The translations under genes were made by a program, and so were the position numbers. This document shows, piece after piece, positions 1-64,000 of a DNA stretch of 64,000 bases (its first letter is position 1; each line of letters starts with the position of its first letter). The notes under the pieces were generated by a model. The model was not told the origin of the DNA, did no database searches, and saw only the letters and a list, made by a program, of their open reading frames with translations. The DNA lies in assembly GCF_028618525.1 (NCBI RefSeq), contig NZ_JAQITC010000001.1:186001-250000 (forward strand), read 5' to 3'. Origin of the DNA: Bartonella sp. AU55XJBT (GTDB lineage Bacteria > Pseudomonadota > Alphaproteobacteria > Rhizobiales > Rhizobiaceae).

Positions 1-80
1 AATCAGGAGAGCTCATTTTGCGTGAAGAAGTTGCAGGACGCGCCCTTTCTACTTCTCTTTTTAGCCGTTGGATTGCTTGA
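1..80 (+). CDS. 3' end of an unidentified gene (partial)
   Basis: The frame starting at base 3 is open from the window edge to a TGA at 78-80 and encodes 25 residues ending in Arg-Trp-Ile-Ala. The composition (Glu, Arg, Leu and Ala rich) and the two-base spacing to the next likely start (ATG at 83) suggest the tail of a real upstream gene in the same operon as the RNA methylase. Too little is present to name the product. Confidence 0.5.
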   Translation, partial: SGELILREEVAGRALSTSLFSRWIA

Positions 81-82
81 AT

Positions 83-931
83 ATGTGTGGACCCAAAACC
101 GGTAGAGTGAAAGAAATTACCTCTCTTAGTAACCCTATCATAAAAGATCTTAAAGCACTTAACCAAAAGAAAAACCGTAATCGTGAAGGTCTTTTCATGG
201 CAGAGGGATTGAAATTGGTTATTGATGCTCTCAATCTCGGTTGGACAATACAGACACTTATTTTTTCTAAAAGCGAAATTGGTAATGCCACTATCGAAAA
301 TACTGCTGCACGCGCTGTAGCCAATGGTGGTTTTGTTATCAAAGCCTCACAAAAGGTTATGGAATCACTTACCCGACGCGATAATCCACAAACAGTTATT
401 GGTATTTTCAAACAAAAATGGCAACCTCTTGAAATGATAAAAGGGCAGGCTAAAGATGTTTACATCGCGCTTGATCGTGTGCGTGATCCTGGAAATCTTG
501 GGACCATTATTCGCACGGCTGATGCTGTAGGTGCTAAAGGTGTTCTTTTAATTGGTGAAACAACAGACCCTTTCTCACCTGAAACAGTTCGTGCAACCAT
601 GGGATCTATTTTCTCTATACCTCTTTATCGTTTTGATGAAAGCGCCTTTTTAAACTGGTCAGCTCACTTTAAAGGCATGATTGTTGGCACCCATCTCAAA
701 GGATCTATCGATTATCGCACGCTTGATTTTAAAAATGGTCCGATAATCCTTTTAATGGGAAATGAAAAACAGGGGTTATCAGATATTCTGACAAGTCGGT
801 GTGATAAACTTGCACGTATTCCACAAAGTGGACGCGCTGACTCGCTTAACTTGGCAGTAGCAACAGCTGTGATGCTTTATGAAATCCGTCGCCCTTATTT
901 AACACTGGAACCATGCGAGGAAAAAATATGA
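83..931 (+). CDS. TrmH/SpoU family RNA 2'-O-methyltransferase
   Basis: This SPOUT-class methylase transfers a methyl group from SAM to a ribose 2'-OH in rRNA or tRNA. All three SpoU motifs are visible: motif 1 around RVRDPGNLGTIIRTADAVG, motif 2 LLMGNEKQGLS, and motif 3 with SLNLAVATAV near the C-terminus. An N-terminal substrate-binding segment (about residues 10-100, including KNRNREGLFMAEG) resembles the RNA-binding domain of 23S rRNA methylases such as RlmB and TsnR. The reading frame extends back to a TTG at 68, inside the upstream gene. ATG 83, just after the upstream stop, is the more economical start, and GTG 107 is also possible. The exact RNA target cannot be read from the sequence. 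The stop overlaps the lspA start (ATGA), so the two are probably translationally coupled. Confidence 0.9.
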   Translation: MCGPKTGRVKEITSLSNPIIKDLKALNQKKNRNREGLFMAEGLKLVIDALNLGWTIQTLIFSKSEIGNATIENTAARAVANGGFVIKASQKVMESLTRRDNPQTVIGIFKQKWQPLEMIKGQAKDVYIALDRVRDPGNLGTIIRTADAVGAKGVLLIGETTDPFSPETVRATMGSIFSIPLYRFDESAFLNWSAHFKGMIVGTHLKGSIDYRTLDFKNGPIILLMGNEKQGLSDILTSRCDKLARIPQSGRADSLNLAVATAVMLYEIRRPYLTLEPCEEKI

Positions 932-1431
932 TCCGCAAATCACTCCCTTTTTTTCTTCTTGGCTTGGCCCTTACAGTAGGACTTGATCAAGCTGTTAAGT
1001 ATTGGGTTATGTACAATATGCCTCTAGGAACAGAAATTCCGCTTATTCCTTTCCTTTCCCTTTATCATGTACGTAATTCTGGCATTGCATTTTCGTTTTT
1101 TTCTTCCTTTTCTCACTGGGGAATCATTGCCATCACGATCATTGTGATTATCTTTCTTTTATGGTTATGGAAGAATACTGAAGACAACAAATTTTTAATG
1201 CGCTTCGGTCTTGTCCTTATTATTGGGGGTGCAATCGGCAACCTTATTGATCGTATTCGCTTTCATCATGTCACTGATTATATACTTTTTCACATTGATG
1301 ATATTTTTCATTTTGCTATTTTTAATCTTGCAGATAGTTTTATCACTCTGGGTGTTATTGCCATCCTTATTGAAGAACTGCGTACTTGGATGAAAGCAAG
1401 ACATCATTCCAACCATACATCTTCTCATTGA
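928..1431 (+). CDS. lspA: lipoprotein signal peptidase (signal peptidase II)
   Basis: LspA is the inner-membrane aspartyl protease that removes the signal peptide of diacylglyceryl-modified prolipoproteins. The protein of about 167 residues has four hydrophobic segments and the family signatures: DQAVKYWV near the N-terminus, VRNSGIAFS, and the two catalytic Asp regions (GNLIDR and FNLADSFI). An in-frame ATG at 913 exists, but the ATG at 928 is preceded by GAGGAAAA and overlaps the upstream stop as ATGA, so 928 is preferred. Likely clients in this window are the lipobox proteins at 23997 and 50817. Confidence 0.95.
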   Translation: MIRKSLPFFLLGLALTVGLDQAVKYWVMYNMPLGTEIPLIPFLSLYHVRNSGIAFSFFSSFSHWGIIAITIIVIIFLLWLWKNTEDNKFLMRFGLVLIIGGAIGNLIDRIRFHHVTDYILFHIDDIFHFAIFNLADSFITLGVIAILIEELRTWMKARHHSNHTSSH

Positions 1432-2248
1432 TGTTCTCATCGCCTTAAAAAACAGAGATTTTTAACCACCATAAGTCTAATTACAAATTTTCTTGGTTAA
1501 TTCTTGTGGCCACGTATTTTCTTTATGAGATTTTTTTCTCTTCAACCTTACGTTTTCATCTTTGCTCAATACAAAAAAACTGACTTCAAATAGAAATCAA
1601 TATCTTTTTATCCATATGTCACACTCTAAGAGAAAATACTTTGCAGCTTTTATTGGCATGCCAACCCTGCTTGTGTGTCGTGCAAGAAAATGTTCTTGAT
1701 GGATTGAATATAAACAGATTTGTCATCAGGAAATCTTACAATATTTTTTGGAGGGATATTTAGAGTGAAAAATTAATGTATCTTTATATATCAACGTGTT
1801 ATATAAAAACTCAATTCAATTAGGAGTTCTGGCAGGGCAAAGCATATGCTATCTTGAAGGTTGTAAATAGCGTGATGCTACGCAACACTTTCCTTATCAC
1901 CTTAAAGATAGATATTTTGTCAGTGGGAATTATAGGGTTCTTGTGAATAATAAAAAAAGTTTTAGTATCGTCTTTTTATCTTACAAAAATATGGCGAAAA
2001 ATGGAAATGTTTTTCATGAAAATGAACCATTTCCTTACCAATTTGTAAGGTTCCTTGCTTCGATAAATCTCTTGTAATTTTTAAATAAATCTCCATAATA
2101 AAGAGGAAAATATGCTGGAATTCCGCCAGTGATTCTGAAGGTTTTTTGTATTCGCCAAATTAAGGCTTGTACAAAGTTTGTCTCTGAAATGAGAGAGACA
2201 CTTAAAAACCCAATGCCTGACGGAACATATGCTAAAGGATTTTATATT
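1432..2248. other. long gene-free region upstream of the BI-1 gene
   Basis: About 0.8 kb without a convincing gene. It is AT-rich and contains one copy of a degenerate dispersed repeat (1668-1750). At 2112 a six-codon reading frame (Met-Leu-Glu-Phe-Arg-Gln-stop) follows a good GAGGAAAA ribosome-binding site, and its TGA overlaps a GTG at 2129 that is in frame with the downstream BI-1 gene. No tRNA, riboswitch or pseudogene could be recognised. Confidence 0.5.
1668..1750 (+). repeat. dispersed intergenic repeat, copy A
   Basis: A degenerate copy of a roughly 75-85 bp element also found at 35671-35752, 52172-52245 (minus) and 53736-53818. Shared blocks in order are CTTGTG, then about 25 bp later TTGATTNATTCAATA, then TAAATAGATTTGTCATGAG-like sequence, then AAATTCTACAAT-like sequence. 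All copies lie in gene-free DNA. Confidence 0.5.
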
Positions 2249-3022
2249 ATGGCTAATTTTAAAAATTTACGTTCAACGCCTGCTTCTCATGCTGATGCAT
2301 CGATTGATCAGGGATTGCGCGACTATATGTTGGGTGTTTACAATACAATGGCCATTGGTTTGCTTATTACAGCTGCTGCTGCCTATGCAATTGTATCATT
2401 AGCAACGACAACAGATATGAGCCAAGCAGCAGCTCAGATCAATAGCAGTGTTTATTTGACATCATTTGGAGTAACATTTTATACATCGCCGTTCTCTTAT
2501 ATTGTGATGTTTGCACCACTTGTTGCAGTTTTATTCCTCAGTTTTAAAATTAATACATTAAGTACCAGTGCTGCTCGTAGTCTCTTTTTTGGTTATGCTG
2601 CTTTAATTGGGCTTTCACTGTCTTCAATCGTTTTACGTTATACGACAGAGAGTATTGTACAAACTTTTGTTATTTCCGCTGCAACTTTTGGAGCTCTTTC
2701 ACTTTATGGATATACAACAAAGCGTGATCTTACAGCAATTGGTTCGTTCTTATTCATCGGATTGATTGGCTTGTTGCTTTCTATGGTTGTGAATATTTTT
2801 CTTGGATCAAGTGCTTTGCAATTTGCTATCTCCATTATTGGTGTTTTTATCTTTGCTGGTTTAACAGCTTACGATACTCAAAACATTAAGTTGATGTATT
2901 ATGAAGGGGATCAAGGTGATACCAGAGGTCGTAAAGTCATTATGGGCGCATTGAGTCTTTATCTTGATTTCATCAATATGTTTGTCTTTTTGCTACAATT
3001 TCTCGGTTCAAACCGTGATTGA
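2249..3022 (+). CDS. BI-1/YccA (Bax inhibitor-1) family membrane protein
   Basis: An integral inner-membrane protein of the TMBIM/UPF0005 family. Bacterial relatives include E. coli YccA, a modulator of FtsH proteolysis, and Bacillus YetJ, a pH-sensitive calcium leak. From the start chosen here it has about 257 residues and seven hydrophobic segments. It carries the conserved C-terminal YDTQNIKLMYYEG and LYLDFINMFVFLLQ. The frame is open back to a GTG at 2129, which would add a 40-residue hydrophilic N-terminus. ATG 2249 is preferred because it follows AAAGGA by about 10 bp and begins with the usual Met-Ala. A strong intrinsic terminator follows, so the gene looks monocistronic. The substrate is not known. 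Confidence 0.88.
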   Translation: MANFKNLRSTPASHADASIDQGLRDYMLGVYNTMAIGLLITAAAAYAIVSLATTTDMSQAAAQINSSVYLTSFGVTFYTSPFSYIVMFAPLVAVLFLSFKINTLSTSAARSLFFGYAALIGLSLSSIVLRYTTESIVQTFVISAATFGALSLYGYTTKRDLTAIGSFLFIGLIGLLLSMVVNIFLGSSALQFAISIIGVFIFAGLTAYDTQNIKLMYYEGDQGDTRGRKVIMGALSLYLDFINMFVFLLQFLGSNRD

Positions 3023-3044
3023 TTGCAAAAATCATCGCTTAATG

Positions 3045-3086
3045 AAAGAACCTTGTTTCTAAAAGAGACAAGGTTCTTTTGTTTTT
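3045..3086 (+). terminator. intrinsic terminator after the BI-1 gene
   Basis: AAAGAACCTTGT (3045-3056) pairs perfectly with ACAAGGTTCTTT (3068-3079) across an 11-nt loop, and is followed by TGTTTTT. It lies 22 bp after the BI-1 stop codon. Confidence 0.85.
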
Positions 3087-3134
3087 AGTGTAAGTTTTTA
3101 TCCTTTACCTTTTAGGAATTATTCTTTTCGTACA

Positions 3135-3998
3135 ATGACAAAAATGCCTTACAAGCAAAAACTCCCTTGGTTTAGTGGTTTTATTCAACAAAAGCTCCAT
3201 AACACCCTTTTAAAGGCAATCCATAGCCGTTCTCATCATCCATCAAATATCCTCAACCAAAATAATCATTATGATCTGACCGTTGCTTCCTATAATGTGC
3301 ATAAATGTGTAGGTGTTGATAAAATTTTTAATCCTACACGGATTGTCCGTGTTATCACTGAATTACAAGTTGATATCCTTGCTCTTCAAGAAGCAGATAA
3401 ACGTTTTGGAGAACGTATTGGTTTGATTAATCTTCAGCTGTTAAAAGCTGAAACCGGTTTGATCCCTGTACCTCTCAATACTATGTCACCTCATGGTCAC
3501 GGTTGGCATGGAAACGCTCTCTTTTTGCGAAAGGGATATGTACGTGACACTTTACAAATCTCTCTTCCTGGTATTGAACCACGTGGAGCTATCATTGTAG
3601 AGTTAGAAATGACAGCAGGCCCTATTCGTATTATTGCGGCTCATTTTGGCTTATTACGTTATTCTCGTAAACAACAAACAAAAATGCTCCTTGCAATTTT
3701 GCAAAAACGCTCCCTTATGCCTACACTCCTCATTGGAGATTTTAACGAATGGCGAATGGGAAAAGGCTCATCTTTAAACCATTTTTATCCCTATTTTAAT
3801 AGCACACTTGAAGTTGTACCAAGCTTTCCCTCTCGCTTTCCCTTTTTAGCCCTTGATCGCGTTTTTGCCTTTCCTCACCAATTGGTAACAAATCTTGAAA
3901 ACCACTATTCACCACTTGCACGCATTGCCTCAGATCATTTGCCAATCAAAGCTTATCTTAATCTTGCTAATGCAATAAACATCCTGAAAAATAAATAA
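3135..3998 (+). CDS. endonuclease/exonuclease/phosphatase (EEP) family protein
   Basis: A 287-residue member of the metal-dependent EEP fold, which includes exonuclease III, DNase I and inositol phosphatases. Family motifs are in order: SYNVH (Asn metal/phosphate ligand), LALQEAD (metal-binding Glu), the central HG.GWHGNAL loop, IGDFNEW (catalytic Asp and Asn), and SDHLPI (C-terminal Asp-His). There is no signal peptide, so it is probably cytoplasmic. The sequence does not say whether the substrate is nucleic acid or a phospho-ester. It ends 6 bp from the convergent polA gene. Confidence 0.85.
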   Translation: MTKMPYKQKLPWFSGFIQQKLHNTLLKAIHSRSHHPSNILNQNNHYDLTVASYNVHKCVGVDKIFNPTRIVRVITELQVDILALQEADKRFGERIGLINLQLLKAETGLIPVPLNTMSPHGHGWHGNALFLRKGYVRDTLQISLPGIEPRGAIIVELEMTAGPIRIIAAHFGLLRYSRKQQTKMLLAILQKRSLMPTLLIGDFNEWRMGKGSSLNHFYPYFNSTLEVVPSFPSRFPFLALDRVFAFPHQLVTNLENHYSPLARIASDHLPIKAYLNLANAINILKNK

Positions 3999-4004
3999 AA
4001 AAAG

Positions 4005-6914
4005 TTAATGAGCCTCATCCCAATTTTGAGCCGTCATGACTTTCACTTCAAGGGGTACAGACAAAGATAAAATTGGCATTGTAGAATTTTCCATGACATT
4101 TTTAACAACAGCCATGGTTTTTTTACTTTCTTCTTCTGGTACTTCAAAAATCAGTTCATCATGCACTTGAAGTAACATTTTTGCTGATAAATTTTCTTCT
4201 TTTAAAGCATCTTCCATCTGTATCATAGCACGGCGAATAATATCGGCCGCAGAACCTTGAATGGGAGCATTGATAGCCGCTCTCTCATTAAGAGAACGAA
4301 TTTTTAAATTCTTTGCTTTTATTTCTGGATAATGAATACGACGTCCAAAAATTGTTTCTACATAACCATTCTCACGCGCAAAGCTTTTAGTCTTTTCCAT
4401 ATAATCTTTAATTTCTGGAAATCTTTCAAAATAAAGTTGAATATAACGACTTGCTTCTTGACGTGAAATCCCTAATTGATTGGCTAATCCAAAAGCTGAA
4501 ATACCATAAATAATACCAAAATTAATTGCTTTTGCACGCCGTCGTGTATCTGAAGGCATTCCCTCTATCGCAACGCCAAACATTTCTGACGCCGTTATAG
4601 CGTGAATATCATGTCCTTTAGCAAAAGCTTCTTTTAATGCTTTTATATCCGCAATATGTGCAAGAATGCGTAATTCAATTTGACTATAATCAGCAGAAAG
4701 CAAAAGATGTCCTTTGGAAGCAATAAAAGCTGTTCGAATTTTACGTCCTTCAGCAGTTCGTACTGGAATATTTTGCAAATTTGGCTCTGATGATGATAAC
4801 CGCCCTGTGGACGTTATTGCCAAAGAATAATTCGTATGAATACGCCCTGTTTTTGATAAAATATAAGAAGGTAAAGCATCAGCATAGGTCGATTTTAACT
4901 TTGCAAGTTGACGCCACTCAATAATTTTACGCGGTAAAATATGACCTTCAGCAGACAACTCTTCTAAGGTTTGTGCAGAAGTTGACCATTGTCCACCCTT
5001 TGTCTTAGCGCCTCCAAGCAATCCCATTTTTCCAAAAAGGATATCCGCTAATTGCTTTGGCGAAGCAAGATTAAACTTTTCATCCGCTTCTTTATAAATT
5101 TCTTCTTCTAAAATTAAAGCAGCTTGCGCCAATTCTCCTGAAAGGCGCAATAAAATCTGCCTATCAATAAGAATCCCGCGTTCTTCCATTCTTGCAAGAA
5201 CTTCTACAAGAGGTCGATCAAGGCGTTCATAAATTTTTGTCATACCCCGAGAGATAAGTTGCGGTTTCAAAACTTGCCAAAGACGTAGCGTTATATCCGC
5301 ATCTTCCGCTGCATAAAGGGTTGCTTGTCTTAAATCTACTTGTGCAAAAGAAGTAATTTTTTTTCCGTTATGTGTTAAATCCTTATAGGCAATTGGTTTA
5401 TGTCCAAGCCAACGTTCTGATAAATCATCCATATTATGGGTTAAAGTTCCAGCATCCAAGGCATAGGACAAAAGCATGGTGTCATCAAAAGAACGTATCA
5501 CAATGTCATATTGCTTCATCACCAACCAATCATATTTTATATTCTGACCAATTTTTAACACCGCTGAATCTTCTAATATCGGTTTTAAAAGTGCTAAAGC
5601 TTTTCGGGTCTCAATCTGGGAGGCAATGCGCCCACCCCCCAAAAGGTCTTCCTCTCCTTCATCAAAATGTTCAAGAGGTATATAAGCTGCTTTTTCTGGC
5701 TGTAATGCAAGTGAAAAACCAACAAGCTTTGCTTGCATCGGATCAAGAGAGGTTGTTTCAGTATCAAAAGCAAAAAAACCCTGCTCTTGTGCTTGTAATA
5801 ACCACTCTTTTAAAATTTCCTCATCAAGAATTGTTGTATAAGTCTCTCTTGTAATTTTTTGAGTCAGTGCTTGATCTTTACGTTTTTGTGCAAAAGCTTG
5901 TGGAGAATTTTCAGAAAATTTATGAAGAGATTTTTGCTCTATGTTCTTGATGTTAGAATCATGTTGGTTCTTAGGCTTTTCCCATTCAATATCTACATCA
6001 AGTGCATCAATAACAGCTGCATCGCATGCCGTCGCCTCTGCTACGCGACGCGTTAATGTTGAAAATTCCATTGCTTTCAAAAAAGCAATTAAGCGTGGCC
6101 CATCTTGTGGCTCTAAAATAAAATCATCTAAATCACTGTCTATAGGAACATCTGTTTTAAGCTTAACAAGTTCACGAGAAATTTTAACCTGTTCACTATA
6201 AGCTTGTATGTTTTCACGTCGTTTTGTTTGTTTAATTTCAGTTACACGTTGCAACAAAAGATCAAGAGAACCAAACTGATTTAACAACTGAGCAGCAGTT
6301 TTTGGTCCAATGCCTGGAATACCTGGTACATTATCCGTCGAATCTCCAATTAATGCTTGTAAATCGATCATCTTTTCAGGGGGAACACCCCATTTTTCTA
6401 TAACTTCTGAGACACCTACATGCTTATCTTTCATTCCATCATACAAAGATACATGCTTATTGACGAGTTGCATAAGATCCTTATCAGAGGAGATAATTGT
6501 TGTTTTTGCACCAGCCTTTGTTGCCAATTGTGCGTAGGTCGCTATCAAATCATCTGCTTCAAAGCCTTCCTTTTCAATACAAGGCAAATTAAAAGCCTTT
6601 GTTGCTTGGCGTATTAACGCGAATTGAGGAATTAAATCTTCGGGAGGTTCAGAGCGATTCGCTTTATACTGAGGGTAAATTTGTTTCCGAAAAGTATCAG
6701 ATGAATAATCAAAAATAACAGCAAAGTGTGTTGGAACAATACCTGTCACTGTGTTACGAGCATCGCAAAGTAATTTCCATAACATATTACAAAAACCAGC
6801 TACTGCTCCTACAGGAAGTCCATCCTTTTTACGTTTTAAAGGCGGTAAAGCGTAATAAGCACGAAAAACATAGCCTGATCCGTCAACCAACAAAAGATGA
6901 TCTGTTGCTTTCAT
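4005..6914 (-). CDS. polA: DNA polymerase I
   Basis: PolA performs Okazaki-fragment processing and repair synthesis. The 969-residue protein has all three domains. The 5'-3' exonuclease/flap domain (about residues 1-300) shows LLVDGSGYVFRAYYAL, SSDKDLMQLV and the helix-hairpin-helix IPGIGPKTAAQLL. The 3'-5' exonuclease (about 360-560) retains its metal ligands in FDTETTSLDP, IGQNIKYDWLV and YAAEDADITL, so proofreading should be active. The polymerase domain has motif A DYSQIELRILAHI, motif B RRRAKAINFGIIYG and motif C VHDELIFEV. It is slightly longer than E. coli PolA because of a linker near residues 300-360. It is separated from dnaQ by a 330-bp gap that holds an opposite-strand sRNA candidate, so it likely has its own promoter. 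Confidence 0.97.
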   Translation of the reverse strand: MKATDHLLLVDGSGYVFRAYYALPPLKRKKDGLPVGAVAGFCNMLWKLLCDARNTVTGIVPTHFAVIFDYSSDTFRKQIYPQYKANRSEPPEDLIPQFALIRQATKAFNLPCIEKEGFEADDLIATYAQLATKAGAKTTIISSDKDLMQLVNKHVSLYDGMKDKHVGVSEVIEKWGVPPEKMIDLQALIGDSTDNVPGIPGIGPKTAAQLLNQFGSLDLLLQRVTEIKQTKRRENIQAYSEQVKISRELVKLKTDVPIDSDLDDFILEPQDGPRLIAFLKAMEFSTLTRRVAEATACDAAVIDALDVDIEWEKPKNQHDSNIKNIEQKSLHKFSENSPQAFAQKRKDQALTQKITRETYTTILDEEILKEWLLQAQEQGFFAFDTETTSLDPMQAKLVGFSLALQPEKAAYIPLEHFDEGEEDLLGGGRIASQIETRKALALLKPILEDSAVLKIGQNIKYDWLVMKQYDIVIRSFDDTMLLSYALDAGTLTHNMDDLSERWLGHKPIAYKDLTHNGKKITSFAQVDLRQATLYAAEDADITLRLWQVLKPQLISRGMTKIYERLDRPLVEVLARMEERGILIDRQILLRLSGELAQAALILEEEIYKEADEKFNLASPKQLADILFGKMGLLGGAKTKGGQWSTSAQTLEELSAEGHILPRKIIEWRQLAKLKSTYADALPSYILSKTGRIHTNYSLAITSTGRLSSSEPNLQNIPVRTAEGRKIRTAFIASKGHLLLSADYSQIELRILAHIADIKALKEAFAKGHDIHAITASEMFGVAIEGMPSDTRRRAKAINFGIIYGISAFGLANQLGISRQEASRYIQLYFERFPEIKDYMEKTKSFARENGYVETIFGRRIHYPEIKAKNLKIRSLNERAAINAPIQGSAADIIRRAMIQMEDALKEENLSAKMLLQVHDELIFEVPEEESKKTMAVVKNVMENSTMPILSLSVPLEVKVMTAQNWDEAH

Positions 6915-7055
6915 GACAATTTTATTTCTCCATTTCAGCTAAAAAAACACATTCCCCTTATATATTTTTTTCACTTTTATTTTAATTTTTTTCATTTTGC
7001 CTCTAAAAAGCCATTTTTTCTTTTCATAAGACATGAAGTCGTTACACTTTATATT

Positions 7056-7185
7056 ACGTACCTAGAGCTTTTCTTTGCTGTTACAGGATTAATAGCTTTC
7101 ATTTTGCTCCTCCTATGATAGCTGAGGTACAATGTAGCGACAGGGTCGTTGTGGTGTTCCCCTCCCCACAACGACCGTTTTTTTT
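7056..7185 (+). ncRNA. candidate trans-acting small RNA beside polA
   Basis: This gap lies between two minus-strand genes, yet a strong terminator (7144-7185) points rightward, so an independent plus-strand transcript ends here. Upstream of it is a short unpaired CU-rich stretch, CTCCTCC at 7107-7113, and the terminator loop is also CU-rich (CCCCTCC). Both are anti-Shine-Dalgarno-like, as in many rhizobial sRNAs. TATATT at 7050-7055 could be a -10 box, so the 5' end given is only a guess. From memory, the Rhizobiales alpha-r7 (Smr7C) sRNA family lies next to polA, which would fit, but this needs a covariance search. A reading frame ending at 7118 is probably incidental. Confidence 0.5.
7144..7185 (+). 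terminator. strong intrinsic terminator, plus strand
   Basis: A perfect 11-bp stem, GGTCGTTGTGG (7144-7154) with CCACAACGACC (7166-7176), encloses an 11-nt loop and is followed by eight consecutive T (7178-7185). On the minus strand no T-run follows the hairpin, so it does not serve dnaQ. Confidence 0.9.
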
Positions 7186-7244
7186 GATATCCTTATTTCT
7201 CATTCTTAATCTTAAGTGACTTTTTTAGAGATACGGTGGAGATG

Positions 7245-7952
7245 TTATTCATGAATTTTGAAGTTATTCCACAGAGCTTTTTCACCCATTTTTCTGATAA
7301 AATCAGCGTGCAACCTTTTTTCCTGTGCACTCAATCTTGAAGGTAAAGCCTGTGGACGAAATTTAATTGCATAAGCTATATCTTTATCATTTTGGATATG
7401 TTCATTAACATTCCTTCTGTTCTCAAAACCCAATACGCCCTGCTTTCCACCAATTAATTCAATATAAACATCGGCTAAAATCTCTGCATCAAGCAAAGCG
7501 CCATGAAGAACACGATGGCTATTATCAATTCCAAAACGTTTACATAAAATATCAAGAGAATTAGGACCCATAGGAAATTTACGTCGTGCCATAGCCAATG
7601 TATCAAGAATATTATCAACACTGATAAGCGGCTTATTGACGCGTTTTAATTCTGCATTAATAAAACCTATATCAAAACTCGCATTATGTGCAATCATGGT
7701 TGCACCATTGATAAATTCCAAAAATTCATCAACAATATCACTAAAACTTTTCTCGTTTTTTAAGCGTTCATTGGTTAATCCGTGAATTGCTACAACTTCA
7801 TCAGGAATAATAACGCCTTCAGGATTTAAATAAACATGAAACTGGCGTCCCGTAAGATAACGATCAACCATTTCTACACAACCAATTTCGATTATGCGAT
7901 CTTTCTCTTTATCTAAACCTGTTGTTTCTGTATCAAAAATAATTTCCCGCAT
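7245..7952 (-). CDS. dnaQ: DNA polymerase III epsilon subunit (proofreading exonuclease)
   Basis: DnaQ is the 3'-5' proofreading exonuclease of the replicative polymerase core. The 235-residue protein has the DEDDh exonuclease motifs: ExoI FDTETTG at residues 6-12, ExoII IAHNASFDIGFIN, and ExoIII HGALLDAEILADVY. The C-terminal tail (about residues 190-235), basic and tryptophan-containing, should bind the alpha subunit. The first ATG gives the canonical N-terminus (MREIIFDTETTGLD). It is the last gene of the ppsR-maf-aroE-coaE-dnaQ run, four bases from coaE, so it is probably co-transcribed. Confidence 0.96.
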   Translation of the reverse strand: MREIIFDTETTGLDKEKDRIIEIGCVEMVDRYLTGRQFHVYLNPEGVIIPDEVVAIHGLTNERLKNEKSFSDIVDEFLEFINGATMIAHNASFDIGFINAELKRVNKPLISVDNILDTLAMARRKFPMGPNSLDILCKRFGIDNSHRVLHGALLDAEILADVYIELIGGKQGVLGFENRRNVNEHIQNDKDIAYAIKFRPQALPSRLSAQEKRLHADFIRKMGEKALWNNFKIHE

Positions 7953-7956
7953 AACT

Positions 7957-8544
7957 TCAATTCTTTAGCAATTTCTTTATCAGATCAAAAACCTGTTGAC
8001 GTGTATTTTCTAAATCTTTCCCTGTATCAATAATAAAATCAGCACGTTCTCGTTTTTTTTCATCCGGCATTTGCTTCGCATTGATAAAGGCAAATTTTTT
8101 CTCATTCATCCCTTGGCGAATCATCACACGTTCTTTTTGTATTTCTGGTGGAGCAGAAACAACAATAACGCTATCTACACGACTTTCACCATTTTTTTCA
8201 AACAGAAGTGGAATATCAAGAATAACTAATTTTTCCCCCTGGTGGCGCGCTGTATCAATAAATTTTTTTTCTTTTTCTTGCACCAAAGGGTGAATTATTT
8301 TTTCTAATGTTTGTAATTTTTCCTTATCATCAATCAAAATTTCAGAAAGTTTCAAACGATTAACTTCACCGTTTTCAACAACACCAGGAAAAATACGCTC
8401 TATGTGTGATAAAGCTGGCTCGCTTTTATAAAGCTGTTGTACTGCTTCATCAGCACTAAAAACCGAAATACCCGCTTGCTTAAAAAAATCAGCAACTGTT
8501 GATTTTCCCATAGCAATTGATCCCGTCAATCCTATGATCTTCAT
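7957..8544 (-). CDS. coaE: dephospho-CoA kinase
   Basis: CoaE phosphorylates the 3'-OH of dephospho-CoA with ATP in the last step of coenzyme A synthesis. The 195-residue protein opens directly with the P-loop [12 protein letters not shown]. It has the CoA-binding DIPLLFE segment and a lid region rich in Arg and Gln ([13 protein letters not shown]). Length and order match the family. Its start overlaps the end of aroE by 4 bp (ATGA), indicating translational coupling. Confidence 0.95.
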
Positions 8545-9413
8545 TCTCTCTCTTCACTCATATCCTCTAAAATAGCTGTCCGTAACGCTTTTGTTACCTG
8601 TGGTCTTATTCCAAACCACCGTTCAAAACCTATAACAGCCTGATGGAGAAGCATCCCAAACCCATCAACAGTTTTTAGACCACAAGCTTCTGCCTGTTGT
8701 AAAAAAGGGGTTATCAATGGTGTATAAACAATATCTGTTACTAATGCCGTTTTTTTTGCCTTATGAAAATCACAAAAAAAAGGATTATTTTCTTCTTCTG
8801 GATTTTTTATGCCTATGGACGTTGTATTAACAATCAAATCAGCTTGATAAAGTATTTCATGGACCTTATGCCAATCGTAGACTTTAATGTTTTTTCCAAA
8901 ATGCTGAGCTAAATTATCAGCACGTTGTCTTGTACGGTTAACTAAATAAATCTGCTCAAATCCACGTTCTTTTAAAGCATATAGGATAGCGCGCGCAGCA
9001 CCACCTGCCCCAAAGACAAGAGCTGTTTCCCCTCCCCAATCAGATGCAAAATCATCAAGATTAGCGCTAAAACCATAGGCATCACTATTTGTGGCACAAA
9101 GTTTATCTCCTTCATACCAAAGTGTATTAGCAGCACCAATCATTGTTGCTCTCTCATCTTTATAATCTGCTAAACGAAAGGCTTCTTGTTTATGAGGTAG
9201 AGTAACATTTCCTCCACAAAAGCCCATTGTTTTTAAAGAACTCATAAAATGGTTGAACTCTTCAGAAGACACTTCCTGTGCAAGATATTCCCCTTGTAAA
9301 CCATATTGTTTAAGCCAAAAATTATGAATTTTTGGCGATTTTGAATGATGAATAGGAAAACCAACAACAAAAGCGCGGGGATAATTTGTTTTTTTTATTG
9401 TTAAGTCAACCAT
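8541..9413 (-). CDS. aroE: shikimate 5-dehydrogenase
   Basis: AroE reduces 3-dehydroshikimate to shikimate with NADPH in aromatic amino acid synthesis. The 290-residue protein shows the substrate-binding [10 protein letters not shown] near residue 22, the catalytic Lys in NVTLPHKQ, and the conserved Asn-Thr-Asp region ([15 protein letters not shown]). It also has the dinucleotide-binding loop [11 protein letters not shown] followed by NRTRQRA, an NADP-type specificity segment. It is sandwiched with overlaps between maf and coaE. The aroB and aroK genes of the same pathway are at 46.8-48.5 kb. Confidence 0.95.
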
Positions 9414-10002
9414 CGATAATCCCTAAATAACGTAATTTTACGAGTAGAGGGAGCAAAGGTAAACCAACAATAGTAAAAAAATCTCCATCAATTTTTTCAA
9501 AGAGATGGATACCCTCTCCTTCAATTTGATAGATTCCCACACTGTTTAAAACATCTTTTCCTACGCGTGCTAAATAACGCTCAATAAATTTTGATGAAAG
9601 TAAACGTACGGACATATGTGCACTAAAAGCTTCAACCCAAATTTTTTGACCATTTTTAAATAAAGCTACCGCACTGTGAAGAGAATGTGTTTTTCCTGAT
9701 AACTCGCATAAACGTTGATGTGCTTCCTTAATACTTGTTGCTTTATGAAAAACTTTACCTTCAAAATCAAGTACTTGATCACAACCTATAACAAAAGAAT
9801 CAGGAAAACGATCTGAAACATTTTTTGCTTTTGCACCTGCTAGAAAACAGCTGAGTTCTTTAGGTGTTTTTTCTTTTGCTTTTTTTTCTACTTCTCTTTC
9901 ATCAAAAGAAGCTCCTTCAATCAAAAAATTTAAACCTGCTTTTTTTAATAATTGTGCACGATAAAAACTAAGAGATGCTAATATTAATGTCTCTGTGTTC
10001 AT
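9406..10002 (-). CDS. maf: Maf-type nucleoside triphosphate pyrophosphatase
   Basis: Maf proteins hydrolyse non-canonical or regulatory nucleoside triphosphates to monophosphates. The 198-residue sequence has the N-terminal [16 protein letters not shown] (phosphate-binding Ser..Arg), FDERE, the metal-ligand region [19 protein letters not shown], and the C-terminal [23 protein letters not shown]. The motifs do not safely separate dTTP/UTP from m7GTP specificity. It overlaps aroE by 8 bp, in the conserved alphaproteobacterial order after ppsR. Confidence 0.92.
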
Positions 10003-10014
10003 GAGAATTTTCTC

Positions 10015-10839
10015 TCATTTTCCTTCACGAAATCGTGATAAAAGTTCGAATATTGCCGCTGCAGTTTCTTCAATAGAGCGTCTTGTGACATCAATAATAG
10101 GCCAACCAAAACGTTCGCAAATGCGTTTCGCATAGATTAATTCTTCACCTATGTTAATACGATTTGTGTAACTATCAAGAGCAAAACCTTCTCCCAAATC
10201 ACGATTTTGGCGAATATGTGAGATCCTTTCAGCTGAAGCAATTAAACCAATAATTAAAGAATTTTTTGCCTCTAAAAGGGATTCTGGTAAATCAATATTA
10301 GGAATAAGAGGAACATTGGCTGTTTTGATTCCGCGATTTGCTAAATAGATACTTGTTGGCGTTTTAGAGGTCCTTGAAATTCCTACAAGAATTACATCCG
10401 CTTCAGATAAACTACTGGAAGATTGCCCGTCATCATGCTCTATCGTAAAATCCAATGCCTCAATACGGCGAAAATAATCAGCATTAAGATCATGTTGTGC
10501 GCTCGCACGTAAATGGGTTGGCATTCCGAGATAAGACTGAAAAGCATTTAAAACAGGATGTAATATATCAATATAGGGAACTTTTATTTTTTCGCATCTT
10601 TTCTGAAGAAGAAGTTTAAGTTCTTCATCAATTATTGTGTAAAGAACAATACCTGGCTCTTGTTGTATTTCATCAAGAGCTTTTTGTAACTGTATTTTGT
10701 TACGAATCATAGGATAGATATGTTCTGTTGCCTGACTCATTGTATACTGGGATGCTACAGCTCTTCCAACAGAGATTAAAGTTTCCCCCGTTGCATCAGA
10801 AAGCATGTGTAAATGAAAGGATTTTTTTTCTTTTGTCAC
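10015..10839 (-). CDS. ppsR: pyruvate, phosphate dikinase regulatory protein family (DUF299)
   Basis: This family consists of bifunctional ADP-dependent kinases and Pi-dependent phosphorylases that inactivate and reactivate PEP synthase or pyruvate, phosphate dikinase through a Thr residue. The 274-residue protein has LHMLSDATGETL at the N-terminus and the P-loop-like GISRTSKTPTSIYLANRG at about residue 150. Which dikinase it controls cannot be read here. It is the first gene of the minus-strand operon. A perfect CtrA-type box, TTAA-N7-TTAA, lies only 8 bp upstream of its ATG, so its promoter is inside the putative origin region. Confidence 0.93.
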   Translation of the reverse strand: MTKEKKSFHLHMLSDATGETLISVGRAVASQYTMSQATEHIYPMIRNKIQLQKALDEIQQEPGIVLYTIIDEELKLLLQKRCEKIKVPYIDILHPVLNAFQSYLGMPTHLRASAQHDLNADYFRRIEALDFTIEHDDGQSSSSLSEADVILVGISRTSKTPTSIYLANRGIKTANVPLIPNIDLPESLLEAKNSLIIGLIASAERISHIRQNRDLGEGFALDSYTNRINIGEELIYAKRICERFGWPIIDVTRRSIEETAAAIFELLSRFREGK

Positions 10840-11395
10840 AAAAATTTTAACTCCTTGTTAAGATATGTGTATATATCTCTAAGCTTTTTTATAAAACTAA
10901 AATTTAGGAAAAATCTTCCATTATTATGCACAGATAACCCCCTTGTGATAATATAAAACCTCTTAGAAGAAAAAAGAGGGGATAATATCTTTAAGATAGT
11001 GTTATCTTTATCCTTTTTTTCTTCTCTTTTGTGGATGAAATTGAGGATAAATAAGGTATAAAAAATAATTCACACTAAACACAGTTATAAATAAAAAGAA
11101 CCTCTCTTCTAATATAAAATTATTAATAAAAAATTCTGTGAAAAATAATTTTGAATAGCATTTTATTAATGCTATATGTTTAGTTAATTATTTTGTAACA
11201 AAAACATTAGCTACTATTTGAGTTTTATATTTTTAAAACTTTTCATATAATTACACAAATAAATTTCATATAAGTGGTACTTGCAGATTAAAAAAATTGA
11301 GTGTAGAATAGCTTTTTCTTGAAGAATATTCCATTCGTAAAATTTCCATAAATTATTTAAGATAATCTTTTCCTTAATTACAAAGAGCATATTTC
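10840..11395. other. candidate chromosomal replication origin (oriC) region
   Basis: A 556-bp gene-free, very AT-rich gap from which transcription diverges: minus-strand genes to the left, plus-strand genes to the right. It contains a DnaA-box-like TTATGCACA (10924-10932), two one-mismatch boxes (TGTGGATGA 11030-11038 and TGAGGATAA 11042-11050), a perfect CtrA-type site (10847-10861), and an AT-rich tract from about 11050 that could unwind. In other Rhizobiales and in Caulobacter the chromosomal origin lies next to hemE, and hemE belongs in this gap; it is absent here. parA, parB and parS-like sites are 3-12 kb away. This is an inference without replication data. Confidence 0.6.
10847..10861. 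promoter_or_regulatory. CtrA-type binding site
   Basis: TTAA-CTCCTTG-TTAA matches the TTAA-N7-TTAA consensus of the alphaproteobacterial cell-cycle regulator CtrA exactly. It lies in the putative oriC and 8 bp upstream of the ppsR start. In Caulobacter such sites in oriC let CtrA repress initiation. Binding here is inferred only. Confidence 0.5.
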
Positions 11396-12661
11396 ATGCA
11401 AAAAATGAAACTACAAGAACTTAAAAGCAAAAATCCCGTTGAGCTTGTTTCTTTTGCTGAGACATTAGAAGTTGAAAATGCCTCCCTTATGCGCAAACAA
11501 GAATTAATGTTTGCGATCTTGAAAAAACTTGCTCTACAAGATGTAGAAATTATAGGAGAAGGTGTTGTTGAAGTTTTACAAGATGGATTTGGATTTTTGC
11601 GATCTGCTGATGCTAATTATCTTCCTGGACCTGATGATATTTATCTTTCACCTTCACAAATTCAGTCATTTTCTTTAAAAACAGGCGATACCATCGAAGG
11701 TCCTATACGAAGCCCAAAAGAAGGGGAACGTTATTTTGCTCTTCTTAAAATTAATACAATTAATTTTGAAAAACCTGAAAAAATTCGTTATAAAATTCAT
11801 TTTGATAATCTTACACCTCTTTATTCAAATGAACGATTTCAAATGGAAATACAAGATCCTACAGAGAAGGATATGTCATCGCGTGTGATTGATTTGATAT
11901 CTCCATTGGGAAAAGGACAAAGAGGATTAATTGTTGCACCACCTCGGACGGGAAAAACAGTTCTCCTTCAAAATATTGCTCATTCTATTACCACTAATCA
12001 TCCCGAATGTTATCTTATTGTTCTTTTGATTGATGAACGACCAGAAGAGGTTACAGATATGCAGCGTTCAGTAAAAGGAGAGGTCGTTTCTTCTACTTTT
12101 GATGAGCCTGCAATACGTCACGTACAAGTGGCAGAAATGGTTATTGAAAAAGCCAAACGCCTTGTGGAGTATGGGCGTGATGTTGTTATTCTTCTAGATT
12201 CGATTACACGTTTGGGGCGTGCATATAATACGGTTGTTCCTTCTTCAGGTAAGGTTTTGACAGGTGGTGTGGATGCAAATGCTTTGCAGCGTCCAAAACG
12301 TTTTTTTGGTGCTGCACGTAATATTGAGGAAGGTGGATCTTTAACCATTATTGCAACGGCTTTGATTGATACAGGTAGCCGTATGGATGAGGTTATTTTT
12401 GAAGAATTTAAAGGAACTGGTAATTCGGAAATCGTTCTTGATCGAAAGGTTGCTGATAAGCGTATTTTCCCTGCTATGGATATTTTGAAGTCAGGGACGC
12501 GCAAAGAAGAGCTTTTGGTTGCACGACAAGATTTGCACAAAATTTTTGTTCTTCGTCGTATTTTAGCGCCTATGAATGTAACAGATGCAATTGAGTTTTT
12601 GATTGATAAATTAAAGCAAACAAAAAACAATAGTGAATTTTTTGATTCAATGAATACATAG
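11396..12661 (+). CDS. rho: transcription termination factor Rho
   Basis: Rho is the hexameric RNA helicase that terminates untranslated transcripts. The 421-residue protein has an N-terminal helical domain, the cold-shock-like primary RNA-binding fold (DGFGFLRS at about residue 62), and the RecA-like motor. The motor shows the Walker A loop [17 protein letters not shown], a [11 protein letters not shown]alker B/Q-loop region and the secondary RNA-binding [13 protein letters not shown]. The ATG at 11396 is used; a second in-frame ATG nine bases later has equal merit, and neither has a strong ribosome-binding site. It is the first plus-strand gene right of the putative origin. In related genomes hemE and hemJ precede it. 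Confidence 0.97.
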
Positions 12662-12692
12662 AATCATTAGGGTTTTTATTAGGATAGAACCT

Positions 12693-14000
12693 GTGGATAC
12701 AATCTTTGCTGTTTCGAGTGGATTGTTACCTTCAGGGGTTGCAGTCATTCGTCTTTCTGGTCCTCGTGTTGTGGATATAGTTAAAACGCTTTGTGGTTGT
12801 TTACCTAAAGCACGCTTTATGCATTATGGAAATCTTACTTCTCGTGATGGTAGTTTTTTAGATTCTGCTTTAACTGTTTTTTTTCCTGCTCCGCATAGTT
12901 TTACGGGAGAAGACTGTGCAGAATTCCATTTGCATGGCGGAAAAGCAGTTGTTAATCGTTTTCTTGATGAATTATCGACATTTTCTGGATGCCGTATGGC
13001 TGAGGCAGGTGAGTTTTCACGTCGTGCATTTATGGAAGGAAAATTAGATCTCGTTCAAGCAGAAGGTTTGGCTGATTTAATAGAGGCAGAAACGGAAAGC
13101 CAACGGCGTTTAGCCGTTATGGGGACAAGTGGACATTTAACGACGCTTTATCGTAATTGGCGCCATAAACTTATGAAAGCGCGTGCTTTTATTGAAGCAG
13201 AACTTGATTTTTCCGATGAAGCAGATATTCCCAATGCAATATCTGATAAAATTTGGAAAGATGTGGAAAATCTTTATACTTCTCTTCGAGAACATATTGC
13301 TGAAGGAGAGCGTGCAAGTATTTTACGTGATGGATTAAAAATTGTTATTGTGGGAGCTCCAAATTCTGGAAAATCAAGCATTATGAATCGTCTTGCAGGA
13401 AGATCTGTTTCTATTGTAACGGAGGAAGCAGGGACAACGCGTGATGCTTTAGAAATGAGGCTTATTCTTGGTGGTTTACCCATTTTTTTAACGGATACTG
13501 CTGGTTTTAGAAAAACAGAAAATAGGGTAGAACAATTAGGAATAGAAGTTGCTAAACAGCATGTTAGAGAAGCTGATTTGGTTATTTTGGTTTATGATAT
13601 AGGAAATCCTAAGCAAGTCGATTTACCAGAAACATCGGCTGAAATATGGCGTGTTGGTAATAAGCTTGATCTTTATGAAAAAAATGATCAGGATTGGTCT
13701 ATACAATTTTCCGCATTAACGGGTTTAAAATTTGATTCTTTTATAAAAAAACTTGAAACATTTTGTCATCAACGTGCTTCTGAAATTGGGAATCTTGTTC
13801 CGGCGCGTAAAAGACAGCTTCAATTATTAAAGGAAGCTGTTAAGGAGATTGAAAATTCTCTCAATTATCATTCTCTTGATCTTAGTTTACGTGCAGAACA
13901 TCTCCGTCGTGCAGGTGATTTTCTTGGAAAAATTACGGGAGATATTGATGTTGAAGATTTACTTGATATTATTTTTTCAGAGTTTTGTGTTGGTAAATAA
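12693..14000 (+). CDS. mnmE: tRNA modification GTPase MnmE
   Basis: MnmE acts with MnmG to install the (carboxymethyl)aminomethyl group on the wobble uridine of certain tRNAs. The 435-residue protein starts at a GTG. It has the N-terminal formyl-THF-binding domain (SGLLPSGVAVIRLSG), a central GTPase (G1 VGAPNSGKSS, G2 EEAGTTRD, G3 DTAGF, G4 NKLD), and the conserved C-terminal Cys motif (FCVGK) needed for modification. Its C-terminus runs directly into a parS-like palindrome, and mnmG follows at 107 bp. An older name is trmE. Confidence 0.96.
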   Translation: MDTIFAVSSGLLPSGVAVIRLSGPRVVDIVKTLCGCLPKARFMHYGNLTSRDGSFLDSALTVFFPAPHSFTGEDCAEFHLHGGKAVVNRFLDELSTFSGCRMAEAGEFSRRAFMEGKLDLVQAEGLADLIEAETESQRRLAVMGTSGHLTTLYRNWRHKLMKARAFIEAELDFSDEADIPNAISDKIWKDVENLYTSLREHIAEGERASILRDGLKIVIVGAPNSGKSSIMNRLAGRSVSIVTEEAGTTRDALEMRLILGGLPIFLTDTAGFRKTENRVEQLGIEVAKQHVREADLVILVYDIGNPKQVDLPETSAEIWRVGNKLDLYEKNDQDWSIQFSALTGLKFDSFIKKLETFCHQRASEIGNLVPARKRQLQLLKEAVKEIENSLNYHSLDLSLRAEHLRRAGDFLGKITGDIDVEDLLDIIFSEFCVGK

Positions 14001-14016
14001 TGATTCACGTGAAACA
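14001..14016. promoter_or_regulatory. parS-like site 1
   Basis: TGATTCACGTGAAACA differs by one base from the bacterial chromosomal parS consensus TGTTTCACGTGAAACA, the ParB-binding centromere site. It begins at the base after the mnmE stop codon. A ParB gene lies 3.5 kb downstream. Confidence 0.75.
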
Positions 14017-14062
14017 TTGATTATTTCATAGACAGATTATAAAGATTATGTAACTTATGTTC

Positions 14063-14078
14063 TGTTTCACGTGAAACT
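14063..14078. promoter_or_regulatory. parS-like site 2
   Basis: TGTTTCACGTGAAACT has only the last base different from the parS consensus. It lies in the mnmE-mnmG gap, 62 bp (start to start) from site 1 and 28 bp before the mnmG start. Confidence 0.8.
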
Positions 14079-14106
14079 TTAGAATATTCTTTATGGAATA
14101 AATTAA

Positions 14107-15975
14107 ATGCAATCATATGATGTTGTCATTGTTGGTGGTGGTCATGCTGGCTGTGAAGCAGCTTCAGCTTCGGCGCGTGTAGGTGCACGTACAGCACTTG
14201 TGACACATAAAATATCAGCTTTGGGAACAATGTCGTGTAATCCTGCTATTGGGGGTCTTGGGAAAGGGCATTTAGTACGTGAAATAGATGCTTTAGATGG
14301 TCTCATGGGACGCGCAGCAGATGCTGCGGGAATTCAGTTTAGGCTCCTTAATCGACGCAAAGGACCAGCAGTAAGAGGTCCACGGACACAAGCAGATCGA
14401 CAACTTTATAAAAAAGCCATTCAAAAACTTTTAAAAGAACAAGAAAATCTGACACTCATTGAAGATGAAGTTATTGATTTGGTTTTAAAAGATCATTCCG
14501 TATCAGGCGTTATTTTAAAAAAACAAGGAACAATTTTTTCCGGTGCTGTTGTTTTAACAACGGGGACATTTTTAAATGGCTTTATTCATATTGGTGATAA
14601 AACGTGGGCTGCTGGTCGTATGGGAGATCTCTCAAGTGTGCAACTTGCTGAGCATTTAAAAAATTATGCTATAAAATTTGGACGATTAAAAACAGGAACT
14701 CCTGCTCGTCTGAGTAAGAAAACAATAGATTGGGATCGTCTCCCAAAACAACAAGCCGATGAAAATCCTGTTCCTTTTTCTCTTTTAACAGAGAAAATTA
14801 AACAGCCACAAATTGAATGTGCAATAACACGCACAAATGCGCAAACACATCAAATTATCCGTGATAATATTCACCGTTCTGCTTTATATTCTGGAAATAT
14901 TGAAGGGTTAGGACCCCGTTATTGTCCTTCAGTTGAAGATAAAATTGTTAAATTTGGGGAACGTGATGGACATCAGATTTTTCTGGAACCAGAAGGATTA
15001 AATGATGATACAGTTTATCCAAATGGCCTTTCTACTTCTCTTCCTGAAGATGTACAAATTTCCCTATTAAAAACCATTGAAGGATTGGAAAATGCTACAG
15101 TTTTGCAACCTGGTTATGCTATTGAGTATGATTTTGTTAATCCACAACAATTAACAAGAAGTTTAGAATTACGTTCTTTACCAGGTCTATTTTTAGCAGG
15201 ACAAATTAATGGGACAACAGGATATGAGGAAGCTGCAGCACAGGGACTTTTAGCTGGATTAAATGCGGCACGTAAAGTGGGTAAATTAGATGAAATATTT
15301 ATAAGTCGTTCTACAGCTTATATTGGTGTTATGGTTGATGATTTAGTTTCACGTGGTGTTTATGAACCTTATAGAATGTTTACATCACGTGCTGAATTTC
15401 GTTTATCTTTACGATCTGATAATGCTGATGCGCGTTTAACACCTTTGGCACAAGAATGGGGGATTGTCAGTAAAATAAGGTGGGACTGTTATCAGAAAAA
15501 TCAACAACGGCTCGATCAAGCACGATCAATATGCCAAAATCTCTTTTTAACACCTAATGAAGCTTCTGCTCATGGATTAAATGTGAATCATGATGGAATT
15601 CGGCGTTCGGCTTATGATTTTCTTGCTTATCCTCATATGACTTTAGAGCGTCTTTCACATTTTTGGCCACAACTACAAACAATTGATTCTAAAACTGTAG
15701 AATCTTTAGAAATTGAAGCACAATATGCGGTTTATTTAGATAAACAAGCACAAGATATAGCCTCTCTTCAGAGAGATGAGCGTTTAGAAATTCCTTCATC
15801 TCTTGATATTCAGGCAATTTCAGGTCTTTCAAATGAACTAAAATCAAAAATTCAAGAAATGTCGCCGCGTTCAATTGCTGATGCACAAAAAATTGATGGT
15901 ATGACACCTGCTGCGTTATCCCTTATTATTACATATATTCAACGTAAAAGACGTGAAAAGGCTAAAACAGCTTAA
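14107..15975 (+). CDS. mnmG: tRNA uridine-5-carboxymethylaminomethyl modification enzyme MnmG
   Basis: MnmG is the FAD-dependent partner of MnmE in wobble-uridine modification. The 622-residue protein begins with the FAD-binding [14 protein letters not shown]. It shows the family block [26 protein letters not shown] near residue 40 and the second signature [21 protein letters not shown] near residue 360, plus a helical C-terminal domain for tRNA and MnmE contact. It is followed by rsmG with a one-base stop/start overlap. The older name is gidA. Confidence 0.97.
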
Positions 15976-16616
15976 TGGATTTTTCTACCGAACAAAAATA
16001 TCAGCAACTCTTAAATATTGTTCCTTCTGTTTCACGTGAAACGATGGAAAATTTAATTCAGTTTGAGTCTTTAATACTTCAATGGAATGCGCATATTAAT
16101 TTAATATCTGCTGCAACAATACCAGATCTATGGATACGGCATATTTTAGATTCAGCACAAATTTTTCCTTTATATCCTCATTCTTTACAGTGGTGTGATT
16201 TAGGATCAGGAGGAGGTTTTCCCGCAATTGTGATCGCTATCTTTTTGAAAGAAAAAAGAACAGGACATATTAATCTTGTTGAAAGTAATGGAAAAAAAGT
16301 TGCTTTTTTGCGAACAGTTATTGCTCAACTCAATCTTCCTGCAACGGTTTATCATGCTAGAATTGAAGATATCTATCAAAAAATTCCCATATCCGATATT
16401 ATAACGGCACGGGGTTTAGCGCCGCTCAATGCTCTTTTACAGCTTATTTTTCCTTTATTAACAGAAAAAACAATCGCTCTTTTGCAAAAAGGTCGGGATT
16501 ACGCTACAGAAATAAAAAATGCCTCTGCCAATTGGCACTTTGATCTGTTAAAACATAAAAGTAAAGTTGATGAAAATTCTGTTATTTTAGAAATTTCTCA
16601 TATTCGATCATATTAG
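15975..16616 (+). CDS. rsmG: 16S rRNA (guanine527-N7)-methyltransferase
   Basis: RsmG methylates N7 of G527 in 16S rRNA. The 213-residue protein shows the SAM-binding WCDLGSGGGFPAIV and NLVESNGKKVAFLR, and TARGLAPL later. Its start shares one base with the mnmG stop (TAATG), implying coupling. A parS-like palindrome (16028-16043) is embedded in the coding sequence and is read as Ser-Val-Ser-Arg-Glu-Thr, so selection on the DNA site may constrain these codons. The older name is gidB. Confidence 0.96.
   Translation: MDFSTEQKYQQLLNIVPSVSRETMENLIQFESLILQWNAHINLISAATIPDLWIRHILDSAQIFPLYPHSLQWCDLGSGGGFPAIVIAIFLKEKRTGHINLVESNGKKVAFLRTVIAQLNLPATVYHARIEDIYQKIPISDIITARGLAPLNALLQLIFPLLTEKTIALLQKGRDYATEIKNASANWHFDLLKHKSKVDENSVILEISHIRSY
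16028..16043. promoter_or_regulatory. parS-like site 3 (inside rsmG)
   Basis: TGTTTCACGTGAAACG matches the parS consensus at 15 of 16 bases. It lies within the rsmG reading frame, 0.6 kb upstream of parA. Confidence 0.75.
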
Positions 16617-16629
16617 AGGGTAAAGCAAA

Positions 16630-17427
16630 ATGAGCGAAACAAGAATTATCGCTATTGCAAACCAAAAGGGTGGAGTCGGAAAAACAACCACAGCAATTAA
16701 TCTTGCAACAGCTTTAGCAGCCATTGGTGAAAATGTCCTTATTATGGATGTTGATCCACAAGGTAATGCAAGTACAGGATTAGGAATTGATCGTAATAGC
16801 CGTCCTTTGTCGTCTTATGATGTTCTGGTTTCTGGAGTTTCAATTACACAAGCGGCTTTAAAAACAGCTGTACCCAATCTTTACATCGTTCCTTCTACAC
16901 TTGATCTTTTAGGTGTAGAAATGGAAATTTCTTCATCACAAGACCGTATACGACGTTTGCGTAAAGCGCTCTATGATGATCCAGAAATGGAAAAAAAATT
17001 CAATTATATTTTAATTGATTGTCCACCATCACTTAATCTTCTTACACTGAATGCTATGGGGGCTGCAGATTCCGTTTTGGTACCTATGCAATGTGAATTT
17101 TTAGCACTTGAAGGTTTAAGTCAATTGCTTGAAACAGTAAAACAAGTGCGATCCGTTCTTAATCCATCTTTAGAAATACAAGGTATTGTTTTAACAATGT
17201 ATGATGGACGAAATAATCTTTCAAATCAAGTTGTTGAAGATGTACGTTCTTTTATGGGAGATAAAGTTTATCGTACTGTTATTCCACGAAATGTAAGAGT
17301 ATCAGAAGCACCCTCTTTTGGTAAACCTGTATTGCTTTATGATCTCAAATGTGCTGGGAGCCAAGCTTATTTGCGTCTAGCATCAGAAATGATCCAACGT
17401 GAAAAACAAGCACGCGCTGCTGCTTAG
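16630..17427 (+). CDS. parA: chromosome-partitioning ATPase ParA (Soj)
   Basis: ParA is the deviant-Walker ATPase that, with ParB-parS, segregates newly replicated origins. The 265-residue protein has the deviant Walker A ANQKGGVGKTTTAINLA with its signature lysine, DVDPQGNASTGLG, and the Walker B ILIDCPPSL. No N-terminal DNA-binding domain is present, so it is the short chromosomal type. It lies 13 bp after rsmG and 38 bp before parB in the standard origin-proximal order. Confidence 0.97.
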   Translation: MSETRIIAIANQKGGVGKTTTAINLATALAAIGENVLIMDVDPQGNASTGLGIDRNSRPLSSYDVLVSGVSITQAALKTAVPNLYIVPSTLDLLGVEMEISSSQDRIRRLRKALYDDPEMEKKFNYILIDCPPSLNLLTLNAMGAADSVLVPMQCEFLALEGLSQLLETVKQVRSVLNPSLEIQGIVLTMYDGRNNLSNQVVEDVRSFMGDKVYRTVIPRNVRVSEAPSFGKPVLLYDLKCAGSQAYLRLASEMIQREKQARAAA

Positions 17428-17465
17428 AAATATAAAAAATATATAAAAGTTCAAAGAGAAAAATT

Positions 17466-18362
17466 ATGAATGATGATCTCTCAAAAAAAAGACTAGGACG
17501 TGGATTAGCAGCATTGATTGGCGATATCAATTTAAACAACAATCTTGCACGTTCATCAAGTTTTGATAAATTGACTGAATCCAATAGCATTTCCGAAAGG
17601 TTTGTTCCTCTTGAATCTATTTCATGTAATCCTCATAATCCGCGGCGTCATTTTACTGAAACAGAGCTTGATAATTTGGCACAATCAATTCGTCAACATG
17701 GTGTGGTTCAGCCTGTTATTGTAAGACCTTTAAGAGATCATCCTCATCGGTTTGAATTGATCGCGGGTGAACGGCGTTGGCGTGCTGCACAACGTGCAAA
17801 TTTAAGTCAATTACCTGTTATTGTTCGTGATGTGGATGATAAAACTGCTTTGGAATTGGCTATTATTGAAAATGTTCAGAGGGCTGATCTTAATCCTATT
17901 GAAGAAGCAAAGGGATATGAGATGCTCCTGAATGAACATGATTATACACAAGTCGATTTAGCACACGTCATTGGAAAAAGTCGCAGTCATGTTGCAAATA
18001 CGCTTCGTTTGTTAAAACTTCCAGAAAAAGTACAACAATTTTTAACCGATGGACAACTTTCTGCTGGGCATGCACGGTGTCTTATAACCGTTGATAATCC
18101 ACAAGAATTAGCTGAAAAAATTATCCGTGAAGGACTTTCTGTGCGTCAAACGGAAATACTTGCCTATGAGCAAGCTAATCCTAAGACTAAAAAACGTACT
18201 GCTATGGAAAAAGATGCAGAAACAAAATCTTTAGAAAAATTACTTGCAGATGTCATTGGAATGAAGGTTATCATTCGGCATGGTAAAAAAGGTGGTGATT
18301 TAAAAATACATTATTCTTCACTAGAACAGTTGGATGATATTTGTCGTCGTTTGCAAAATTAA
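17466..18362 (+). CDS. parB: chromosome-partitioning protein ParB (Spo0J)
   Basis: ParB is the CTP-dependent clamp that loads at parS. The 298-residue protein has the N-terminal KKRLGRGLAALIG ParA-interaction motif, the nucleotide-binding region (CNPHNPRRHF, ELIAGERRWRAAQRA, ENVQRADLNPIEEAKGY), the helix-turn-helix (IGKSRSHVANTLRLLKLP) and a C-terminal dimerisation domain. The parS-like sites at 14.0, 14.06, 16.03 and 23.38 kb are its likely targets. Transcription ends in a 109-bp gap facing a convergent gene. Confidence 0.97.
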   Translation: MNDDLSKKRLGRGLAALIGDINLNNNLARSSSFDKLTESNSISERFVPLESISCNPHNPRRHFTETELDNLAQSIRQHGVVQPVIVRPLRDHPHRFELIAGERRWRAAQRANLSQLPVIVRDVDDKTALELAIIENVQRADLNPIEEAKGYEMLLNEHDYTQVDLAHVIGKSRSHVANTLRLLKLPEKVQQFLTDGQLSAGHARCLITVDNPQELAEKIIREGLSVRQTEILAYEQANPKTKKRTAMEKDAETKSLEKLLADVIGMKVIIRHGKKGGDLKIHYSSLEQLDDICRRLQN

Positions 18363-18471
18363 TCAATTATTTTAAAAGACTTTTTTAACAATTTCCTTTT
18401 AAAATTTCGATTATTCTATACATATGTTGTTTAGAAAATTCTATATTACTTGAAGGGATAAAGTTTTGTTT

Positions 18472-18864
18472 CTAAGTAGAATTTTCTTCTTCAGTAAGCC
18501 CATTCAATGTTGTTTGAAATGTTAGGAAAGCAACAACAAAATCTTTTGGTGTAAAATTATTTTCTCTTAAAATATTTACCAATCCTTGTTTACTAGAAAT
18601 ATAAGCGACATATCCTTCAATATTATCATTATCAGCGGTGAAATCACTTTTTGTATTTTCTTTTTCTGGCTCTGGAGGTAAATTTTTACATTCTTTTTCG
18701 GTTTTTTCCAGCTTTAAAAGAAGATCTTCTGTTAGGGGATAATTGGCAATGAAAGGTAATGTAAGAGAAGGATTAACCGTTTCTTGCTTTTTTTCTTGAG
18801 CATATGATAGAAAAGGGAAAAGAAAAAAAAGCACAATGCAACTTTGAACATAATTAAAAAACAT
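18472..18864 (-). CDS. small exported protein of unknown function
   Basis: A protein of about 130 residues with an N-terminal signal peptide: hydrophobic core FFLFPFLSYA, probable cleavage after Ala-Gln or Tyr-Ala. A charged linker rich in Glu and Lys follows, then a C-terminal segment (ILRENNFTPKDFVVAFLTFQTTL). That tail resembles the end of small periplasmic alphaproteobacterial proteins of unknown role, but I cannot name the family with confidence. The frame extends to an ATG at 18900. ATG 18864 is chosen because it begins the signal peptide and overlaps the end of gloB by 11 bp. It is probably co-transcribed with gloB. Confidence 0.65.
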   Translation of the reverse strand: MFFNYVQSCIVLFFLFPFLSYAQEKKQETVNPSLTLPFIANYPLTEDLLLKLEKTEKECKNLPPEPEKENTKSDFTADNDNIEGYVAYISSKQGLVNILRENNFTPKDFVVAFLTFQTTLNGLTEEENST

Positions 18865-19615
18865 CCTTTCTTTTTCGAATTTCAGAAAAAACCTCTTCAT
18901 CTGTAGAATCTTTCATTGAGAGATTTTTTCTGATTGCTTGATCATCCCAACGAAGAAAGGGGTTTGTTGCTTTTTCTTGCCCTAAAGTGACAGGTAAAGT
19001 CATGGCATTTTGTGAGCTTAATGAAAAAACTTCTTCTGCTCTTTGTTGAAGTTTTTGATTATGTGGATCAAGTGTTAATGCGAAAAGAGCATTGTTTTTT
19101 GTATATTCATGTCCACAATAGAGAAGTGTTTCATCAGGAAGTTGACGAAGCTTTTTTAAAGAGTTCAGCATTTGTGCTGCTGTTCCTTCAAATAGACGTC
19201 CACAACCGAGAGAGAACAGTGTATCTCCAGCAAAGAGTAAATTTTTTTCAGGAAAATAATAGGATAATGCTCCTAAAGTATGGCCAGGTGTTGAGAGAGC
19301 TAAAAGTGTATAGGAGCCAAAAAAAAGTCTTTCATCAGGTTGAAGTGTTTGATCAAGGTGATGGATTTTATCTCTTTCTGCTTCTGGTCCAATAACCATA
19401 GCGTTGTACACTTTTTTTAATTCTGCAACGGCTTCTACGTGATCATAATGATGGTGTGTCACAAAAATAATGTTAAGTATCCAATTACGACGTTTTAAGG
19501 CATACTGAATAGCTTTGCTTTCAGGGGCATCAATTGCTGCTGTCATACCACTTTTTTCATCATGAATGAGCACACCAAAATTATCTTCTCGGCAAATGAA
19601 CTGTTCAATCAACAT
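18854..19615 (-). CDS. gloB: hydroxyacylglutathione hydrolase (glyoxalase II)
   Basis: GloB hydrolyses S-D-lactoylglutathione in methylglyoxal detoxification. The 253-residue metallo-beta-lactamase-fold protein has the dinuclear metal motif THHHYDHVEA, the ligands in STPGHTLGALSYYF and FAGDTLFSLGCGR, and YCGHEYTKNN, which carries the last His ligand. The C-terminal substrate-binding region ends with NPFLRWD, typical of GloB. It overlaps the downstream exported-protein gene. Confidence 0.94.
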   Translation of the reverse strand: MLIEQFICREDNFGVLIHDEKSGMTAAIDAPESKAIQYALKRRNWILNIIFVTHHHYDHVEAVAELKKVYNAMVIGPEAERDKIHHLDQTLQPDERLFFGSYTLLALSTPGHTLGALSYYFPEKNLLFAGDTLFSLGCGRLFEGTAAQMLNSLKKLRQLPDETLLYCGHEYTKNNALFALTLDPHNQKLQQRAEEVFSLSSQNAMTLPVTLGQEKATNPFLRWDDQAIRKNLSMKDSTDEEVFSEIRKRKDVF

Positions 19616-19684
19616 ATCTTTTCTCCTGAACAGTGCACAGTGATAAAATTTATATAATAACGTGTAATATAAATTATGTTATAT

Positions 19685-20371
19685 CTAAGAATTAGATTTA
19701 TCCTCTTCTGTAAAAAGCCCTTGTGAGTGTTTTAGTATAAGAGGCATTTGGGTAAGCATGAAGAGAATTGTTATAGGCATCACGCCAAAAACTTTGAAAC
19801 TTGTCCAAAAATTATCGCTAAAATTACGCCAAATGATTTCATTCAAAAGAGCAAGGAAAGCGAAAAAAAATGCCCAACGATAGGTGAGTTTTTGCCAGCC
19901 TAAATCATCAAGTTTTAAGGTAGAGTCAAGAGCATAACGCAAAAGTGGTTTTTTAAAAAACATCCCACCAAAAAGTATAAAAGCAAATAAGCTATTAATG
20001 ATTGTTGGTTTCATCTTTATGAAAGTTTCATTATGAAGCCAGAGCGTTAGAAAGCCAAAAACAAGAACAAATATTCCCGAAATAAGAGGCATAATAGGAA
20101 TTTGTCTTGCAAGGATCCATGATAAGCTTAGAGAAATAATAATCGCTACCATAAAAATAGCTGTTGCAGGGAAAATAGGCTTACTAAAATTTTGAAAAAA
20201 TTCAATGTTTTTTATCAACCATTCTCCCTTATAATTGGCAAAAAAGAAGGCGACCAATGGTCCCATTTCTAAGAGAAACTTAAATGTTGGTGAGAGAGGC
20301 GTTTTTTTATTGTTGTTCATATTTTTCTCAGAATTATTGTGTGAATTAGGGTTCGTTAAAGGTTGTTTCAT
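19685..20371 (-). CDS. yciB: septation protein A homologue (YciB/IspZ)
   Basis: A polytopic inner-membrane protein of the YciB/IspZ family, linked genetically to cell division and envelope synthesis in other bacteria; its biochemical role is unsettled. The protein has up to 228 residues. It shows the family block KFLLEMGPLVAFFFAN at the start, GMFFKKPLLR in the middle and WRNFSDNFWTSFKVFGVMP near the end, with about five or six membrane segments. ATG 20371 overlaps the ftsY stop (ATGA). An internal ATG 17 codons later follows a GAG-type site and could be the real start. Confidence 0.88.
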   Translation of the reverse strand: MKQPLTNPNSHNNSEKNMNNNKKTPLSPTFKFLLEMGPLVAFFFANYKGEWLIKNIEFFQNFSKPIFPATAIFMVAIIISLSLSWILARQIPIMPLISGIFVLVFGFLTLWLHNETFIKMKPTIINSLFAFILFGGMFFKKPLLRYALDSTLKLDDLGWQKLTYRWAFFFAFLALLNEIIWRNFSDNFWTSFKVFGVMPITILFMLTQMPLILKHSQGLFTEEDKSNS

Positions 20372-21624
20372 ACATGTTTTCCTACGATAGTTTCGGCAAA
20401 GTCAGAAGCAGAAAAGGGTTGAAGGTCTTCAATATTCTCTCCTACACCGATAAAATAAATGGGTAATTTATATTTTGCTGCGATTGCGACAAGAATTCCT
20501 CCGCGTGCAGTCCCATCTAGTTTTGTCATGACTAAACCATTAACACCGGCAATATCACGGAAAATCTCCACTTGGCTGAGTGCATTTTGTCCGGTCGTTG
20601 CATCAAGCGTTTGAAGGATTGTATGGGGTGCTTGGGGGGAGTGTTTTCTTAAAACACGAATAATTTTTGCCAACTCATCCATCAATTCAGATTTATTTTG
20701 TAAACGCCCTGCTGTATCAATAATTAATACATCACTGTTTGCTGTTTTTGCTTTTTCAAAGGCCTCAAAGGCTAAACTTGCGGCATCTGCACCCAATTTG
20801 GTTGAAATAACAGGAGAATCGGTACGTTTACCCCAAATATGTAATTGTTCAATCGCTGCGGCTCGGAAGGTATCACCAGCAGCAAGCATAACTTTTAGTC
20901 CTCCCTCCGTTAATTTGGCTGCAAGTTTTCCAATAGTTGTCGTTTTTCCAGTACCATTTACACCGACCAGCAAAATAACATGAGGCTTATGACTGAGATC
21001 AAGCTCTAATGGTATTGCTACAGGCTCTAAAACTTTTTTGATTTCATCAGCGACAATCGTATGAATATCATCTGGGGAGAGATCTTTTTCATAACGACTG
21101 GAAGCTAAAGTATTCGTGATGCGTGTTGCCGTTTCTACACCAAGATCAGCTTGAATAAGAATATCTTCGAGCTCTTGCAATGTCTCTTCATCAAGTTTTC
21201 TCTTAACAAAGAGGTCGCTAATTGATCCGCTTAGGCGTTGTGAAGAAAGGGCTAAACCTTTTTTAAGGCGTCCAAACCACGCTGTCTTTTTTTGTTCCAC
21301 AGAGGGTTCGGGTAAAGTTTCTTCACTCTTTTTTTCACGAATGGTGTTTGTGACAATAATTTTGCCATAAGGAGAAACATTACCAGAATTGGGGGCTTTA
21401 TCAGAATGGAGTTCTAAAGATGAGGGGTGGTCATCGTGTTTTGTAGGTGTTGATTTTTGATTTTTTGATTTTTCCTCTTTTTCTTCCTCTATAGAGGTTT
21501 GGCTATTTTTTATCCTTTCATTTTTTTCTATTATATCGCTTTTATCAGAAGCAGAAATTTTTTCTATTTCCTGCTCTTTGGATTTGGAATAAGAGAATAT
21601 TTTTTTTATAAAAGATTTCGTCAT
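20368..21624 (-). CDS. ftsY: signal recognition particle receptor FtsY
   Basis: FtsY is the SRP receptor GTPase that docks ribosome-Ffh complexes at the membrane. The protein of about 418 residues has an acidic, low-complexity N-terminal A domain (about residues 1-120, Glu/Lys/Ser rich) and the NG domain. The NG domain shows GVNGTGKTTTIGKLA, DTFRAAAIEQL, DTAGRLQNK, TKLDGTARGG and a C-terminal GVGENIEDLQPF. The frame begins at a TTG six codons upstream. ATG 21624 is preferred, with AGGA about 12 bp before it. It follows mtaB closely. Confidence 0.95.
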   Translation of the reverse strand: MTKSFIKKIFSYSKSKEQEIEKISASDKSDIIEKNERIKNSQTSIEEEKEEKSKNQKSTPTKHDDHPSSLELHSDKAPNSGNVSPYGKIIVTNTIREKKSEETLPEPSVEQKKTAWFGRLKKGLALSSQRLSGSISDLFVKRKLDEETLQELEDILIQADLGVETATRITNTLASSRYEKDLSPDDIHTIVADEIKKVLEPVAIPLELDLSHKPHVILLVGVNGTGKTTTIGKLAAKLTEGGLKVMLAAGDTFRAAAIEQLHIWGKRTDSPVISTKLGADAASLAFEAFEKAKTANSDVLIIDTAGRLQNKSELMDELAKIIRVLRKHSPQAPHTILQTLDATTGQNALSQVEIFRDIAGVNGLVMTKLDGTARGGILVAIAAKYKLPIYFIGVGENIEDLQPFSASDFAETIVGKHV

Positions 21625-21638
21625 AAGAGTTTTCCTGC

Positions 21639-22922
21639 TCAAGCAGCGTTTAATTTTGGAAGGACAGCAATTAATTTATCGCCATCATGGTCAATGATAA
21701 GAGCTTGAACAATTGTTCCTGCTTTTGCACCTTTAATTTGCACAAGAGTATAATCTTCTGTTCGTCCAATTTCATCTTTTTCAACGAGAATTGTTTGTTG
21801 ACTGTTTTGTAAATGAGCAAGATGTTTTTGGTAAGCCTCTTCACCTGCTTTACGCAAGCTTTCAGCACGCATCTTAATTATTTTACGGTTGACTTGTGGC
21901 ATTCGTGCGGCAGGTGTTCCTTCTCTTGGACTAAAGGGGAAAACATGAAGGTGGGTTAAATTACACTCTTTGATTAAAGAAAGACTGTTTTGAAACATCT
22001 CTTCTGTTTCCGTAGGAAAACCAGCTATTAAGTCGGCACCATAAACCATTGTAGGGCGCTTGGCACGCAATTCTTGGCAAAATTGAATAGCATGTTCACG
22101 CAAATGCCGACGTTTCATCCGTTTTAAAATCATATTATCGCCTGCTTGCAAAGATAAATGCAAATGGGGCATGATCCTTTTCTCATAGGCTAAAAGATTT
22201 ATGAGTTCTTCGTCTGCTTCAATAGAATCAATAGATGAGAGGCGTAATCGGGCCAAATCTGGGACATGATGCAAAATGGCTGAAGTTAATTTTCCTAGAG
22301 TCGCTTTTCCAGGCAGATCGTGACCATAACTTGTAAGGTCAACACCTGTAAGGACAACTTCTTGAATCCCCTCGTCTGTCAGTTTTTTAATTTGCTCTAT
22401 AACAGCACCCATGGGAACTGAACGAGATGGTCCACGTCCATAAGGAATAATGCAAAATGTACAGCGATGATCGCATCCATTTTGTACCTGTACAAAAGCG
22501 CGGGTGCGCTCTTGCATTGCACTGACCATATGGGGAGCAATTTTTTGCACTTCCATGATATTATTAATACGCACCTTTTCGGAATGGTTAATACCAAAAT
22601 CAGGAAGTTGACGATAAGAATGGGCGTGAAGTTTATCTTCGTTCCCTAAAACGAGATCGACTTCTGTCATTGAGGCAAAATTTTGTGCTTCTGTTTGGGC
22701 TGCACATCCTGTTACAATAATGCGCGCAAGAGGATTTTCACGTCGCGCTTTGCGGATAGCTTGTTTTGCTTGTCGTACGGCTTCGGCAGTGACAGCGCAG
22801 GTATTAAAAATAATAGCACCATCTTTGAGTTGGTCTAGTCCTGAAGAAGTGCTTTCTTTGCGAATGATTTCCGATTCGTAGCTATTGAGTCGACAACCGA
22901 AAGTTACAATTTCTACTGCCAT
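21639..22922 (-). CDS. mtaB: tRNA (N6-threonylcarbamoyladenosine(37)-C2)-methylthiotransferase MtaB
   Basis: MtaB is a radical-SAM enzyme that converts t6A to ms2t6A at position 37 of ANN-decoding tRNAs. The 427-residue protein has the N-terminal MTTase domain with three Cys ligands (TFGCRLNSYES, FNTCAVTAEA, VTGCAAQT) and the radical-SAM CxxxCxxC motif in CDHRCTFCIIP. A GFPTETEEMF block and a TRAM-like C-terminus follow. The MtaB-type N-terminus (EIVTFGCRLNS) separates it from MiaB and RimO. Its ATG shares one base with the dapF stop. Confidence 0.93.
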   Translation of the reverse strand: MAVEIVTFGCRLNSYESEIIRKESTSSGLDQLKDGAIIFNTCAVTAEAVRQAKQAIRKARRENPLARIIVTGCAAQTEAQNFASMTEVDLVLGNEDKLHAHSYRQLPDFGINHSEKVRINNIMEVQKIAPHMVSAMQERTRAFVQVQNGCDHRCTFCIIPYGRGPSRSVPMGAVIEQIKKLTDEGIQEVVLTGVDLTSYGHDLPGKATLGKLTSAILHHVPDLARLRLSSIDSIEADEELINLLAYEKRIMPHLHLSLQAGDNMILKRMKRRHLREHAIQFCQELRAKRPTMVYGADLIAGFPTETEEMFQNSLSLIKECNLTHLHVFPFSPREGTPAARMPQVNRKIIKMRAESLRKAGEEAYQKHLAHLQNSQQTILVEKDEIGRTEDYTLVQIKGAKAGTIVQALIIDHDGDKLIAVLPKLNAA

Positions 22923-23773
22923 CAAGAGTGATCCTTTTTGTAGTACCCTGTTAAAGGGTTTAAAAAACCACTAAATTGATATTTTATGGGTCCTGTCATA
23001 ATAATGTGATTATCTTCTCGGTAAAAAATATTAAGTATTCCCCCCGGTAAGTTTACATCAATATGGCGCTGTATCAGATTACGTCGATAAGCGGCCACTG
23101 CACTGGCACATGCAGCACTCCCACATGCTTGTGTTAATCCTGCTCCCCGCTCCCATGTACGTAAATTTAGACTTTTCTTTGACGTTATGCAAGCAATGGA
23201 AATATTGCACCGTTCTGGAAAAAGGGAATCATGTTCAAGTATTGGACCGTATTTTTCTAATGGAATATGTTGAAGATCATTTTCAACAAAAAAGATAGCG
23301 TGGAGATTGCCAATAGAGACAAGACAAGCATCTTTTAGGGGACCAGCTGTAATCTCTACATGATTGGTATCAACTATTTCACGTGAAACAGGCATCTCTT
23401 TTGCATTGAAATTTGGGCAGCCCATATCAACAGAAATGAGATTGTCGGTTTGGTATTTTCCTTCGATCACTCCAGCGGGGGTTTCTAAACGAAAAATTTC
23501 ACCAAAATTGTGGTCTTTAAGCCATGCAATGACACAGCGGGTACCATTGCCACAAGCTTTAGCCTTTGAACCATCAGCATTCCATATTTCGATGCGGAAG
23601 TCGGCTTCGTTTTGGGTTGGTGTGTGGATAGCCATGATTTGATCAAAATGCATTTCAGGATCTGCTGATAAAGCAAGAATTGCTTGTGGTGTAAGAGCCT
23701 GTGTGCTTTCGCGCATATCAGCAACAATAATTTGATTTCCAAGACCGTCCATTTTGCTAAATGGCGTTTTCAT
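22922..23773 (-). CDS. dapF: diaminopimelate epimerase
   Basis: DapF converts LL- to meso-diaminopimelate for lysine and peptidoglycan. The 283-residue protein has both catalytic cysteines in their standard settings, ACGNGTRC and TQACGSAACAS, and the N-terminal KMDGLGNQ. A parS-like palindrome (23375-23390) lies inside the gene and is read as Val-Ser-Arg-Glu-Ile. It is the first gene of the dapF-mtaB-ftsY-yciB run. A 223-bp gap separates it from the divergent Inh lipoprotein. Confidence 0.95.
   Translation of the reverse strand: MKTPFSKMDGLGNQIIVADMRESTQALTPQAILALSADPEMHFDQIMAIHTPTQNEADFRIEIWNADGSKAKACGNGTRCVIAWLKDHNFGEIFRLETPAGVIEGKYQTDNLISVDMGCPNFNAKEMPVSREIVDTNHVEITAGPLKDACLVSIGNLHAIFFVENDLQHIPLEKYGPILEHDSLFPERCNISIACITSKKSLNLRTWERGAGLTQACGSAACASAVAAYRRNLIQRHIDVNLPGGILNIFYREDNHIIMTGPIKYQFSGFLNPLTGYYKKDHS
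23375..23390. promoter_or_regulatory. parS-like site 4 (inside dapF)
   Basis: TATTTCACGTGAAACA is one base from the parS consensus. It sits 5 kb beyond parB, within the dapF coding region, and is the outermost of the four sites recognised. Confidence 0.65.
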
Positions 23774-23996
23774 GAAATTTCTCTATTCTAAAGATTACTT
23801 ATCAAAGGATATATGACTAAAAATCTTATAAATTTCTAGTGTTTAATAAATATAAAATTGGGTACGTAAATTATTTTGTTTAAAATAAGGTATTTTAATC
23901 CTGTTTTTTTAATTTGTTAATTTATCTTTGTAATTATAAAAAATATTCACTTAATTTTTTGTGAGTTTATTTATTGTCATGGGAGAGAGTACAGAT

Positions 23997-24545
23997 ATGT
24001 CGTTTTCAAAAATTTCGTTTTTCGTTGCAATGTCAACTGTAATGCTTTTTTTAGGGGGATGTTCAACAACGCGGTTTGACAGTAATGATAATAGTAACGC
24101 ATTAGAAGTTTTTTATCCATCTCAACAAATGACAACCCTAGAAGTATCTGATTTATCATCTGCTTCTGCGTCGGTATCTGAAGCTGCAAACGCTTTGATG
24201 TATGAGAAAGGAGATTCTCAGAGCGATGGACGAATGGCGAGTCTCGAATTACCAAGCAATGCTACTGATTTGTTTCCTGCAAGTATTGCTGGGGTATGGA
24301 GTCTTTCTATGGGGGGTAAAATTTGTCGGATTGCAACGCCACAAACAAAGTTTGGACAAGGGTACCGAGCTGGTCCTTTACACTGTCCAGGAATTGTTTC
24401 CCAAGTAAGATCGTGGGCTGTTAAAGGAAAAAGATTATATTTTTATAATAGTTCTGGACGTGTTATTATTGCTCTTTATTCTTCAAATGTTGATCGTTTT
24501 GAGGGACGTACACTTGATGATCATCCCGTTGTTTTAAGCCGTTAG
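23997..24545 (+). CDS. outer-membrane lipoprotein with Inh protease-inhibitor domain (Omp19-like)
   Basis: The 182-residue lipoprotein has a signal sequence ending in the lipobox LGGC at about residue 20. A Ser/Ala-rich linker follows, then a C-terminal beta-barrel Inh domain (SIAGVWSLSMGGKICRI..., with a Cys pair framing the fold). This matches the Inh/Omp19 family, in which Brucella Omp19 inhibits host proteases. The frame is open to 23961. ATG 23997 follows GGGAGAG by about 9 bp and starts a normal signal peptide. Surface exposure and inhibitor activity are inferred from the family. Confidence 0.87.
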   Translation: MSFSKISFFVAMSTVMLFLGGCSTTRFDSNDNSNALEVFYPSQQMTTLEVSDLSSASASVSEAANALMYEKGDSQSDGRMASLELPSNATDLFPASIAGVWSLSMGGKICRIATPQTKFGQGYRAGPLHCPGIVSQVRSWAVKGKRLYFYNSSGRVIIALYSSNVDRFEGRTLDDHPVVLSR

Positions 24546-24644
24546 ATCATTTTTGACCGTTTATAAGAAAAATAAGTTATATGAGCAGATTCGTGAAAAG
24601 AATTTGTATTTTTTATTGAAAACGGTTGGAAAAAGGTTGTTTAG

Positions 24645-25844
24645 ATGGTTCTCGTTTCAACGCGCTATAAGGAGCTGGTTTCTAAAGGGGAAGTCCGTTT
24701 TGATCCAGCTCAGTTGGCTGTAACAGAGCATTTTGATCATTTATTAAAAAAAATTTCGGAACAAAATGCTTCTCGTCCTTGGTCTTGGATATTTTGGTCT
24801 TTTTTTAAAAAAATATTTAAAAGGAAAAAACAAAATTTTGCTCGTGTTGTAAAACAAGGGAATGAAAATAGTTCTTTTCAGGGATTATATATTTATGGTG
24901 AAGTAGGACGAGGCAAAACCATGCTGATGGATTTGTTCTTTTCTTGTTTGCCGAAGAGCCATAAAAAACGCGCTCATTTTAATGATTTTATGGCTGATGT
25001 GCATGAGCGTATTAATGTTTATCGTCAAGCATCTGGGCGTGCAAAATCTAAACAAGATAATCCTATTTTAGCTGTTGCTGAAGATCTTGCACGAGAAGCA
25101 AAGGTGCTTTGTTTTGATGAATTTAGTGTAACAGATATTGCTGATGCTATGGTGTTGGGGCGGCTTATTTCTGCTTTGTTTGATAAAGAAGTTTTCTTTA
25201 TTGCGACTTCAAATGTGGCGCCGAATAACCTTTACTATAACGGTTTAAATCGTGAACTCTTTTTGCCTTTTATTGAAGTTTTGAAAGCATATGTTCGTGT
25301 TGTTAATCTTGATGCAAAAACAGATTATCGTCTTGAAAAATCAACTCTAAAGTCTGTGTATGTAACACCATTAGGGAAAAAAGCAGATGAATGTATGGAT
25401 CAAGCATGGGCACATGTGTTGCAAGGACATAAAGAAAGGTCTGATGAGCTTTCTATAAGAGGGCGCCTTATTCCTATTCCGCGTTTTGCTGCGGGTTGTG
25501 TGCGCTTTGATTATCGAGACTTGTGTGCAAAACCTTTGGCCGCAGCTGAGTATTTGGTATTAGGGGAGCGTTATCATACGATTTTTATTGATAATGTACC
25601 GATCATGGATGATACATGTCGCAATGAAACAAAACGGTTTATTTTGCTTATAGATATTCTTTATGAGCGCCACATCCGGTTATTTATGTCGGCAGCAGCA
25701 GGGGTGGAGGATTTGTATAAGGGGCATGCTCAGACCACGGAAACATTTGAATTCCAAAGAACACAGTCACGTCTTTTTGAAATGCAAAGCTACGATTATT
25801 TGAAGTTTTGGGAAGAACATTTTCTTTTGAAGAAGAAGCGTTGA
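24645..25844 (+). CDS. zapE: AFG1/ZapE family ATPase
   Basis: ZapE-like ATPases act at the division site in E. coli, and the mitochondrial homologue Afg1 is involved in protein quality control. The 399-residue protein has the Walker A GEVGRGKTMLMD near residue 85, HFNDFMADVHER, and the Walker B VLCFDEFSVTDIADAM. Conserved downstream blocks are ATSNVAPNNLYYNGLNRELFLPFI and ENVPIM-like FIDNVPIM. In many alphaproteobacteria it lies just before mdh, as it does here. Confidence 0.92.
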   Translation: MVLVSTRYKELVSKGEVRFDPAQLAVTEHFDHLLKKISEQNASRPWSWIFWSFFKKIFKRKKQNFARVVKQGNENSSFQGLYIYGEVGRGKTMLMDLFFSCLPKSHKKRAHFNDFMADVHERINVYRQASGRAKSKQDNPILAVAEDLAREAKVLCFDEFSVTDIADAMVLGRLISALFDKEVFFIATSNVAPNNLYYNGLNRELFLPFIEVLKAYVRVVNLDAKTDYRLEKSTLKSVYVTPLGKKADECMDQAWAHVLQGHKERSDELSIRGRLIPIPRFAAGCVRFDYRDLCAKPLAAAEYLVLGERYHTIFIDNVPIMDDTCRNETKRFILLIDILYERHIRLFMSAAAGVEDLYKGHAQTTETFEFQRTQSRLFEMQSYDYLKFWEEHFLLKKKR

Positions 25845-27095
<1,251 letters not shown>

Positions 27096-27186
27096 ATAAA
27101 ACAAGCTTTCGTTCATTAAAATAAAGTATTTTAGAATATTAGAACTTTAGTATTAATAATAATCCATAAAAGAAAGGGACTAATGC

Positions 27187-28383
27187 ATGAATATCCACGA
27201 GTATCAGGCCAAACGTCTGCTTCATGAATATGGAGCTCCCATTGCAAATGGTGTTGCTGTTTATTCTGTAGAGCAAGCTGAAAAATGGGCAAAAAAATTG
27301 CCCGGACCTCTTTATGTGGTTAAAAGTCAGATACACGCTGGTGGTCGTGGTAAGGGTAAGTTTAAAGAACTTGGTCCTGATGCAAAGGGTGGTGTTCGGC
27401 TTGCACAATCTGTTGAAGAAGTTGTTGCAAATGTTCAAGAAATGCTTGGAAAAACTTTGGTAACCAAACAAACTGGTCCAGAGGGTAAACAGGTCAATCG
27501 TCTTTATATTGAAGATGGTGCTGATATTGAGCGCGAACTTTATCTTTCACTTTTGGTTGATCGTAGTGTTGGTCGGATTGCTTTTGTTGTTTCAACAGAA
27601 GGTGGCATGGATATTGAAACGGTTGCTGAAGAGACACCAGAAAAAATCTTCACACTGCCCATTGATGCTACGCAAGGTGTTACCTCTGCTGATTGTGCAA
27701 GACTTTGTGATGCGTTAGGATTGCGCGATAGTGCACGGGAAGATGGTGAAAAGCTTTTTCCAATTCTCTATAAGGCATTTTGTGAAAAAGATATGAGTCT
27801 TTTAGAAATCAATCCGCTTATTGTGATGAAAGATGGTCACTTGCGCGTCCTTGATGCGAAAGTTTCTTTTGATAATAATGCTTTGTTTCGTCATCAAGAT
27901 ATTTTAGAGTTGCGCGATCTTTCAGAAGAAGATTCAAAAGAAATCGAAGCTTCAAAGCATGATCTTGCTTATGTTGCTCTTGAGGGTACAATTGGTTGTA
28001 TGGTCAATGGTGCGGGTCTTGCTATGGCAACCATGGATATCATTAAGCTTTATGGAGCTGAACCGGCAAATTTTTTGGATGTTGGTGGTGGCGCATCAAA
28101 AGAAAAGGTGACTGCTGCTTTTAAGATTATTACAGCTGATCCAAATGTTAAGGGCATTTTGGTTAACATTTTTGGTGGTATTATGCGTTGTGATGTTATT
28201 GCTGAAGGTGTGGTTGCTGCTGTGCGTGAAGTTGGTTTAAAGGTTCCCTTGGTTGTTCGTCTTGAAGGTACGAATGTTGAGCAGGGTAAAGCAATTATCA
28301 AGGACAGTGGTTTGAATGTTATTCCCGCTGATGATTTAGATGATGCTGCTCAAAAAATTGTTGCAGCCGTGAAGGGAGCTTAA
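27187..28383 (+). CDS. sucC: succinyl-CoA ligase (ADP-forming), beta subunit
   Basis: SucC supplies the ATP-grasp domain and succinate site of succinyl-CoA synthetase. The 398-residue protein has the N-terminal [12 protein letters not shown], the ATP-grasp [23 protein letters not shown], and the phosphohistidine-contact loop [13 protein letters not shown]. Three bases separate it from sucD. Confidence 0.97.
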
Positions 28384-28386
28384 GTT

Positions 28387-29289
28387 ATGTCGATTCTTGT
28401 GAATAAAGAGACGAAAGTTCTTGTTCAAGGGCTTACGGGAAAAACAGGAACATTTCATACAGAACAGGCGCTTGCTTATCATGGCACGCAGATGGTTGGT
28501 GGTGTTAATCCTAAAAAGGGTGGAGAAACATGGGAAGGTTCAAAAGGTGAAACTCTTCCTATCTTTTCTAGTGTTGCAGAAGCAAAAGAAAAAACAGGCG
28601 CGGATGCTTCCGTTATTTATGTTCCTCCTGCAGGAGCAGCGGCAGCTATTATAGAAGCGATTGAAGCTGAAGTTCGTTTAATTATCTGTATTACGGAAGG
28701 TATTCCCGTTATGGATATGGTTAAGGTAAAGGCACGATTAGAAAATTCAAAATCTCGTCTTATTGGTCCTAATTGTCCTGGTATTCTCACGCCAAACGAA
28801 TGTAAAATTGGTATTATGCCTGGTTCTATTTTCAGAAAAGGCTCTGTGGGGGTTGTTTCACGGTCGGGAACTTTAACTTATGAAGCTGTTTTTCAAACGA
28901 GTCAGGAAGGTCTTGGACAAACAACCGCTATAGGAATTGGGGGTGATCCTGTTAAGGGGACTGAATTTATTGATGTGTTGGAAATGTTTTTAGCGGATGA
29001 TGAAACCCAATCTATTGTTATGATTGGTGAGATTGGGGGATCTGCTGAAGAGGAAGCAGCACAGTTTTTGCAAGATGAAGCAAGAAAAGGTCGTAAAAAG
29101 CCAGTTGTTGGCTTTATTGCTGGTCGTACGGCTCCTCCAGGACGTACAATGGGGCATGCTGGTGCTGTTATTTCTGGTGGTAAAGGTGGAGCAGAAGATA
29201 AAATTGCAGCAATGGAATCAGCAGGAATTCGTGTATCCCCTTCGCCATCACAGATAGGTAAGACTTTGATGTCAGTTTTGAAAGGCTAA
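28387..29289 (+). CDS. sucD: succinyl-CoA ligase, alpha subunit
   Basis: SucD binds CoA and carries the phosphorylated active-site histidine. The 300-residue protein shows [15 protein letters not shown] (CoA binding), the GPNCPG block, [13 protein letters not shown] and the catalytic [10 protein letters not shown]. It is encoded just after sucC. A perfect palindrome begins eight bases after its stop. Confidence 0.97.
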
Positions 29290-29296
29290 AAGAAAA

Positions 29297-29336
29297 TTTC
29301 ACCTGAATTAAGAAAATTTTCTTAATTCAGGTGAAA
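29297..29336. repeat. perfect 40-bp palindrome between sucD and sucA
   Basis: TTTCACCTGAATTAAGAAAA (29297-29316) is followed without spacer by its exact reverse complement (29317-29336). On the plus strand no T-run follows (GAAACTTGAG). On the minus strand TTTTCTTTT follows, so as an intrinsic terminator it would work better for antisense transcripts. In the sucD-sucA mRNA it would form a 15-18 bp hairpin. Confidence 0.85.
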
Positions 29337-29454
29337 GAAACTTGAGTATAAAAAGGTAAAACTTTTTTGAATGTTCGATTCCTCATCTGCTTTGTGAGCG
29401 TTTAAGGGTCGAAAAGAGATATAAGGAGACGGAATAGATGTTCCGGAGAGGTAT

Positions 29455-32454
29455 ATGGCAAGGCAGGACGAGATAAATAGTCTTTTTGCACAGACGTCAT
29501 TTCTTTATGGTGGGAATGCGGATTATATAGATCAACTTTATGCTCAGTATGAAAAAGATCCCACCAGTGTTGATTCACAGTGGCGTGCTTTTTTTGAAGG
29601 CCTTCATGATAACAAAGAAGATGTTCTCAAAAATGCTGAAGGAGCAACGTGGCAGCGTGATAATTGGCCATTAAAGCCAGATGGTGAGTTGGTTTCTGCT
29701 CTTGATGGTGATTGGTCTTCTCTTGAAAAATATCTTGGTGATAAATTAAAAGAAAAAGCAGCAACAGGGGGTGCTCAAAAGGGAAAAACTTCCAGTGAAC
29801 AAGATATTATTCGCGCAACACGTGATTCTGTTCATGCCATTATGATGATTCGTGCGTTTCGAGCTCGGGGGCATCTTCGGGCAAAGCTTGATCCTCTTCA
29901 ATTGGCAGAAAAGCTAGAAGATTATAAAGAACTTTCTCCGGAAGCTTATGGTTTTACTCCTGCTGATTATGAACGTCCAATTTTTATTGATAATGTTTTA
30001 GGGTTGGAATATGCAACTATTCCGCAAATGCTTGAAATTCTCAATCGTACCTATTGTTCAACAATCGGTGTGGAGTATATGCATGTTTCTGATCCCGTCC
30101 AGAAAGCATGGCTTCAAGAGCGTATTGAAGGGCGAGATAAAAAAATTGTTTTCACACAGCAAAACAAGAAAGCTATCCTGAATAAGCTTATTGAAGCGGA
30201 AGGATTCGAACAGTTTTTAGACACGAAATATAAAGGGACAAAACGTTTTGGACTTGATGGTGGTGAGGCGCTGATTCCTGCCCTTGAACAGATCATTAAA
30301 TGCGGTAGTGCTTTAGGCGTTCAGGAAGTTATTTTAGGAATGGCTCATCGTGGTCGTTTAAATGTTCTTTCACAAGTTCTCGCTAAGCCGCATAGAGCCA
30401 TCTTTCATGAATTCAAAGGGGGATCTTATAAGCCAGATGATGTAGAGGGATCAGGTGATGTTAAATATCATTTAGGAACGACAGCTGATTTGGACTTTGA
30501 TGGAAATAAAGTGCATTTATCGCTTGTGGCTAATCCTTCTCATCTTGAGATTGTTGATCCGGTTGTTATGGGAAAAGCACGTGCTAAACAAGATCAACTT
30601 GTGGGGCCTACGCACACTGATTCACTCCCATTAAGTGAGCGTTCAAAAGTATTGCCATTGCTTATTCATGGTGATGCTGCTTTTGCAGGACAAGGCGTTA
30701 TCCAAGAAACTTTTGGTCTTTCTGGTCTTAAAGGTTATCGTGTTGCAGGCTCACTACATGTGATTATCAATAATCAGATTGGTTTTACAACGGCGCCACG
30801 TTTTTCACGTTCTTCCCCTTATCCATCTGATGTTGCAAAAATGATTGATGCTCCCATTTTCCATGTGAATGGTGATGATCCTGAAGCGGTTGTTTTTGTT
30901 GCTAAAATAGCAATGGAGTTTCGTCAAATTTTCCATAAACCGGTGGTCATCGACATGTTTTGTTATCGCCGTTATGGACATAATGAGGGCGATGAACCTT
31001 CCTTTACGCAGCCACTTATGTATAAGGCAATTCGTAATCATAAAACAACTCTTCAGCTTTATAGTGATCAATTGATCGCAGAAGGAGTAATTTCTTCAGA
31101 AGAGATTGAGCAACAAAAAAAATTATGGCGCGATAAACTTGAGGGTGAGTTTGAAGCAAGTGCTTCTTATAAACCTAATAAGGCTGATTGGCTTGATGGA
31201 AGCTGGACGGGACTCAAAGCTTTTAGTAATGCTGATGAGCAAAATTCTAGAACAACGGGTGTTGAATTAAAGACTTTAAAGGAAATTGGTCAGAAACTTG
31301 TCGAAGTTCCAGAAAATTTTCATGTTCATAAAACGATACAGCGTTTTTTAAACAATCGTGCTAAAATTTTTGAAACTGGTGAGAGCGTTGACTGGGCAAC
31401 CGCTGAGGCTCTCGCTTTTGGTTCACTTTGTTTAGAAGGAGCGCCGGTTCGTCTTTCCGGTGAAGATGTTGAAAGGGGGACTTTTTCACAACGTCATTCA
31501 GTTCTTTATGACCAAGAAAATGAAGCGCGTTATATTCCTTTGAATCATTTACAAAAGGGGCAAGCGCTTTATGAAGTTGTTAATTCTATGCTTTCTGAAG
31601 AAGCTGTTCTTGGTTTTGAATATGGATATTCTCTTGCTGAACCACGAAGATTAATACTTTGGGAAGCACAATTTGGTGACTTCTCTAATGGTGCACAGGT
31701 TATTTTTGATCAATTTATTTCATCTGCAGAGCGTAAATGGCTTCGTATGTCTGGTCTTGTGTGCTTATTGCCTCATGGTTTTGAAGGACAAGGACCAGAG
31801 CATTCTTCTGCACGTTTAGAGCGGTTTCTTCAGCTTTGTGCGGAAGATAATATGCAGGTTGCTAATTGTACAACCCCTGCAAATTATTTTCATATTTTGC
31901 GTCGACAAATTAAGCGTGATTTTCGTAAGCCATTAATTCTAATGACACCTAAATCGCTTTTGCGTCATAAGCGGGCTGTTTCTCTTCTCAATGAAATGGG
32001 ACCAGAAACGAGTTTCTGTCGTGTATTGCTTGATGATGCAGAATGTCTCAAGGATTCTGTCGTGAAGTTGCAGAAAGATAATAAAATTCGCCGTGTCGTT
32101 CTTTGTACAGGAAAGGTTTATTACGACCTTTATGAAGAACGTGAAAAAAAGGGTATCGATGATGTTTATCTTCTTCGTGTTGAACAGTTGTATCCTTTCC
32201 CTGCAAAAGTTTTGGTGAATGTGTTATCGCGCTTTTTGCAGGCAGAAGTTTTTTGGTGCCAAGAAGAGCCAAAAAACATGGGGGCTTGGTCATTTATTGA
32301 GCCTTATTTGGAATGGGTTTTGACGCATATTAATGCGCAATATTCACGTGCTCGTTATGCAGGACGTCCGGCGAGTGCGTCACCGGCCTCTGGGTTAATG
32401 GTGAAACACCTTGAACAACTGGCTGCGTTTCTTAAAGACGCGTTAGGTTCTTAA
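29455..32454 (+). CDS. sucA: 2-oxoglutarate dehydrogenase E1 component
   Basis: SucA is the thiamine-diphosphate-dependent decarboxylase of the 2-oxoglutarate dehydrogenase complex. The 999-residue protein has the E1o N-terminal helix ([14 protein letters not shown]), [12 protein letters not shown], the TPP/metal-binding [10 protein letters not shown]...NNQIGFTT region, [11 protein letters not shown], and the C-terminal transketolase-like domain with [17 protein letters not shown] short overlapping frame starts at ATG 29438 behind AAGGAG and ends at base 29476, inside sucA. The ATG at 29455 has its own GGAGAGG and is the expected start. Confidence 0.97.
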
Positions 32455-32486
32455 TTTGTTACTACTCTGATGTATGGAAAAATATT

Positions 32487-33698
32487 ATGACTACTGAAAT
32501 CCGTGTTCCTACTTTGGGCGAATCGGTTACTGAAGCAACGGTTGGCAAATGGTTTAAAAAACTTGGCGAAGCTGTCGCTATGGATGAGCCTTTGGTTGAA
32601 TTAGAAACTGATAAGGTAACCGTTGAAGTTCCTTCTCCTGTTGCTGGGAAATTATCTGAAATCATCGCCAAGGAAGGCGATACGGTTGAAGTGAATGCTC
32701 TTTTAGGAGCGGTGGAAGCTGGCGAAGCTGGTGTTACCCAATCATTTTCACCTTCTGCGACATCTGTTCCAGTAGCTTCATCTGAATCGGAAAAACTGGC
32801 TTCAAGCAGTACTATGCCTCCTTCACCTTCAGCAACAAAATTGATGGTTGAAAATAATATAGCAAAAAGTGATATTGTAGGTTCTGGAAAACGTGGACAA
32901 ATTCTTAAAGAAGATGTTCTTGGTGGATTAGAACAAAGAACAAAAACGCCTACACCTTCTTCTTCTGCAACAGGTTCTTCAGTGATTCCTGTTCCAGAGA
33001 CACGTGAAGAGCGGGTTCGTATGACGAAATTGCGTCAAACAATTGCTCGTCGTCTTAAAGATGCGCAAAATGTAGCAGCAATGTTAACCACATTTAATGA
33101 GGTTGATATGTCGGCGGTGATGGATTTGCGCAAGCGTTATAAAGATCTTTTTGAAAAGAAACATGGCGTTAAACTTGGTTTTATGGGATTTTTTACCAAA
33201 GCTGTTTGTCATGCATTAAAAGAACTTCCTGCTGTTAATGCCGAAATTGATGGAACAGATATTGTTTACAAAAACTATGTCAATGTTGGAATTGCTGTTG
33301 GAACGGATAAAGGGCTTGTCGTTCCAGTGGTGCGTGATGCAGATCAAATGTCATTGGCAGAAATTGAAAAGGAGATTGGCCGTTTGGGACGTCTTGCGCG
33401 TGATGGGAAATTAGCCGTTTCTGATATGCAAGGTGGAACTTTTACCATTACTAATGGTGGTGTGTATGGATCGTTGATGTCAACACCGATTTTGAATGCA
33501 CCACAATCTGGTATTTTGGGAATGCATGCGATTAAAGAACGTGCAATGGTTGTCGAAGGCCAAGTTGTCATCCGCCCCATGATGTATTTAGCGCTTTCTT
33601 ATGATCACCGTATTGTGGATGGGCAAGAAGCTGTAACTTTCCTTGTGCGTGTTAAGGAAAGCTTAGAAGATCCGGAACGCCTTGTTCTTGATTTGTAA
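32487..33698 (+). CDS. sucB: dihydrolipoyllysine succinyltransferase (E2 of 2-oxoglutarate dehydrogenase)
   Basis: SucB forms the core of the 2-oxoglutarate dehydrogenase complex. The 403-residue protein has one lipoyl domain (residues about 2-77, lipoylated Lys in [10 protein letters not shown]), a Ser/Thr/Pro-rich linker, a peripheral-subunit-binding domain (about 112-150) and the catalytic domain with [15 protein letters not shown] and the active-site [12 protein letters not shown]. The DKVTVEV context is that of E2o rather than pyruvate E2. Confidence 0.96.
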
Positions 33699-33729
33699 AA
33701 TACAGTTTTCAGGATGAAAGGAGAAACGG

Positions 33730-35136
33730 ATGTCTTATGATGTGGCTGTGATCGGAGCGGGTCCAGGTGGTTATGTAGCAGCAATAAAGGCGGCACAACT
33801 AGGGCTTAAAGTAGCTATTATTGAAAAACGTACAACATTAGGGGGAACATGTCTCAATGTTGGTTGTATACCTTCTAAAGCGTTATTGCACGCTTCAGAA
33901 GTGTTTGCTGAAACCCAGCATGGTTTTGAAACGCTTGGGATTTCTATTGGTAAATCTAAACTTAACCTTGAACAGATGATGGTTCATAAGAAAGCCGTGG
34001 TGACAGCTAATACAAGCGGTGTTTCTTTTTTGATGAAAAAAAATAAAGTTGATACTTTTTTTGGAACAGCTAAAATTTTGGGTGCGGGTCATGTGGAAGT
34101 TGTTGCTAGAGATGGTCATAAACAAACGATTGAAACAAAAAATATTATTATTGCTACGGGTTCAGAGAGTTCAAGCATTCCAGGGGTGAATGTTGAAATT
34201 GATGAAAAGACGATTGTTTCTTCGACGGGAGCTCTTTCACTTGAAAAAGTACCAGCGCGTATGATTGTGGTTGGTGCTGGTGTCATTGGTTCAGAACTTG
34301 GGTCAGTTTGGAGCCGTTTAGGGGCTAAAGTGACCATTATTGAGTATCTTAATAAAGTTTTGGGCTCAATGGATGGTGAAGTCTCACGTCAATTTCAAAA
34401 GTTAATGGAAAAACAGGGGATTGAATATAAAACGGGTGCAAAGGTAACAGCCATTACACAATCTGGCTCAACGGCTCAGGTGAGTTTTGAATCTGTTAAA
34501 GGTGGTGAATCTGAAACCTTAGAGGCTGATGTTGTGCTTATTGCGACTGGGCGTTCTCCGTATACGGAGGGGCTTGGCTTGAGAGAGGTTGGTGTTCAGT
34601 TAGATGAACGCGGATTTATTGGAATTGATGCCCATTGGCAGACGAATATTCCAGGAATTTATGCGATTGGTGATGTCGTAAAAGGGCCAATGCTAGCGCA
34701 TAAAGCAGAGGAAGAAGGCGTCGCGGTGGCAGAAATTTTGGCAGGTCAAAAAGGGCATGTTAACTTTGATGTTATTCCTAGTGTCGTTTATACACAGCCG
34801 GAAATTGCGAGTGTAGGAAAGACAGAAGAAGAACTGAAAGCAGCCGGTATTGAATATAATGTTGGAAAATTTCCTTTTATGGCTAATGGTCGTGCACGCG
34901 CGATGCAGAAGAGTGATGGGTTTGTTAAAATCCTTGCTGATAAAAAAACAGATCGGGTTTTGGGGGGGCATATTCTTGGATTTGGTGCTGGTGAAATGAT
35001 CCACGAAATTGCAGTTTTAATGGAATTTGGTGGTTCATCAGAAGATCTAGGCCGCTGTTGTCATGCGCATCCTACCTTATCAGAAGCAGTCCGTGAAGCA
35101 GCTTTAGCAACATTTGCTAAACCGCTTCATATTTAA
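33730..35136 (+). CDS. lpd: dihydrolipoyl dehydrogenase (E3)
   Basis: E3 reoxidises dihydrolipoamide with FAD and NAD. The 468-residue flavoprotein has the FAD loop IGAGPGGYVAAIKAAQLG, the redox disulphide GGTCLNVGCIPSK, the NAD loop VVGAGVIGSELGSVW, YAIGDVVKGPMLAHKAEEEG, and the C-terminal His-Glu pair in CHAHPTLSEA. It closes the mdh-sucCDAB-lpd cluster and probably serves this complex first. Confidence 0.96.
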   Translation: MSYDVAVIGAGPGGYVAAIKAAQLGLKVAIIEKRTTLGGTCLNVGCIPSKALLHASEVFAETQHGFETLGISIGKSKLNLEQMMVHKKAVVTANTSGVSFLMKKNKVDTFFGTAKILGAGHVEVVARDGHKQTIETKNIIIATGSESSSIPGVNVEIDEKTIVSSTGALSLEKVPARMIVVGAGVIGSELGSVWSRLGAKVTIIEYLNKVLGSMDGEVSRQFQKLMEKQGIEYKTGAKVTAITQSGSTAQVSFESVKGGESETLEADVVLIATGRSPYTEGLGLREVGVQLDERGFIGIDAHWQTNIPGIYAIGDVVKGPMLAHKAEEEGVAVAEILAGQKGHVNFDVIPSVVYTQPEIASVGKTEEELKAAGIEYNVGKFPFMANGRARAMQKSDGFVKILADKKTDRVLGGHILGFGAGEMIHEIAVLMEFGGSSEDLGRCCHAHPTLSEAVREAALATFAKPLHI

Positions 35137-35670
35137 AAAGCTTTTCAAAAGTACATTTTAAAAGGTCAAAGAGGACAGTAAATATTTGTGAAGCATGCAA
35201 CAACATTTGAGAGAGAAAAACAATCGTATGAGGTGTTCCACTTAATTTGTTGTGTGCTTCTCAATAATTACAGTTTCAAATTTCAGTTGTGCTGTTTTAA
35301 TTGATTATCTTGTTGTGCACACGCGTTTAAAGCGGTGGTATTTAGTCTATCTCTAGTTTTTATGGGGGGTATCCCTGTTATAAAATTTTGGGATAGGATT
35401 CTCAGCCTATTTGCGTGCTGTTTTTTAAGGAAACATCTCTCAAAGCTCTCAAATCTATTTCGCGATAGTGTGCTCGTGAAGGGTATAACTGTAAGGCTCT
35501 TCGTGAAGTATATAAAATCCATTATACACCACTATCTTTATGATTAATAAAAGATATAAGTCGGTGCCATAAATTATATTTACGAGCCTTCAATTATACA
35601 ATTTTTGGTTATTTGAAAGCGTTTATAAGAGGTATTTTTTCTTTTCTTGCTCTTTTATTTACACGGACCT

Positions 35671-35752
35671 CTTCCGCTTGTGACATGTGGAAAAAATGGT
35701 TTTGATTAATTCAATATAAATAGATTTGTCATGAGAAAATTCTATAAGTATG
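35671..35752 (+). repeat. dispersed intergenic repeat, copy B
   Basis: This is the best-preserved copy of the element described at 1668. It shows CTTCCGCTTGTGACATG at 35671-35687, TTGATTAATTCAATATAAAT from 35702, then AGATTTGTCATGAGAAAATT. Confidence 0.6.
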
Positions 35753-35940
35753 AAGCTCTTATTCAATGTGCACAACAATAAATTATACTTACAATTTATA
35801 TTTAGAGCAAAGTTTTCTTATAGAGCTGTATGAAGTGGAAAGCCAAGCGGTCTTTTTTCAAAGAAAGCAGATTGTTTAATGATTGGTGCGGGTTAAGGGT
35901 CTTTATTTTTTTAAGATGAAACGGGTGCTAAATATTTTGA

Positions 35941-35969
35941 AAAATACCACCTTTTAAGGTGGTATTTTT
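35941..35969. terminator. bidirectional intrinsic terminator
   Basis: AAAATACCACCTT pairs with AAGGTGGTATTTT around a TT loop. It is followed by T on the plus strand and by TTTTT-C on the minus strand. It can stop readthrough from lpd on the plus strand and from the minus-strand gene ending at 36250. Confidence 0.8.
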
Positions 35970-36040
35970 ATATCTTTTGTTGAGGCACTCTCTAAGGACA
36001 ATAGCAGATCATACAGTATGATTAAGTTAGTTTTTGCCTC

Positions 36041-36166
36041 TTAGTTCTTTTTAATCGTTGCTTGCTCTGTCTTAAAAAGATGGTCTGGATCTTCTTTCAA
36101 GTTTTTAAGAAATTCCAATGTTGCCAAAATATAACCAATAGCTAAAATTTTTGAAAAAACATAATT
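36041..36166 (-). pseudogene. possible remnant of a small gene
   Basis: On the minus strand about 40 codons are open up to a TAA at 36041-36043. They encode a hydrophobic segment (ILAIGYILATLEFL) and a charged tail (NLKEDPDHLF...). No start codon in this frame precedes it before an in-frame stop, but an ATG in another frame lies just upstream, as if a frameshift had occurred. The product is not recognised. Confidence 0.25.
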
Positions 36167-36249
36167 TCATAAGAATATTCAGTTTATTTTCATTGGGCAG
36201 TTTTGCAATAATTTTAAAAACCAGACCTATGTTTTCTATAGGGATAAAT

Positions 36250-37488
36250 TTAAAACTGTAATTTTTTATCCTCTTGTTGTTCTCTTATAAAGGTGGAAAG
36301 CCCCATATGATCAAGATATTTTAGGAAAGGATGGGGGGGTAATTCTTCTACATTGACCATCGTTTTAACATCCCATTCGCCTGTGGCAATAAGAAGGGCA
36401 GTTGCGGCTGCTGGTACACCAGCTGTATAGGAAATACCTTGTGCTCCTGTTTCATGAAAAGCTTGTTTGTGATCGGCTACGTTATAGATAAAAATTTCTT
36501 TTGGTTTTCCATCTTTTTCGCCTTTGATCAGATCTCCGATACAGGTTTTTCCTGTGTAGTCTGGAGCAAGAGAGGAGGGGTCAGGTAAGACAGCTTTTAC
36601 AACTTTTAAAGGGACGACTTCTTGTCCTTCTGCGGTTTTAATGGGCTGTTCGGATAAGAGACCAAGATTTTTCAAAACGGTAAAAACAGTGATATAACGA
36701 TCACTAAATCCCATCCAGAAGCGGACATTTTGGACATCAAGATTTTTGGAAAGTGAATGAATTTCATCATGTCCTGTCATATAGGCTTTTTGTTTTCCGA
36801 CAACGGGAAGATCCCATTCATGGCTGACTTCAAACATTTTATTGGAAGTCCATTTTTTATTTTGCCATGACCATACTTGTCCTGTAAATTCTCGGAAGTT
36901 AATTTCTGGATCAAAATTTGTAGCAAACCAACGCCCATGATTTCCAGCATTAATATCAATAATATCGATATCTGTGATTTTATCAAAATAACATTTATGA
37001 GCCAATGCAGCATAAGCATTAACGACACCTGGATCAAAGCCGGCACCCAAAATAGCGGTGATACCGGCTTGTTCACATTCTTGACGTCGTGGCCATTCAT
37101 AATTGCCATACCAAGGAGGAGTTTCACAAATTTTAAGAGGATCTTCGTGTATGGCAGTATCGATATAAGCGCATTTGGTTTCAATACAGGCTGAAAGAAC
37201 AGACATATTAAGAAAGGCAGAACCAACATTAATGACAATTTCACATTTGGTCTTTTGGATGAGCTTTACAGTTTCTTCTACATTCATGGCATTAAGCATA
37301 TGGCTTTTGAGAACACCTTGTTCTTTCATTGCGTTTTTTTCTTTAATGGAAGCAATGATGGCTTCACATTTTTTCAGTGTTCGTGAAGCGATATGAATTT
37401 CACCAAGAATATCGTTGTTTTGAGCACATTTGTGTGCAACAACTTGTGCAACACCTCCAGCACCAATAATGAGAACGTTTTTTTTCAT
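36250..37488 (-). CDS. carboxynorspermidine/carboxyspermidine dehydrogenase (saccharopine dehydrogenase family)
   Basis: The 412-residue protein belongs to the saccharopine-dehydrogenase fold, with an N-terminal Rossmann loop VLIIGAGGVAQVVAHKCAQ and conserved ILGAGFDPGVVNAYA and NAGNHGRW blocks. Next to the carboxynorspermidine decarboxylase gene, the expected reaction is reductive condensation of L-aspartate semialdehyde with putrescine or diaminopropane to carboxy(nor)spermidine. This is the alternative polyamine route common in alphaproteobacteria. Lysine-pathway saccharopine dehydrogenase is the other possibility and is less likely from context. It lies 53 bp downstream of nspC on the same strand. 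Confidence 0.88.
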   Translation of the reverse strand: MKKNVLIIGAGGVAQVVAHKCAQNNDILGEIHIASRTLKKCEAIIASIKEKNAMKEQGVLKSHMLNAMNVEETVKLIQKTKCEIVINVGSAFLNMSVLSACIETKCAYIDTAIHEDPLKICETPPWYGNYEWPRRQECEQAGITAILGAGFDPGVVNAYAALAHKCYFDKITDIDIIDINAGNHGRWFATNFDPEINFREFTGQVWSWQNKKWTSNKMFEVSHEWDLPVVGKQKAYMTGHDEIHSLSKNLDVQNVRFWMGFSDRYITVFTVLKNLGLLSEQPIKTAEGQEVVPLKVVKAVLPDPSSLAPDYTGKTCIGDLIKGEKDGKPKEIFIYNVADHKQAFHETGAQGISYTAGVPAAATALLIATGEWDVKTMVNVEELPPHPFLKYLDHMGLSTFIREQQEDKKLQF

Positions 37489-37541
37489 TGTAGGTTCATC
37501 TCCTTTTTAATACTGTTGTATGACGTTTTTTATGGTTATCT

Positions 37542-38642
37542 TTATGAAAGGCTTGTCCGATAGTCATTGTAGCTAAATTGGCGTTGCAGCGTTAATGTAC
37601 CATCGCACTCTTTGAGAACAATAGCAGGCATTGTTACACCATTAAACCAATTTTTCTTGACCATTGTATAACCTGCTGCATCTTGAAAAGACAGTCTGTC
37701 GCCTATTTTAAGAGGTTTTTGAAACTGAAATGTTCCAAAAATATCGCCAGCAAGACAGGATTTTCCGCAGATCATAATTTCGTGTTCTCCTTGATTGAGG
37801 TCTAATTTGGCATTTTCACGGTAAATGAGAAGATCAAGCATATGTGCTTCGATTGAGCTATCGACGATGGCAAGATTCTTTTCATTATATAATGTGTCAA
37901 GAACACTGACTTCTAAAGTGGTGCTTTTGGTGATGGCGGCTTCTCCTGGTTCTAGAAAAAGAGTGACACCATGGGCTTTGGAAAATTGCTTTAGGCGCTC
38001 TGCGAAAGCTTCTAGAGGATAATTTTCAGCTGTAAAATGAATTCCACCACCAAGGCTTATCCAATCTACGGCAGAAAAAAGTTCTGAAAACTTTTCTTCC
38101 ATGCACCCGAGCATTTGATTAAAAAGATTAAAGTCAGCATTTTCGCAATTGTTATGGATCATCAAGCCGTTGATGAGAGGTAGAACTTCTTTAATAGCAC
38201 TTTGGCTCGTTTCTCCTAAGCGACTAAAAGGGCGCGATGGATTGGCAAGATCAAAATTGGATGCACTTATTCCTGGATTTAATCTTAGACCTCGTTGAAT
38301 GGCTTTTGTTGCATCAGAAAAGCGTTGAAGTTGCTGGATTGAGTTAAAGATAATTTTATCTGCATAACCACAGGCTTCATCAATCTCGTGATCAGCCCAA
38401 GCAACTGAATAGGCATGGGTTTCTTTGCCAAATTTTTCTCTTCCTAAACGCAGTTCATAAAGGGATGATGAGGTGGTTCCATCCATGAACTCAGACATTA
38501 AATCAAAAACACTCCACGTGGCAAAACATTTCAAAGCAAGCAAAACTTTTGCTCCTGACATTTCTCGCAACTGAGAAATTATTTGCATATTTTTGATGAG
38601 TTTCGATTTGTCTATAAGGTAGTAGGGGGTTTTTATCATCAT
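37542..38642 (-). CDS. nspC: carboxynorspermidine decarboxylase
   Basis: NspC is a PLP-dependent, alanine-racemase-fold decarboxylase that makes (nor)spermidine from its carboxy precursor. The 366-residue protein has the PLP lysine region VLLALKCFATWSVF near residue 36, the GTTSSSLYE loop, SLGGGIHFT and the C-terminal CGKSCLAGDIFG, whose Cys is the active-site residue in the family. The protein starts Met-Met-Ile-Lys-Thr-Pro-Tyr-Tyr. It is upstream of, and likely co-transcribed with, the dehydrogenase gene. Confidence 0.93.
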   Translation of the reverse strand: MMIKTPYYLIDKSKLIKNMQIISQLREMSGAKVLLALKCFATWSVFDLMSEFMDGTTSSSLYELRLGREKFGKETHAYSVAWADHEIDEACGYADKIIFNSIQQLQRFSDATKAIQRGLRLNPGISASNFDLANPSRPFSRLGETSQSAIKEVLPLINGLMIHNNCENADFNLFNQMLGCMEEKFSELFSAVDWISLGGGIHFTAENYPLEAFAERLKQFSKAHGVTLFLEPGEAAITKSTTLEVSVLDTLYNEKNLAIVDSSIEAHMLDLLIYRENAKLDLNQGEHEIMICGKSCLAGDIFGTFQFQKPLKIGDRLSFQDAAGYTMVKKNWFNGVTMPAIVLKECDGTLTLQRQFSYNDYRTSLS

Positions 38643-38807
38643 TTATTCATTCTTTTTTTGAAGGATCTTATTCTTGAGATCAGCGTTTAGTACAAAGAGT
38701 AACAGAATGTCTCAAGAAAAAAGAGTCTTAAGAAAAGAATCTGTTTCTGTCTAGCAATAGAAAAGCTTTCTGTAACGGCTGTTGTTTATTGGTTTGAGTT
38801 TTGCGTT

Positions 38808-39305
38808 ATGCGTATGAAAAAAAAATTATATTATGCTTTAGCTTTTGTATTTATGAGCAGTCTTTTCATTATAACAACTGCTCTTGTTCATTTGGGGCAA
38901 AATAGAGGTGATGCTAAAGCCAAACTGGTCTCTCAAACCGCTGTCCAAGAGAGTTCGGTGCCTTTGATTTTTACGGGACGTAGAGAACTTAATGGTTTTA
39001 AGGGTTATCATCATTATCGGCGTGGTTATGTTAAGTATAAAGATAATTGGTGGTATCCTGAAGCGGCTTTTGTTACATCATCACACTTAAGCACAAAAGG
39101 CGCATCATTAAAAGTTGTATCAGATGCTAACAGAGTGTTTTTAACGTCTTCTTTAGAAAATCCAGAAAAAAAAGAGCCATGGATGCTTAAACAACATATT
39201 GAATCTTGTCGTGCCCGTTATCGCTCTTATAATCAAAATAATAATAGTTTTCAGCCTTTTCATGGTCCTCGTAAACAGTGTTTATCACGCTTTTTTAGAA
39301 GATAG
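38808..39305 (+). CDS. BA14K-like exported protein
   Basis: The 165-residue protein has an N-terminal membrane/signal segment (YYALAFVFMSSLFIITTALV, residues 7-26), a basic Tyr-rich middle, and a C-terminal motif HIESCRARYRSYNQNNNSFQ followed by a HGPRKQC tail. That motif matches the BA14K family, named for a 14-kDa immunoreactive Brucella protein, in which two Cys frame an RYRSY core. Function in the family is unclear; cell-surface or lectin-like roles have been proposed. A decayed copy of the motif follows the stop codon. It is divergent from nspC across 165 bp. Confidence 0.75.
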   Translation: MRMKKKLYYALAFVFMSSLFIITTALVHLGQNRGDAKAKLVSQTAVQESSVPLIFTGRRELNGFKGYHHYRRGYVKYKDNWWYPEAAFVTSSHLSTKGASLKVVSDANRVFLTSSLENPEKKEPWMLKQHIESCRARYRSYNQNNNSFQPFHGPRKQCLSRFFRR

Positions 39306-39330
39306 AAATGCTTAAATAAAATTTTAATTG

Positions 39331-39434
39331 CTTCTTGTCGTGGGCGTTATTGTTCTTACAATAAAAAGAAAGCTTTTGTGGTGTACAGCATTTCTGTGCA
39401 AGCATTATTTTTTGAAAAATTTAAATGCTTTTAA
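39331..39434 (+). pseudogene. decayed second copy of the BA14K C-terminal motif
   Basis: TCTTGTCGTGGGCGTTATTG (from 39333) and the following bases translate to Ser-Cys-Arg-Gly-Arg-Tyr-Cys-Ser-Tyr-Asn-Lys. This closely parallels Ser-Cys-Arg-Ala-Arg-Tyr-Arg-Ser-Tyr-Asn-Gln of the intact gene about 130 bp upstream. The frame then continues into unrelated residues to a TAA. No start codon is present, so this is a relic of a tandem duplication. Confidence 0.5.
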
Positions 39435-39537
39435 GTTTTATTAAATCTTATTATCATTAAGTGTGGAATGGGGGGTGAGAATATAAATTTTTGTTTTGTC
39501 AATGACAAAATATTAAAGGCAGGATGGAGCGGCAAGA

Positions 39538-42459
39538 ATGACAACACGGGAAGCAATGTTGATATTGCTCATTTTGCTTCCCTTTTGTGGAAGTGCTGTT
39601 ATTAGCTTTTTTCGTTCGACAGCAAAAAATAATGAAGCGTGGTTTGCTGGGGGCATTGCTCTCTTTAGTCTTCTTTTTACAATCATGCTTTATCCGGCAA
39701 TTCGTGGCAATCATATTATCCGTTTAAATATTTCCTGGCTCCCAGAATGGGGAGGTGATTTGATCCTCCGGATGGATGGTCTGTCGTGGCTTTTTTGCTT
39801 ACTCATTACAGGAATTGGGGTGCTTGTCGTTGTTTATGCCCGTTATTATATGGATCCTGCAGATTCTGTACCACGATTTTTTTCTTTTTTTCTAGCCTTT
39901 ATGGGTTCAATGACAGGGATTGTTTTATCAGGTAATCTCGTGTTTTTGGTTGTTTTCTGGGAACTCACCAGTATTTTTTCTTTTTTGTTGATTGGTTACT
40001 GGTATCATAATGCGAGTGCGCGTGAAGGGGCGCGTATGGCTTTAACGATTACAGGTTTTGGTGGTTTTGCCCTTTTTATTGGAGTTTTATTGATTGGGTA
40101 TATCGTTGGTAGTTTTGATCTGGATAAAATTTTGCAATCTGGAGATGTGATCCGATCAAGTTCGCTTTATATCCCCGCCCTTATTTGTATTTTATTGGGT
40201 GGATTAACAAAAAGTGCACAATTTCCTTTTCATTTTTGGTTGCCCAATGCAATGGCAGCTCCAACGCCTGTATCGGCTTATTTGCATTCAGCAACCATGG
40301 TAAAAGCTGGGTTGTTTTTGCTGGTTCGTTTATGGCCTGTGCTTTCTGGGACAGAGTCTTGGTTTTGGCTGGTTGGCTTTTCAGGACTCTCAACACTTCT
40401 TCTTGGGGCTTATTGTTCTATGTTTCAGCAAGATTTAAAGGGGTTGCTTGCTTATTCAACAATTAGTCATCTTGGATTGATTACGACACTTTTAAGCCTT
40501 GGGAGTCCTCTTGCATGTGTTGCAGCGATTTTTCATATGGCCAATCATGCTACTTTTAAAGCTTCTTTATTTATGGCCGCTGGCATTATTGATCACGAAA
40601 CGGGAACTCGTGATATGCGTAAGCTGACAGGTCTTTATCGCTCTATGCCGATTACAGCGACTCTTGCTTTAGTCGCAAGTGCGGCGATGGCTGGTGTTCC
40701 TTTGCTCAATGGTTTTTTATCGAAAGAAATGTTTTTTGCTGAAGCCGTTGAAACACATATGGAATCATGGCTTGATTGGATTGCTCCTTATGTGGCAACG
40801 CTTGCTAGCTTGTTTAGTGTGACCTATTCTATACGCTTTATTCATGGTGTCTTTTGGGGACCAAAACCTCATACATTACCTAAAACTCCGCATGAACCCC
40901 CCCATTTTATGCGTTTACCTATGGAACTTTTGGTGTTTATCTGTTTGGCTGTTGGTATTTTTCCTAATTTAACAATTGGGCCTATTTTAGATAATGCTGT
41001 TGTGTCTGTTTTAGGACCTATGACGATTTCTTATAGCTTGGCTGTTTGGCATGGGGTTAATACGCCATTAATGATGAGTTTGGTAGCTTTATTCGGGGGG
41101 AGCTTGCTCTATATTGCTGGGCGGCGTTATTTTTTATCTTGTGATGATGGTGCTCCTTTTTTTCGTCATTTGAAAGGACTGCGTATTTTTGAACGTATTC
41201 TTGTGATTATTTCTTGGAAATGGGCGCGTGCGGTGGAATCTGTTTTATCAACGCGCCGCTTGCAAATCCAGTTGCACTGGATTTTTGCTGTGTGTTTTAT
41301 TTTTGTTGGTCTTTTGCTTTGGCGTGATGGTTTCATTACACTAGGAAGGTTACCGCTTTTTCCACTTGATATTCCTTTTCTCGCGTTGTGGTTGGTTGGT
41401 GGATTGTGCGCGCTTTTAGTCGCTTGGCAAGCAAAGTTTCATCGTCTTGCATCACTCATGCTTTTGGGGGGAGCAGGTTTGATGACGTGTGCAACCTTTT
41501 TATGGCTTTCTGCGCCCGATTTGGCTATAACGCAATTGGTTGTTGAAGTGGTAACTGCTGTCTTATTATTGCTCGGTTTGCGTTGGTTGCCTAAGCGTGT
41601 GCATAATCCTGCTCCAACGTCTGTTCATTTTGGGGTGCGTTTACGTCGTACCCGTGATTTCATCATAGCAATTATGGGAGGCGCTGGTGTTGCATGGCTC
41701 TCTTTTGCGATGATGACACGTCCTCAAGGAAAAACAGTTTCTAATTTTTTTCTGAAAAATGCTTATTCTGGTGCCGGTGGTCGCAATGTTGTGAATGTAT
41801 TGTTGGTTGATTTCCGCGGTTTTGATACGATGGGAGAAGTTGTTGTTTTGGGGGTTGTTTCTTTGACTGTTTTTGCTCTTTTGCGTCGATTCCGCCCTGC
41901 TCCTGAAAGTATTGATGCACCGTTTCAACAACGTGTTCAGGAAGCTTTTGATAAAGTACAGCCGGATCGAAATGTGGGGGATACAGTGTTGAATTATCTG
42001 GATATTCCTTCTGTTATTATGGGGTGGCTCTTTTCTGTTATTATCGCTTTTTCTTTTTATTTATTCGTGCGAGGGCATGATCTTCCAGGAGGGGGATTTG
42101 TTGGTGGGGTGACTTTAGCGATAGGCTTTATTTTGCAGTATCTTGCACGGGATATTCGTTGGGTGGAAAATCATTTAAAAGTTTTGCCTTTACGCTGGAT
42201 GGGCTTTGGCTTATTGCTATCGGTTGTAACGGGAACAGGGGCTTTGTTTTTTGGGTATCCTTTTTTAACATCATTTTTCCAATATATTCATGTGCCATTG
42301 ATTGGAAAGGTTCCTATAGCATCTGCCTTTTTGTTTGATTTTGGTGTGTTTTCTCTTGTGTTGGGAGCGACGATTCTCATTTTAATTGCACTGGCACATC
42401 AATCAATACGGAGTTACCGAATTGGTAAAAACCCTGCTTTAAAAGAGAAGGAAAATTAA
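39538..42459 (+). CDS. mnhA: multisubunit Na+(K+)/H+ antiporter subunit A/B fusion (MrpAB/PhaAB)
   Basis: This is the large subunit of a Mrp/Pha-type antiporter, related to complex I NuoL. The 973-residue polytopic protein has the NuoL-like proton-channel core (WELTSIFSFLLIGYWY, LGGLTKSAQFPFHFWLP with its key Lys, HSATMVKAG, AYSTISHLGL), the MrpA-specific C-terminal region, and a fused MrpB (MnhB) domain after about residue 830 (FYLFVRGHDLPGGGFVGG). No separate B gene is present, as in rhizobial PhaAB. It starts a run of six overlapping genes. Confidence 0.95.
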   Translation: MTTREAMLILLILLPFCGSAVISFFRSTAKNNEAWFAGGIALFSLLFTIMLYPAIRGNHIIRLNISWLPEWGGDLILRMDGLSWLFCLLITGIGVLVVVYARYYMDPADSVPRFFSFFLAFMGSMTGIVLSGNLVFLVVFWELTSIFSFLLIGYWYHNASAREGARMALTITGFGGFALFIGVLLIGYIVGSFDLDKILQSGDVIRSSSLYIPALICILLGGLTKSAQFPFHFWLPNAMAAPTPVSAYLHSATMVKAGLFLLVRLWPVLSGTESWFWLVGFSGLSTLLLGAYCSMFQQDLKGLLAYSTISHLGLITTLLSLGSPLACVAAIFHMANHATFKASLFMAAGIIDHETGTRDMRKLTGLYRSMPITATLALVASAAMAGVPLLNGFLSKEMFFAEAVETHMESWLDWIAPYVATLASLFSVTYSIRFIHGVFWGPKPHTLPKTPHEPPHFMRLPMELLVFICLAVGIFPNLTIGPILDNAVVSVLGPMTISYSLAVWHGVNTPLMMSLVALFGGSLLYIAGRRYFLSCDDGAPFFRHLKGLRIFERILVIISWKWARAVESVLSTRRLQIQLHWIFAVCFIFVGLLLWRDGFITLGRLPLFPLDIPFLALWLVGGLCALLVAWQAKFHRLASLMLLGGAGLMTCATFLWLSAPDLAITQLVVEVVTAVLLLLGLRWLPKRVHNPAPTSVHFGVRLRRTRDFIIAIMGGAGVAWLSFAMMTRPQGKTVSNFFLKNAYSGAGGRNVVNVLLVDFRGFDTMGEVVVLGVVSLTVFALLRRFRPAPESIDAPFQQRVQEAFDKVQPDRNVGDTVLNYLDIPSVIMGWLFSVIIAFSFYLFVRGHDLPGGGFVGGVTLAIGFILQYLARDIRWVENHLKVLPLRWMGFGLLLSVVTGTGALFFGYPFLTSFFQYIHVPLIGKVPIASAFLFDFGVFSLVLGATILILIALAHQSIRSYRIGKNPALKEKEN

Positions 42460-42800
42460 TGGAAATTATTCTTTCTTTGGCTATTGGTGTTCTTGTCGGA
42501 TCTGGAATTTGGCTCATTTTGCGTCCCCGAACTTTTCAAGTCATTCTCGGTTTTTCTTTAATATCCTATGGTGTCAATCTTTTCATATTTGCAATGAGTA
42601 GACCACGGAGTAATGCAGCGCCAATTGTTGATCCTACAATGATTATCAATCCGGCAAATTATGTTGATCCTCTTCCACAGGCTTTGGTTTTAACTTCGAT
42701 TGTGATCGGTTTTGCAACGACAGCTCTCTTTTTGGTTATCTTGTTGGTTTCGCGCGGTTTAACAGGTTCAGATCACGTTGATGGACGTGAGGTACAATAA
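42459..42800 (+). CDS. mnhC: Na+(K+)/H+ antiporter subunit C (MrpC/PhaC)
   Basis: The 113-residue, three-helix subunit is related to NuoK. It shows the family block LGFSLISYGVNLFIFAM and DPLPQALVLTSIVIGFA. Its start overlaps the A subunit stop by one base and its stop overlaps the D start by one base. Confidence 0.95.
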   Translation: MEIILSLAIGVLVGSGIWLILRPRTFQVILGFSLISYGVNLFIFAMSRPRSNAAPIVDPTMIINPANYVDPLPQALVLTSIVIGFATTALFLVILLVSRGLTGSDHVDGREVQ

Positions 42801-44422
42801 TGGAAGTTTTTGTTCATCATCTTCTTATATTGCCTATTCTTTTGCCGTTAAGTATTGGAGCACTTCTTCTTTTTTTTGATGAACGCCGTGCAAAATTGAA
42901 ATCACTCATCAGTATTTTTTCTGCTGGATTGCTCGTTGTTGTTGCTGTTTTATTGGTGAGGCGTGCTCTTGAAGTTGCACCAACTGTGGATGTTTATCGG
43001 CTTGGTAATTGGCCTTCTCCTTTTGGTATTGTTTTGGTGCTGGATCGCTTGAGTGCTATGATGCTTTTTCTTTCTAGCTTGTTAACTACTGCGGCATTGG
43101 TTTTTGCGCGCGCGCATTGGTATAAAGCGGGTTCTCATTTTCAATCATTGATGCAATTTTTCATGGTTGGAATAAACGGTGCTTTTTTAACAGGTGATTT
43201 ATTTAATTTATTTGTATTTTTCGAAGTGATGTTAACAGCTTCTTATGGCCTTGCTTTGCATGGTTCTGGTCCATTGCGTGTGCGTGCAGGGTTGCATTAT
43301 GTCGTGGTTAATCTGGTTGCTTCCTTGTTTTTTCTCGTTGGGGCGGCGCTCATTTATGGAATCGTGGGTACGCTCAATATGGCAGATTTAGCTGTAAAAA
43401 TAAAACAGATAGCCTCAACGGATATTGTTTTATTCGAAATAGGCGCGGCGTTTTTGGGAATTGCTTTCTTAATTAAAGCAGGGGCGTGGCCATTGAATTT
43501 TTGGTTAATACCAACTTATAGTGCAGCAGTAGCGCCTGTGGGAGCTTCTTTTGCACTTTTAAGCAAAGTTGGTATTTATATTATTTTACGTTTAACATTG
43601 TTGTGGTTTGGACCTGAAAGTGCACATTTTAACCATTTTGGTCAAACGGTTTTGTTTTATGGTGGGCTTGCCACTATGGCTTTTGGTTTTGTTGGGGTGT
43701 TGGCAAGTCAAGTCTTGGTACGTTTGGCAGCTTATAGTGTTTTGGTTTCTTCTGGGACATTGTTGACAGCAATTGGGATCGGCAATACAGCACTGATTGC
43801 AGCGGCACTCTTTTATATTGTTTCCTCAACTTTGGCACTGGGTGCTTTTTTTCTTTTGGTGGAATTGGTTGAACGCTGTCAAGATGTGGCAGCCAATGTT
43901 TTGACGGTTACAATGGAAGTCTATGGGGATGATGAAGAGGAGGAAGAAGATGAAGTAGGGACTTATTTACCGGTAACTTTAGCAATTCTTGGGGCTTGTT
44001 TTGGTCTTTGTGCACTTTTGATTGTTGGTATGCCTCCTTTTTCTGGTTTTGTTGCTAAATTTATGATGTTTGTGGCACTCTTAAACCATAGTAAAGAAAA
44101 TATTTCTCCCTCTCTACCCGTTTATCACGATTGGCTTTTTATGATTTTTGTCACGTTATCTGGGTTTGCCGCTTTGATTGCGATGACACGAACGGGCATT
44201 CGAACTTTTTGGGTTTCTCTTGAAGGGAGAATTCCACGGGTGCAGGTGATTGAATTTGCACCTGTTGCTGTTCTTCTTGCTTTGTGTTTTCTGATTACAA
44301 TTGTCGCTGGTCCTGTTAGTCGTTATATGTTTGAAACAGCGAAAGGCTTGTATGAACCTCAAAATTATATTGGTAGCGTTTTAGATGATTCTTCTCTTGA
44401 AAACAGGGGGATGCATCAGTGA
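42800..44422 (+). CDS. mnhD: Na+(K+)/H+ antiporter subunit D (MrpD/PhaD)
   Basis: The 540-residue, NuoN-like proton-translocating subunit has TGDLFNLFVFFEVMLTASYGL with the essential Glu, KAGAWPLNFWL with its Lys, and GMPPFSGFVAKF. An unusual acidic run of about nine Asp/Glu residues (around residue 375, at 43929-43955) sits in a loop before the last third. Confidence 0.95.
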   Translation: MEVFVHHLLILPILLPLSIGALLLFFDERRAKLKSLISIFSAGLLVVVAVLLVRRALEVAPTVDVYRLGNWPSPFGIVLVLDRLSAMMLFLSSLLTTAALVFARAHWYKAGSHFQSLMQFFMVGINGAFLTGDLFNLFVFFEVMLTASYGLALHGSGPLRVRAGLHYVVVNLVASLFFLVGAALIYGIVGTLNMADLAVKIKQIASTDIVLFEIGAAFLGIAFLIKAGAWPLNFWLIPTYSAAVAPVGASFALLSKVGIYIILRLTLLWFGPESAHFNHFGQTVLFYGGLATMAFGFVGVLASQVLVRLAAYSVLVSSGTLLTAIGIGNTALIAAALFYIVSSTLALGAFFLLVELVERCQDVAANVLTVTMEVYGDDEEEEEDEVGTYLPVTLAILGACFGLCALLIVGMPPFSGFVAKFMMFVALLNHSKENISPSLPVYHDWLFMIFVTLSGFAALIAMTRTGIRTFWVSLEGRIPRVQVIEFAPVAVLLALCFLITIVAGPVSRYMFETAKGLYEPQNYIGSVLDDSSLENRGMHQ

Positions 44423-44901
44423 AATATTATTATTTTTTCCCTTTTTCTAGCGTGGCAATTATTTTTATGTGGCTGATCTTAAATGGTTTTAATTTTGGTC
44501 AGTTGCTTTTAGGCGTTATCATTGCTTTGTTTGGGGGCTGGATGATGCGGCTTCTTGAGCCGGAAAAAATAACTATTAAAAGTTGGCGTGCCGTTTTTCA
44601 GCTGTCTTTTCGTGTGTTTATTGATTCTATCATTTCAAATATTGCTGTGGCTTGCTTCGTTTTAACCAAAAGATCTCGAAAACAGCAGTCTGGTTTTATT
44701 GTGGTACCTATTTCGCTTGAAAGTCGCACAGCTTTAGCTGTTTTGGCATGTATTCTTTCAGCAACTCCAGGGACTGTTTGGATTGCCTATAATAGAAAGA
44801 ATAGTGAACTTTTGCTTCATGTCTTAAATTTTAAAAATGGATATGATTACCAAAAATTGATCAAAAAACGCTATGAGCAATTACTTTTGGAGATTTTTTA
44901 A
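44419..44901 (+). CDS. mnhE: Na+(K+)/H+ antiporter subunit E (MrpE/PhaE)
   Basis: The 160-residue subunit has two N-terminal membrane segments, SNIAVACFVL, and a cytoplasmic C-terminal domain beginning near the conserved SATPGTVWIAYN block. It overlaps subunit D by 4 bp (GTGA) and shares a base with subunit F. Confidence 0.93.
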   Translation: MKYYYFFPFSSVAIIFMWLILNGFNFGQLLLGVIIALFGGWMMRLLEPEKITIKSWRAVFQLSFRVFIDSIISNIAVACFVLTKRSRKQQSGFIVVPISLESRTALAVLACILSATPGTVWIAYNRKNSELLLHVLNFKNGYDYQKLIKKRYEQLLLEIF

Positions 44902-45182
44902 TGAGTATGGTGATCCTTTATTGGGGGCTTTATCTCTCGCAGTTTTTTTTAAGTTTAGCAATGATTTTCGCACTGTTTCGATTGATTCGTGGTCCACGAG
45001 CACAAGATCGGATTGTCGGATTGGATGCCCTTTATATAATTACTATTCTTTTGTTTCTGACCTTTGATATTCGTTCAGGAACAACCATTTATTTTGTGGC
45101 AGCTCTTATTATTGGCCTATTGGGTCCTGTATCAAGTATTGCATTGGCAAAATTTCTCATGCGGGGGGAGATTATTGAATGA
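44901..45182 (+). CDS. mnhF: Na+(K+)/H+ antiporter subunit F (MrpF/PhaF)
   Basis: The 93-residue subunit has three membrane helices and the signature FRLIRGPRAQDRIVGLDAL. It overlaps subunit G by 4 bp (ATGA). Confidence 0.93.
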   Translation: MSMVILYWGLYLSQFFLSLAMIFALFRLIRGPRAQDRIVGLDALYIITILLFLTFDIRSGTTIYFVAALIIGLLGPVSSIALAKFLMRGEIIE

Positions 45183-45589
45183 AGGATGATGTATCGCTTG
45201 TTGTTGCACTTGCTGTTACGGTTTTTTTAATCTTAGGATCTGGTCTCACACTGATTGGAACGATAGGGCTCGTGCGTCTCCCCACGTTTTATAAGCGTTT
45301 ACATATGCTTTCGTTGAGTACAAGCTGGGGTGCTGGTAGTATTCTTATTGCGTCGTTTCTTTATTCAACTTTTGTAGATCATCATTTTGTTTTTCATGAA
45401 TTTTTGTTAATGACTTTTTTATTTGTAACAATACCGGTTGCTTCTATGTTGGTATCACAGGCAGCGGCTTATCGACACTATTCAGAAAATAAATTAAAAA
45501 AACCGCTGGCCCTTTTATCACGTCAGATGGAAAAACAAACATCCGCTTCAGAAGAAATATCAGGTGATACGAGCCAGAGCGATTTTTAA
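45179..45589 (+). CDS. mnhG: Na+(K+)/H+ antiporter subunit G (MrpG/PhaG)
   Basis: The 136-residue subunit has three membrane helices and the family block GLVRLPTFYKRLHMLSLSTSWG. The hydrophilic tail is Ser/Gln/Glu rich. It is the last gene of the cluster and ends 16 bp from a convergent MliC-like gene. Confidence 0.93.
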   Translation: MKDDVSLVVALAVTVFLILGSGLTLIGTIGLVRLPTFYKRLHMLSLSTSWGAGSILIASFLYSTFVDHHFVFHEFLLMTFLFVTIPVASMLVSQAAAYRHYSENKLKKPLALLSRQMEKQTSASEEISGDTSQSDF

Positions 45590-45605
45590 GATACAATAAG
45601 GTTTT

Positions 45606-45998
45606 TTATTCTGTTTTTTGTTCTTCTACACATTGAATAAGATTTTTTTCTTCTGGATCATTAATGAGATCAGAAAGTATGGCTTCGTTTCCTTTTGTCC
45701 ACCATATATAGGGTCCTCCCATATATTTTGCTCCAGAAGCATTGATACTACGGGAAGCGATGATGCGCTTTCCTTGCCATTTGAAATCAGCAAGCGAAAT
45801 GTTTCCAGCATTGAGATAGGTTACTTCAACACGCTCTTTACTTGTTCCTGTATCGCATTGATAGGTAGCGGATTCTGTTGTTGGCTCTGGATCATCTGGG
45901 ACTTCAATAACTAAAGAGCCGGCAAAAGCATTGAGTGAACCGAATAGCGGTAGGCTTAAAGCAGCGAAAAATCCTACAATAAAAGCAATTTTTTTCAT
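45606..45998 (-). CDS. periplasmic MliC-like lysozyme-inhibitor protein, copy 2
   Basis: The 130-residue protein has a cleavable signal peptide (hydrophobic ending GSLNAFAG) and a small beta domain framed by two cysteines (TYQCDTGTSKERVEVTY ... LIQC). The core SGAKYMGGPYIWWTKGNEA fits the MliC/PliC lysozyme-inhibitor signature, in which Ser-Gly-x-Lys-Tyr and Trp-x-Lys-Gly residues contact the lysozyme active site. No lipobox Cys is visible, so it should be soluble in the periplasm. It is a close paralogue of the gene just upstream and is probably co-transcribed with it. Confidence 0.78.
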   Translation of the reverse strand: MKKIAFIVGFFAALSLPLFGSLNAFAGSLVIEVPDDPEPTTESATYQCDTGTSKERVEVTYLNAGNISLADFKWQGKRIIASRSINASGAKYMGGPYIWWTKGNEAILSDLINDPEEKNLIQCVEEQKTE

Positions 45999-46016
45999 GA
46001 ATATTTCCTCAGTTAT

Positions 46017-46400
46017 TTAAAATAATAACAGTGATTCATCCTTACAGAGGATGGGGTTTTTTTCTTCTGGGTCTTTAAGAATATCATAAAGTGTTACTTC
46101 TTTATTTTTCTCCCACCAGATATAATGCTCCCCCACATATTTTGCTCCAGAAGCGGCAATAACATTTGCAGCAATAATACGATCGTCTTTCCATTTGAAA
46201 TCAACCAATGAAATATCGTCAGCGTTGTGATAAGTTGCTTCAATGCGTTCTTTATTTGTTCCCATATCACATTGATAGGTTATGGTTTGCGTTTCTGGAT
46301 TACCTGACACTTCAATGACTAAAGCAGCAGCTAAGCTACTGCTGACATTGAAAAATAATGAAAAGGAAAAAAATCCTAAAATTTGTAGAGTTTTTTTCAT
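46017..46400 (-). CDS. periplasmic MliC-like lysozyme-inhibitor protein, copy 1
   Basis: The 127-residue exported protein has a signal peptide (FFSFSLFFNVSSSLAAA) and a domain largely identical to its neighbour, including both Cys and SGAKYVGEHYIWW. The conserved Trp-Thr-Lys-Gly of MliC is changed here to Trp-Glu-Lys-Asn, so its inhibitory loop may differ. It lies 18 bp upstream of copy 2 and just downstream of the tRNA-Arg gene. Confidence 0.77.
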   Translation of the reverse strand: MKKTLQILGFFSFSLFFNVSSSLAAALVIEVSGNPETQTITYQCDMGTNKERIEATYHNADDISLVDFKWKDDRIIAANVIAASGAKYVGEHYIWWEKNKEVTLYDILKDPEEKNPILCKDESLLLF

Positions 46401-46439
46401 AATGCTTCCCTATATGAAAAGTAATTTGTCTTAATAAGA

Positions 46440-46746
46440 TGGTGTCTACGGCAGGATTCGAACCTGCGACCCCAGGATTCATACCACTTCGGTTTTCACC
46501 GCCAACCTTATATCGGCTGTTTGTGGTCTGGACTGTCTCTTCACCTTGAAGCTTGCGCCTTTTAGGTGCTGCCCGTTCAGTCTCTACACCTTCCTCTCAT
46601 GTGAAGAGAGGCTTGGCTCGGGATTGGCATATCGTTTTGCCCATGAAGCTTTCCCCGAATTTGAGCAGATCCACTTTAAGGATTTCTCCTAAAAGCGCCC
46701 AATTTCTTTAGGAATCCTGTGCTCTATCCTACTGAGCTACGCAGAC
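46440..46746 (-). tRNA. tRNA-Arg(CCU) interrupted by a group I intron
   Basis: Exon 1 (46710-46746) starts GTCTGCG, forms the D arm (GCTC/GAGC) and ends CAGGATTCCT. Exon 2 (46440-46479) continues AATCCTG, then the variable loop, the T arm GCAGG-TTCGAAT-CCTGC, acceptor CGTAGAC, and an encoded ACCA end. Joined, they give a 77-nt tRNA with a 7-bp acceptor stem (one G-U) and anticodon loop TTCCTAA, hence anticodon CCU (Arg, AGG codons). The intron splits the loop just after the anticodon. Standard tRNA scans may miss the gene. Confidence 0.93.
46480..46709 (-). other. group I self-splicing intron (230 nt) in tRNA-Arg(CCU)
   Basis: Boundaries obey the group I rule: the upstream exon ends in T and the intron ends in G. 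The catalytic core is readable. Element P, AAATTCGGGGAAA (intron nt 48-60), pairs with element Q, AATCCCGAGC (85-94), through TCGGG/CCCGA (P4). GGCA/TGCC closes P5 and CCTCTC/GAGAGG closes P6a. Element R, AGAGACTGAACGGG (125-138), pairs with element S, AAGAGACAGTCC (169-180), through GACTG/CAGTC (P7). There is no homing-endonuclease frame. It is of the small IC3-like type known from the same tRNA in Agrobacterium. Confidence 0.92.
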
Positions 46747-46806
46747 ATCATCATAGCTATTCCTTTAATAGAAGTATAAAAACGAATCAATTATATTCAA
46801 TATGAA

Positions 46807-47940
46807 TTAACGAATTTCTGTTAATTTTTGTTCCAAAAAGGATAAAACTGCATCTGGTGAAACATTTTTTGCAATAAATGATTGGCCAAGTCCGCGTGTC
46901 AAAATAAAAGTCAAATTATTTTGTGACACTTTTTTATCTTGAGCAAGGAGAGTCATTAATGTTTCAGCATCTGGTAGACGTCCTGGAATATCCTTTAATT
47001 GCGTAGGTAAACCTACAGCTTTAAGGTGTGTTTCGATGCGATGTAGGAGTGTGGGGTCACATAGATTCAGTTGTGCAGAGAATTGATGGGCGAGAATCAT
47101 CCCAATTGCTACAGCTTCACCGTGAATTAAACGCTTGGAATCATAAGCGGTTGCTGTTTCAAGCATGTGTCCAAAGGTATGACCAAGATTTAAGAGTGCA
47201 CGCTCTCTTGTTTCGTATTCGTCACGGGCGACTATGGCAGCTTTAAATTGGCATGAGCGAACAATGGCTTCTATTCTTATCGCGCCATTAGAAAAAATTT
47301 CTTGCCCGTTTTTTTCAAGCCATTCAAAGAAATCAGGCTGGTTAATGAGTCCATATTTAACCATTTCCGCATAACCTGCACGAAATTCACGTGGTGGGAG
47401 CGTATCAAGAACAGATGTATCAGCAATAACGCATTGCGGTTGATAAAAAGCACCAATAAGATTTTTACCATAACGGCTGTTGATGCCTGTTTTTCCACCA
47501 ACAGAGGAATCAATTTGTGCAAGAAGCGTTGTGGGCATCTGAATGAAGTTCATTCCGCGGCGGATCATACTTGCTGCAAATCCTGCTAGATCTCCGATGA
47601 CACCGCCACCAAAAGCAATCACACAGTCACCTCTTTCTAAGCGTGCGGCAAGAATTTGGTCTATGATAGTTTGCAAGGTTGAAAATGATTTTGATTGTTC
47701 TCCTGCTTCTACAATGATAGGGACAGTGTGGATTTTATTTTTTGTTAACTCTGCTTGTAATGGATCTAAATGGAGAGGTGCTACATTTGTATCGGTAACA
47801 ATTGCTAAACGCGTTTGATGAAAATTTTTTTTCTGAAGAGAATGCTTAATTTGTAAAGCAGCTTGCGTAATAAGATCTGGACCAATGATGATATCGTAAC
47901 AGTGCTTGTCTAATTTTATGGTGACGGTTTTGGCTTGCAT
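46807..47940 (-). CDS. aroB: 3-dehydroquinate synthase
   Basis: AroB cyclises DAHP to 3-dehydroquinate with transient NAD oxidation. The 377-residue protein has the NAD-binding [33 protein letters not shown] with the metal and substrate ligands, EMVKYGLI, and the metal-binding His in NLGHTFGH and [11 protein letters not shown]. It follows aroK by 17 bp in the usual aroK-aroB pair. Confidence 0.96.
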
Positions 47941-47957
47941 GCTTATTCTTTCTATCG

Positions 47958-48548
47958 TTATTTTTTTGTATAGAGGTAATGTTGTAGAGATCGTATGACA
48001 TTTTTTGCTACACTATAGGGGCTTTCTTTATGACTGTTAATTGTTACGTTTGCTTTTGCATAGAGAGGATAACGCTGTTCCATGAGTTTTTGCATCGTTT
48101 CTTTAGGATTTACTGTTTGAAGAAGTGGTCGTGTTGGACGCTTTGAAACACGTTGCATCAGGATATCAAGATCTGCTTTGAGCCAGATAGATATTCCATT
48201 TTGCTGAATAGCTTTTCGTGTATCTTGATTGATATAAGCACCGCCACCGGTTGCTAAGACAAGGGGACGTTTTTTTATCAGGTTGAGAATAACACGCTGC
48301 TCAAGGGAACGAAATTCCGCTTCACCATAGATTTTAAAGATTTCAGTGATAGATATTTGCGCTGCTTTTTCAATTTCTTGATCAGAATCATAAAAGGGTA
48401 AATCAAGCATGGTGGCCACACGTTTTCCGATAACTGATTTTCCTGCACCCATAAGACCAATAAACACAAGCACTTGATTATCGAGAGATGATAAGATTTG
48501 TCTTTTTATTTGTGACAGAGGCGGATGTTGGGGTCGATTACTTTTCAT
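47958..48548 (-). CDS. aroK: shikimate kinase
   Basis: AroK phosphorylates shikimate at the 3-OH. The 196-residue protein has the P-loop [13 protein letters not shown], the substrate-binding [15 protein letters not shown] and ATGGGAYI, and the lid Arg in RPTRPLL. An N-terminal extension of about 25 residues precedes the fold. Confidence 0.95.
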
Positions 48549-48643
48549 AGCTTATTTCGGCATTTATCTGCTTTAAAGTCAATTCCTGTTAATCTTTATA
48601 AGATAGAATAAGAGATAGAGTATTTTGGAAAGTTTATTATTTT

Positions 48644-48805
48644 ATGCCAACACTAACCAGACTTTTGATGATTCTTTTCATTTTGCTTGCTATTCTTTTT
48701 AGTATAATGATCATTCTTGTCGTTTTTGTTGAACCTATAACTGTGGATATGTCTGTTGATGTCCCTTTGGATTCGCTAGTTCTTTCTTTGAGAATGAATC
48801 AATGA
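48644..48805 (+). CDS. 53-residue single-pass membrane protein upstream of xerD
   Basis: The frame from ATG 48644 to TGA 48803-48805 encodes one strong membrane helix (residues about 7-29, LLMILFILLAILFSIMIIL) followed by Glu-Pro and a short periplasmic-like tail (VDMSVDVPLDSL). Its stop overlaps the xerD start (ATGA), suggesting coupled translation. Small proteins with this outline (helix, then FVEP-like, then a V-rich tail) sit between aroK and xerD in other Rhizobiales, as far as I recall. Function is unknown. Confidence 0.65.
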   Translation: MPTLTRLLMILFILLAILFSIMIILVVFVEPITVDMSVDVPLDSLVLSLRMNQ

Positions 48806-49728
48806 AAAGTAACATTGTGATAGAGCGTTTTCTTGAAATGATGAGTGCTGAACGAGGCGCTTCTGCCCATACGCTTGTGGCTTATCAGCATGATTTACAG
48901 TGGGCACAAGAGGAATTGTCTTCGCATTCTGTTTCACTCCTTTCAGCACAAAAGGAGGATCTCATTGGTCTTTTGTCGCTCATGCATACATTTGGTTTTG
49001 CTGCAACGTCACAAGCGCGCCGTTTATCAACATTGCGTCAATTCTATCAGTTTCTTTATGCAGAAGGATTAAGAGCAGATGATCCTTCCAATGATATTGA
49101 TGCTCCTCGCCAAGGGCGTCCTTTGCCCAAAATTATCAGTGAAGATTCGGTGACAAAATTTCTTGATTTGGCGCAGTTGGAGGTTAATCAAGCAGATTAT
49201 GGATCTAAGGATTATCTGCGCGCATTGCGTCTTCAGCTGTTGAGCGAAATGCTTTATGCAACAGGTTTACGCATTAGTGAGTTGGTGAGTCTGCCTGTGC
49301 AGGCTGTGCGAGGGAAAGCATACAGTATTTTGGTTCGCGGTAAGGGAAAAAAAGAACGAATGGTGCTGTTATCAAAAAAAGCCCATCAAATTCTTTTGCA
49401 GTGGTTGGATTTGCGTGATCAAGGGAAAGATGCGAAAAGCCTTTATCTTTTTCCGGCGCGTTCAGAAACAGGCTATATTGCGCGTCAAGTTGTTGCGAGG
49501 GAATTGAAAAATCTTGCTAAAAGGGCTGGGATAAAAAGTGAAAGCTTTTCTCCCCATGTGTTGCGCCATGCTTTTGCTAGCCATCTTTTGCAAAATGGTG
49601 CTGATTTGCGTGCCGTTCAACATTTGTTAGGTCATTCTGATATTTCTACCACTCAGATTTATACCCATGTGTTGGAAGAGGGACTTTATCGTCTCGTTAA
49701 TGAGCATCATCCACTTGCCGATGCGTAA
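48802..49728 (+). CDS. xerD: site-specific tyrosine recombinase XerD
   Basis: XerD resolves chromosome dimers at dif with XerC and FtsK. The 308-residue protein has an N-terminal SAM-like domain (FLEMMSAERGASAHTLVAYQHDL) and the catalytic domain with the Arg (YATGLRISELVSL), Lys (GKGKKERMVLL), HxxR (SPHVLRHAFASHLL), LGHSDISTTQIYTHV and the nucleophilic Tyr. The position beside aroK in Rhizobiales and the dedicated SPHVLRHAFASHLLQNGADLR block favour XerD over XerC. The dif site is not in the window as far as I could see. Confidence 0.92.
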   Translation: MKSNIVIERFLEMMSAERGASAHTLVAYQHDLQWAQEELSSHSVSLLSAQKEDLIGLLSLMHTFGFAATSQARRLSTLRQFYQFLYAEGLRADDPSNDIDAPRQGRPLPKIISEDSVTKFLDLAQLEVNQADYGSKDYLRALRLQLLSEMLYATGLRISELVSLPVQAVRGKAYSILVRGKGKKERMVLLSKKAHQILLQWLDLRDQGKDAKSLYLFPARSETGYIARQVVARELKNLAKRAGIKSESFSPHVLRHAFASHLLQNGADLRAVQHLLGHSDISTTQIYTHVLEEGLYRLVNEHHPLADA

Positions 49729-49819
49729 AAGGCTCGTTAAAGAATGAGGTGATGTTTTTGAAAAAGACTTTATAAAACAAATTATAAGTGTATAAGTGAC
49801 ACTGAATGAGTTGGTACAA

Positions 49820-50776
49820 ATGTATAATTATCTTGATTTTGAAAAACCAGTTGCTGATCTCGATGGGAAAATTCTTGAATTAAAAAAAATTTCTCAGGAA
49901 AAAGGCGGTCTTGATATGAGTGACGAGATTGCGCGTCTTGAAGCACGTTCAAAAACGGCATTGCGCGATCTTTATAAAAAATTGTCACCGTGGCAAAAAA
50001 CACAAGTTGCTCGTCATCCTGATCGTCCGCATTTTATGGACTATTCTAAGCGCCTATTGAGTGATGTGACACCTTTGGCTGGAGATCGAAAGTTTGCTGA
50101 AGATGAGGCTATTCAAGCTGGATTCGCACGCTTTAAGGGAGAAGCAGTTGCTTACATCGGTCAAGAGAAAGGTCACGATACGCAAACACGTTTGCGTTAT
50201 AATTTTGGTTCTGCACGTCCAGAAGGATATCGTAAAGCTGTCCGTATTATGGAAATGGCTGACCGCTTTGGTTTGCCACTTCTTACTTTTGTCGATACGG
50301 CAGGTGCTTATCCTGGTGTGAGCGCTGAAGAACGTGGACAAGCAGAAGCAATTGCTCAATCAACAGCTGCAACTTTGCGTCTAAAGGTTCCTGTTGTATC
50401 CGTTGTGATTGGAGAAGGTGGTTCTGGGGGGGCGATAGCAATTGCCGCTGCCAATAAAGTGTATATGTTGGAACATGCGATTTACTCGGTTATTTCTCCA
50501 GAAGGAGCAGCTTCTATTTTATGGCGTGATCCAGCGCGTGCAAAAGATGCTGCAATGAATATGCGTATTACCGCTCAAGATTTGCTTCGCTTAAAGATTA
50601 TTGATGGCATTATTTCAGAGCCTTTAGGAGGAGCGCATCGTGATAAAGAGATTGCCATTGATGAAACGGGTGAGATTATTTCAGAGGCTTTAAAAGCTAT
50701 GGCTGGAAAAGATGGTGAAGTTCTCAAACAAGAGCGAAGGGAAAAGTATCTTCAAATTGGTCGGTCATTAACATAA
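49820..50776 (+). CDS. accA: acetyl-CoA carboxylase carboxyltransferase subunit alpha
   Basis: AccA and AccD transfer the carboxyl group from biotin to acetyl-CoA in fatty acid synthesis. The 318-residue protein has the family N-terminus YLDFEKPVADLDGKI, the crotonase-like core with FVDTAGAYPGVSAEERGQAEAIA, and GEGGSGGAIAIAAANKV. The frame extends to a GTG at 49796, but ATG 49820 gives the conserved N-terminus. Confidence 0.96.
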   Translation: MYNYLDFEKPVADLDGKILELKKISQEKGGLDMSDEIARLEARSKTALRDLYKKLSPWQKTQVARHPDRPHFMDYSKRLLSDVTPLAGDRKFAEDEAIQAGFARFKGEAVAYIGQEKGHDTQTRLRYNFGSARPEGYRKAVRIMEMADRFGLPLLTFVDTAGAYPGVSAEERGQAEAIAQSTAATLRLKVPVVSVVIGEGGSGGAIAIAAANKVYMLEHAIYSVISPEGAASILWRDPARAKDAAMNMRITAQDLLRLKIIDGIISEPLGGAHRDKEIAIDETGEIISEALKAMAGKDGEVLKQERREKYLQIGRSLT

Positions 50777-50816
50777 GTTGTTTTTTATGAGGGGTGTTGG
50801 ATTGGAGTTTTTTTCG

Positions 50817-51566
50817 ATGACATTTAACAGATTCCTTACTGTGTGTGTGTTGTTTATAATGGGAATATTGACGGCCTGTGAGGGAAGATTGCCAGCTTCT
50901 ATTCGTGCTAAAGTTGAGCAGCCTCTTCCGCAAGAAATCCAGAATAGAATGGCTTTGTATGATATTGATCCTTATGCACCAATTGTAATGCGCTTTTTCA
51001 AGGAAGAAAATGTTGCCGAAGTTTGGAAGCAATCTCGTTCCGGTCCTTTTATCTTGGTTGCTCGCTATGGTATTTGTAAATGGTCTGGTAAGCTTGGACC
51101 TAAATATAAAGAAGGGGATCTTCAGACACCTGAAGGTTTTTATACGATTACAGCAAACCAAATGAATCCTTACTCAAAATATTATCTTTCTTTTAATATA
51201 GGATTTCCTAACCTTTATGATCAGGAAAATGGTCGGACAGGAAGCAATCTTATGGTACATGGTTCTTGCTTTTCTGCTGGTTGTTATTCTATGAGTGATA
51301 AGAATATGGCTCAAATTTATGCGTTTGCACGGGATGCTTTTAAAGGAGGACAAAGAGCATTCCAGTTGCAGGCTTTTCCTTTCCGTATGACCAAGGATAA
51401 TATGTTACGTCATAGCAATGATCCTCATTACCCATTTTGGGTTATGCTTAAGAAAGGTTATGATTTTTTTGAAGAAAATCGCCAACCTCCAACCGTTGAA
51501 GTGTATGGAAAACGTTATATTTTTAATCGCGATATTGATAAAACCTCAGTTTCCCTTATGCAGTGA
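50817..51566 (+). CDS. YafK-type L,D-transpeptidase family lipoprotein
   Basis: The 249-residue protein has a signal peptide with lipobox LTAC (Cys at about residue 21) and a YkuD-fold catalytic domain. That domain shows GPKYKEGDLQTPEGFYTI and the active-site motif MVHGSCFSAGCYSM, with the nucleophilic Cys in Ser-x-Gly-Cys. This arrangement is that of the YafK subgroup; E. coli YafK (DpaA) cleaves Braun's lipoprotein from peptidoglycan rather than forming crosslinks. ATG 50817 follows TTGGAG by about 9 bp. The frame itself reaches back to within 2 bp of accA. Confidence 0.87.
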   Translation: MTFNRFLTVCVLFIMGILTACEGRLPASIRAKVEQPLPQEIQNRMALYDIDPYAPIVMRFFKEENVAEVWKQSRSGPFILVARYGICKWSGKLGPKYKEGDLQTPEGFYTITANQMNPYSKYYLSFNIGFPNLYDQENGRTGSNLMVHGSCFSAGCYSMSDKNMAQIYAFARDAFKGGQRAFQLQAFPFRMTKDNMLRHSNDPHYPFWVMLKKGYDFFEENRQPPTVEVYGKRYIFNRDIDKTSVSLMQ

Positions 51567-52414
51567 GTGTTATTTTATCCTACTACATCGTGAAACACAT
51601 TGCGTATGATGATGGCGATACAGGATATACAAAAACTTTACGCATGAAGTGTTTTGAGTGAGTAATCAATATGTTAAAGCGCCGAGTTTTTTCATAGAGC
51701 TTTATGTAAATAAATCAGCTGAAATGGGAGGAGCAAGAAGAATTGGTTCAGAAAAGTTAAGTTGTTCGCAGACCAATATGAGGAGTAATCTTGGTTTTTT
51801 AGTGGAGAGCCAATAAACATAAAATGCATCTCTCTTTTTATTCTTTTATGCTGTAGAATATTGTCTTATCGTGCTGGTCTATAAGATACATATATACATC
51901 TAAGAATACGTTATCACCTCTGTTGATTTTAGTTTTTTGTCTAAACTTAAGAGGTTTTGTTTCAATAAGCTAGGGAAATATAGAGTTAAGCAGAATATTT
52001 AAAACCAACAATTTATCTCATGGGATTTTGAAATGAATCACATGAAGTGGTTCGCAAAAGAAGTGTATTTTGAGAGAAAATAACCTGATTACAGATTGAT
52101 GGACATTAAAAAATTTCATCATAACACTTTGATTTTATAATTATTCAGTTTGAATAGGAGCCTGAATGTCATAAGATCTTTTATCTGAAAATCTATTTAT
52201 CTTGAATCAATCAAAATCATTCGCGTGCACGTTACAAGCGGAAAGCGCTGCATATGGATAAAATTGTACAATAAAAATGCCTCTAATGAATCGTCTCACG
52301 TGCCGAGAGCTACCAAACATTTGGGGGGCTGGCAAAATCTATGGAGAAGCTGTTTTGCTTCTTTAAAAGCGTAAAGAGGTTATGGCTCAATGCATTTAAC
52401 GTTATAAGGGAGAA
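51567..52414. other. 0.85-kb gene-free region
   Basis: This AT-rich gap lies between the L,D-transpeptidase gene and the convergent CobW-type gene. It has no open frame of useful length. It carries an inverted copy of the dispersed repeat at 52172-52245. No tRNA or terminator with a convincing stem was found. Confidence 0.5.
52172..52245 (-). repeat. dispersed intergenic repeat, copy C (inverted)
   Basis: Read on the minus strand it gives CTTTCCGCTTGTAACGTG, then TTTTGATTGATTCAAGATAA, then ATAGATTTTCAGATAAAAGA. This matches copy B block by block with similar spacing. Confidence 0.55.
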
Positions 52415-53488
52415 TTAAAATTTTATTCCTGGAATGATTAGAGGATTTTCTAAGAGAGCTGTTTTGTCTGCAGTATCTATGGCTGGTTTATTAAAAAAAG
52501 CATTGAGAAGTTTTTGTATCGCTTCTTTTTCAACACCATCGGCAATGATGACAAAACGTGTTTGTTTTATTCCTTTTGGCCATTCTGGCAATCTTATGGG
52601 GGGGTGGAAAAATGTTTGTACGCCATGTAGTACAAGGGGGCGATAAGGATCATCACGCAATGCGATAATTGCTTTAATACGGAGTAATTTTGCACCATAA
52701 CGGTCTTGTAGGAGATCTAAAAAAGTTTCAATTGTGGCATAATCAACAAGATCTTCACAGTCTAGTGAAAAGGTACGAATGGTTTTATGGGGGGGGTGAT
52801 CATGGAGAGCCGTCGTAAGATTTTGCTTAAGGTGTGTATTTTCTCCTGTTTCATTCCATAATGTGCGATTTATTAATAGATTTGAACAGAAATCTTCAGA
52901 GTGGACATCACTGATTTGTGCTGTAGGATTCATTCTTTTGAGTGTGTTAAGGAGCGTATTTGAAAGGGATTGTGGACCCGTAAGATCTGTTTTGGTGAGA
53001 ATAATTTTATCAGCAAGAATTAATTGTTTATATATTTCAGGATAGCGCTCGCATATGGAAAGTGTGCTTAATGTATCAAATGTTGCAAGAACAGCATTTA
53101 CGGACAGTGTTTGAATAAACAGTGGGTGGCTTAAAAGTATTTGTAAAATAGGGGCGGGATCAGCCATCCCTGTTGTTTCAATAATAATGTGATTGAGTTG
53201 TTTGATCTGTCCTGTCTGGATGCGATTGATTAAATCTATTAATGTATCAATGAGATCACTGCGTAAATTGCAGCATAAGCAACCATTGGCAAGCTCAATA
53301 ATTCCTTCTGTTGTCTTTTCAACCAGAAGGTGGTCTATACCGATTTCACCGAATTCATTGATGATAACAGCACATTCCGTTAAGAGAGGGTCTTGTAGCA
53401 TACGGTTGAGCAAAGTTGTTTTGCCAGAGCCTAAAAAACCAGTAATAAGCGTGAGAGGAATGCGCTTTATTTTCATTTTAATCATCAA
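52415..53488 (-). CDS. CobW/COG0523 family GTPase (metal chaperone)
   Basis: COG0523 G3E GTPases deliver metals, often zinc or cobalt, to client enzymes. The 357-residue protein has the Walker A GFLGSGKTTLLNRML, the metal-binding CxCC in NGCLCCNLRSDL, the Walker B-like IIETTGMADPAPI, the NKxD-type TKTD, and a C-terminal CobW_C domain. There is no His-rich tail. No zinc-responsive box or cobalamin gene is visible nearby, so the metal is undetermined. Confidence 0.88.
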   Translation of the reverse strand: MMIKMKIKRIPLTLITGFLGSGKTTLLNRMLQDPLLTECAVIINEFGEIGIDHLLVEKTTEGIIELANGCLCCNLRSDLIDTLIDLINRIQTGQIKQLNHIIIETTGMADPAPILQILLSHPLFIQTLSVNAVLATFDTLSTLSICERYPEIYKQLILADKIILTKTDLTGPQSLSNTLLNTLKRMNPTAQISDVHSEDFCSNLLINRTLWNETGENTHLKQNLTTALHDHPPHKTIRTFSLDCEDLVDYATIETFLDLLQDRYGAKLLRIKAIIALRDDPYRPLVLHGVQTFFHPPIRLPEWPKGIKQTRFVIIADGVEKEAIQKLLNAFFNKPAIDTADKTALLENPLIIPGIKF

Positions 53489-53867
53489 CCATGGTTTTAT
53501 TTTAAAGAAACATACCTTATGACGTCAACTCCATTTATAATGGGGCGTGAGGGGTATGTGATGGATAGTTGCCTACGAAATTCATTTTATCACTACTTTT
53601 AAGTTTATAAAGGTGAATGCGGGTGCAATCATGTTACTTTTTAGTGCTCATGTTTATGATAATTCTTTGCACTTGAAAGGTCTTATAGGAAGAGTTTTAA
53701 TTCCTTACTTTGATTATTTTATCTATTATGCTCATCCACCTTGTGAACTGAAAGAGACTGATTTTAATTGATTCAATAGCGATGGATTTGAAATGAGAGA
53801 ATTTTACGATATTTGTAGTTTTGGAAAAATGGGGCAAAATAATTAATCATAAATTGTGAATTGTGGC
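53489..53867. other. gene-free region between dacA and the CobW-type gene
   Basis: A 379-bp AT-rich stretch holding a weak copy of the dispersed repeat (53736-53818) and presumably the promoter of the CobW-type gene. No other feature was recognised. Confidence 0.4.
53736..53818 (+). repeat. dispersed intergenic repeat, copy D
   Basis: A weaker copy with CACCTTGTGAACTG, then TTTAATTGATTCAATAGCG, then GATTTGAAATGAGAGAATTT. The order and spacing follow copies A-C. Confidence 0.45.
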
Positions 53868-54959
53868 TTACGGCTTTTTTATAGAATAGTTTGCACGTCT
53901 TTTATATGGACTATGGGGTTTTTTTAGTGGTTTTACTGTTATTTTAGGCGTCTGTGGACTACGAATGAGATGTACTACTAAAGGATGAGAAAAAGAAGGT
54001 GGAGCAGTGATAAAAGGTGAGGTGAGAATAATATTTCCTTGATCATCATATGAATTGGCATGCATTTTTATGGCTTCAGGCGTGCATGTTTGTTGTCTCA
54101 TATTGTTGGATTGCGTTATGTTGCTCCCATAAGGTTTTAATGTTGCGAGTGTTAATTGGGGGCTTCCTTGATGCAAAAAACCTATTTCAAGAAGTTGTGC
54201 TGCTTTTTCTTCCCTTTCACTGATGTTGTTTGCCCCTAGAATGACAGCAATAATTGTACGTTTATTGCGGGTGGCTGAGGCAACAAGATTAAAACCAGAG
54301 GCGCAAATAAAGCCTGTTTTCATACCGTCTATTCCATAAAAACGACCAATGAGGTTGTTTGAGTTATGCTGGATTTTTCGGTTATTACCAAAATCAATGG
54401 CTGGAATAGAAAAATAATGAGCATATTGTGGAAACTCCCGACGTATTTGGACAGCTAAAAGAGCAATATCACGTGCGGTGGAATAGTTTTGAGGATCTGG
54501 TAAACCACTTGCGTTTGCAAAATGGGTGCCAAACATGCCTAAACGTTTAGCTTCACTATTCATTTTATGTACAAAAGCTTTCTGTGAACCAGCAACGGCT
54601 TCACTCATGGCAATGGCCAAATCATTGGTTGATTTAACCATGGTGATACTTAAGGCCGTATCAAGTGTGAGAACAGAACCAGCTTTATAACCTGAACGAT
54701 ACGCGGGAGCTTTTGCTGCGTATTCGCTGATGGTGATAGGTTTGTTGGGGGAAACTTCCCCTCGGCTCATGGCGCGAAAAATAACATAAGCAGTCATTAA
54801 TTTTGTTAAGGAAGCTGGATACCACCGCTCAAAAGCTTGATTATGTTTTAAGATATGTCCCGTTGTAACATCAACAGAAATAAAAGGCTGTGCTAAAGCA
54901 AAAGTGCTCGACAAACTCAAAATGAAATAAAAAAATAAATTGTAGAAGAGACGTTGCAT
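53868..54959 (-). CDS. dacA: D-alanyl-D-alanine carboxypeptidase (penicillin-binding protein, S11 family)
   Basis: This is a low-molecular-mass PBP that trims the terminal D-Ala of peptidoglycan stems. The 363-residue protein has a signal peptide (FILSLSSTFALA), the active-site SxxK in PASLTKLMTAY, the second motif as KSTNDLAIAMSE (Ser-x-Asn), and the KTG motif in GMKTGFICASG. The C-terminal part is Pro/Lys-rich and basic, and ends in Lys-Lys-Pro without an obvious amphipathic membrane anchor. Confidence 0.93.
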   Translation of the reverse strand: MQRLFYNLFFYFILSLSSTFALAQPFISVDVTTGHILKHNQAFERWYPASLTKLMTAYVIFRAMSRGEVSPNKPITISEYAAKAPAYRSGYKAGSVLTLDTALSITMVKSTNDLAIAMSEAVAGSQKAFVHKMNSEAKRLGMFGTHFANASGLPDPQNYSTARDIALLAVQIRREFPQYAHYFSIPAIDFGNNRKIQHNSNNLIGRFYGIDGMKTGFICASGFNLVASATRNKRTIIAVILGANNISEREEKAAQLLEIGFLHQGSPQLTLATLKPYGSNITQSNNMRQQTCTPEAIKMHANSYDDQGNIILTSPFITAPPSFSHPLVVHLIRSPQTPKITVKPLKKPHSPYKRRANYSIKKP

Positions 54960-55306
54960 GAATTTAAATCCAGTTCCTTCTCATTCGTTATTTAGAATTG
55001 TTTTAATGTAGCACACAAAGCTTTTAAGTCTAGGATAGAGAGGAAAGATGGTTAATTGCTATATTAACGTGGATAAAAACCAACACTCATTTTATTTTCC
55101 CCTTGAATTTTGTTTGATGATTGAAGTCTCTCAAGAAATACTTTTTAAATAATGAAGATTTTAAAAAATTTCAGGTTCTTGAAGAGATTGATGTTTTTTA
55201 GGAAGGAACAAGCTCGTATAACCATACATTTTGCCTGTTATTTTATTATATAAATATTGGTTTGTAATGATTATTCACTGTTTTTCATAATGATGCCTTT
55301 TATCAA
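54960..55306. other. gene-free region between plsC and dacA
   Basis: 347 bp of AT-rich sequence with stops in all frames. It presumably carries the dacA promoter. Nothing else was recognised. Confidence 0.35.
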
Positions 55307-56113
55307 TCAAAATAGTGTTTCATGATGCTTCAGTTTTTGAAGTTTCTGAACAGCAGATGGTGGCATAGGAGGAGGAGTAGAATCTTGAGCGGCTAAAAGA
55401 AGTAGTTCATCACAGGCTTCTTCAGTTTTTTGGATCAGTTGATTTAGAAAATCACGTTTGCTTAAACCTGCTTCTATCGGGGGGAGAATACGAACACGAA
55501 TTGTTCCGGGATAGCGACGGAAATTACCTCGTGGCCAATATAAACCCGCATTGTGTGCAATAGGGACAACTTGAAGTCCTAATTCATTATAGAGTGCGAC
55601 AATTCCTGACTTATAATCTGGTTCTTGACCAGGTTGTCGGCGTGTTCCTTCGGGAAAAATAAGGATTTGGCGTCCTTGTTTTACTTTCTCTTTTGCTTTT
55701 TGTATAATTATTTTTAAGGCTTTGATGGGCGTTGTGCGGTTAATGGGGATAATTTGTGTTTTTGCCATATACCAGCCAAACAAGGGAATCCACATCAATT
55801 CACGTTTTAAAATGAGAGTGGGATCATCAAAATAGGGAACAAGGCTAAAAGTTTCCCATGCAGATTGATGTTTTGGAGCAATGATATAGGCCCCTTGTGG
55901 GAGATTTTCTAATCCTTCAATTTCATAACGTGTGCCTGCGATGTATTTTTGCAAAAAGAGTGTAACGCGCGCCCATGTTTTAGGAACAATCCACGCTTTT
56001 TTTCGGGGCATGAGAAAATAAATGGGAGCGTAAAGAATCATTTGTATGAAAGTTGTGGTATAAAAAGCGAATGTAAAAAGAATAGAACGAAGGATAAGCA
56101 CTATATTTTCCAT
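55307..56113 (-). CDS. plsC: 1-acyl-sn-glycerol-3-phosphate acyltransferase
   Basis: PlsC acylates lysophosphatidic acid to phosphatidic acid at the inner membrane. The protein of about 268 residues has two N-terminal hydrophobic segments, the acyltransferase motif I as KHQSAWET (with Glu in the His-x4-Asp position, a variant seen in proteobacterial homologues), the motif II region IPINRTTPIKAL, and motif III FPEGTRRQPG. The frame extends to a TTG at 56182. ATG 56113 starts the first membrane segment and is preferred, though no good ribosome-binding site is visible. Confidence 0.9.
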   Translation of the reverse strand: MENIVLILRSILFTFAFYTTTFIQMILYAPIYFLMPRKKAWIVPKTWARVTLFLQKYIAGTRYEIEGLENLPQGAYIIAPKHQSAWETFSLVPYFDDPTLILKRELMWIPLFGWYMAKTQIIPINRTTPIKALKIIIQKAKEKVKQGRQILIFPEGTRRQPGQEPDYKSGIVALYNELGLQVVPIAHNAGLYWPRGNFRRYPGTIRVRILPPIEAGLSKRDFLNQLIQKTEEACDELLLLAAQDSTPPPMPPSAVQKLQKLKHHETLF

Positions 56114-56237
56114 TTTATATCTATAAGAAAACTTCATATAATATAATTCACATGAGAAAACATCTTCTTTATGTTTTTTCAAGCATCTATTTTTTAGCTA
56201 ATTCATTTTCTGATATTTAAAAACAGAAGGAAAGAGG

Positions 56238-57095
56238 TTGATGGAATTAGAAAAAGATGAATTTTTTATTCCACGGATTTTATCTATTGCGGGAACAGAT
56301 CCTTCTGGTGGCGCTGGAATGCAGGCGGATTTGAAGGTTTTTTCAGCTATGAAAACTTATGGTATGAGTGTGGTTACAGCTGTTGTTGCACAAAATACTC
56401 AGGGTGTGCGTTCTTTTCAGGCATTAGATGCTTCTTTTGTTGCAGATCAGATTGATTCTGTTTTTGAGGATATCCACGTTGATGCCGTTAAAATTGGTAT
56501 GGTTGCAAATGCTCAAATTGCACAGGTTATTGCAGAACGTCTTGCTTATCATAAAGTGCGTTTCATTGTTTTTGACCCAGTTATGGTTGCAAAAAGCGGT
56601 GATGTTCTTTTAAAGTCTGATGCCATTGAAATTATGCGTGATGTTCTTGTACCGATGTCAACTTTGATCACGCCAAATTTGCCTGAAGCTGCACTGTTAT
56701 TGGGATGTGAAGTACAATGGTCTTTAGAAACTATGTATCAATATGCTCCACGATTGTTGGCATTAGGGTGTCATGCGGTTTTGTTAAAAGGCGGACATTT
56801 GAATACGCTTACCAGAAGTAGTACAGAAAATTACGATTGCTCTAGTCCAGATCTTTATTGTGATCATGAAAATCTGGTTATGCTTGAAGCTTCTCGTCTT
56901 TCAACCACGCATGATCACGGGACAGGGTGTACCATTTCTGCTGCCATTGCAGCTTTATTGCCTACACAACCTTTAGACTGCGCTGTGAAACAAGCAAAGA
57001 ACTATTTACATGGCGCTTTAACGGCTTCAAATGCTTTAAAAGTAGGGAAAGGACGAGGTCCACTTCACCATTTTTATGCATTGTGGAAAGATTGA
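56238..57095 (+). CDS. thiD: hydroxymethylpyrimidine/phosphomethylpyrimidine kinase
   Basis: ThiD phosphorylates HMP and HMP-P for thiamine synthesis or salvage. The 285-residue ribokinase-fold protein has SIAGTDPSGGAGMQADLKVFSA, VFDPVMVAKSGD, TPNLPEAALLLG, and the anion-hole/catalytic HDHGTGCTISAAIAA. No other thiamine gene and no TPP riboswitch are adjacent, so it may serve HMP salvage. Confidence 0.94.
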   Translation: MMELEKDEFFIPRILSIAGTDPSGGAGMQADLKVFSAMKTYGMSVVTAVVAQNTQGVRSFQALDASFVADQIDSVFEDIHVDAVKIGMVANAQIAQVIAERLAYHKVRFIVFDPVMVAKSGDVLLKSDAIEIMRDVLVPMSTLITPNLPEAALLLGCEVQWSLETMYQYAPRLLALGCHAVLLKGGHLNTLTRSSTENYDCSSPDLYCDHENLVMLEASRLSTTHDHGTGCTISAAIAALLPTQPLDCAVKQAKNYLHGALTASNALKVGKGRGPLHHFYALWKD

Positions 57096-57497
57096 GACAA
57101 CAATTTATTGTAAAAAATTTTCACTCTATGAATTTTTTTCGTCATTATATGCCATTTGGGACTTATCACGGATAAATGTTAGCACATTGTCGCTTAACAG
57201 TTGTTTTGTATTTAAAAAAATGAGAGAGAAAAAAGTTATAATTTATTGCTTTTATATATATTTTTATAATTAATATATTCTATTCAGAAGCAATTTTAAG
57301 TGAAAAAATAGAAAGCCAAGAGACTCTTATAAGTCAAAATTTGATGGTAAAAAGGATAGAGGGAAAGACTTTTTACAAAGCGATATTAAAGCTCGTTCAT
57401 CCCATCATATTCGCTGTTGATCGATTGGTTGGTTATATTTGCGTTCTGCTGAAAATAATAAATTTTCTTAAATGAAGAGGAAAAAAAGAGTTTTTCG
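57096..57497. other. gene-free region between thiD and the GNAT gene
   Basis: 402 bp, very AT-rich. A 43-codon frame from ATG 57344 lacks a ribosome-binding site and is not supported as a gene. No other feature was recognised. Confidence 0.35.
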
Positions 57498-58307
57498 CTA
57501 AATGACCATGTGTTTATTGGAATAAACTTTAAATTCACCAAAATTTATAAAACCCAATTTTTTATAAATTCTAATTCCCTCGTGAGATGCTTGCAGACCA
57601 ATAACATGACATTTCTTTCTTTTTAAATGCTTAATAGCAATTTTTGTTATGAATGTCCCAATACCTCTTTTCTGAAAATCTGGATTGGTTACAATATCAT
57701 ACACTCCACCAATGCCATCCGCTTTTATACAAAAACATATCGCTACAGGATTGTTATTTATATAACCAACGAACAGATCTACATTAGGATCTTTTTTATA
57801 AAAGCCTCCTATCGTTTCATAAAATATGACCGCCTCTTTATCAAAAGGCTCGAAGACTGATGCCATAACATTTCCATAATCTCTAAAATTTTGAAGTGAT
57901 TCAACTTCTTTTATTTTGAAGTTATCTGGCGTAGAAGTCAGATGTGAATCTATATCTTGCGCTAAAGCCGCCATTCCTACCTCTGTTTCAACATGCTCTA
58001 AGCCAATCGATAAAAGAATTTCATCAACGTTGTAATGAGACGAATGAGGTCCAACCCACCAAGCCAAAGGGAGTTTTTGTGCATTAAAGGAATCAATTAT
58101 GGATTTTGCTTGGTTTGCAGGTATCGTTTCTTGTAAATTTTTAGCAGAGATAATGTTGAATGTGTTTGAAGAAAATGTTGAATGAATCGAAGATACACCA
58201 TTTGAAAGATCAATAACCTGCATTTGGGGACATAATTTTGGTAAAAAACGGACCTTTGAACAAAAATTATTTTCTAATGATAAGTTAATTTTTGTTTTGT
58301 TTAACAT
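57498..58307 (-). CDS. GNAT-family N-acetyltransferase
   Basis: The 269-residue protein has a C-terminal GNAT domain: the acetyl-CoA loop is in PDFQKRGIGTFITKIAI, followed by LQASHEGIRIYKKLGFINFGEF. The N-terminal 120 residues are less conserved; an AWWVGPHS block near residue 77 resembles other two-part GNAT proteins. The substrate is unknown. It lies alone, flanked by gene-poor DNA, on the 3' side of a tRNA-Gly gene, which is a common position for acquired genes, but no att repeats were found. Confidence 0.8.
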   Translation of the reverse strand: MLNKTKINLSLENNFCSKVRFLPKLCPQMQVIDLSNGVSSIHSTFSSNTFNIISAKNLQETIPANQAKSIIDSFNAQKLPLAWWVGPHSSHYNVDEILLSIGLEHVETEVGMAALAQDIDSHLTSTPDNFKIKEVESLQNFRDYGNVMASVFEPFDKEAVIFYETIGGFYKKDPNVDLFVGYINNNPVAICFCIKADGIGGVYDIVTNPDFQKRGIGTFITKIAIKHLKRKKCHVIGLQASHEGIRIYKKLGFINFGEFKVYSNKHMVI

Positions 58308-58538
58308 TTGTTTTCCTTACCATTTCTCATTGATCTTTTAATACTGAGGGCCGTAAAAATTCGTTAATTCAAAGGTGATCCCAAATTCTTTTACATAAGT
58401 TTTTATAACATGAAGGGTCGCAAAAGATCTGCCGCCAATATTAGAAAAAAATTACCCTCGCGATGGCAAGGAGACAATGCAAAATACTGTTGGGCAAAAT
58501 ACTGTTGGGCAACAAGCTACAATAAATCAAACTTCAAA

Positions 58539-58613
58539 TGGAGCGGGCGATGGGATTCGAACCCACGACCCCAACCTTGGCAAGGTTGTGCTCTACCCCT
58601 GAGCTACACCCGC
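58539..58613 (-). tRNA. tRNA-Gly(GCC)
   Basis: On the minus strand GCGGGTG pairs with CGCCCGC (one G-U), with D arm GCTC/GAGC, anticodon arm CAACC-TTGCCAA-GGTTG (anticodon GCC), T arm GTGGG-TTCGAAT-CCCAT (last pair G-T), and an encoded CCA at 58539-58541. The gene is 75 nt with CCA and has no intron. Confidence 0.96.
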
Positions 58614-58799
58614 TCACCGATTCGATATATACTTTGCCTGTATGGCGTAGGCTTCTATGAATTGCAACAAAAAAATATCATCTCAGTTTGATTTATTTTG
58701 TCTATGTTTCGATAAAATGAAATAAAGATTGATTTTAGAAAATTTTTCAGTAATGAATTGTTCCTTTTTTAATTTTTGCATGGAGAGGGGTGGAGTATA

Positions 58800-59777
58800 A
58801 TGTTGAAGAGAATAAATATATTAGGGATTGTCATCGCAGCTGTTTTTATGATGAACAGCGTTGCAAAAGCCGATGACCAAGTTAAACACGTTAAAGTTGC
58901 TTTAACACAAATTATGATCCATCCTGCAGCGGATGCTGTGCGTAAAGGGGTGGAAGATGTTCTTGCAGAAAATGGTTATAAGCAAGGTGAGAATTTTCAA
59001 CTGACTTTTTTATCAGCACAGGGCAATATTTCAACAGCAACGCAAATTGCACGTAAATTTGTTGGTGATAATCCCGATGTTATTGTAGCGATTACCACGC
59101 CTTCAGCACAAACAATGCTTGCGGCAACAAAAACAATACCTATCGTCTTTGCAGCGATTTCTGATCCTATCGGAGCTAGAATCGTTTCTTCGCTGACCAA
59201 GCCTGGCGGCAATATGACGGGGAGTTCTGATCGTATCGATGTTGCTGAAAGTGTTAAACTTTTGCAAGAAGTAAAACCAGATTTGAAAAAAATTGGTTAT
59301 CTTTATAATGCTTCTGAGGCAAATTCTGTTTCAACCCTTAAGACCTTAAAGGATGTCGCAAAAAAAGCTGGAATTGAAATCATTCCTTCATCGGCACCAA
59401 AACCTTCAGATGTTCAGGCAGCAACACGCGCTTTAATCGGGAAGGTCGATGTTATTTTTGTTCCTGCTGATAACACGATTCTGTCTGTTTTAGAGGGCGC
59501 AATAAAGGTCACACAGGAAGCCAATATGCCTGTGTTTACTGTTGATGCGAATACGATAGGACGTGGCCCTTTTATGACGCAAGGTGTGAATTTCTACGAT
59601 GTTGGGGTTGATGCTGGGAAGTTGGTTGTGCGTATTCTAAAGGGTGAAAAGCCTGGTGATATTGATGTTGTGCAGGCAGCTAATAATGACATTCGAATTG
59701 ATCTGAAAGCAGCAAAAAAGGCAGGAATCGTTATCCCGCAGACTGTTATTGTCCGCGCAACAAAAGTGATTCAATAA
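58800..59777 (+). CDS. ABC transporter substrate-binding protein (ABC_sub_bind/TrpX-like family)
   Basis: The 325-residue periplasmic protein has a signal peptide (ILGIVIAAVFMMNSVAKA) and a family-typical body (VALTQIMIHPAADAVRKGV, GNISTATQIARKFV, PIVFAAISDPIGA, VPADNTI). This family of uncharacterised binding proteins includes the tryptophan/aromatic amino acid receptor TrpX. The frame opens at a TTG at 58776. ATG 58800 follows GGTGGAG and begins the signal peptide. It leads a three-gene transporter operon. Confidence 0.9.
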   Translation: MLKRINILGIVIAAVFMMNSVAKADDQVKHVKVALTQIMIHPAADAVRKGVEDVLAENGYKQGENFQLTFLSAQGNISTATQIARKFVGDNPDVIVAITTPSAQTMLAATKTIPIVFAAISDPIGARIVSSLTKPGGNMTGSSDRIDVAESVKLLQEVKPDLKKIGYLYNASEANSVSTLKTLKDVAKKAGIEIIPSSAPKPSDVQAATRALIGKVDVIFVPADNTILSVLEGAIKVTQEANMPVFTVDANTIGRGPFMTQGVNFYDVGVDAGKLVVRILKGEKPGDIDVVQAANNDIRIDLKAAKKAGIVIPQTVIVRATKVIQ

Positions 59778-59840
59778 CTTTTGTTGAGAGAGTATTGATA
59801 CAATAAAAGTACGTTAAGTTTTCATGGGGATTGTCTTTAC

Positions 59841-60737
59841 ATGAATATATTTGCCTTTTCTGGCGCTGTGGAATTAGGTCTTATTTATGCGTTTGTGGCT
59901 ATAGGGGTTTATCTCTCATTTCGCGTTTTGGACTTTCCGGATTTGACAGTTGATGGCTCATTTCTTCTTGGGTCCTGCGTTTGTGGCGTCTTGATTCTTT
60001 TAGGTTTTAATGCATGGACAGCTATGGCATGCGCTTTTTGTGCAGGTATGGCTGCTGGCTTATTAACAGCCATGTTAAATTTGCGTTTTGGCATTTTGAA
60101 TCTTTTGGCTTCTATTTTAACGATGTCGGCGCTCTATACGGTTAACCTTCGTATTATGGGAATTATGGGAGGGTCTAATGTTAATTTAGCGCTTGCTGAT
60201 ACAGCCTTAACACCTTTTTATAATCTGTTTGGGTTGTCCGATATCTTTGTGCGCCCTCTTTTTGTTGGTACTGTATTGCTGGTTGTGGCATTTTTTATTT
60301 GGCGCTTTTTGGAAAGTGAAATAGGTCTTGCTATGCGTGCAATGGGCGCTAATCCACGCATGGCGACGGCGCAAGGGGTTCATACATCTGCATTGATTTA
60401 TTTTGGTATGGGGCTTTCAAATGCCTGTGTTGCACTTGGTGGCTCTCTTTATATTCAAACTGCAATTGCAACGGATATTACCGGTGGAATTGGTACAATT
60501 GTTTTTGGATTGGCTGCTGTGATTATTGGCGAAACTCTCTTTCGTACGCGCAATATTTTTTGGATTATAGTCAGTTGTATTGTGGGGTCTGTGTTGTATC
60601 GTGTGGCGGTGCAATTTGCATTTGAAGCCAATGGAATTGGTATTGATACGTCGACAGATCTTCAGTTGATTACTTCACTGTTGGTTGTGTTAACTCTTAT
60701 TGTGCCACGCTATTGGAGGAGGCATAAACGTGATTGA
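59841..60737 (+). CDS. ABC transporter permease
   Basis: The 298-residue inner-membrane protein has about eight hydrophobic segments and resembles branched-chain-type (LivH-like) permeases, with the blocks FRVLDFPDLTVDGSFLLG and LAMRAMGANPRMATAQG. It shares the operon with the binding protein and ATPase. The substrate is inferred only from the family, aromatic amino acids being one option. Confidence 0.9.
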   Translation: MNIFAFSGAVELGLIYAFVAIGVYLSFRVLDFPDLTVDGSFLLGSCVCGVLILLGFNAWTAMACAFCAGMAAGLLTAMLNLRFGILNLLASILTMSALYTVNLRIMGIMGGSNVNLALADTALTPFYNLFGLSDIFVRPLFVGTVLLVVAFFIWRFLESEIGLAMRAMGANPRMATAQGVHTSALIYFGMGLSNACVALGGSLYIQTAIATDITGGIGTIVFGLAAVIIGETLFRTRNIFWIIVSCIVGSVLYRVAVQFAFEANGIGIDTSTDLQLITSLLVVLTLIVPRYWRRHKRD

Positions 60738-61524
60738 GTTGTTTCATGTTGGGGTAACATTTAAACCGCAAACACCTTTGGAAAAACAGGCGTTAATTGA
60801 TATTAACCTCAAAATTGATCAGGGTAGCTTTGTTACGGTTATCGGTTCGAATGGTGCCGGTAAATCAACATTGCTCAGTGTTTTGGCGGGGGAAATGCTT
60901 CCCTCGACAGGAAAAGTGGTTATCAATGGACAAAATGTTTCTAGGCAATCAGTCAGCGAACGTGCTGGAAAGGTGGCATGTGTTTTTCAAGATTCGTTAA
61001 AGGGAAGTTGTGGTTCTTTAACAATTGAAGAAAATTTGGCTCTTGCTGCTCTTCGAGGAAATCGCCGTAGTTTGCGTTCAGCTTTAAACCATGAAAAAAG
61101 ACAATTTTTTCGAGAGAAAATTGCTCAATTAGGCATTGGTCTTGAAGCCTATATTCAAAATCCTATGGATAGTTTATCTGGTGGACAACGCCAAGCCGTT
61201 TGTCTTGTGATGGCAACGTTAGCACATGCAGATGTTTTATTGCTGGATGAACATACCTCAGCACTTGATCCTGGAATGGCTGATTTTGTGATGCGGTTGA
61301 CGGAAAAAATCGTTGAAGAGAAAAAATTAACGACTATTATGGTCACCCATTCTATGCGTCAGGCTCTTGATTATGGCGATCGCACATTGATGTTGCATGG
61401 TGGAAAAGTGATTTTGGATGTCTGTCATGAAGAGCGTAAGGGCTTGGATGTTAGTGATTTAATTCACATGTTTCAGAAAGTTCGCGGGGAAGTTCTTGAT
61501 AATGATGAACTGTTAATGGATTAA
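60730..61524 (+). CDS. ABC transporter ATP-binding protein
   Basis: The 264-residue ATPase has Walker A GSNGAGKST, Q-loop FQDSLKG, signature LSGGQRQ, Walker B VLLLDEHTSALDP and the switch His in VTHSMRQAL. The GTG at 60730 is preceded by a perfect AGGAGG (60717-60722) and overlaps the permease end by 8 bp. The open frame reaches back to 60700. A near-perfect ribosome-binding site decides the start. Confidence 0.93.
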   Translation: MIELFHVGVTFKPQTPLEKQALIDINLKIDQGSFVTVIGSNGAGKSTLLSVLAGEMLPSTGKVVINGQNVSRQSVSERAGKVACVFQDSLKGSCGSLTIEENLALAALRGNRRSLRSALNHEKRQFFREKIAQLGIGLEAYIQNPMDSLSGGQRQAVCLVMATLAHADVLLLDEHTSALDPGMADFVMRLTEKIVEEKKLTTIMVTHSMRQALDYGDRTLMLHGGKVILDVCHEERKGLDVSDLIHMFQKVRGEVLDNDELLMD

Positions 61525-61528
61525 GAGT

Positions 61529-62569
61529 GTGGCTCAAAAAAAAGCACATGAGGTTGATCAATTTCTAACGCGTTTCTCACGTGCTTTTCCTATTGTTCTC
61601 ATTTATGGTCCAGATCGTGGTCTTATTTGCGAACGTGCTCAACGTTTTGCCAAGCTTACAAAGATAGCAATAGAAGATCCATTTTCGACAATTCGTTTGG
61701 ATGCTGCTGAAATTGATAAAGATCCTGCACGTTTGGAAAATGAAGCGCGGACTTTATCGCTTTTTGGGGGAGACCGTTTAATATGGATTTCTAATGCTGC
61801 TAACCAAAAAGGTTTTCTTGCAGCCTTGAAGCTTTTGATTGATAAACCACCAGAAAAAAGTTTTATTCTCATTGAGGCAGGGGATTTAAAAAAAGGAATA
61901 GGGTTGCGTAATGTTATTGAAACGGCAGCAAATGCAATGGCTTTGCCCTGTTTTGCTGATGATATGCGTTCTCTTGACAGTTTGATTGATGAGGTTTTAG
62001 GGCAGTTTAAGAAGACTCTTTCTTTGGATGCACGGAGATGGTTGCATGAAAATTTAGGGGCCGATCGTCTTGTATCACGAGGTGAATTAGAGAAGCTTTG
62101 TCTTTATGCTTCAAATGTTCATATTACTCTTGAAGATGTGAAAGCTGTTGTAAGTGATGTCAGTGCTTTTTCTCAAGATGAAGTCATTGATGCTCTTTTA
62201 TTGGGTGATATATCAAGCTTTGAAGCGCATTTTAATCGACATGCAGCATTGCAGGGGGCGCTTTTTTTTATTTTAAATACAGCACAAAGGCATTTTCAGC
62301 AATTACAGCTCTTGCGTTATCAGGTAGAGGTTGAAGGAAAATCATCTTTTACGGTGGTTTCTCAAGCGCGTCCCCCCATTTTTTTTCAACGGAAAAAAAT
62401 TGTTGAACAAGCTTTAAAGTATTGGAACTTAGAACAAATTTCTTACGCAATGGAAAGAATTCAGAGGGCTGTTTTAGAAAGCCGTAAAAATCCACTTTTG
62501 GGTGAAGCCATTATTCGTCAAGCTTTGTTAGGGCTCACAATTATCGCACGACGGCAAATGGCAGCTTAA
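61529..62569 (+). CDS. holA: DNA polymerase III delta subunit
   Basis: HolA is the clamp-loader subunit that opens the beta clamp. The 346-residue protein begins at GTG 61529 (Met-Ala-Gln-Lys-Lys) and shows the N-terminal AAA-like IVLIYGPDRGLICERA, LSLFGGDRLIWI, and C-terminal helical domain blocks HFQQLQLLRYQVE and NPLLGEAIIRQALLGLT. In many Rhizobiales holA follows parB; here it follows an ABC transporter 43 kb away from parB. Its 3' end is duplicated immediately downstream in decayed form. Confidence 0.92.
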   Translation: MAQKKAHEVDQFLTRFSRAFPIVLIYGPDRGLICERAQRFAKLTKIAIEDPFSTIRLDAAEIDKDPARLENEARTLSLFGGDRLIWISNAANQKGFLAALKLLIDKPPEKSFILIEAGDLKKGIGLRNVIETAANAMALPCFADDMRSLDSLIDEVLGQFKKTLSLDARRWLHENLGADRLVSRGELEKLCLYASNVHITLEDVKAVVSDVSAFSQDEVIDALLLGDISSFEAHFNRHAALQGALFFILNTAQRHFQQLQLLRYQVEVEGKSSFTVVSQARPPIFFQRKKIVEQALKYWNLEQISYAMERIQRAVLESRKNPLLGEAIIRQALLGLTIIARRQMAA

Positions 62570-62599
62570 CATATTTAAAATATGTTTAAAATATGATGA

Positions 62600-62850
62600 T
62601 TTTTTATTTTGAGTATAGCATAGAGGTATTTTCAGCAATTACAGCTCTTACGTTACTAGGTAGAGGTTGAAGGGAAATCAGCTTTTACAGTGGTTTCTCA
62701 AGCGCGTTCATTCATTTTTTCAACGGAAAAAATTGTTGAACAAGCTTTAAAATATTGGAACTTAGAACAGATTTCTTACGCAATGGAAAGAATTCAGACT
62801 GCTGTTTTAGACAGTCGTAAAAAGGCATGTGGAGAAGAAGTTCTTATTGT
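62600..62850 (+). pseudogene. decayed partial duplicate of the holA 3' end
   Basis: 62600-62850 repeats the holA segment from about 62264 to 62505, offset by about 336 bp. Long identical blocks occur, for example TTTCAGCAATTACAGCTCTT (62630-62649) and AGAATTCAGA. The copy has an in-frame TAG (62657-62659) where holA has CAG. A later frame from ATG-like 62690 to 62878 still encodes VEQALKYWNLEQISYAMERI before diverging. It is a tandem-duplication relic, not a working gene. Confidence 0.85.
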
Positions 62851-63206
62851 AAGGTGCAAAAGACATGATTTTGATTAAACTCAACATAAGAAGATTTAAA
62901 ATAAAATAATTCTGCGGTATTTTAAGGGATCTTTTTCAATATAATAAATAATGTCATTATCTTTATGAATCAATGCGTTGTATGCTTGTAAGCAATGAAT
63001 TGAGAATTTTAAAGTTTAGTGTTCCATTTTTCGTATGTTTTATAGATAAAAATGATCTGTTGTTTATTTACGCAGGGTAAACTGTATTATTCTCTCGTTG
63101 TAGTTTTTTAATATTTTGCGCATAACTCTTAGACGAACAAACAGAAAAATTATGATTGTTACAACTGTCTTTGTTGCTGTTTGCAAAGAATTTTTAAAGG
63201 TGAAAG
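62851..63206. other. gene-free region upstream of the prephenate dehydrogenase gene
   Basis: About 356 bp of AT-rich sequence after the holA relic. It probably holds the promoter of the next gene, whose ATG is preceded by AAAGGTGAAAG. No other feature was recognised. Confidence 0.35.
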
Positions 63207-64000
63207 ATGCCCCCTATTCAATTTGAAAAAATAGCGCTTGTTGGGATTGGTCTGATTGGATCTTCTTTAGCAAGAGTGATTAAAAAGAAAAATCTTTCAG
63301 CTCAGGTTTCTATTGCAACACGTCGTCAAGAAACACTGGAAAGAGCCCGCGAATTGGAACTTGGAGATTTTTACACAACGGATAATGCAAAGGCTGTTGA
63401 AGGTGCTGATCTCGTTATTATTTCTGTTCCTGTTGGAGCGAGTGCAGAGGTGGCAAAAAACATTCATAATCATTTAAAGCCAGGGGCGATTGTGAGTGAT
63501 GTTGGTTCTACAAAAGAATTGGTTATTACAGAAATGGCGCCTTTATTGCCAAAAACGGTTCATTTTATTCCGGGACATCCTATTGCTGGAACGGAATATT
63601 CGGGCCCAGATGCTGGTTTTGCTGATTTGTTTATAAATCGCTGGTGTATTTTAACACCTTTTGCAGATAGTGATGCGACAGCTGTTGCACGATTGACAGC
63701 GTTTTGGGAAGCTTGTGGGGCGCGTGTCGAAAAGATGGAGCCGAAGCATCATGATCTTGTTTTAGCGATTGTTTCGCATTTGCCACATTTGATTGCGTAT
63801 AATACTGTTGGGACAGCGAGTGATTTAGAAAAGGTAACCAATTCAGAAGTTATTGCTTATTCTGCTTCCGGTTTTCGTGATTTTACGCGTTTGGCATCTT
63901 CTGATCCCGTTATGTGGAGGGATATTTGTTTGCACAATAAAGAGGCTATTTTAGAAATGTTGAGCCGTTTTAGTGAAGGACTTGCTTTTTTAGAACAGGC
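63207..64000 (+). CDS. tyrC: prephenate/cyclohexadienyl dehydrogenase (partial, runs off the window)
   Basis: This is the NAD(P)-dependent oxidative decarboxylase of tyrosine synthesis. The frame from ATG 63207 is open to the window end (264 codons). It shows the nucleotide-binding VGIGLIGSSLAR, the SVPVGA segment, VSDVGSTKELVI, the substrate-binding PGHPIAGTEYSGP, and HHDLVLAIVSHLPH with a conserved His. It therefore belongs to the TyrA dehydrogenase family without a fused chorismate mutase at the N-terminus. Whether the substrate is prephenate or arogenate cannot be read. The C-terminus is beyond the window. Confidence 0.92.
   Translation, partial: MPPIQFEKIALVGIGLIGSSLARVIKKKNLSAQVSIATRRQETLERARELELGDFYTTDNAKAVEGADLVIISVPVGASAEVAKNIHNHLKPGAIVSDVGSTKELVITEMAPLLPKTVHFIPGHPIAGTEYSGPDAGFADLFINRWCILTPFADSDATAVARLTAFWEACGARVEKMEPKHHDLVLAIVSHLPHLIAYNTVGTASDLEKVTNSEVIAYSASGFRDFTRLASSDPVMWRDICLHNKEAILEMLSRFSEGLAFLEQ

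Follow-up and report, generated by a model that had tools for sequence, protein, structure and literature searches.

A protein-less group I intron directly after the anticodon of a Bartonella tRNA-Arg(CCU) gene

Introduction

Group I introns interrupting tRNA-Leu(UAA) genes are known from cyanobacteria. Introns in the tRNA-Arg(CCU) genes of alphaproteobacteria are said to have been described by Reinhold-Hurek and Shub in 1992 and by Paquin et al. in 1999, first in Agrobacterium.

Within Bartonella, an intron named BbgpI interrupts tRNA-Arg(CCU) of Bartonella bacilliformis. According to Wachter et al. (2020, PMC7717549), it is spliced in vivo and is self-splicing in vitro, and its RNA first drew attention as a small RNA expressed at high levels under multiple conditions.

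Here we describe the corresponding gene in a stretch of 64,000 nucleotides from Bartonella sp. AU55XJBT (the window), where an original prediction made from the letters alone had placed a tRNA-Arg(CCU) gene split by a group I intron. The intron is almost certainly a ribozyme without a protein, lying directly after the tRNA-Arg(CCU) anticodon and splicing to leave a normal tRNA, and an old insertion that has been passed on mostly vertically.

Results

A split tRNA-Arg(CCU) gene missed by default scans

With introns allowed, ARAGORN found tRNA-Arg(cct) at c[46440,46746] on the minus strand. The spliced tRNA has 77 bases with an encoded CCA, and the 230-nt intron (46709-46480) lies at tRNA position 38, directly 3′ of the anticodon. 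The coordinates and the 77-nt spliced tRNA given by the original prediction were exact to the base. The gene is made up as follows.

46710-46746, minus strand: 5′ exon of tRNA-Arg(CCU), 37 nt, ending in the anticodon CCU (ARAGORN intron mode; terminal CCT invariant in 72 rows)
46480-46709, minus strand: group I intron, 230 nt (RF00028, ARAGORN intron mode, covariation)
46440-46479, minus strand: 3′ exon of tRNA-Arg(CCU), 40 nt, CCA encoded (ARAGORN intron mode)

The gene is flanked by aroB (46807-47940, minus strand) and a small open reading frame (ORF; 46017-46400, minus strand). A promoter search upstream of the tRNA gave one 9-of-12 match, against a mean of 3.2 in shuffles of the region.

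Assignment to the group I family, also part of the original prediction, was confirmed by covariance search: cmscan of the 64-kb window gave a match to Rfam RF00028 at 46719-46517 on the minus strand (63.1 bits, gathering score 50, E 1.2e-13). A custom core model (R1), trained on 34 rows that include genus rows and RF00028 family matches, scored the window intron at 147.5 bits, the window being one of those 34 rows. The coding capacity of the intron is at most 76 residues, as 230 nt leaves no room for a longer protein.

The original prediction was that automated annotation may overlook this gene, and default scans did so. ARAGORN with default settings missed it and listed only tRNA-Gly at 58539-58613 in the window, and the Rfam tRNA model, run with cmscan at its gathering score, called no tRNA at 46440-46746.

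Core structure, covariation and splicing

Helices were drawn by eye from the window and then checked on an alignment of the genus with 72 rows, 71 of them distinct. The main elements, in transcript order, are these.

46698-46704, minus strand: internal guide AAUUGGG (P1 and P10 pair in the window and, unvaried, in 71/71 distinct rows)
46672-46697, minus strand: P2 hairpin with a GAAA loop (changes on both sides in 7/11 pairs; 89.3% of cells paired)
46663-46668, minus strand: P3 5′ strand, partner 46569-46574 (window drawing and genus alignment)
46654-46658, minus strand: P4 5′ strand, partner 46618-46622 (invariant)
46618-46622, minus strand: P4 3′ strand (window drawing and genus alignment)
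46578-46582, minus strand: P7 5′ strand, partner 46531-46535 (invariant)
46569-46574, minus strand: P3 3′ strand (window drawing and genus alignment)
46531-46535, minus strand: P7 3′ strand (invariant)
46480, minus strand: final G of the intron (invariant in all 72 rows of the alignment)

Helices P5, P6, P6a, P8, P9, P9a and P9b were also drawn in the window. In P1 the GGG of the guide pairs with the exon CCU, leaving a U-G pair at the splice site, and P10 is formed by the AUU of the guide and the bases that open the 3′ exon. P3 (six pairs) and P7 (five pairs) form the pseudoknot, and P4 has five Watson-Crick pairs. The pairings of P4 and P7 had been called perfect, and all five pairs of each are indeed Watson-Crick; the rule of an exon U and a terminal G likewise holds, with U closing the 5′ exon and G closing the intron in every one of the 72 rows. 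Membership of group I is marked by the model score, by a P3-P9 core with the P3/P7 pseudoknot, and by the exon U-G pair together with the terminal G. The intron may belong to subgroup IC3.

Among the 71 distinct rows, pairing holds in 96.3% of 4821 cells. Changes on both sides were found in 26 of 68 pairs, compared with a mean of 18.3 in shuffles that ignore relatedness, none of 500 being as high. When the partners were slid, 29.0-45.5% of cells were paired, a comparison in which the drawn structure has an advantage because it was taken from one row of the alignment. P1, P4, P7 and P10 are invariant across the 71 distinct rows; this fits catalytic parts, and means that these helices yield no covariation signal. 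The peripheral helices P2, P5, P6a, P8 and P9a are variable and mostly keep their pairs, P2 having one mismatch in the window and two inner pairs that are broken in 32 and 36 of the 71 rows. At no column conserved in 90% or more of the rows does the window deviate. The 72 rows contain 20 variants of the spliced tRNA against 71 distinct introns.

By analogy with the B. bacilliformis intron, the 230-nt intron very probably cuts itself out. P1 would bring the CCU at the end of the exon together with GGG of the guide; an external guanosine occupying P7 would attack after the exon U, the freed 5′ exon would then attack after the terminal G, and joining of the exons would give the normal 77-nt tRNA-Arg(CCU). 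We infer in this way both the splicing chemistry and the activity of the window copy. The copy in B. bacilliformis Ver097, which is not necessarily the strain of PMC7717549, was used for base comparison; it is 230 nt long and 85.0% identical to the window intron, with one exon mismatch (locus L276). Since splicing is described for B. bacilliformis in PMC7717549, and Ver097 carries its copy in the same tRNA, we regard this mechanism as close to certain in the window.

Presence and inheritance in Bartonella

The intron was present in all 71 genus genomes searched, always in tRNA-Arg(CCU) and directly after the anticodon. RF00028 matched 70 of the 71, once in each. Genome G003 was considered as an intron-less genome and rejected: its locus carries the intron, with a score of 53 bits that had been lost to stricter filters. 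Genus introns are 220-278 nt long, and ARAGORN typed all 71 host genes as tRNA-Arg(CCU). A pattern built from genus rows matched 33 named stretches, all from Bartonella, and the intron also lies on a contig of Bartonella elizabethae F9251. Retention in a reduced genome, to which the original prediction had drawn attention, is therefore true of this genome and is no peculiarity of it: an intron shared by all 71 genomes points to an old, fixed insertion.

The aroB gene of the window is closest to that of genome G001 (95%), which has 30% of sampled words in common with the window, and within the genus the window lies near B. elizabethae. Flanks of 1.5 kb were available for 31 genus loci: all 31 had a match to the small ORF and 29 had one to aroB, near full length at 25. 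At the other six loci (L032, L034, L035, L036, L039 and L048) the 1.5-kb flanks held no near full-length single aroB match, with fragments in four and none in two; this may reflect decay of aroB in some Bartonella.

Intron distances were compared with aroB distances in 26 rows, namely the 25 loci with near full-length aroB and the window. The two sets were correlated (Mantel r 0.848, with 0 of 5000 permutations as high), for a sample that leaves out 46 of the 72 genus rows, including 40 loci without long flanks and, among these, the most divergent introns. In the same 26 rows the intron has a mean p-distance of 0.090, that of aroB being 0.169. As far as tested, then, the intron appears to be mostly vertically inherited in the genus. 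It would have been inserted in the genus ancestor or earlier, and inherited mostly vertically afterwards. Where no intronless copy of the tRNA is available to recombine with, exact deletion would be the sole way to lose the intron, and this would be why it is kept. We infer that no special function is required to explain why a small genome keeps it.

Related introns in the family and class

R1 matched 67 of 394 genomes in the family sample, eight of them in the genus, and RF00028 matched 38 of 394, a gain that is partly by construction because RF00028 matches and genus rows were used in training R1. The 68 places found in the family comprise 44 in tRNA-Arg(CCU), 36 of which are outside the genus, and 22 in tRNA-Leu(UAA). 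In the class sample R1 matched 50 of 385 genomes, at 57 places besides that in G001; 51 were fetched and six left out. For some rows ARAGORN gave a wrong anticodon (His, Ser, Stop, Phe); these were recoded by exon motifs, after which two of the 68 family and 12 of the 51 class loci were without a resolved tRNA type. By raw ARAGORN calls, 15 of the 51 class loci (L168-L196, L235-L256) were typed as other tRNAs (Thr, Lys, Leu-CAA and others). One family genome, G372, has two core matches, L203 (G372:C11) and L234 (G372:C3), one of which is weak (62.5 bits) and lacks a tRNA call.

The core tree was built from 88 sequences and 144 columns, after 11 resolved rows with their core off pattern had been dropped; 19 of its 84 inner branches are starred. 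One branch (92/89, unstarred) unites 38 of 39 other Arg rows with all 15 genus rows in this set of 88 rows and 144 columns. The next branch (95/82) consists of 12 Leu rows, including two plasmid copies, and the other side of the tree of 22 Leu rows and one Arg row, L226. Four changes are needed for the 15 genus rows, which came together as a group in none (0%) of 200 bootstrap trees; the starred branches force only one change. As the genus rows are not grouped, the tree alone is no proof that the genus gained the intron once. Their scatter goes against a simple single gain; our reading is that the columns may be too few, or that the insertion may predate the genus and be shared with family kin. 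The common insertion site and gene neighbourhood argue for inheritance.

Plasmid introns matched by R1 lie at 2948-3246 of NC_004464.2 (pCTX-M3; L062), 1111-1410 of L063 and 2522-2652 of L137 (core), with 133.5-137.1 bits, L062 being an R1 training row. In these three records the host gene looks like tRNA-Leu(UAA), carries no tRNA annotation and is near aac(3)-IId. The window intron was matched by 1272 of 72,556 plasmid records, of which three were inspected. Over 472 bases, the plasmid tRNA with 167 bases upstream of it has 87.5% identity to L159, a contig from a genome of the window's family, a hint that the plasmid segment may have come from an alphaproteobacterium. A related intron (L290, 1879-2190; 238 nt by ARAGORN, 105.2 bits with R1) interrupts a tRNA-Lys(UUU)-like gene close to the integrase gene of Gordonia phage Daredevil (NC_048021.1), and the host tRNA-like gene has no annotated feature. 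The phage introns observed up to 2014 were all in protein-coding genes, according to Hausner et al. (2014).

Recent horizontal arrival in Bartonella, with a plasmid or phage as a conceivable source, could be suggested by the existence of such introns in tRNA genes of plasmids and one phage, and by the failure of the genus rows to form one group in the core tree. Against it, the insertion site is identical in 71/71 genomes, the same small ORF adjoins in 31/31 loci with aroB matched in 29/31, the intron distances follow those of aroB in 26 rows, and the plasmid copies belong to a different tRNA and to a different branch of the core tree (95/82). We consider recent arrival extremely improbable and retain the reading of an old insertion with mostly vertical descent.

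Decoding of AGG

In G001, the nearest genome compared, 30 of 37 tRNA matches were typed, and the Arg anticodons are UCU, CCG, ACG and CCU, the last with the intron. A search for a second tRNA-Arg(CCU), put forward in the original prediction as a check, found none among the 30 typed matches; the other seven are 80-88 nt long, longer than tRNA-Arg(CCU). When the 71 genus genomes were queried with the spliced tRNA, the best matches listed were half matches (1-39 or 38-77). The longer matches listed were 83-86% identical with partial query coverage and are presumably other tRNAs. As far as seen, the split gene is the sole CCU gene in this sister genome.

A tRNA-Arg(UCU) may read AGG by wobble. That of G001 is a possible second AGG reader, so that the CCU tRNA is not surely the sole one, and the suggestion that it may be the only AGG-decoding tRNA was not borne out. 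AGG accounts for 32 of 872 Arg codons in 49 window ORFs, 20 of which contain it (minimum ORF length 150 aa, with three overlapping ones dropped).

These figures bear on whether the intron might have decayed and lost the ability to splice, so that the tRNA would be a pseudogene and AGG would be read by tRNA-Arg(UCU). The presence of tRNA-Arg(UCU) in G001 and the rarity of AGG in the window ORFs would suit such decay, which is nevertheless hard to reconcile with the constraint on exons and core across the 72 rows, with T-stem differences among spliced forms that retain pairing in several variants, and with a mean p-distance below that of aroB in the 26 rows. The B. bacilliformis intron, moreover, splices (PMC7717549). 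Decay is accordingly highly unlikely, and an active intron is the preferred reading.

It was also suggested originally that self-splicing is a possible control point. An intron that splices could in addition be a regulator, its splicing rate or abundant excised RNA controlling the translation of AGG-rich genes, or could have a small RNA role. Such a function would be in keeping with the high expression of the B. bacilliformis intron RNA under multiple conditions (PMC7717549) and with the occurrence of the intron in 71/71 genus genomes, yet P2, P5, P6a, P8 and P9a vary and mostly keep their pairs, and splicing alone accounts for the constraint. We think regulation of this kind very improbable, and equally so a second role acquired by the excised RNA, whether it served as a stable small RNA or sensed, through the rate of splicing, how much tRNA-Arg(CCU) is supplied. 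The idea of a control point found no support, as the high expression described in PMC7717549 is silent on control.

Discussion

The window intron is already known in kind and in genus, and is an ordinary member of a known family. As an intron has been published with splicing in B. bacilliformis (PMC7717549), the one direct precedent that literature searches gave, the copy described here is best regarded as real and ordinary within that family.

What it adds is in part a point of annotation. Default scans miss this tRNA gene, which is present in 71/71 genus genomes, and tRNA counts and analyses of codon supply in Bartonella should therefore include it. The locus also offers a case in which a ribozyme intron has a patchy distribution in the family sample but is universal in the genus genomes searched, with inheritance that is mostly vertical as far as tested.

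Compared with known systems, the window intron is nearest to BbgpI (PMC7717549), which is in the same genus, the same tRNA-Arg(CCU) and the same site at the anticodon, and differs in species. The tRNA-Arg(CCU) introns of other alphaproteobacteria share the tRNA and the site, 36 of the 60 non-genus family matches being typed as tRNA-Arg(CCU); they are sporadic outside the genus in the family sample, whereas within Bartonella they were found in 71/71 genomes. The tRNA-Leu(UAA) introns (22 of 68 family matches) have a similar core, but their exon ends in CUU, the guide GAG replaces GGG in most of the rows listed, and they occupy other branches of the core tree.
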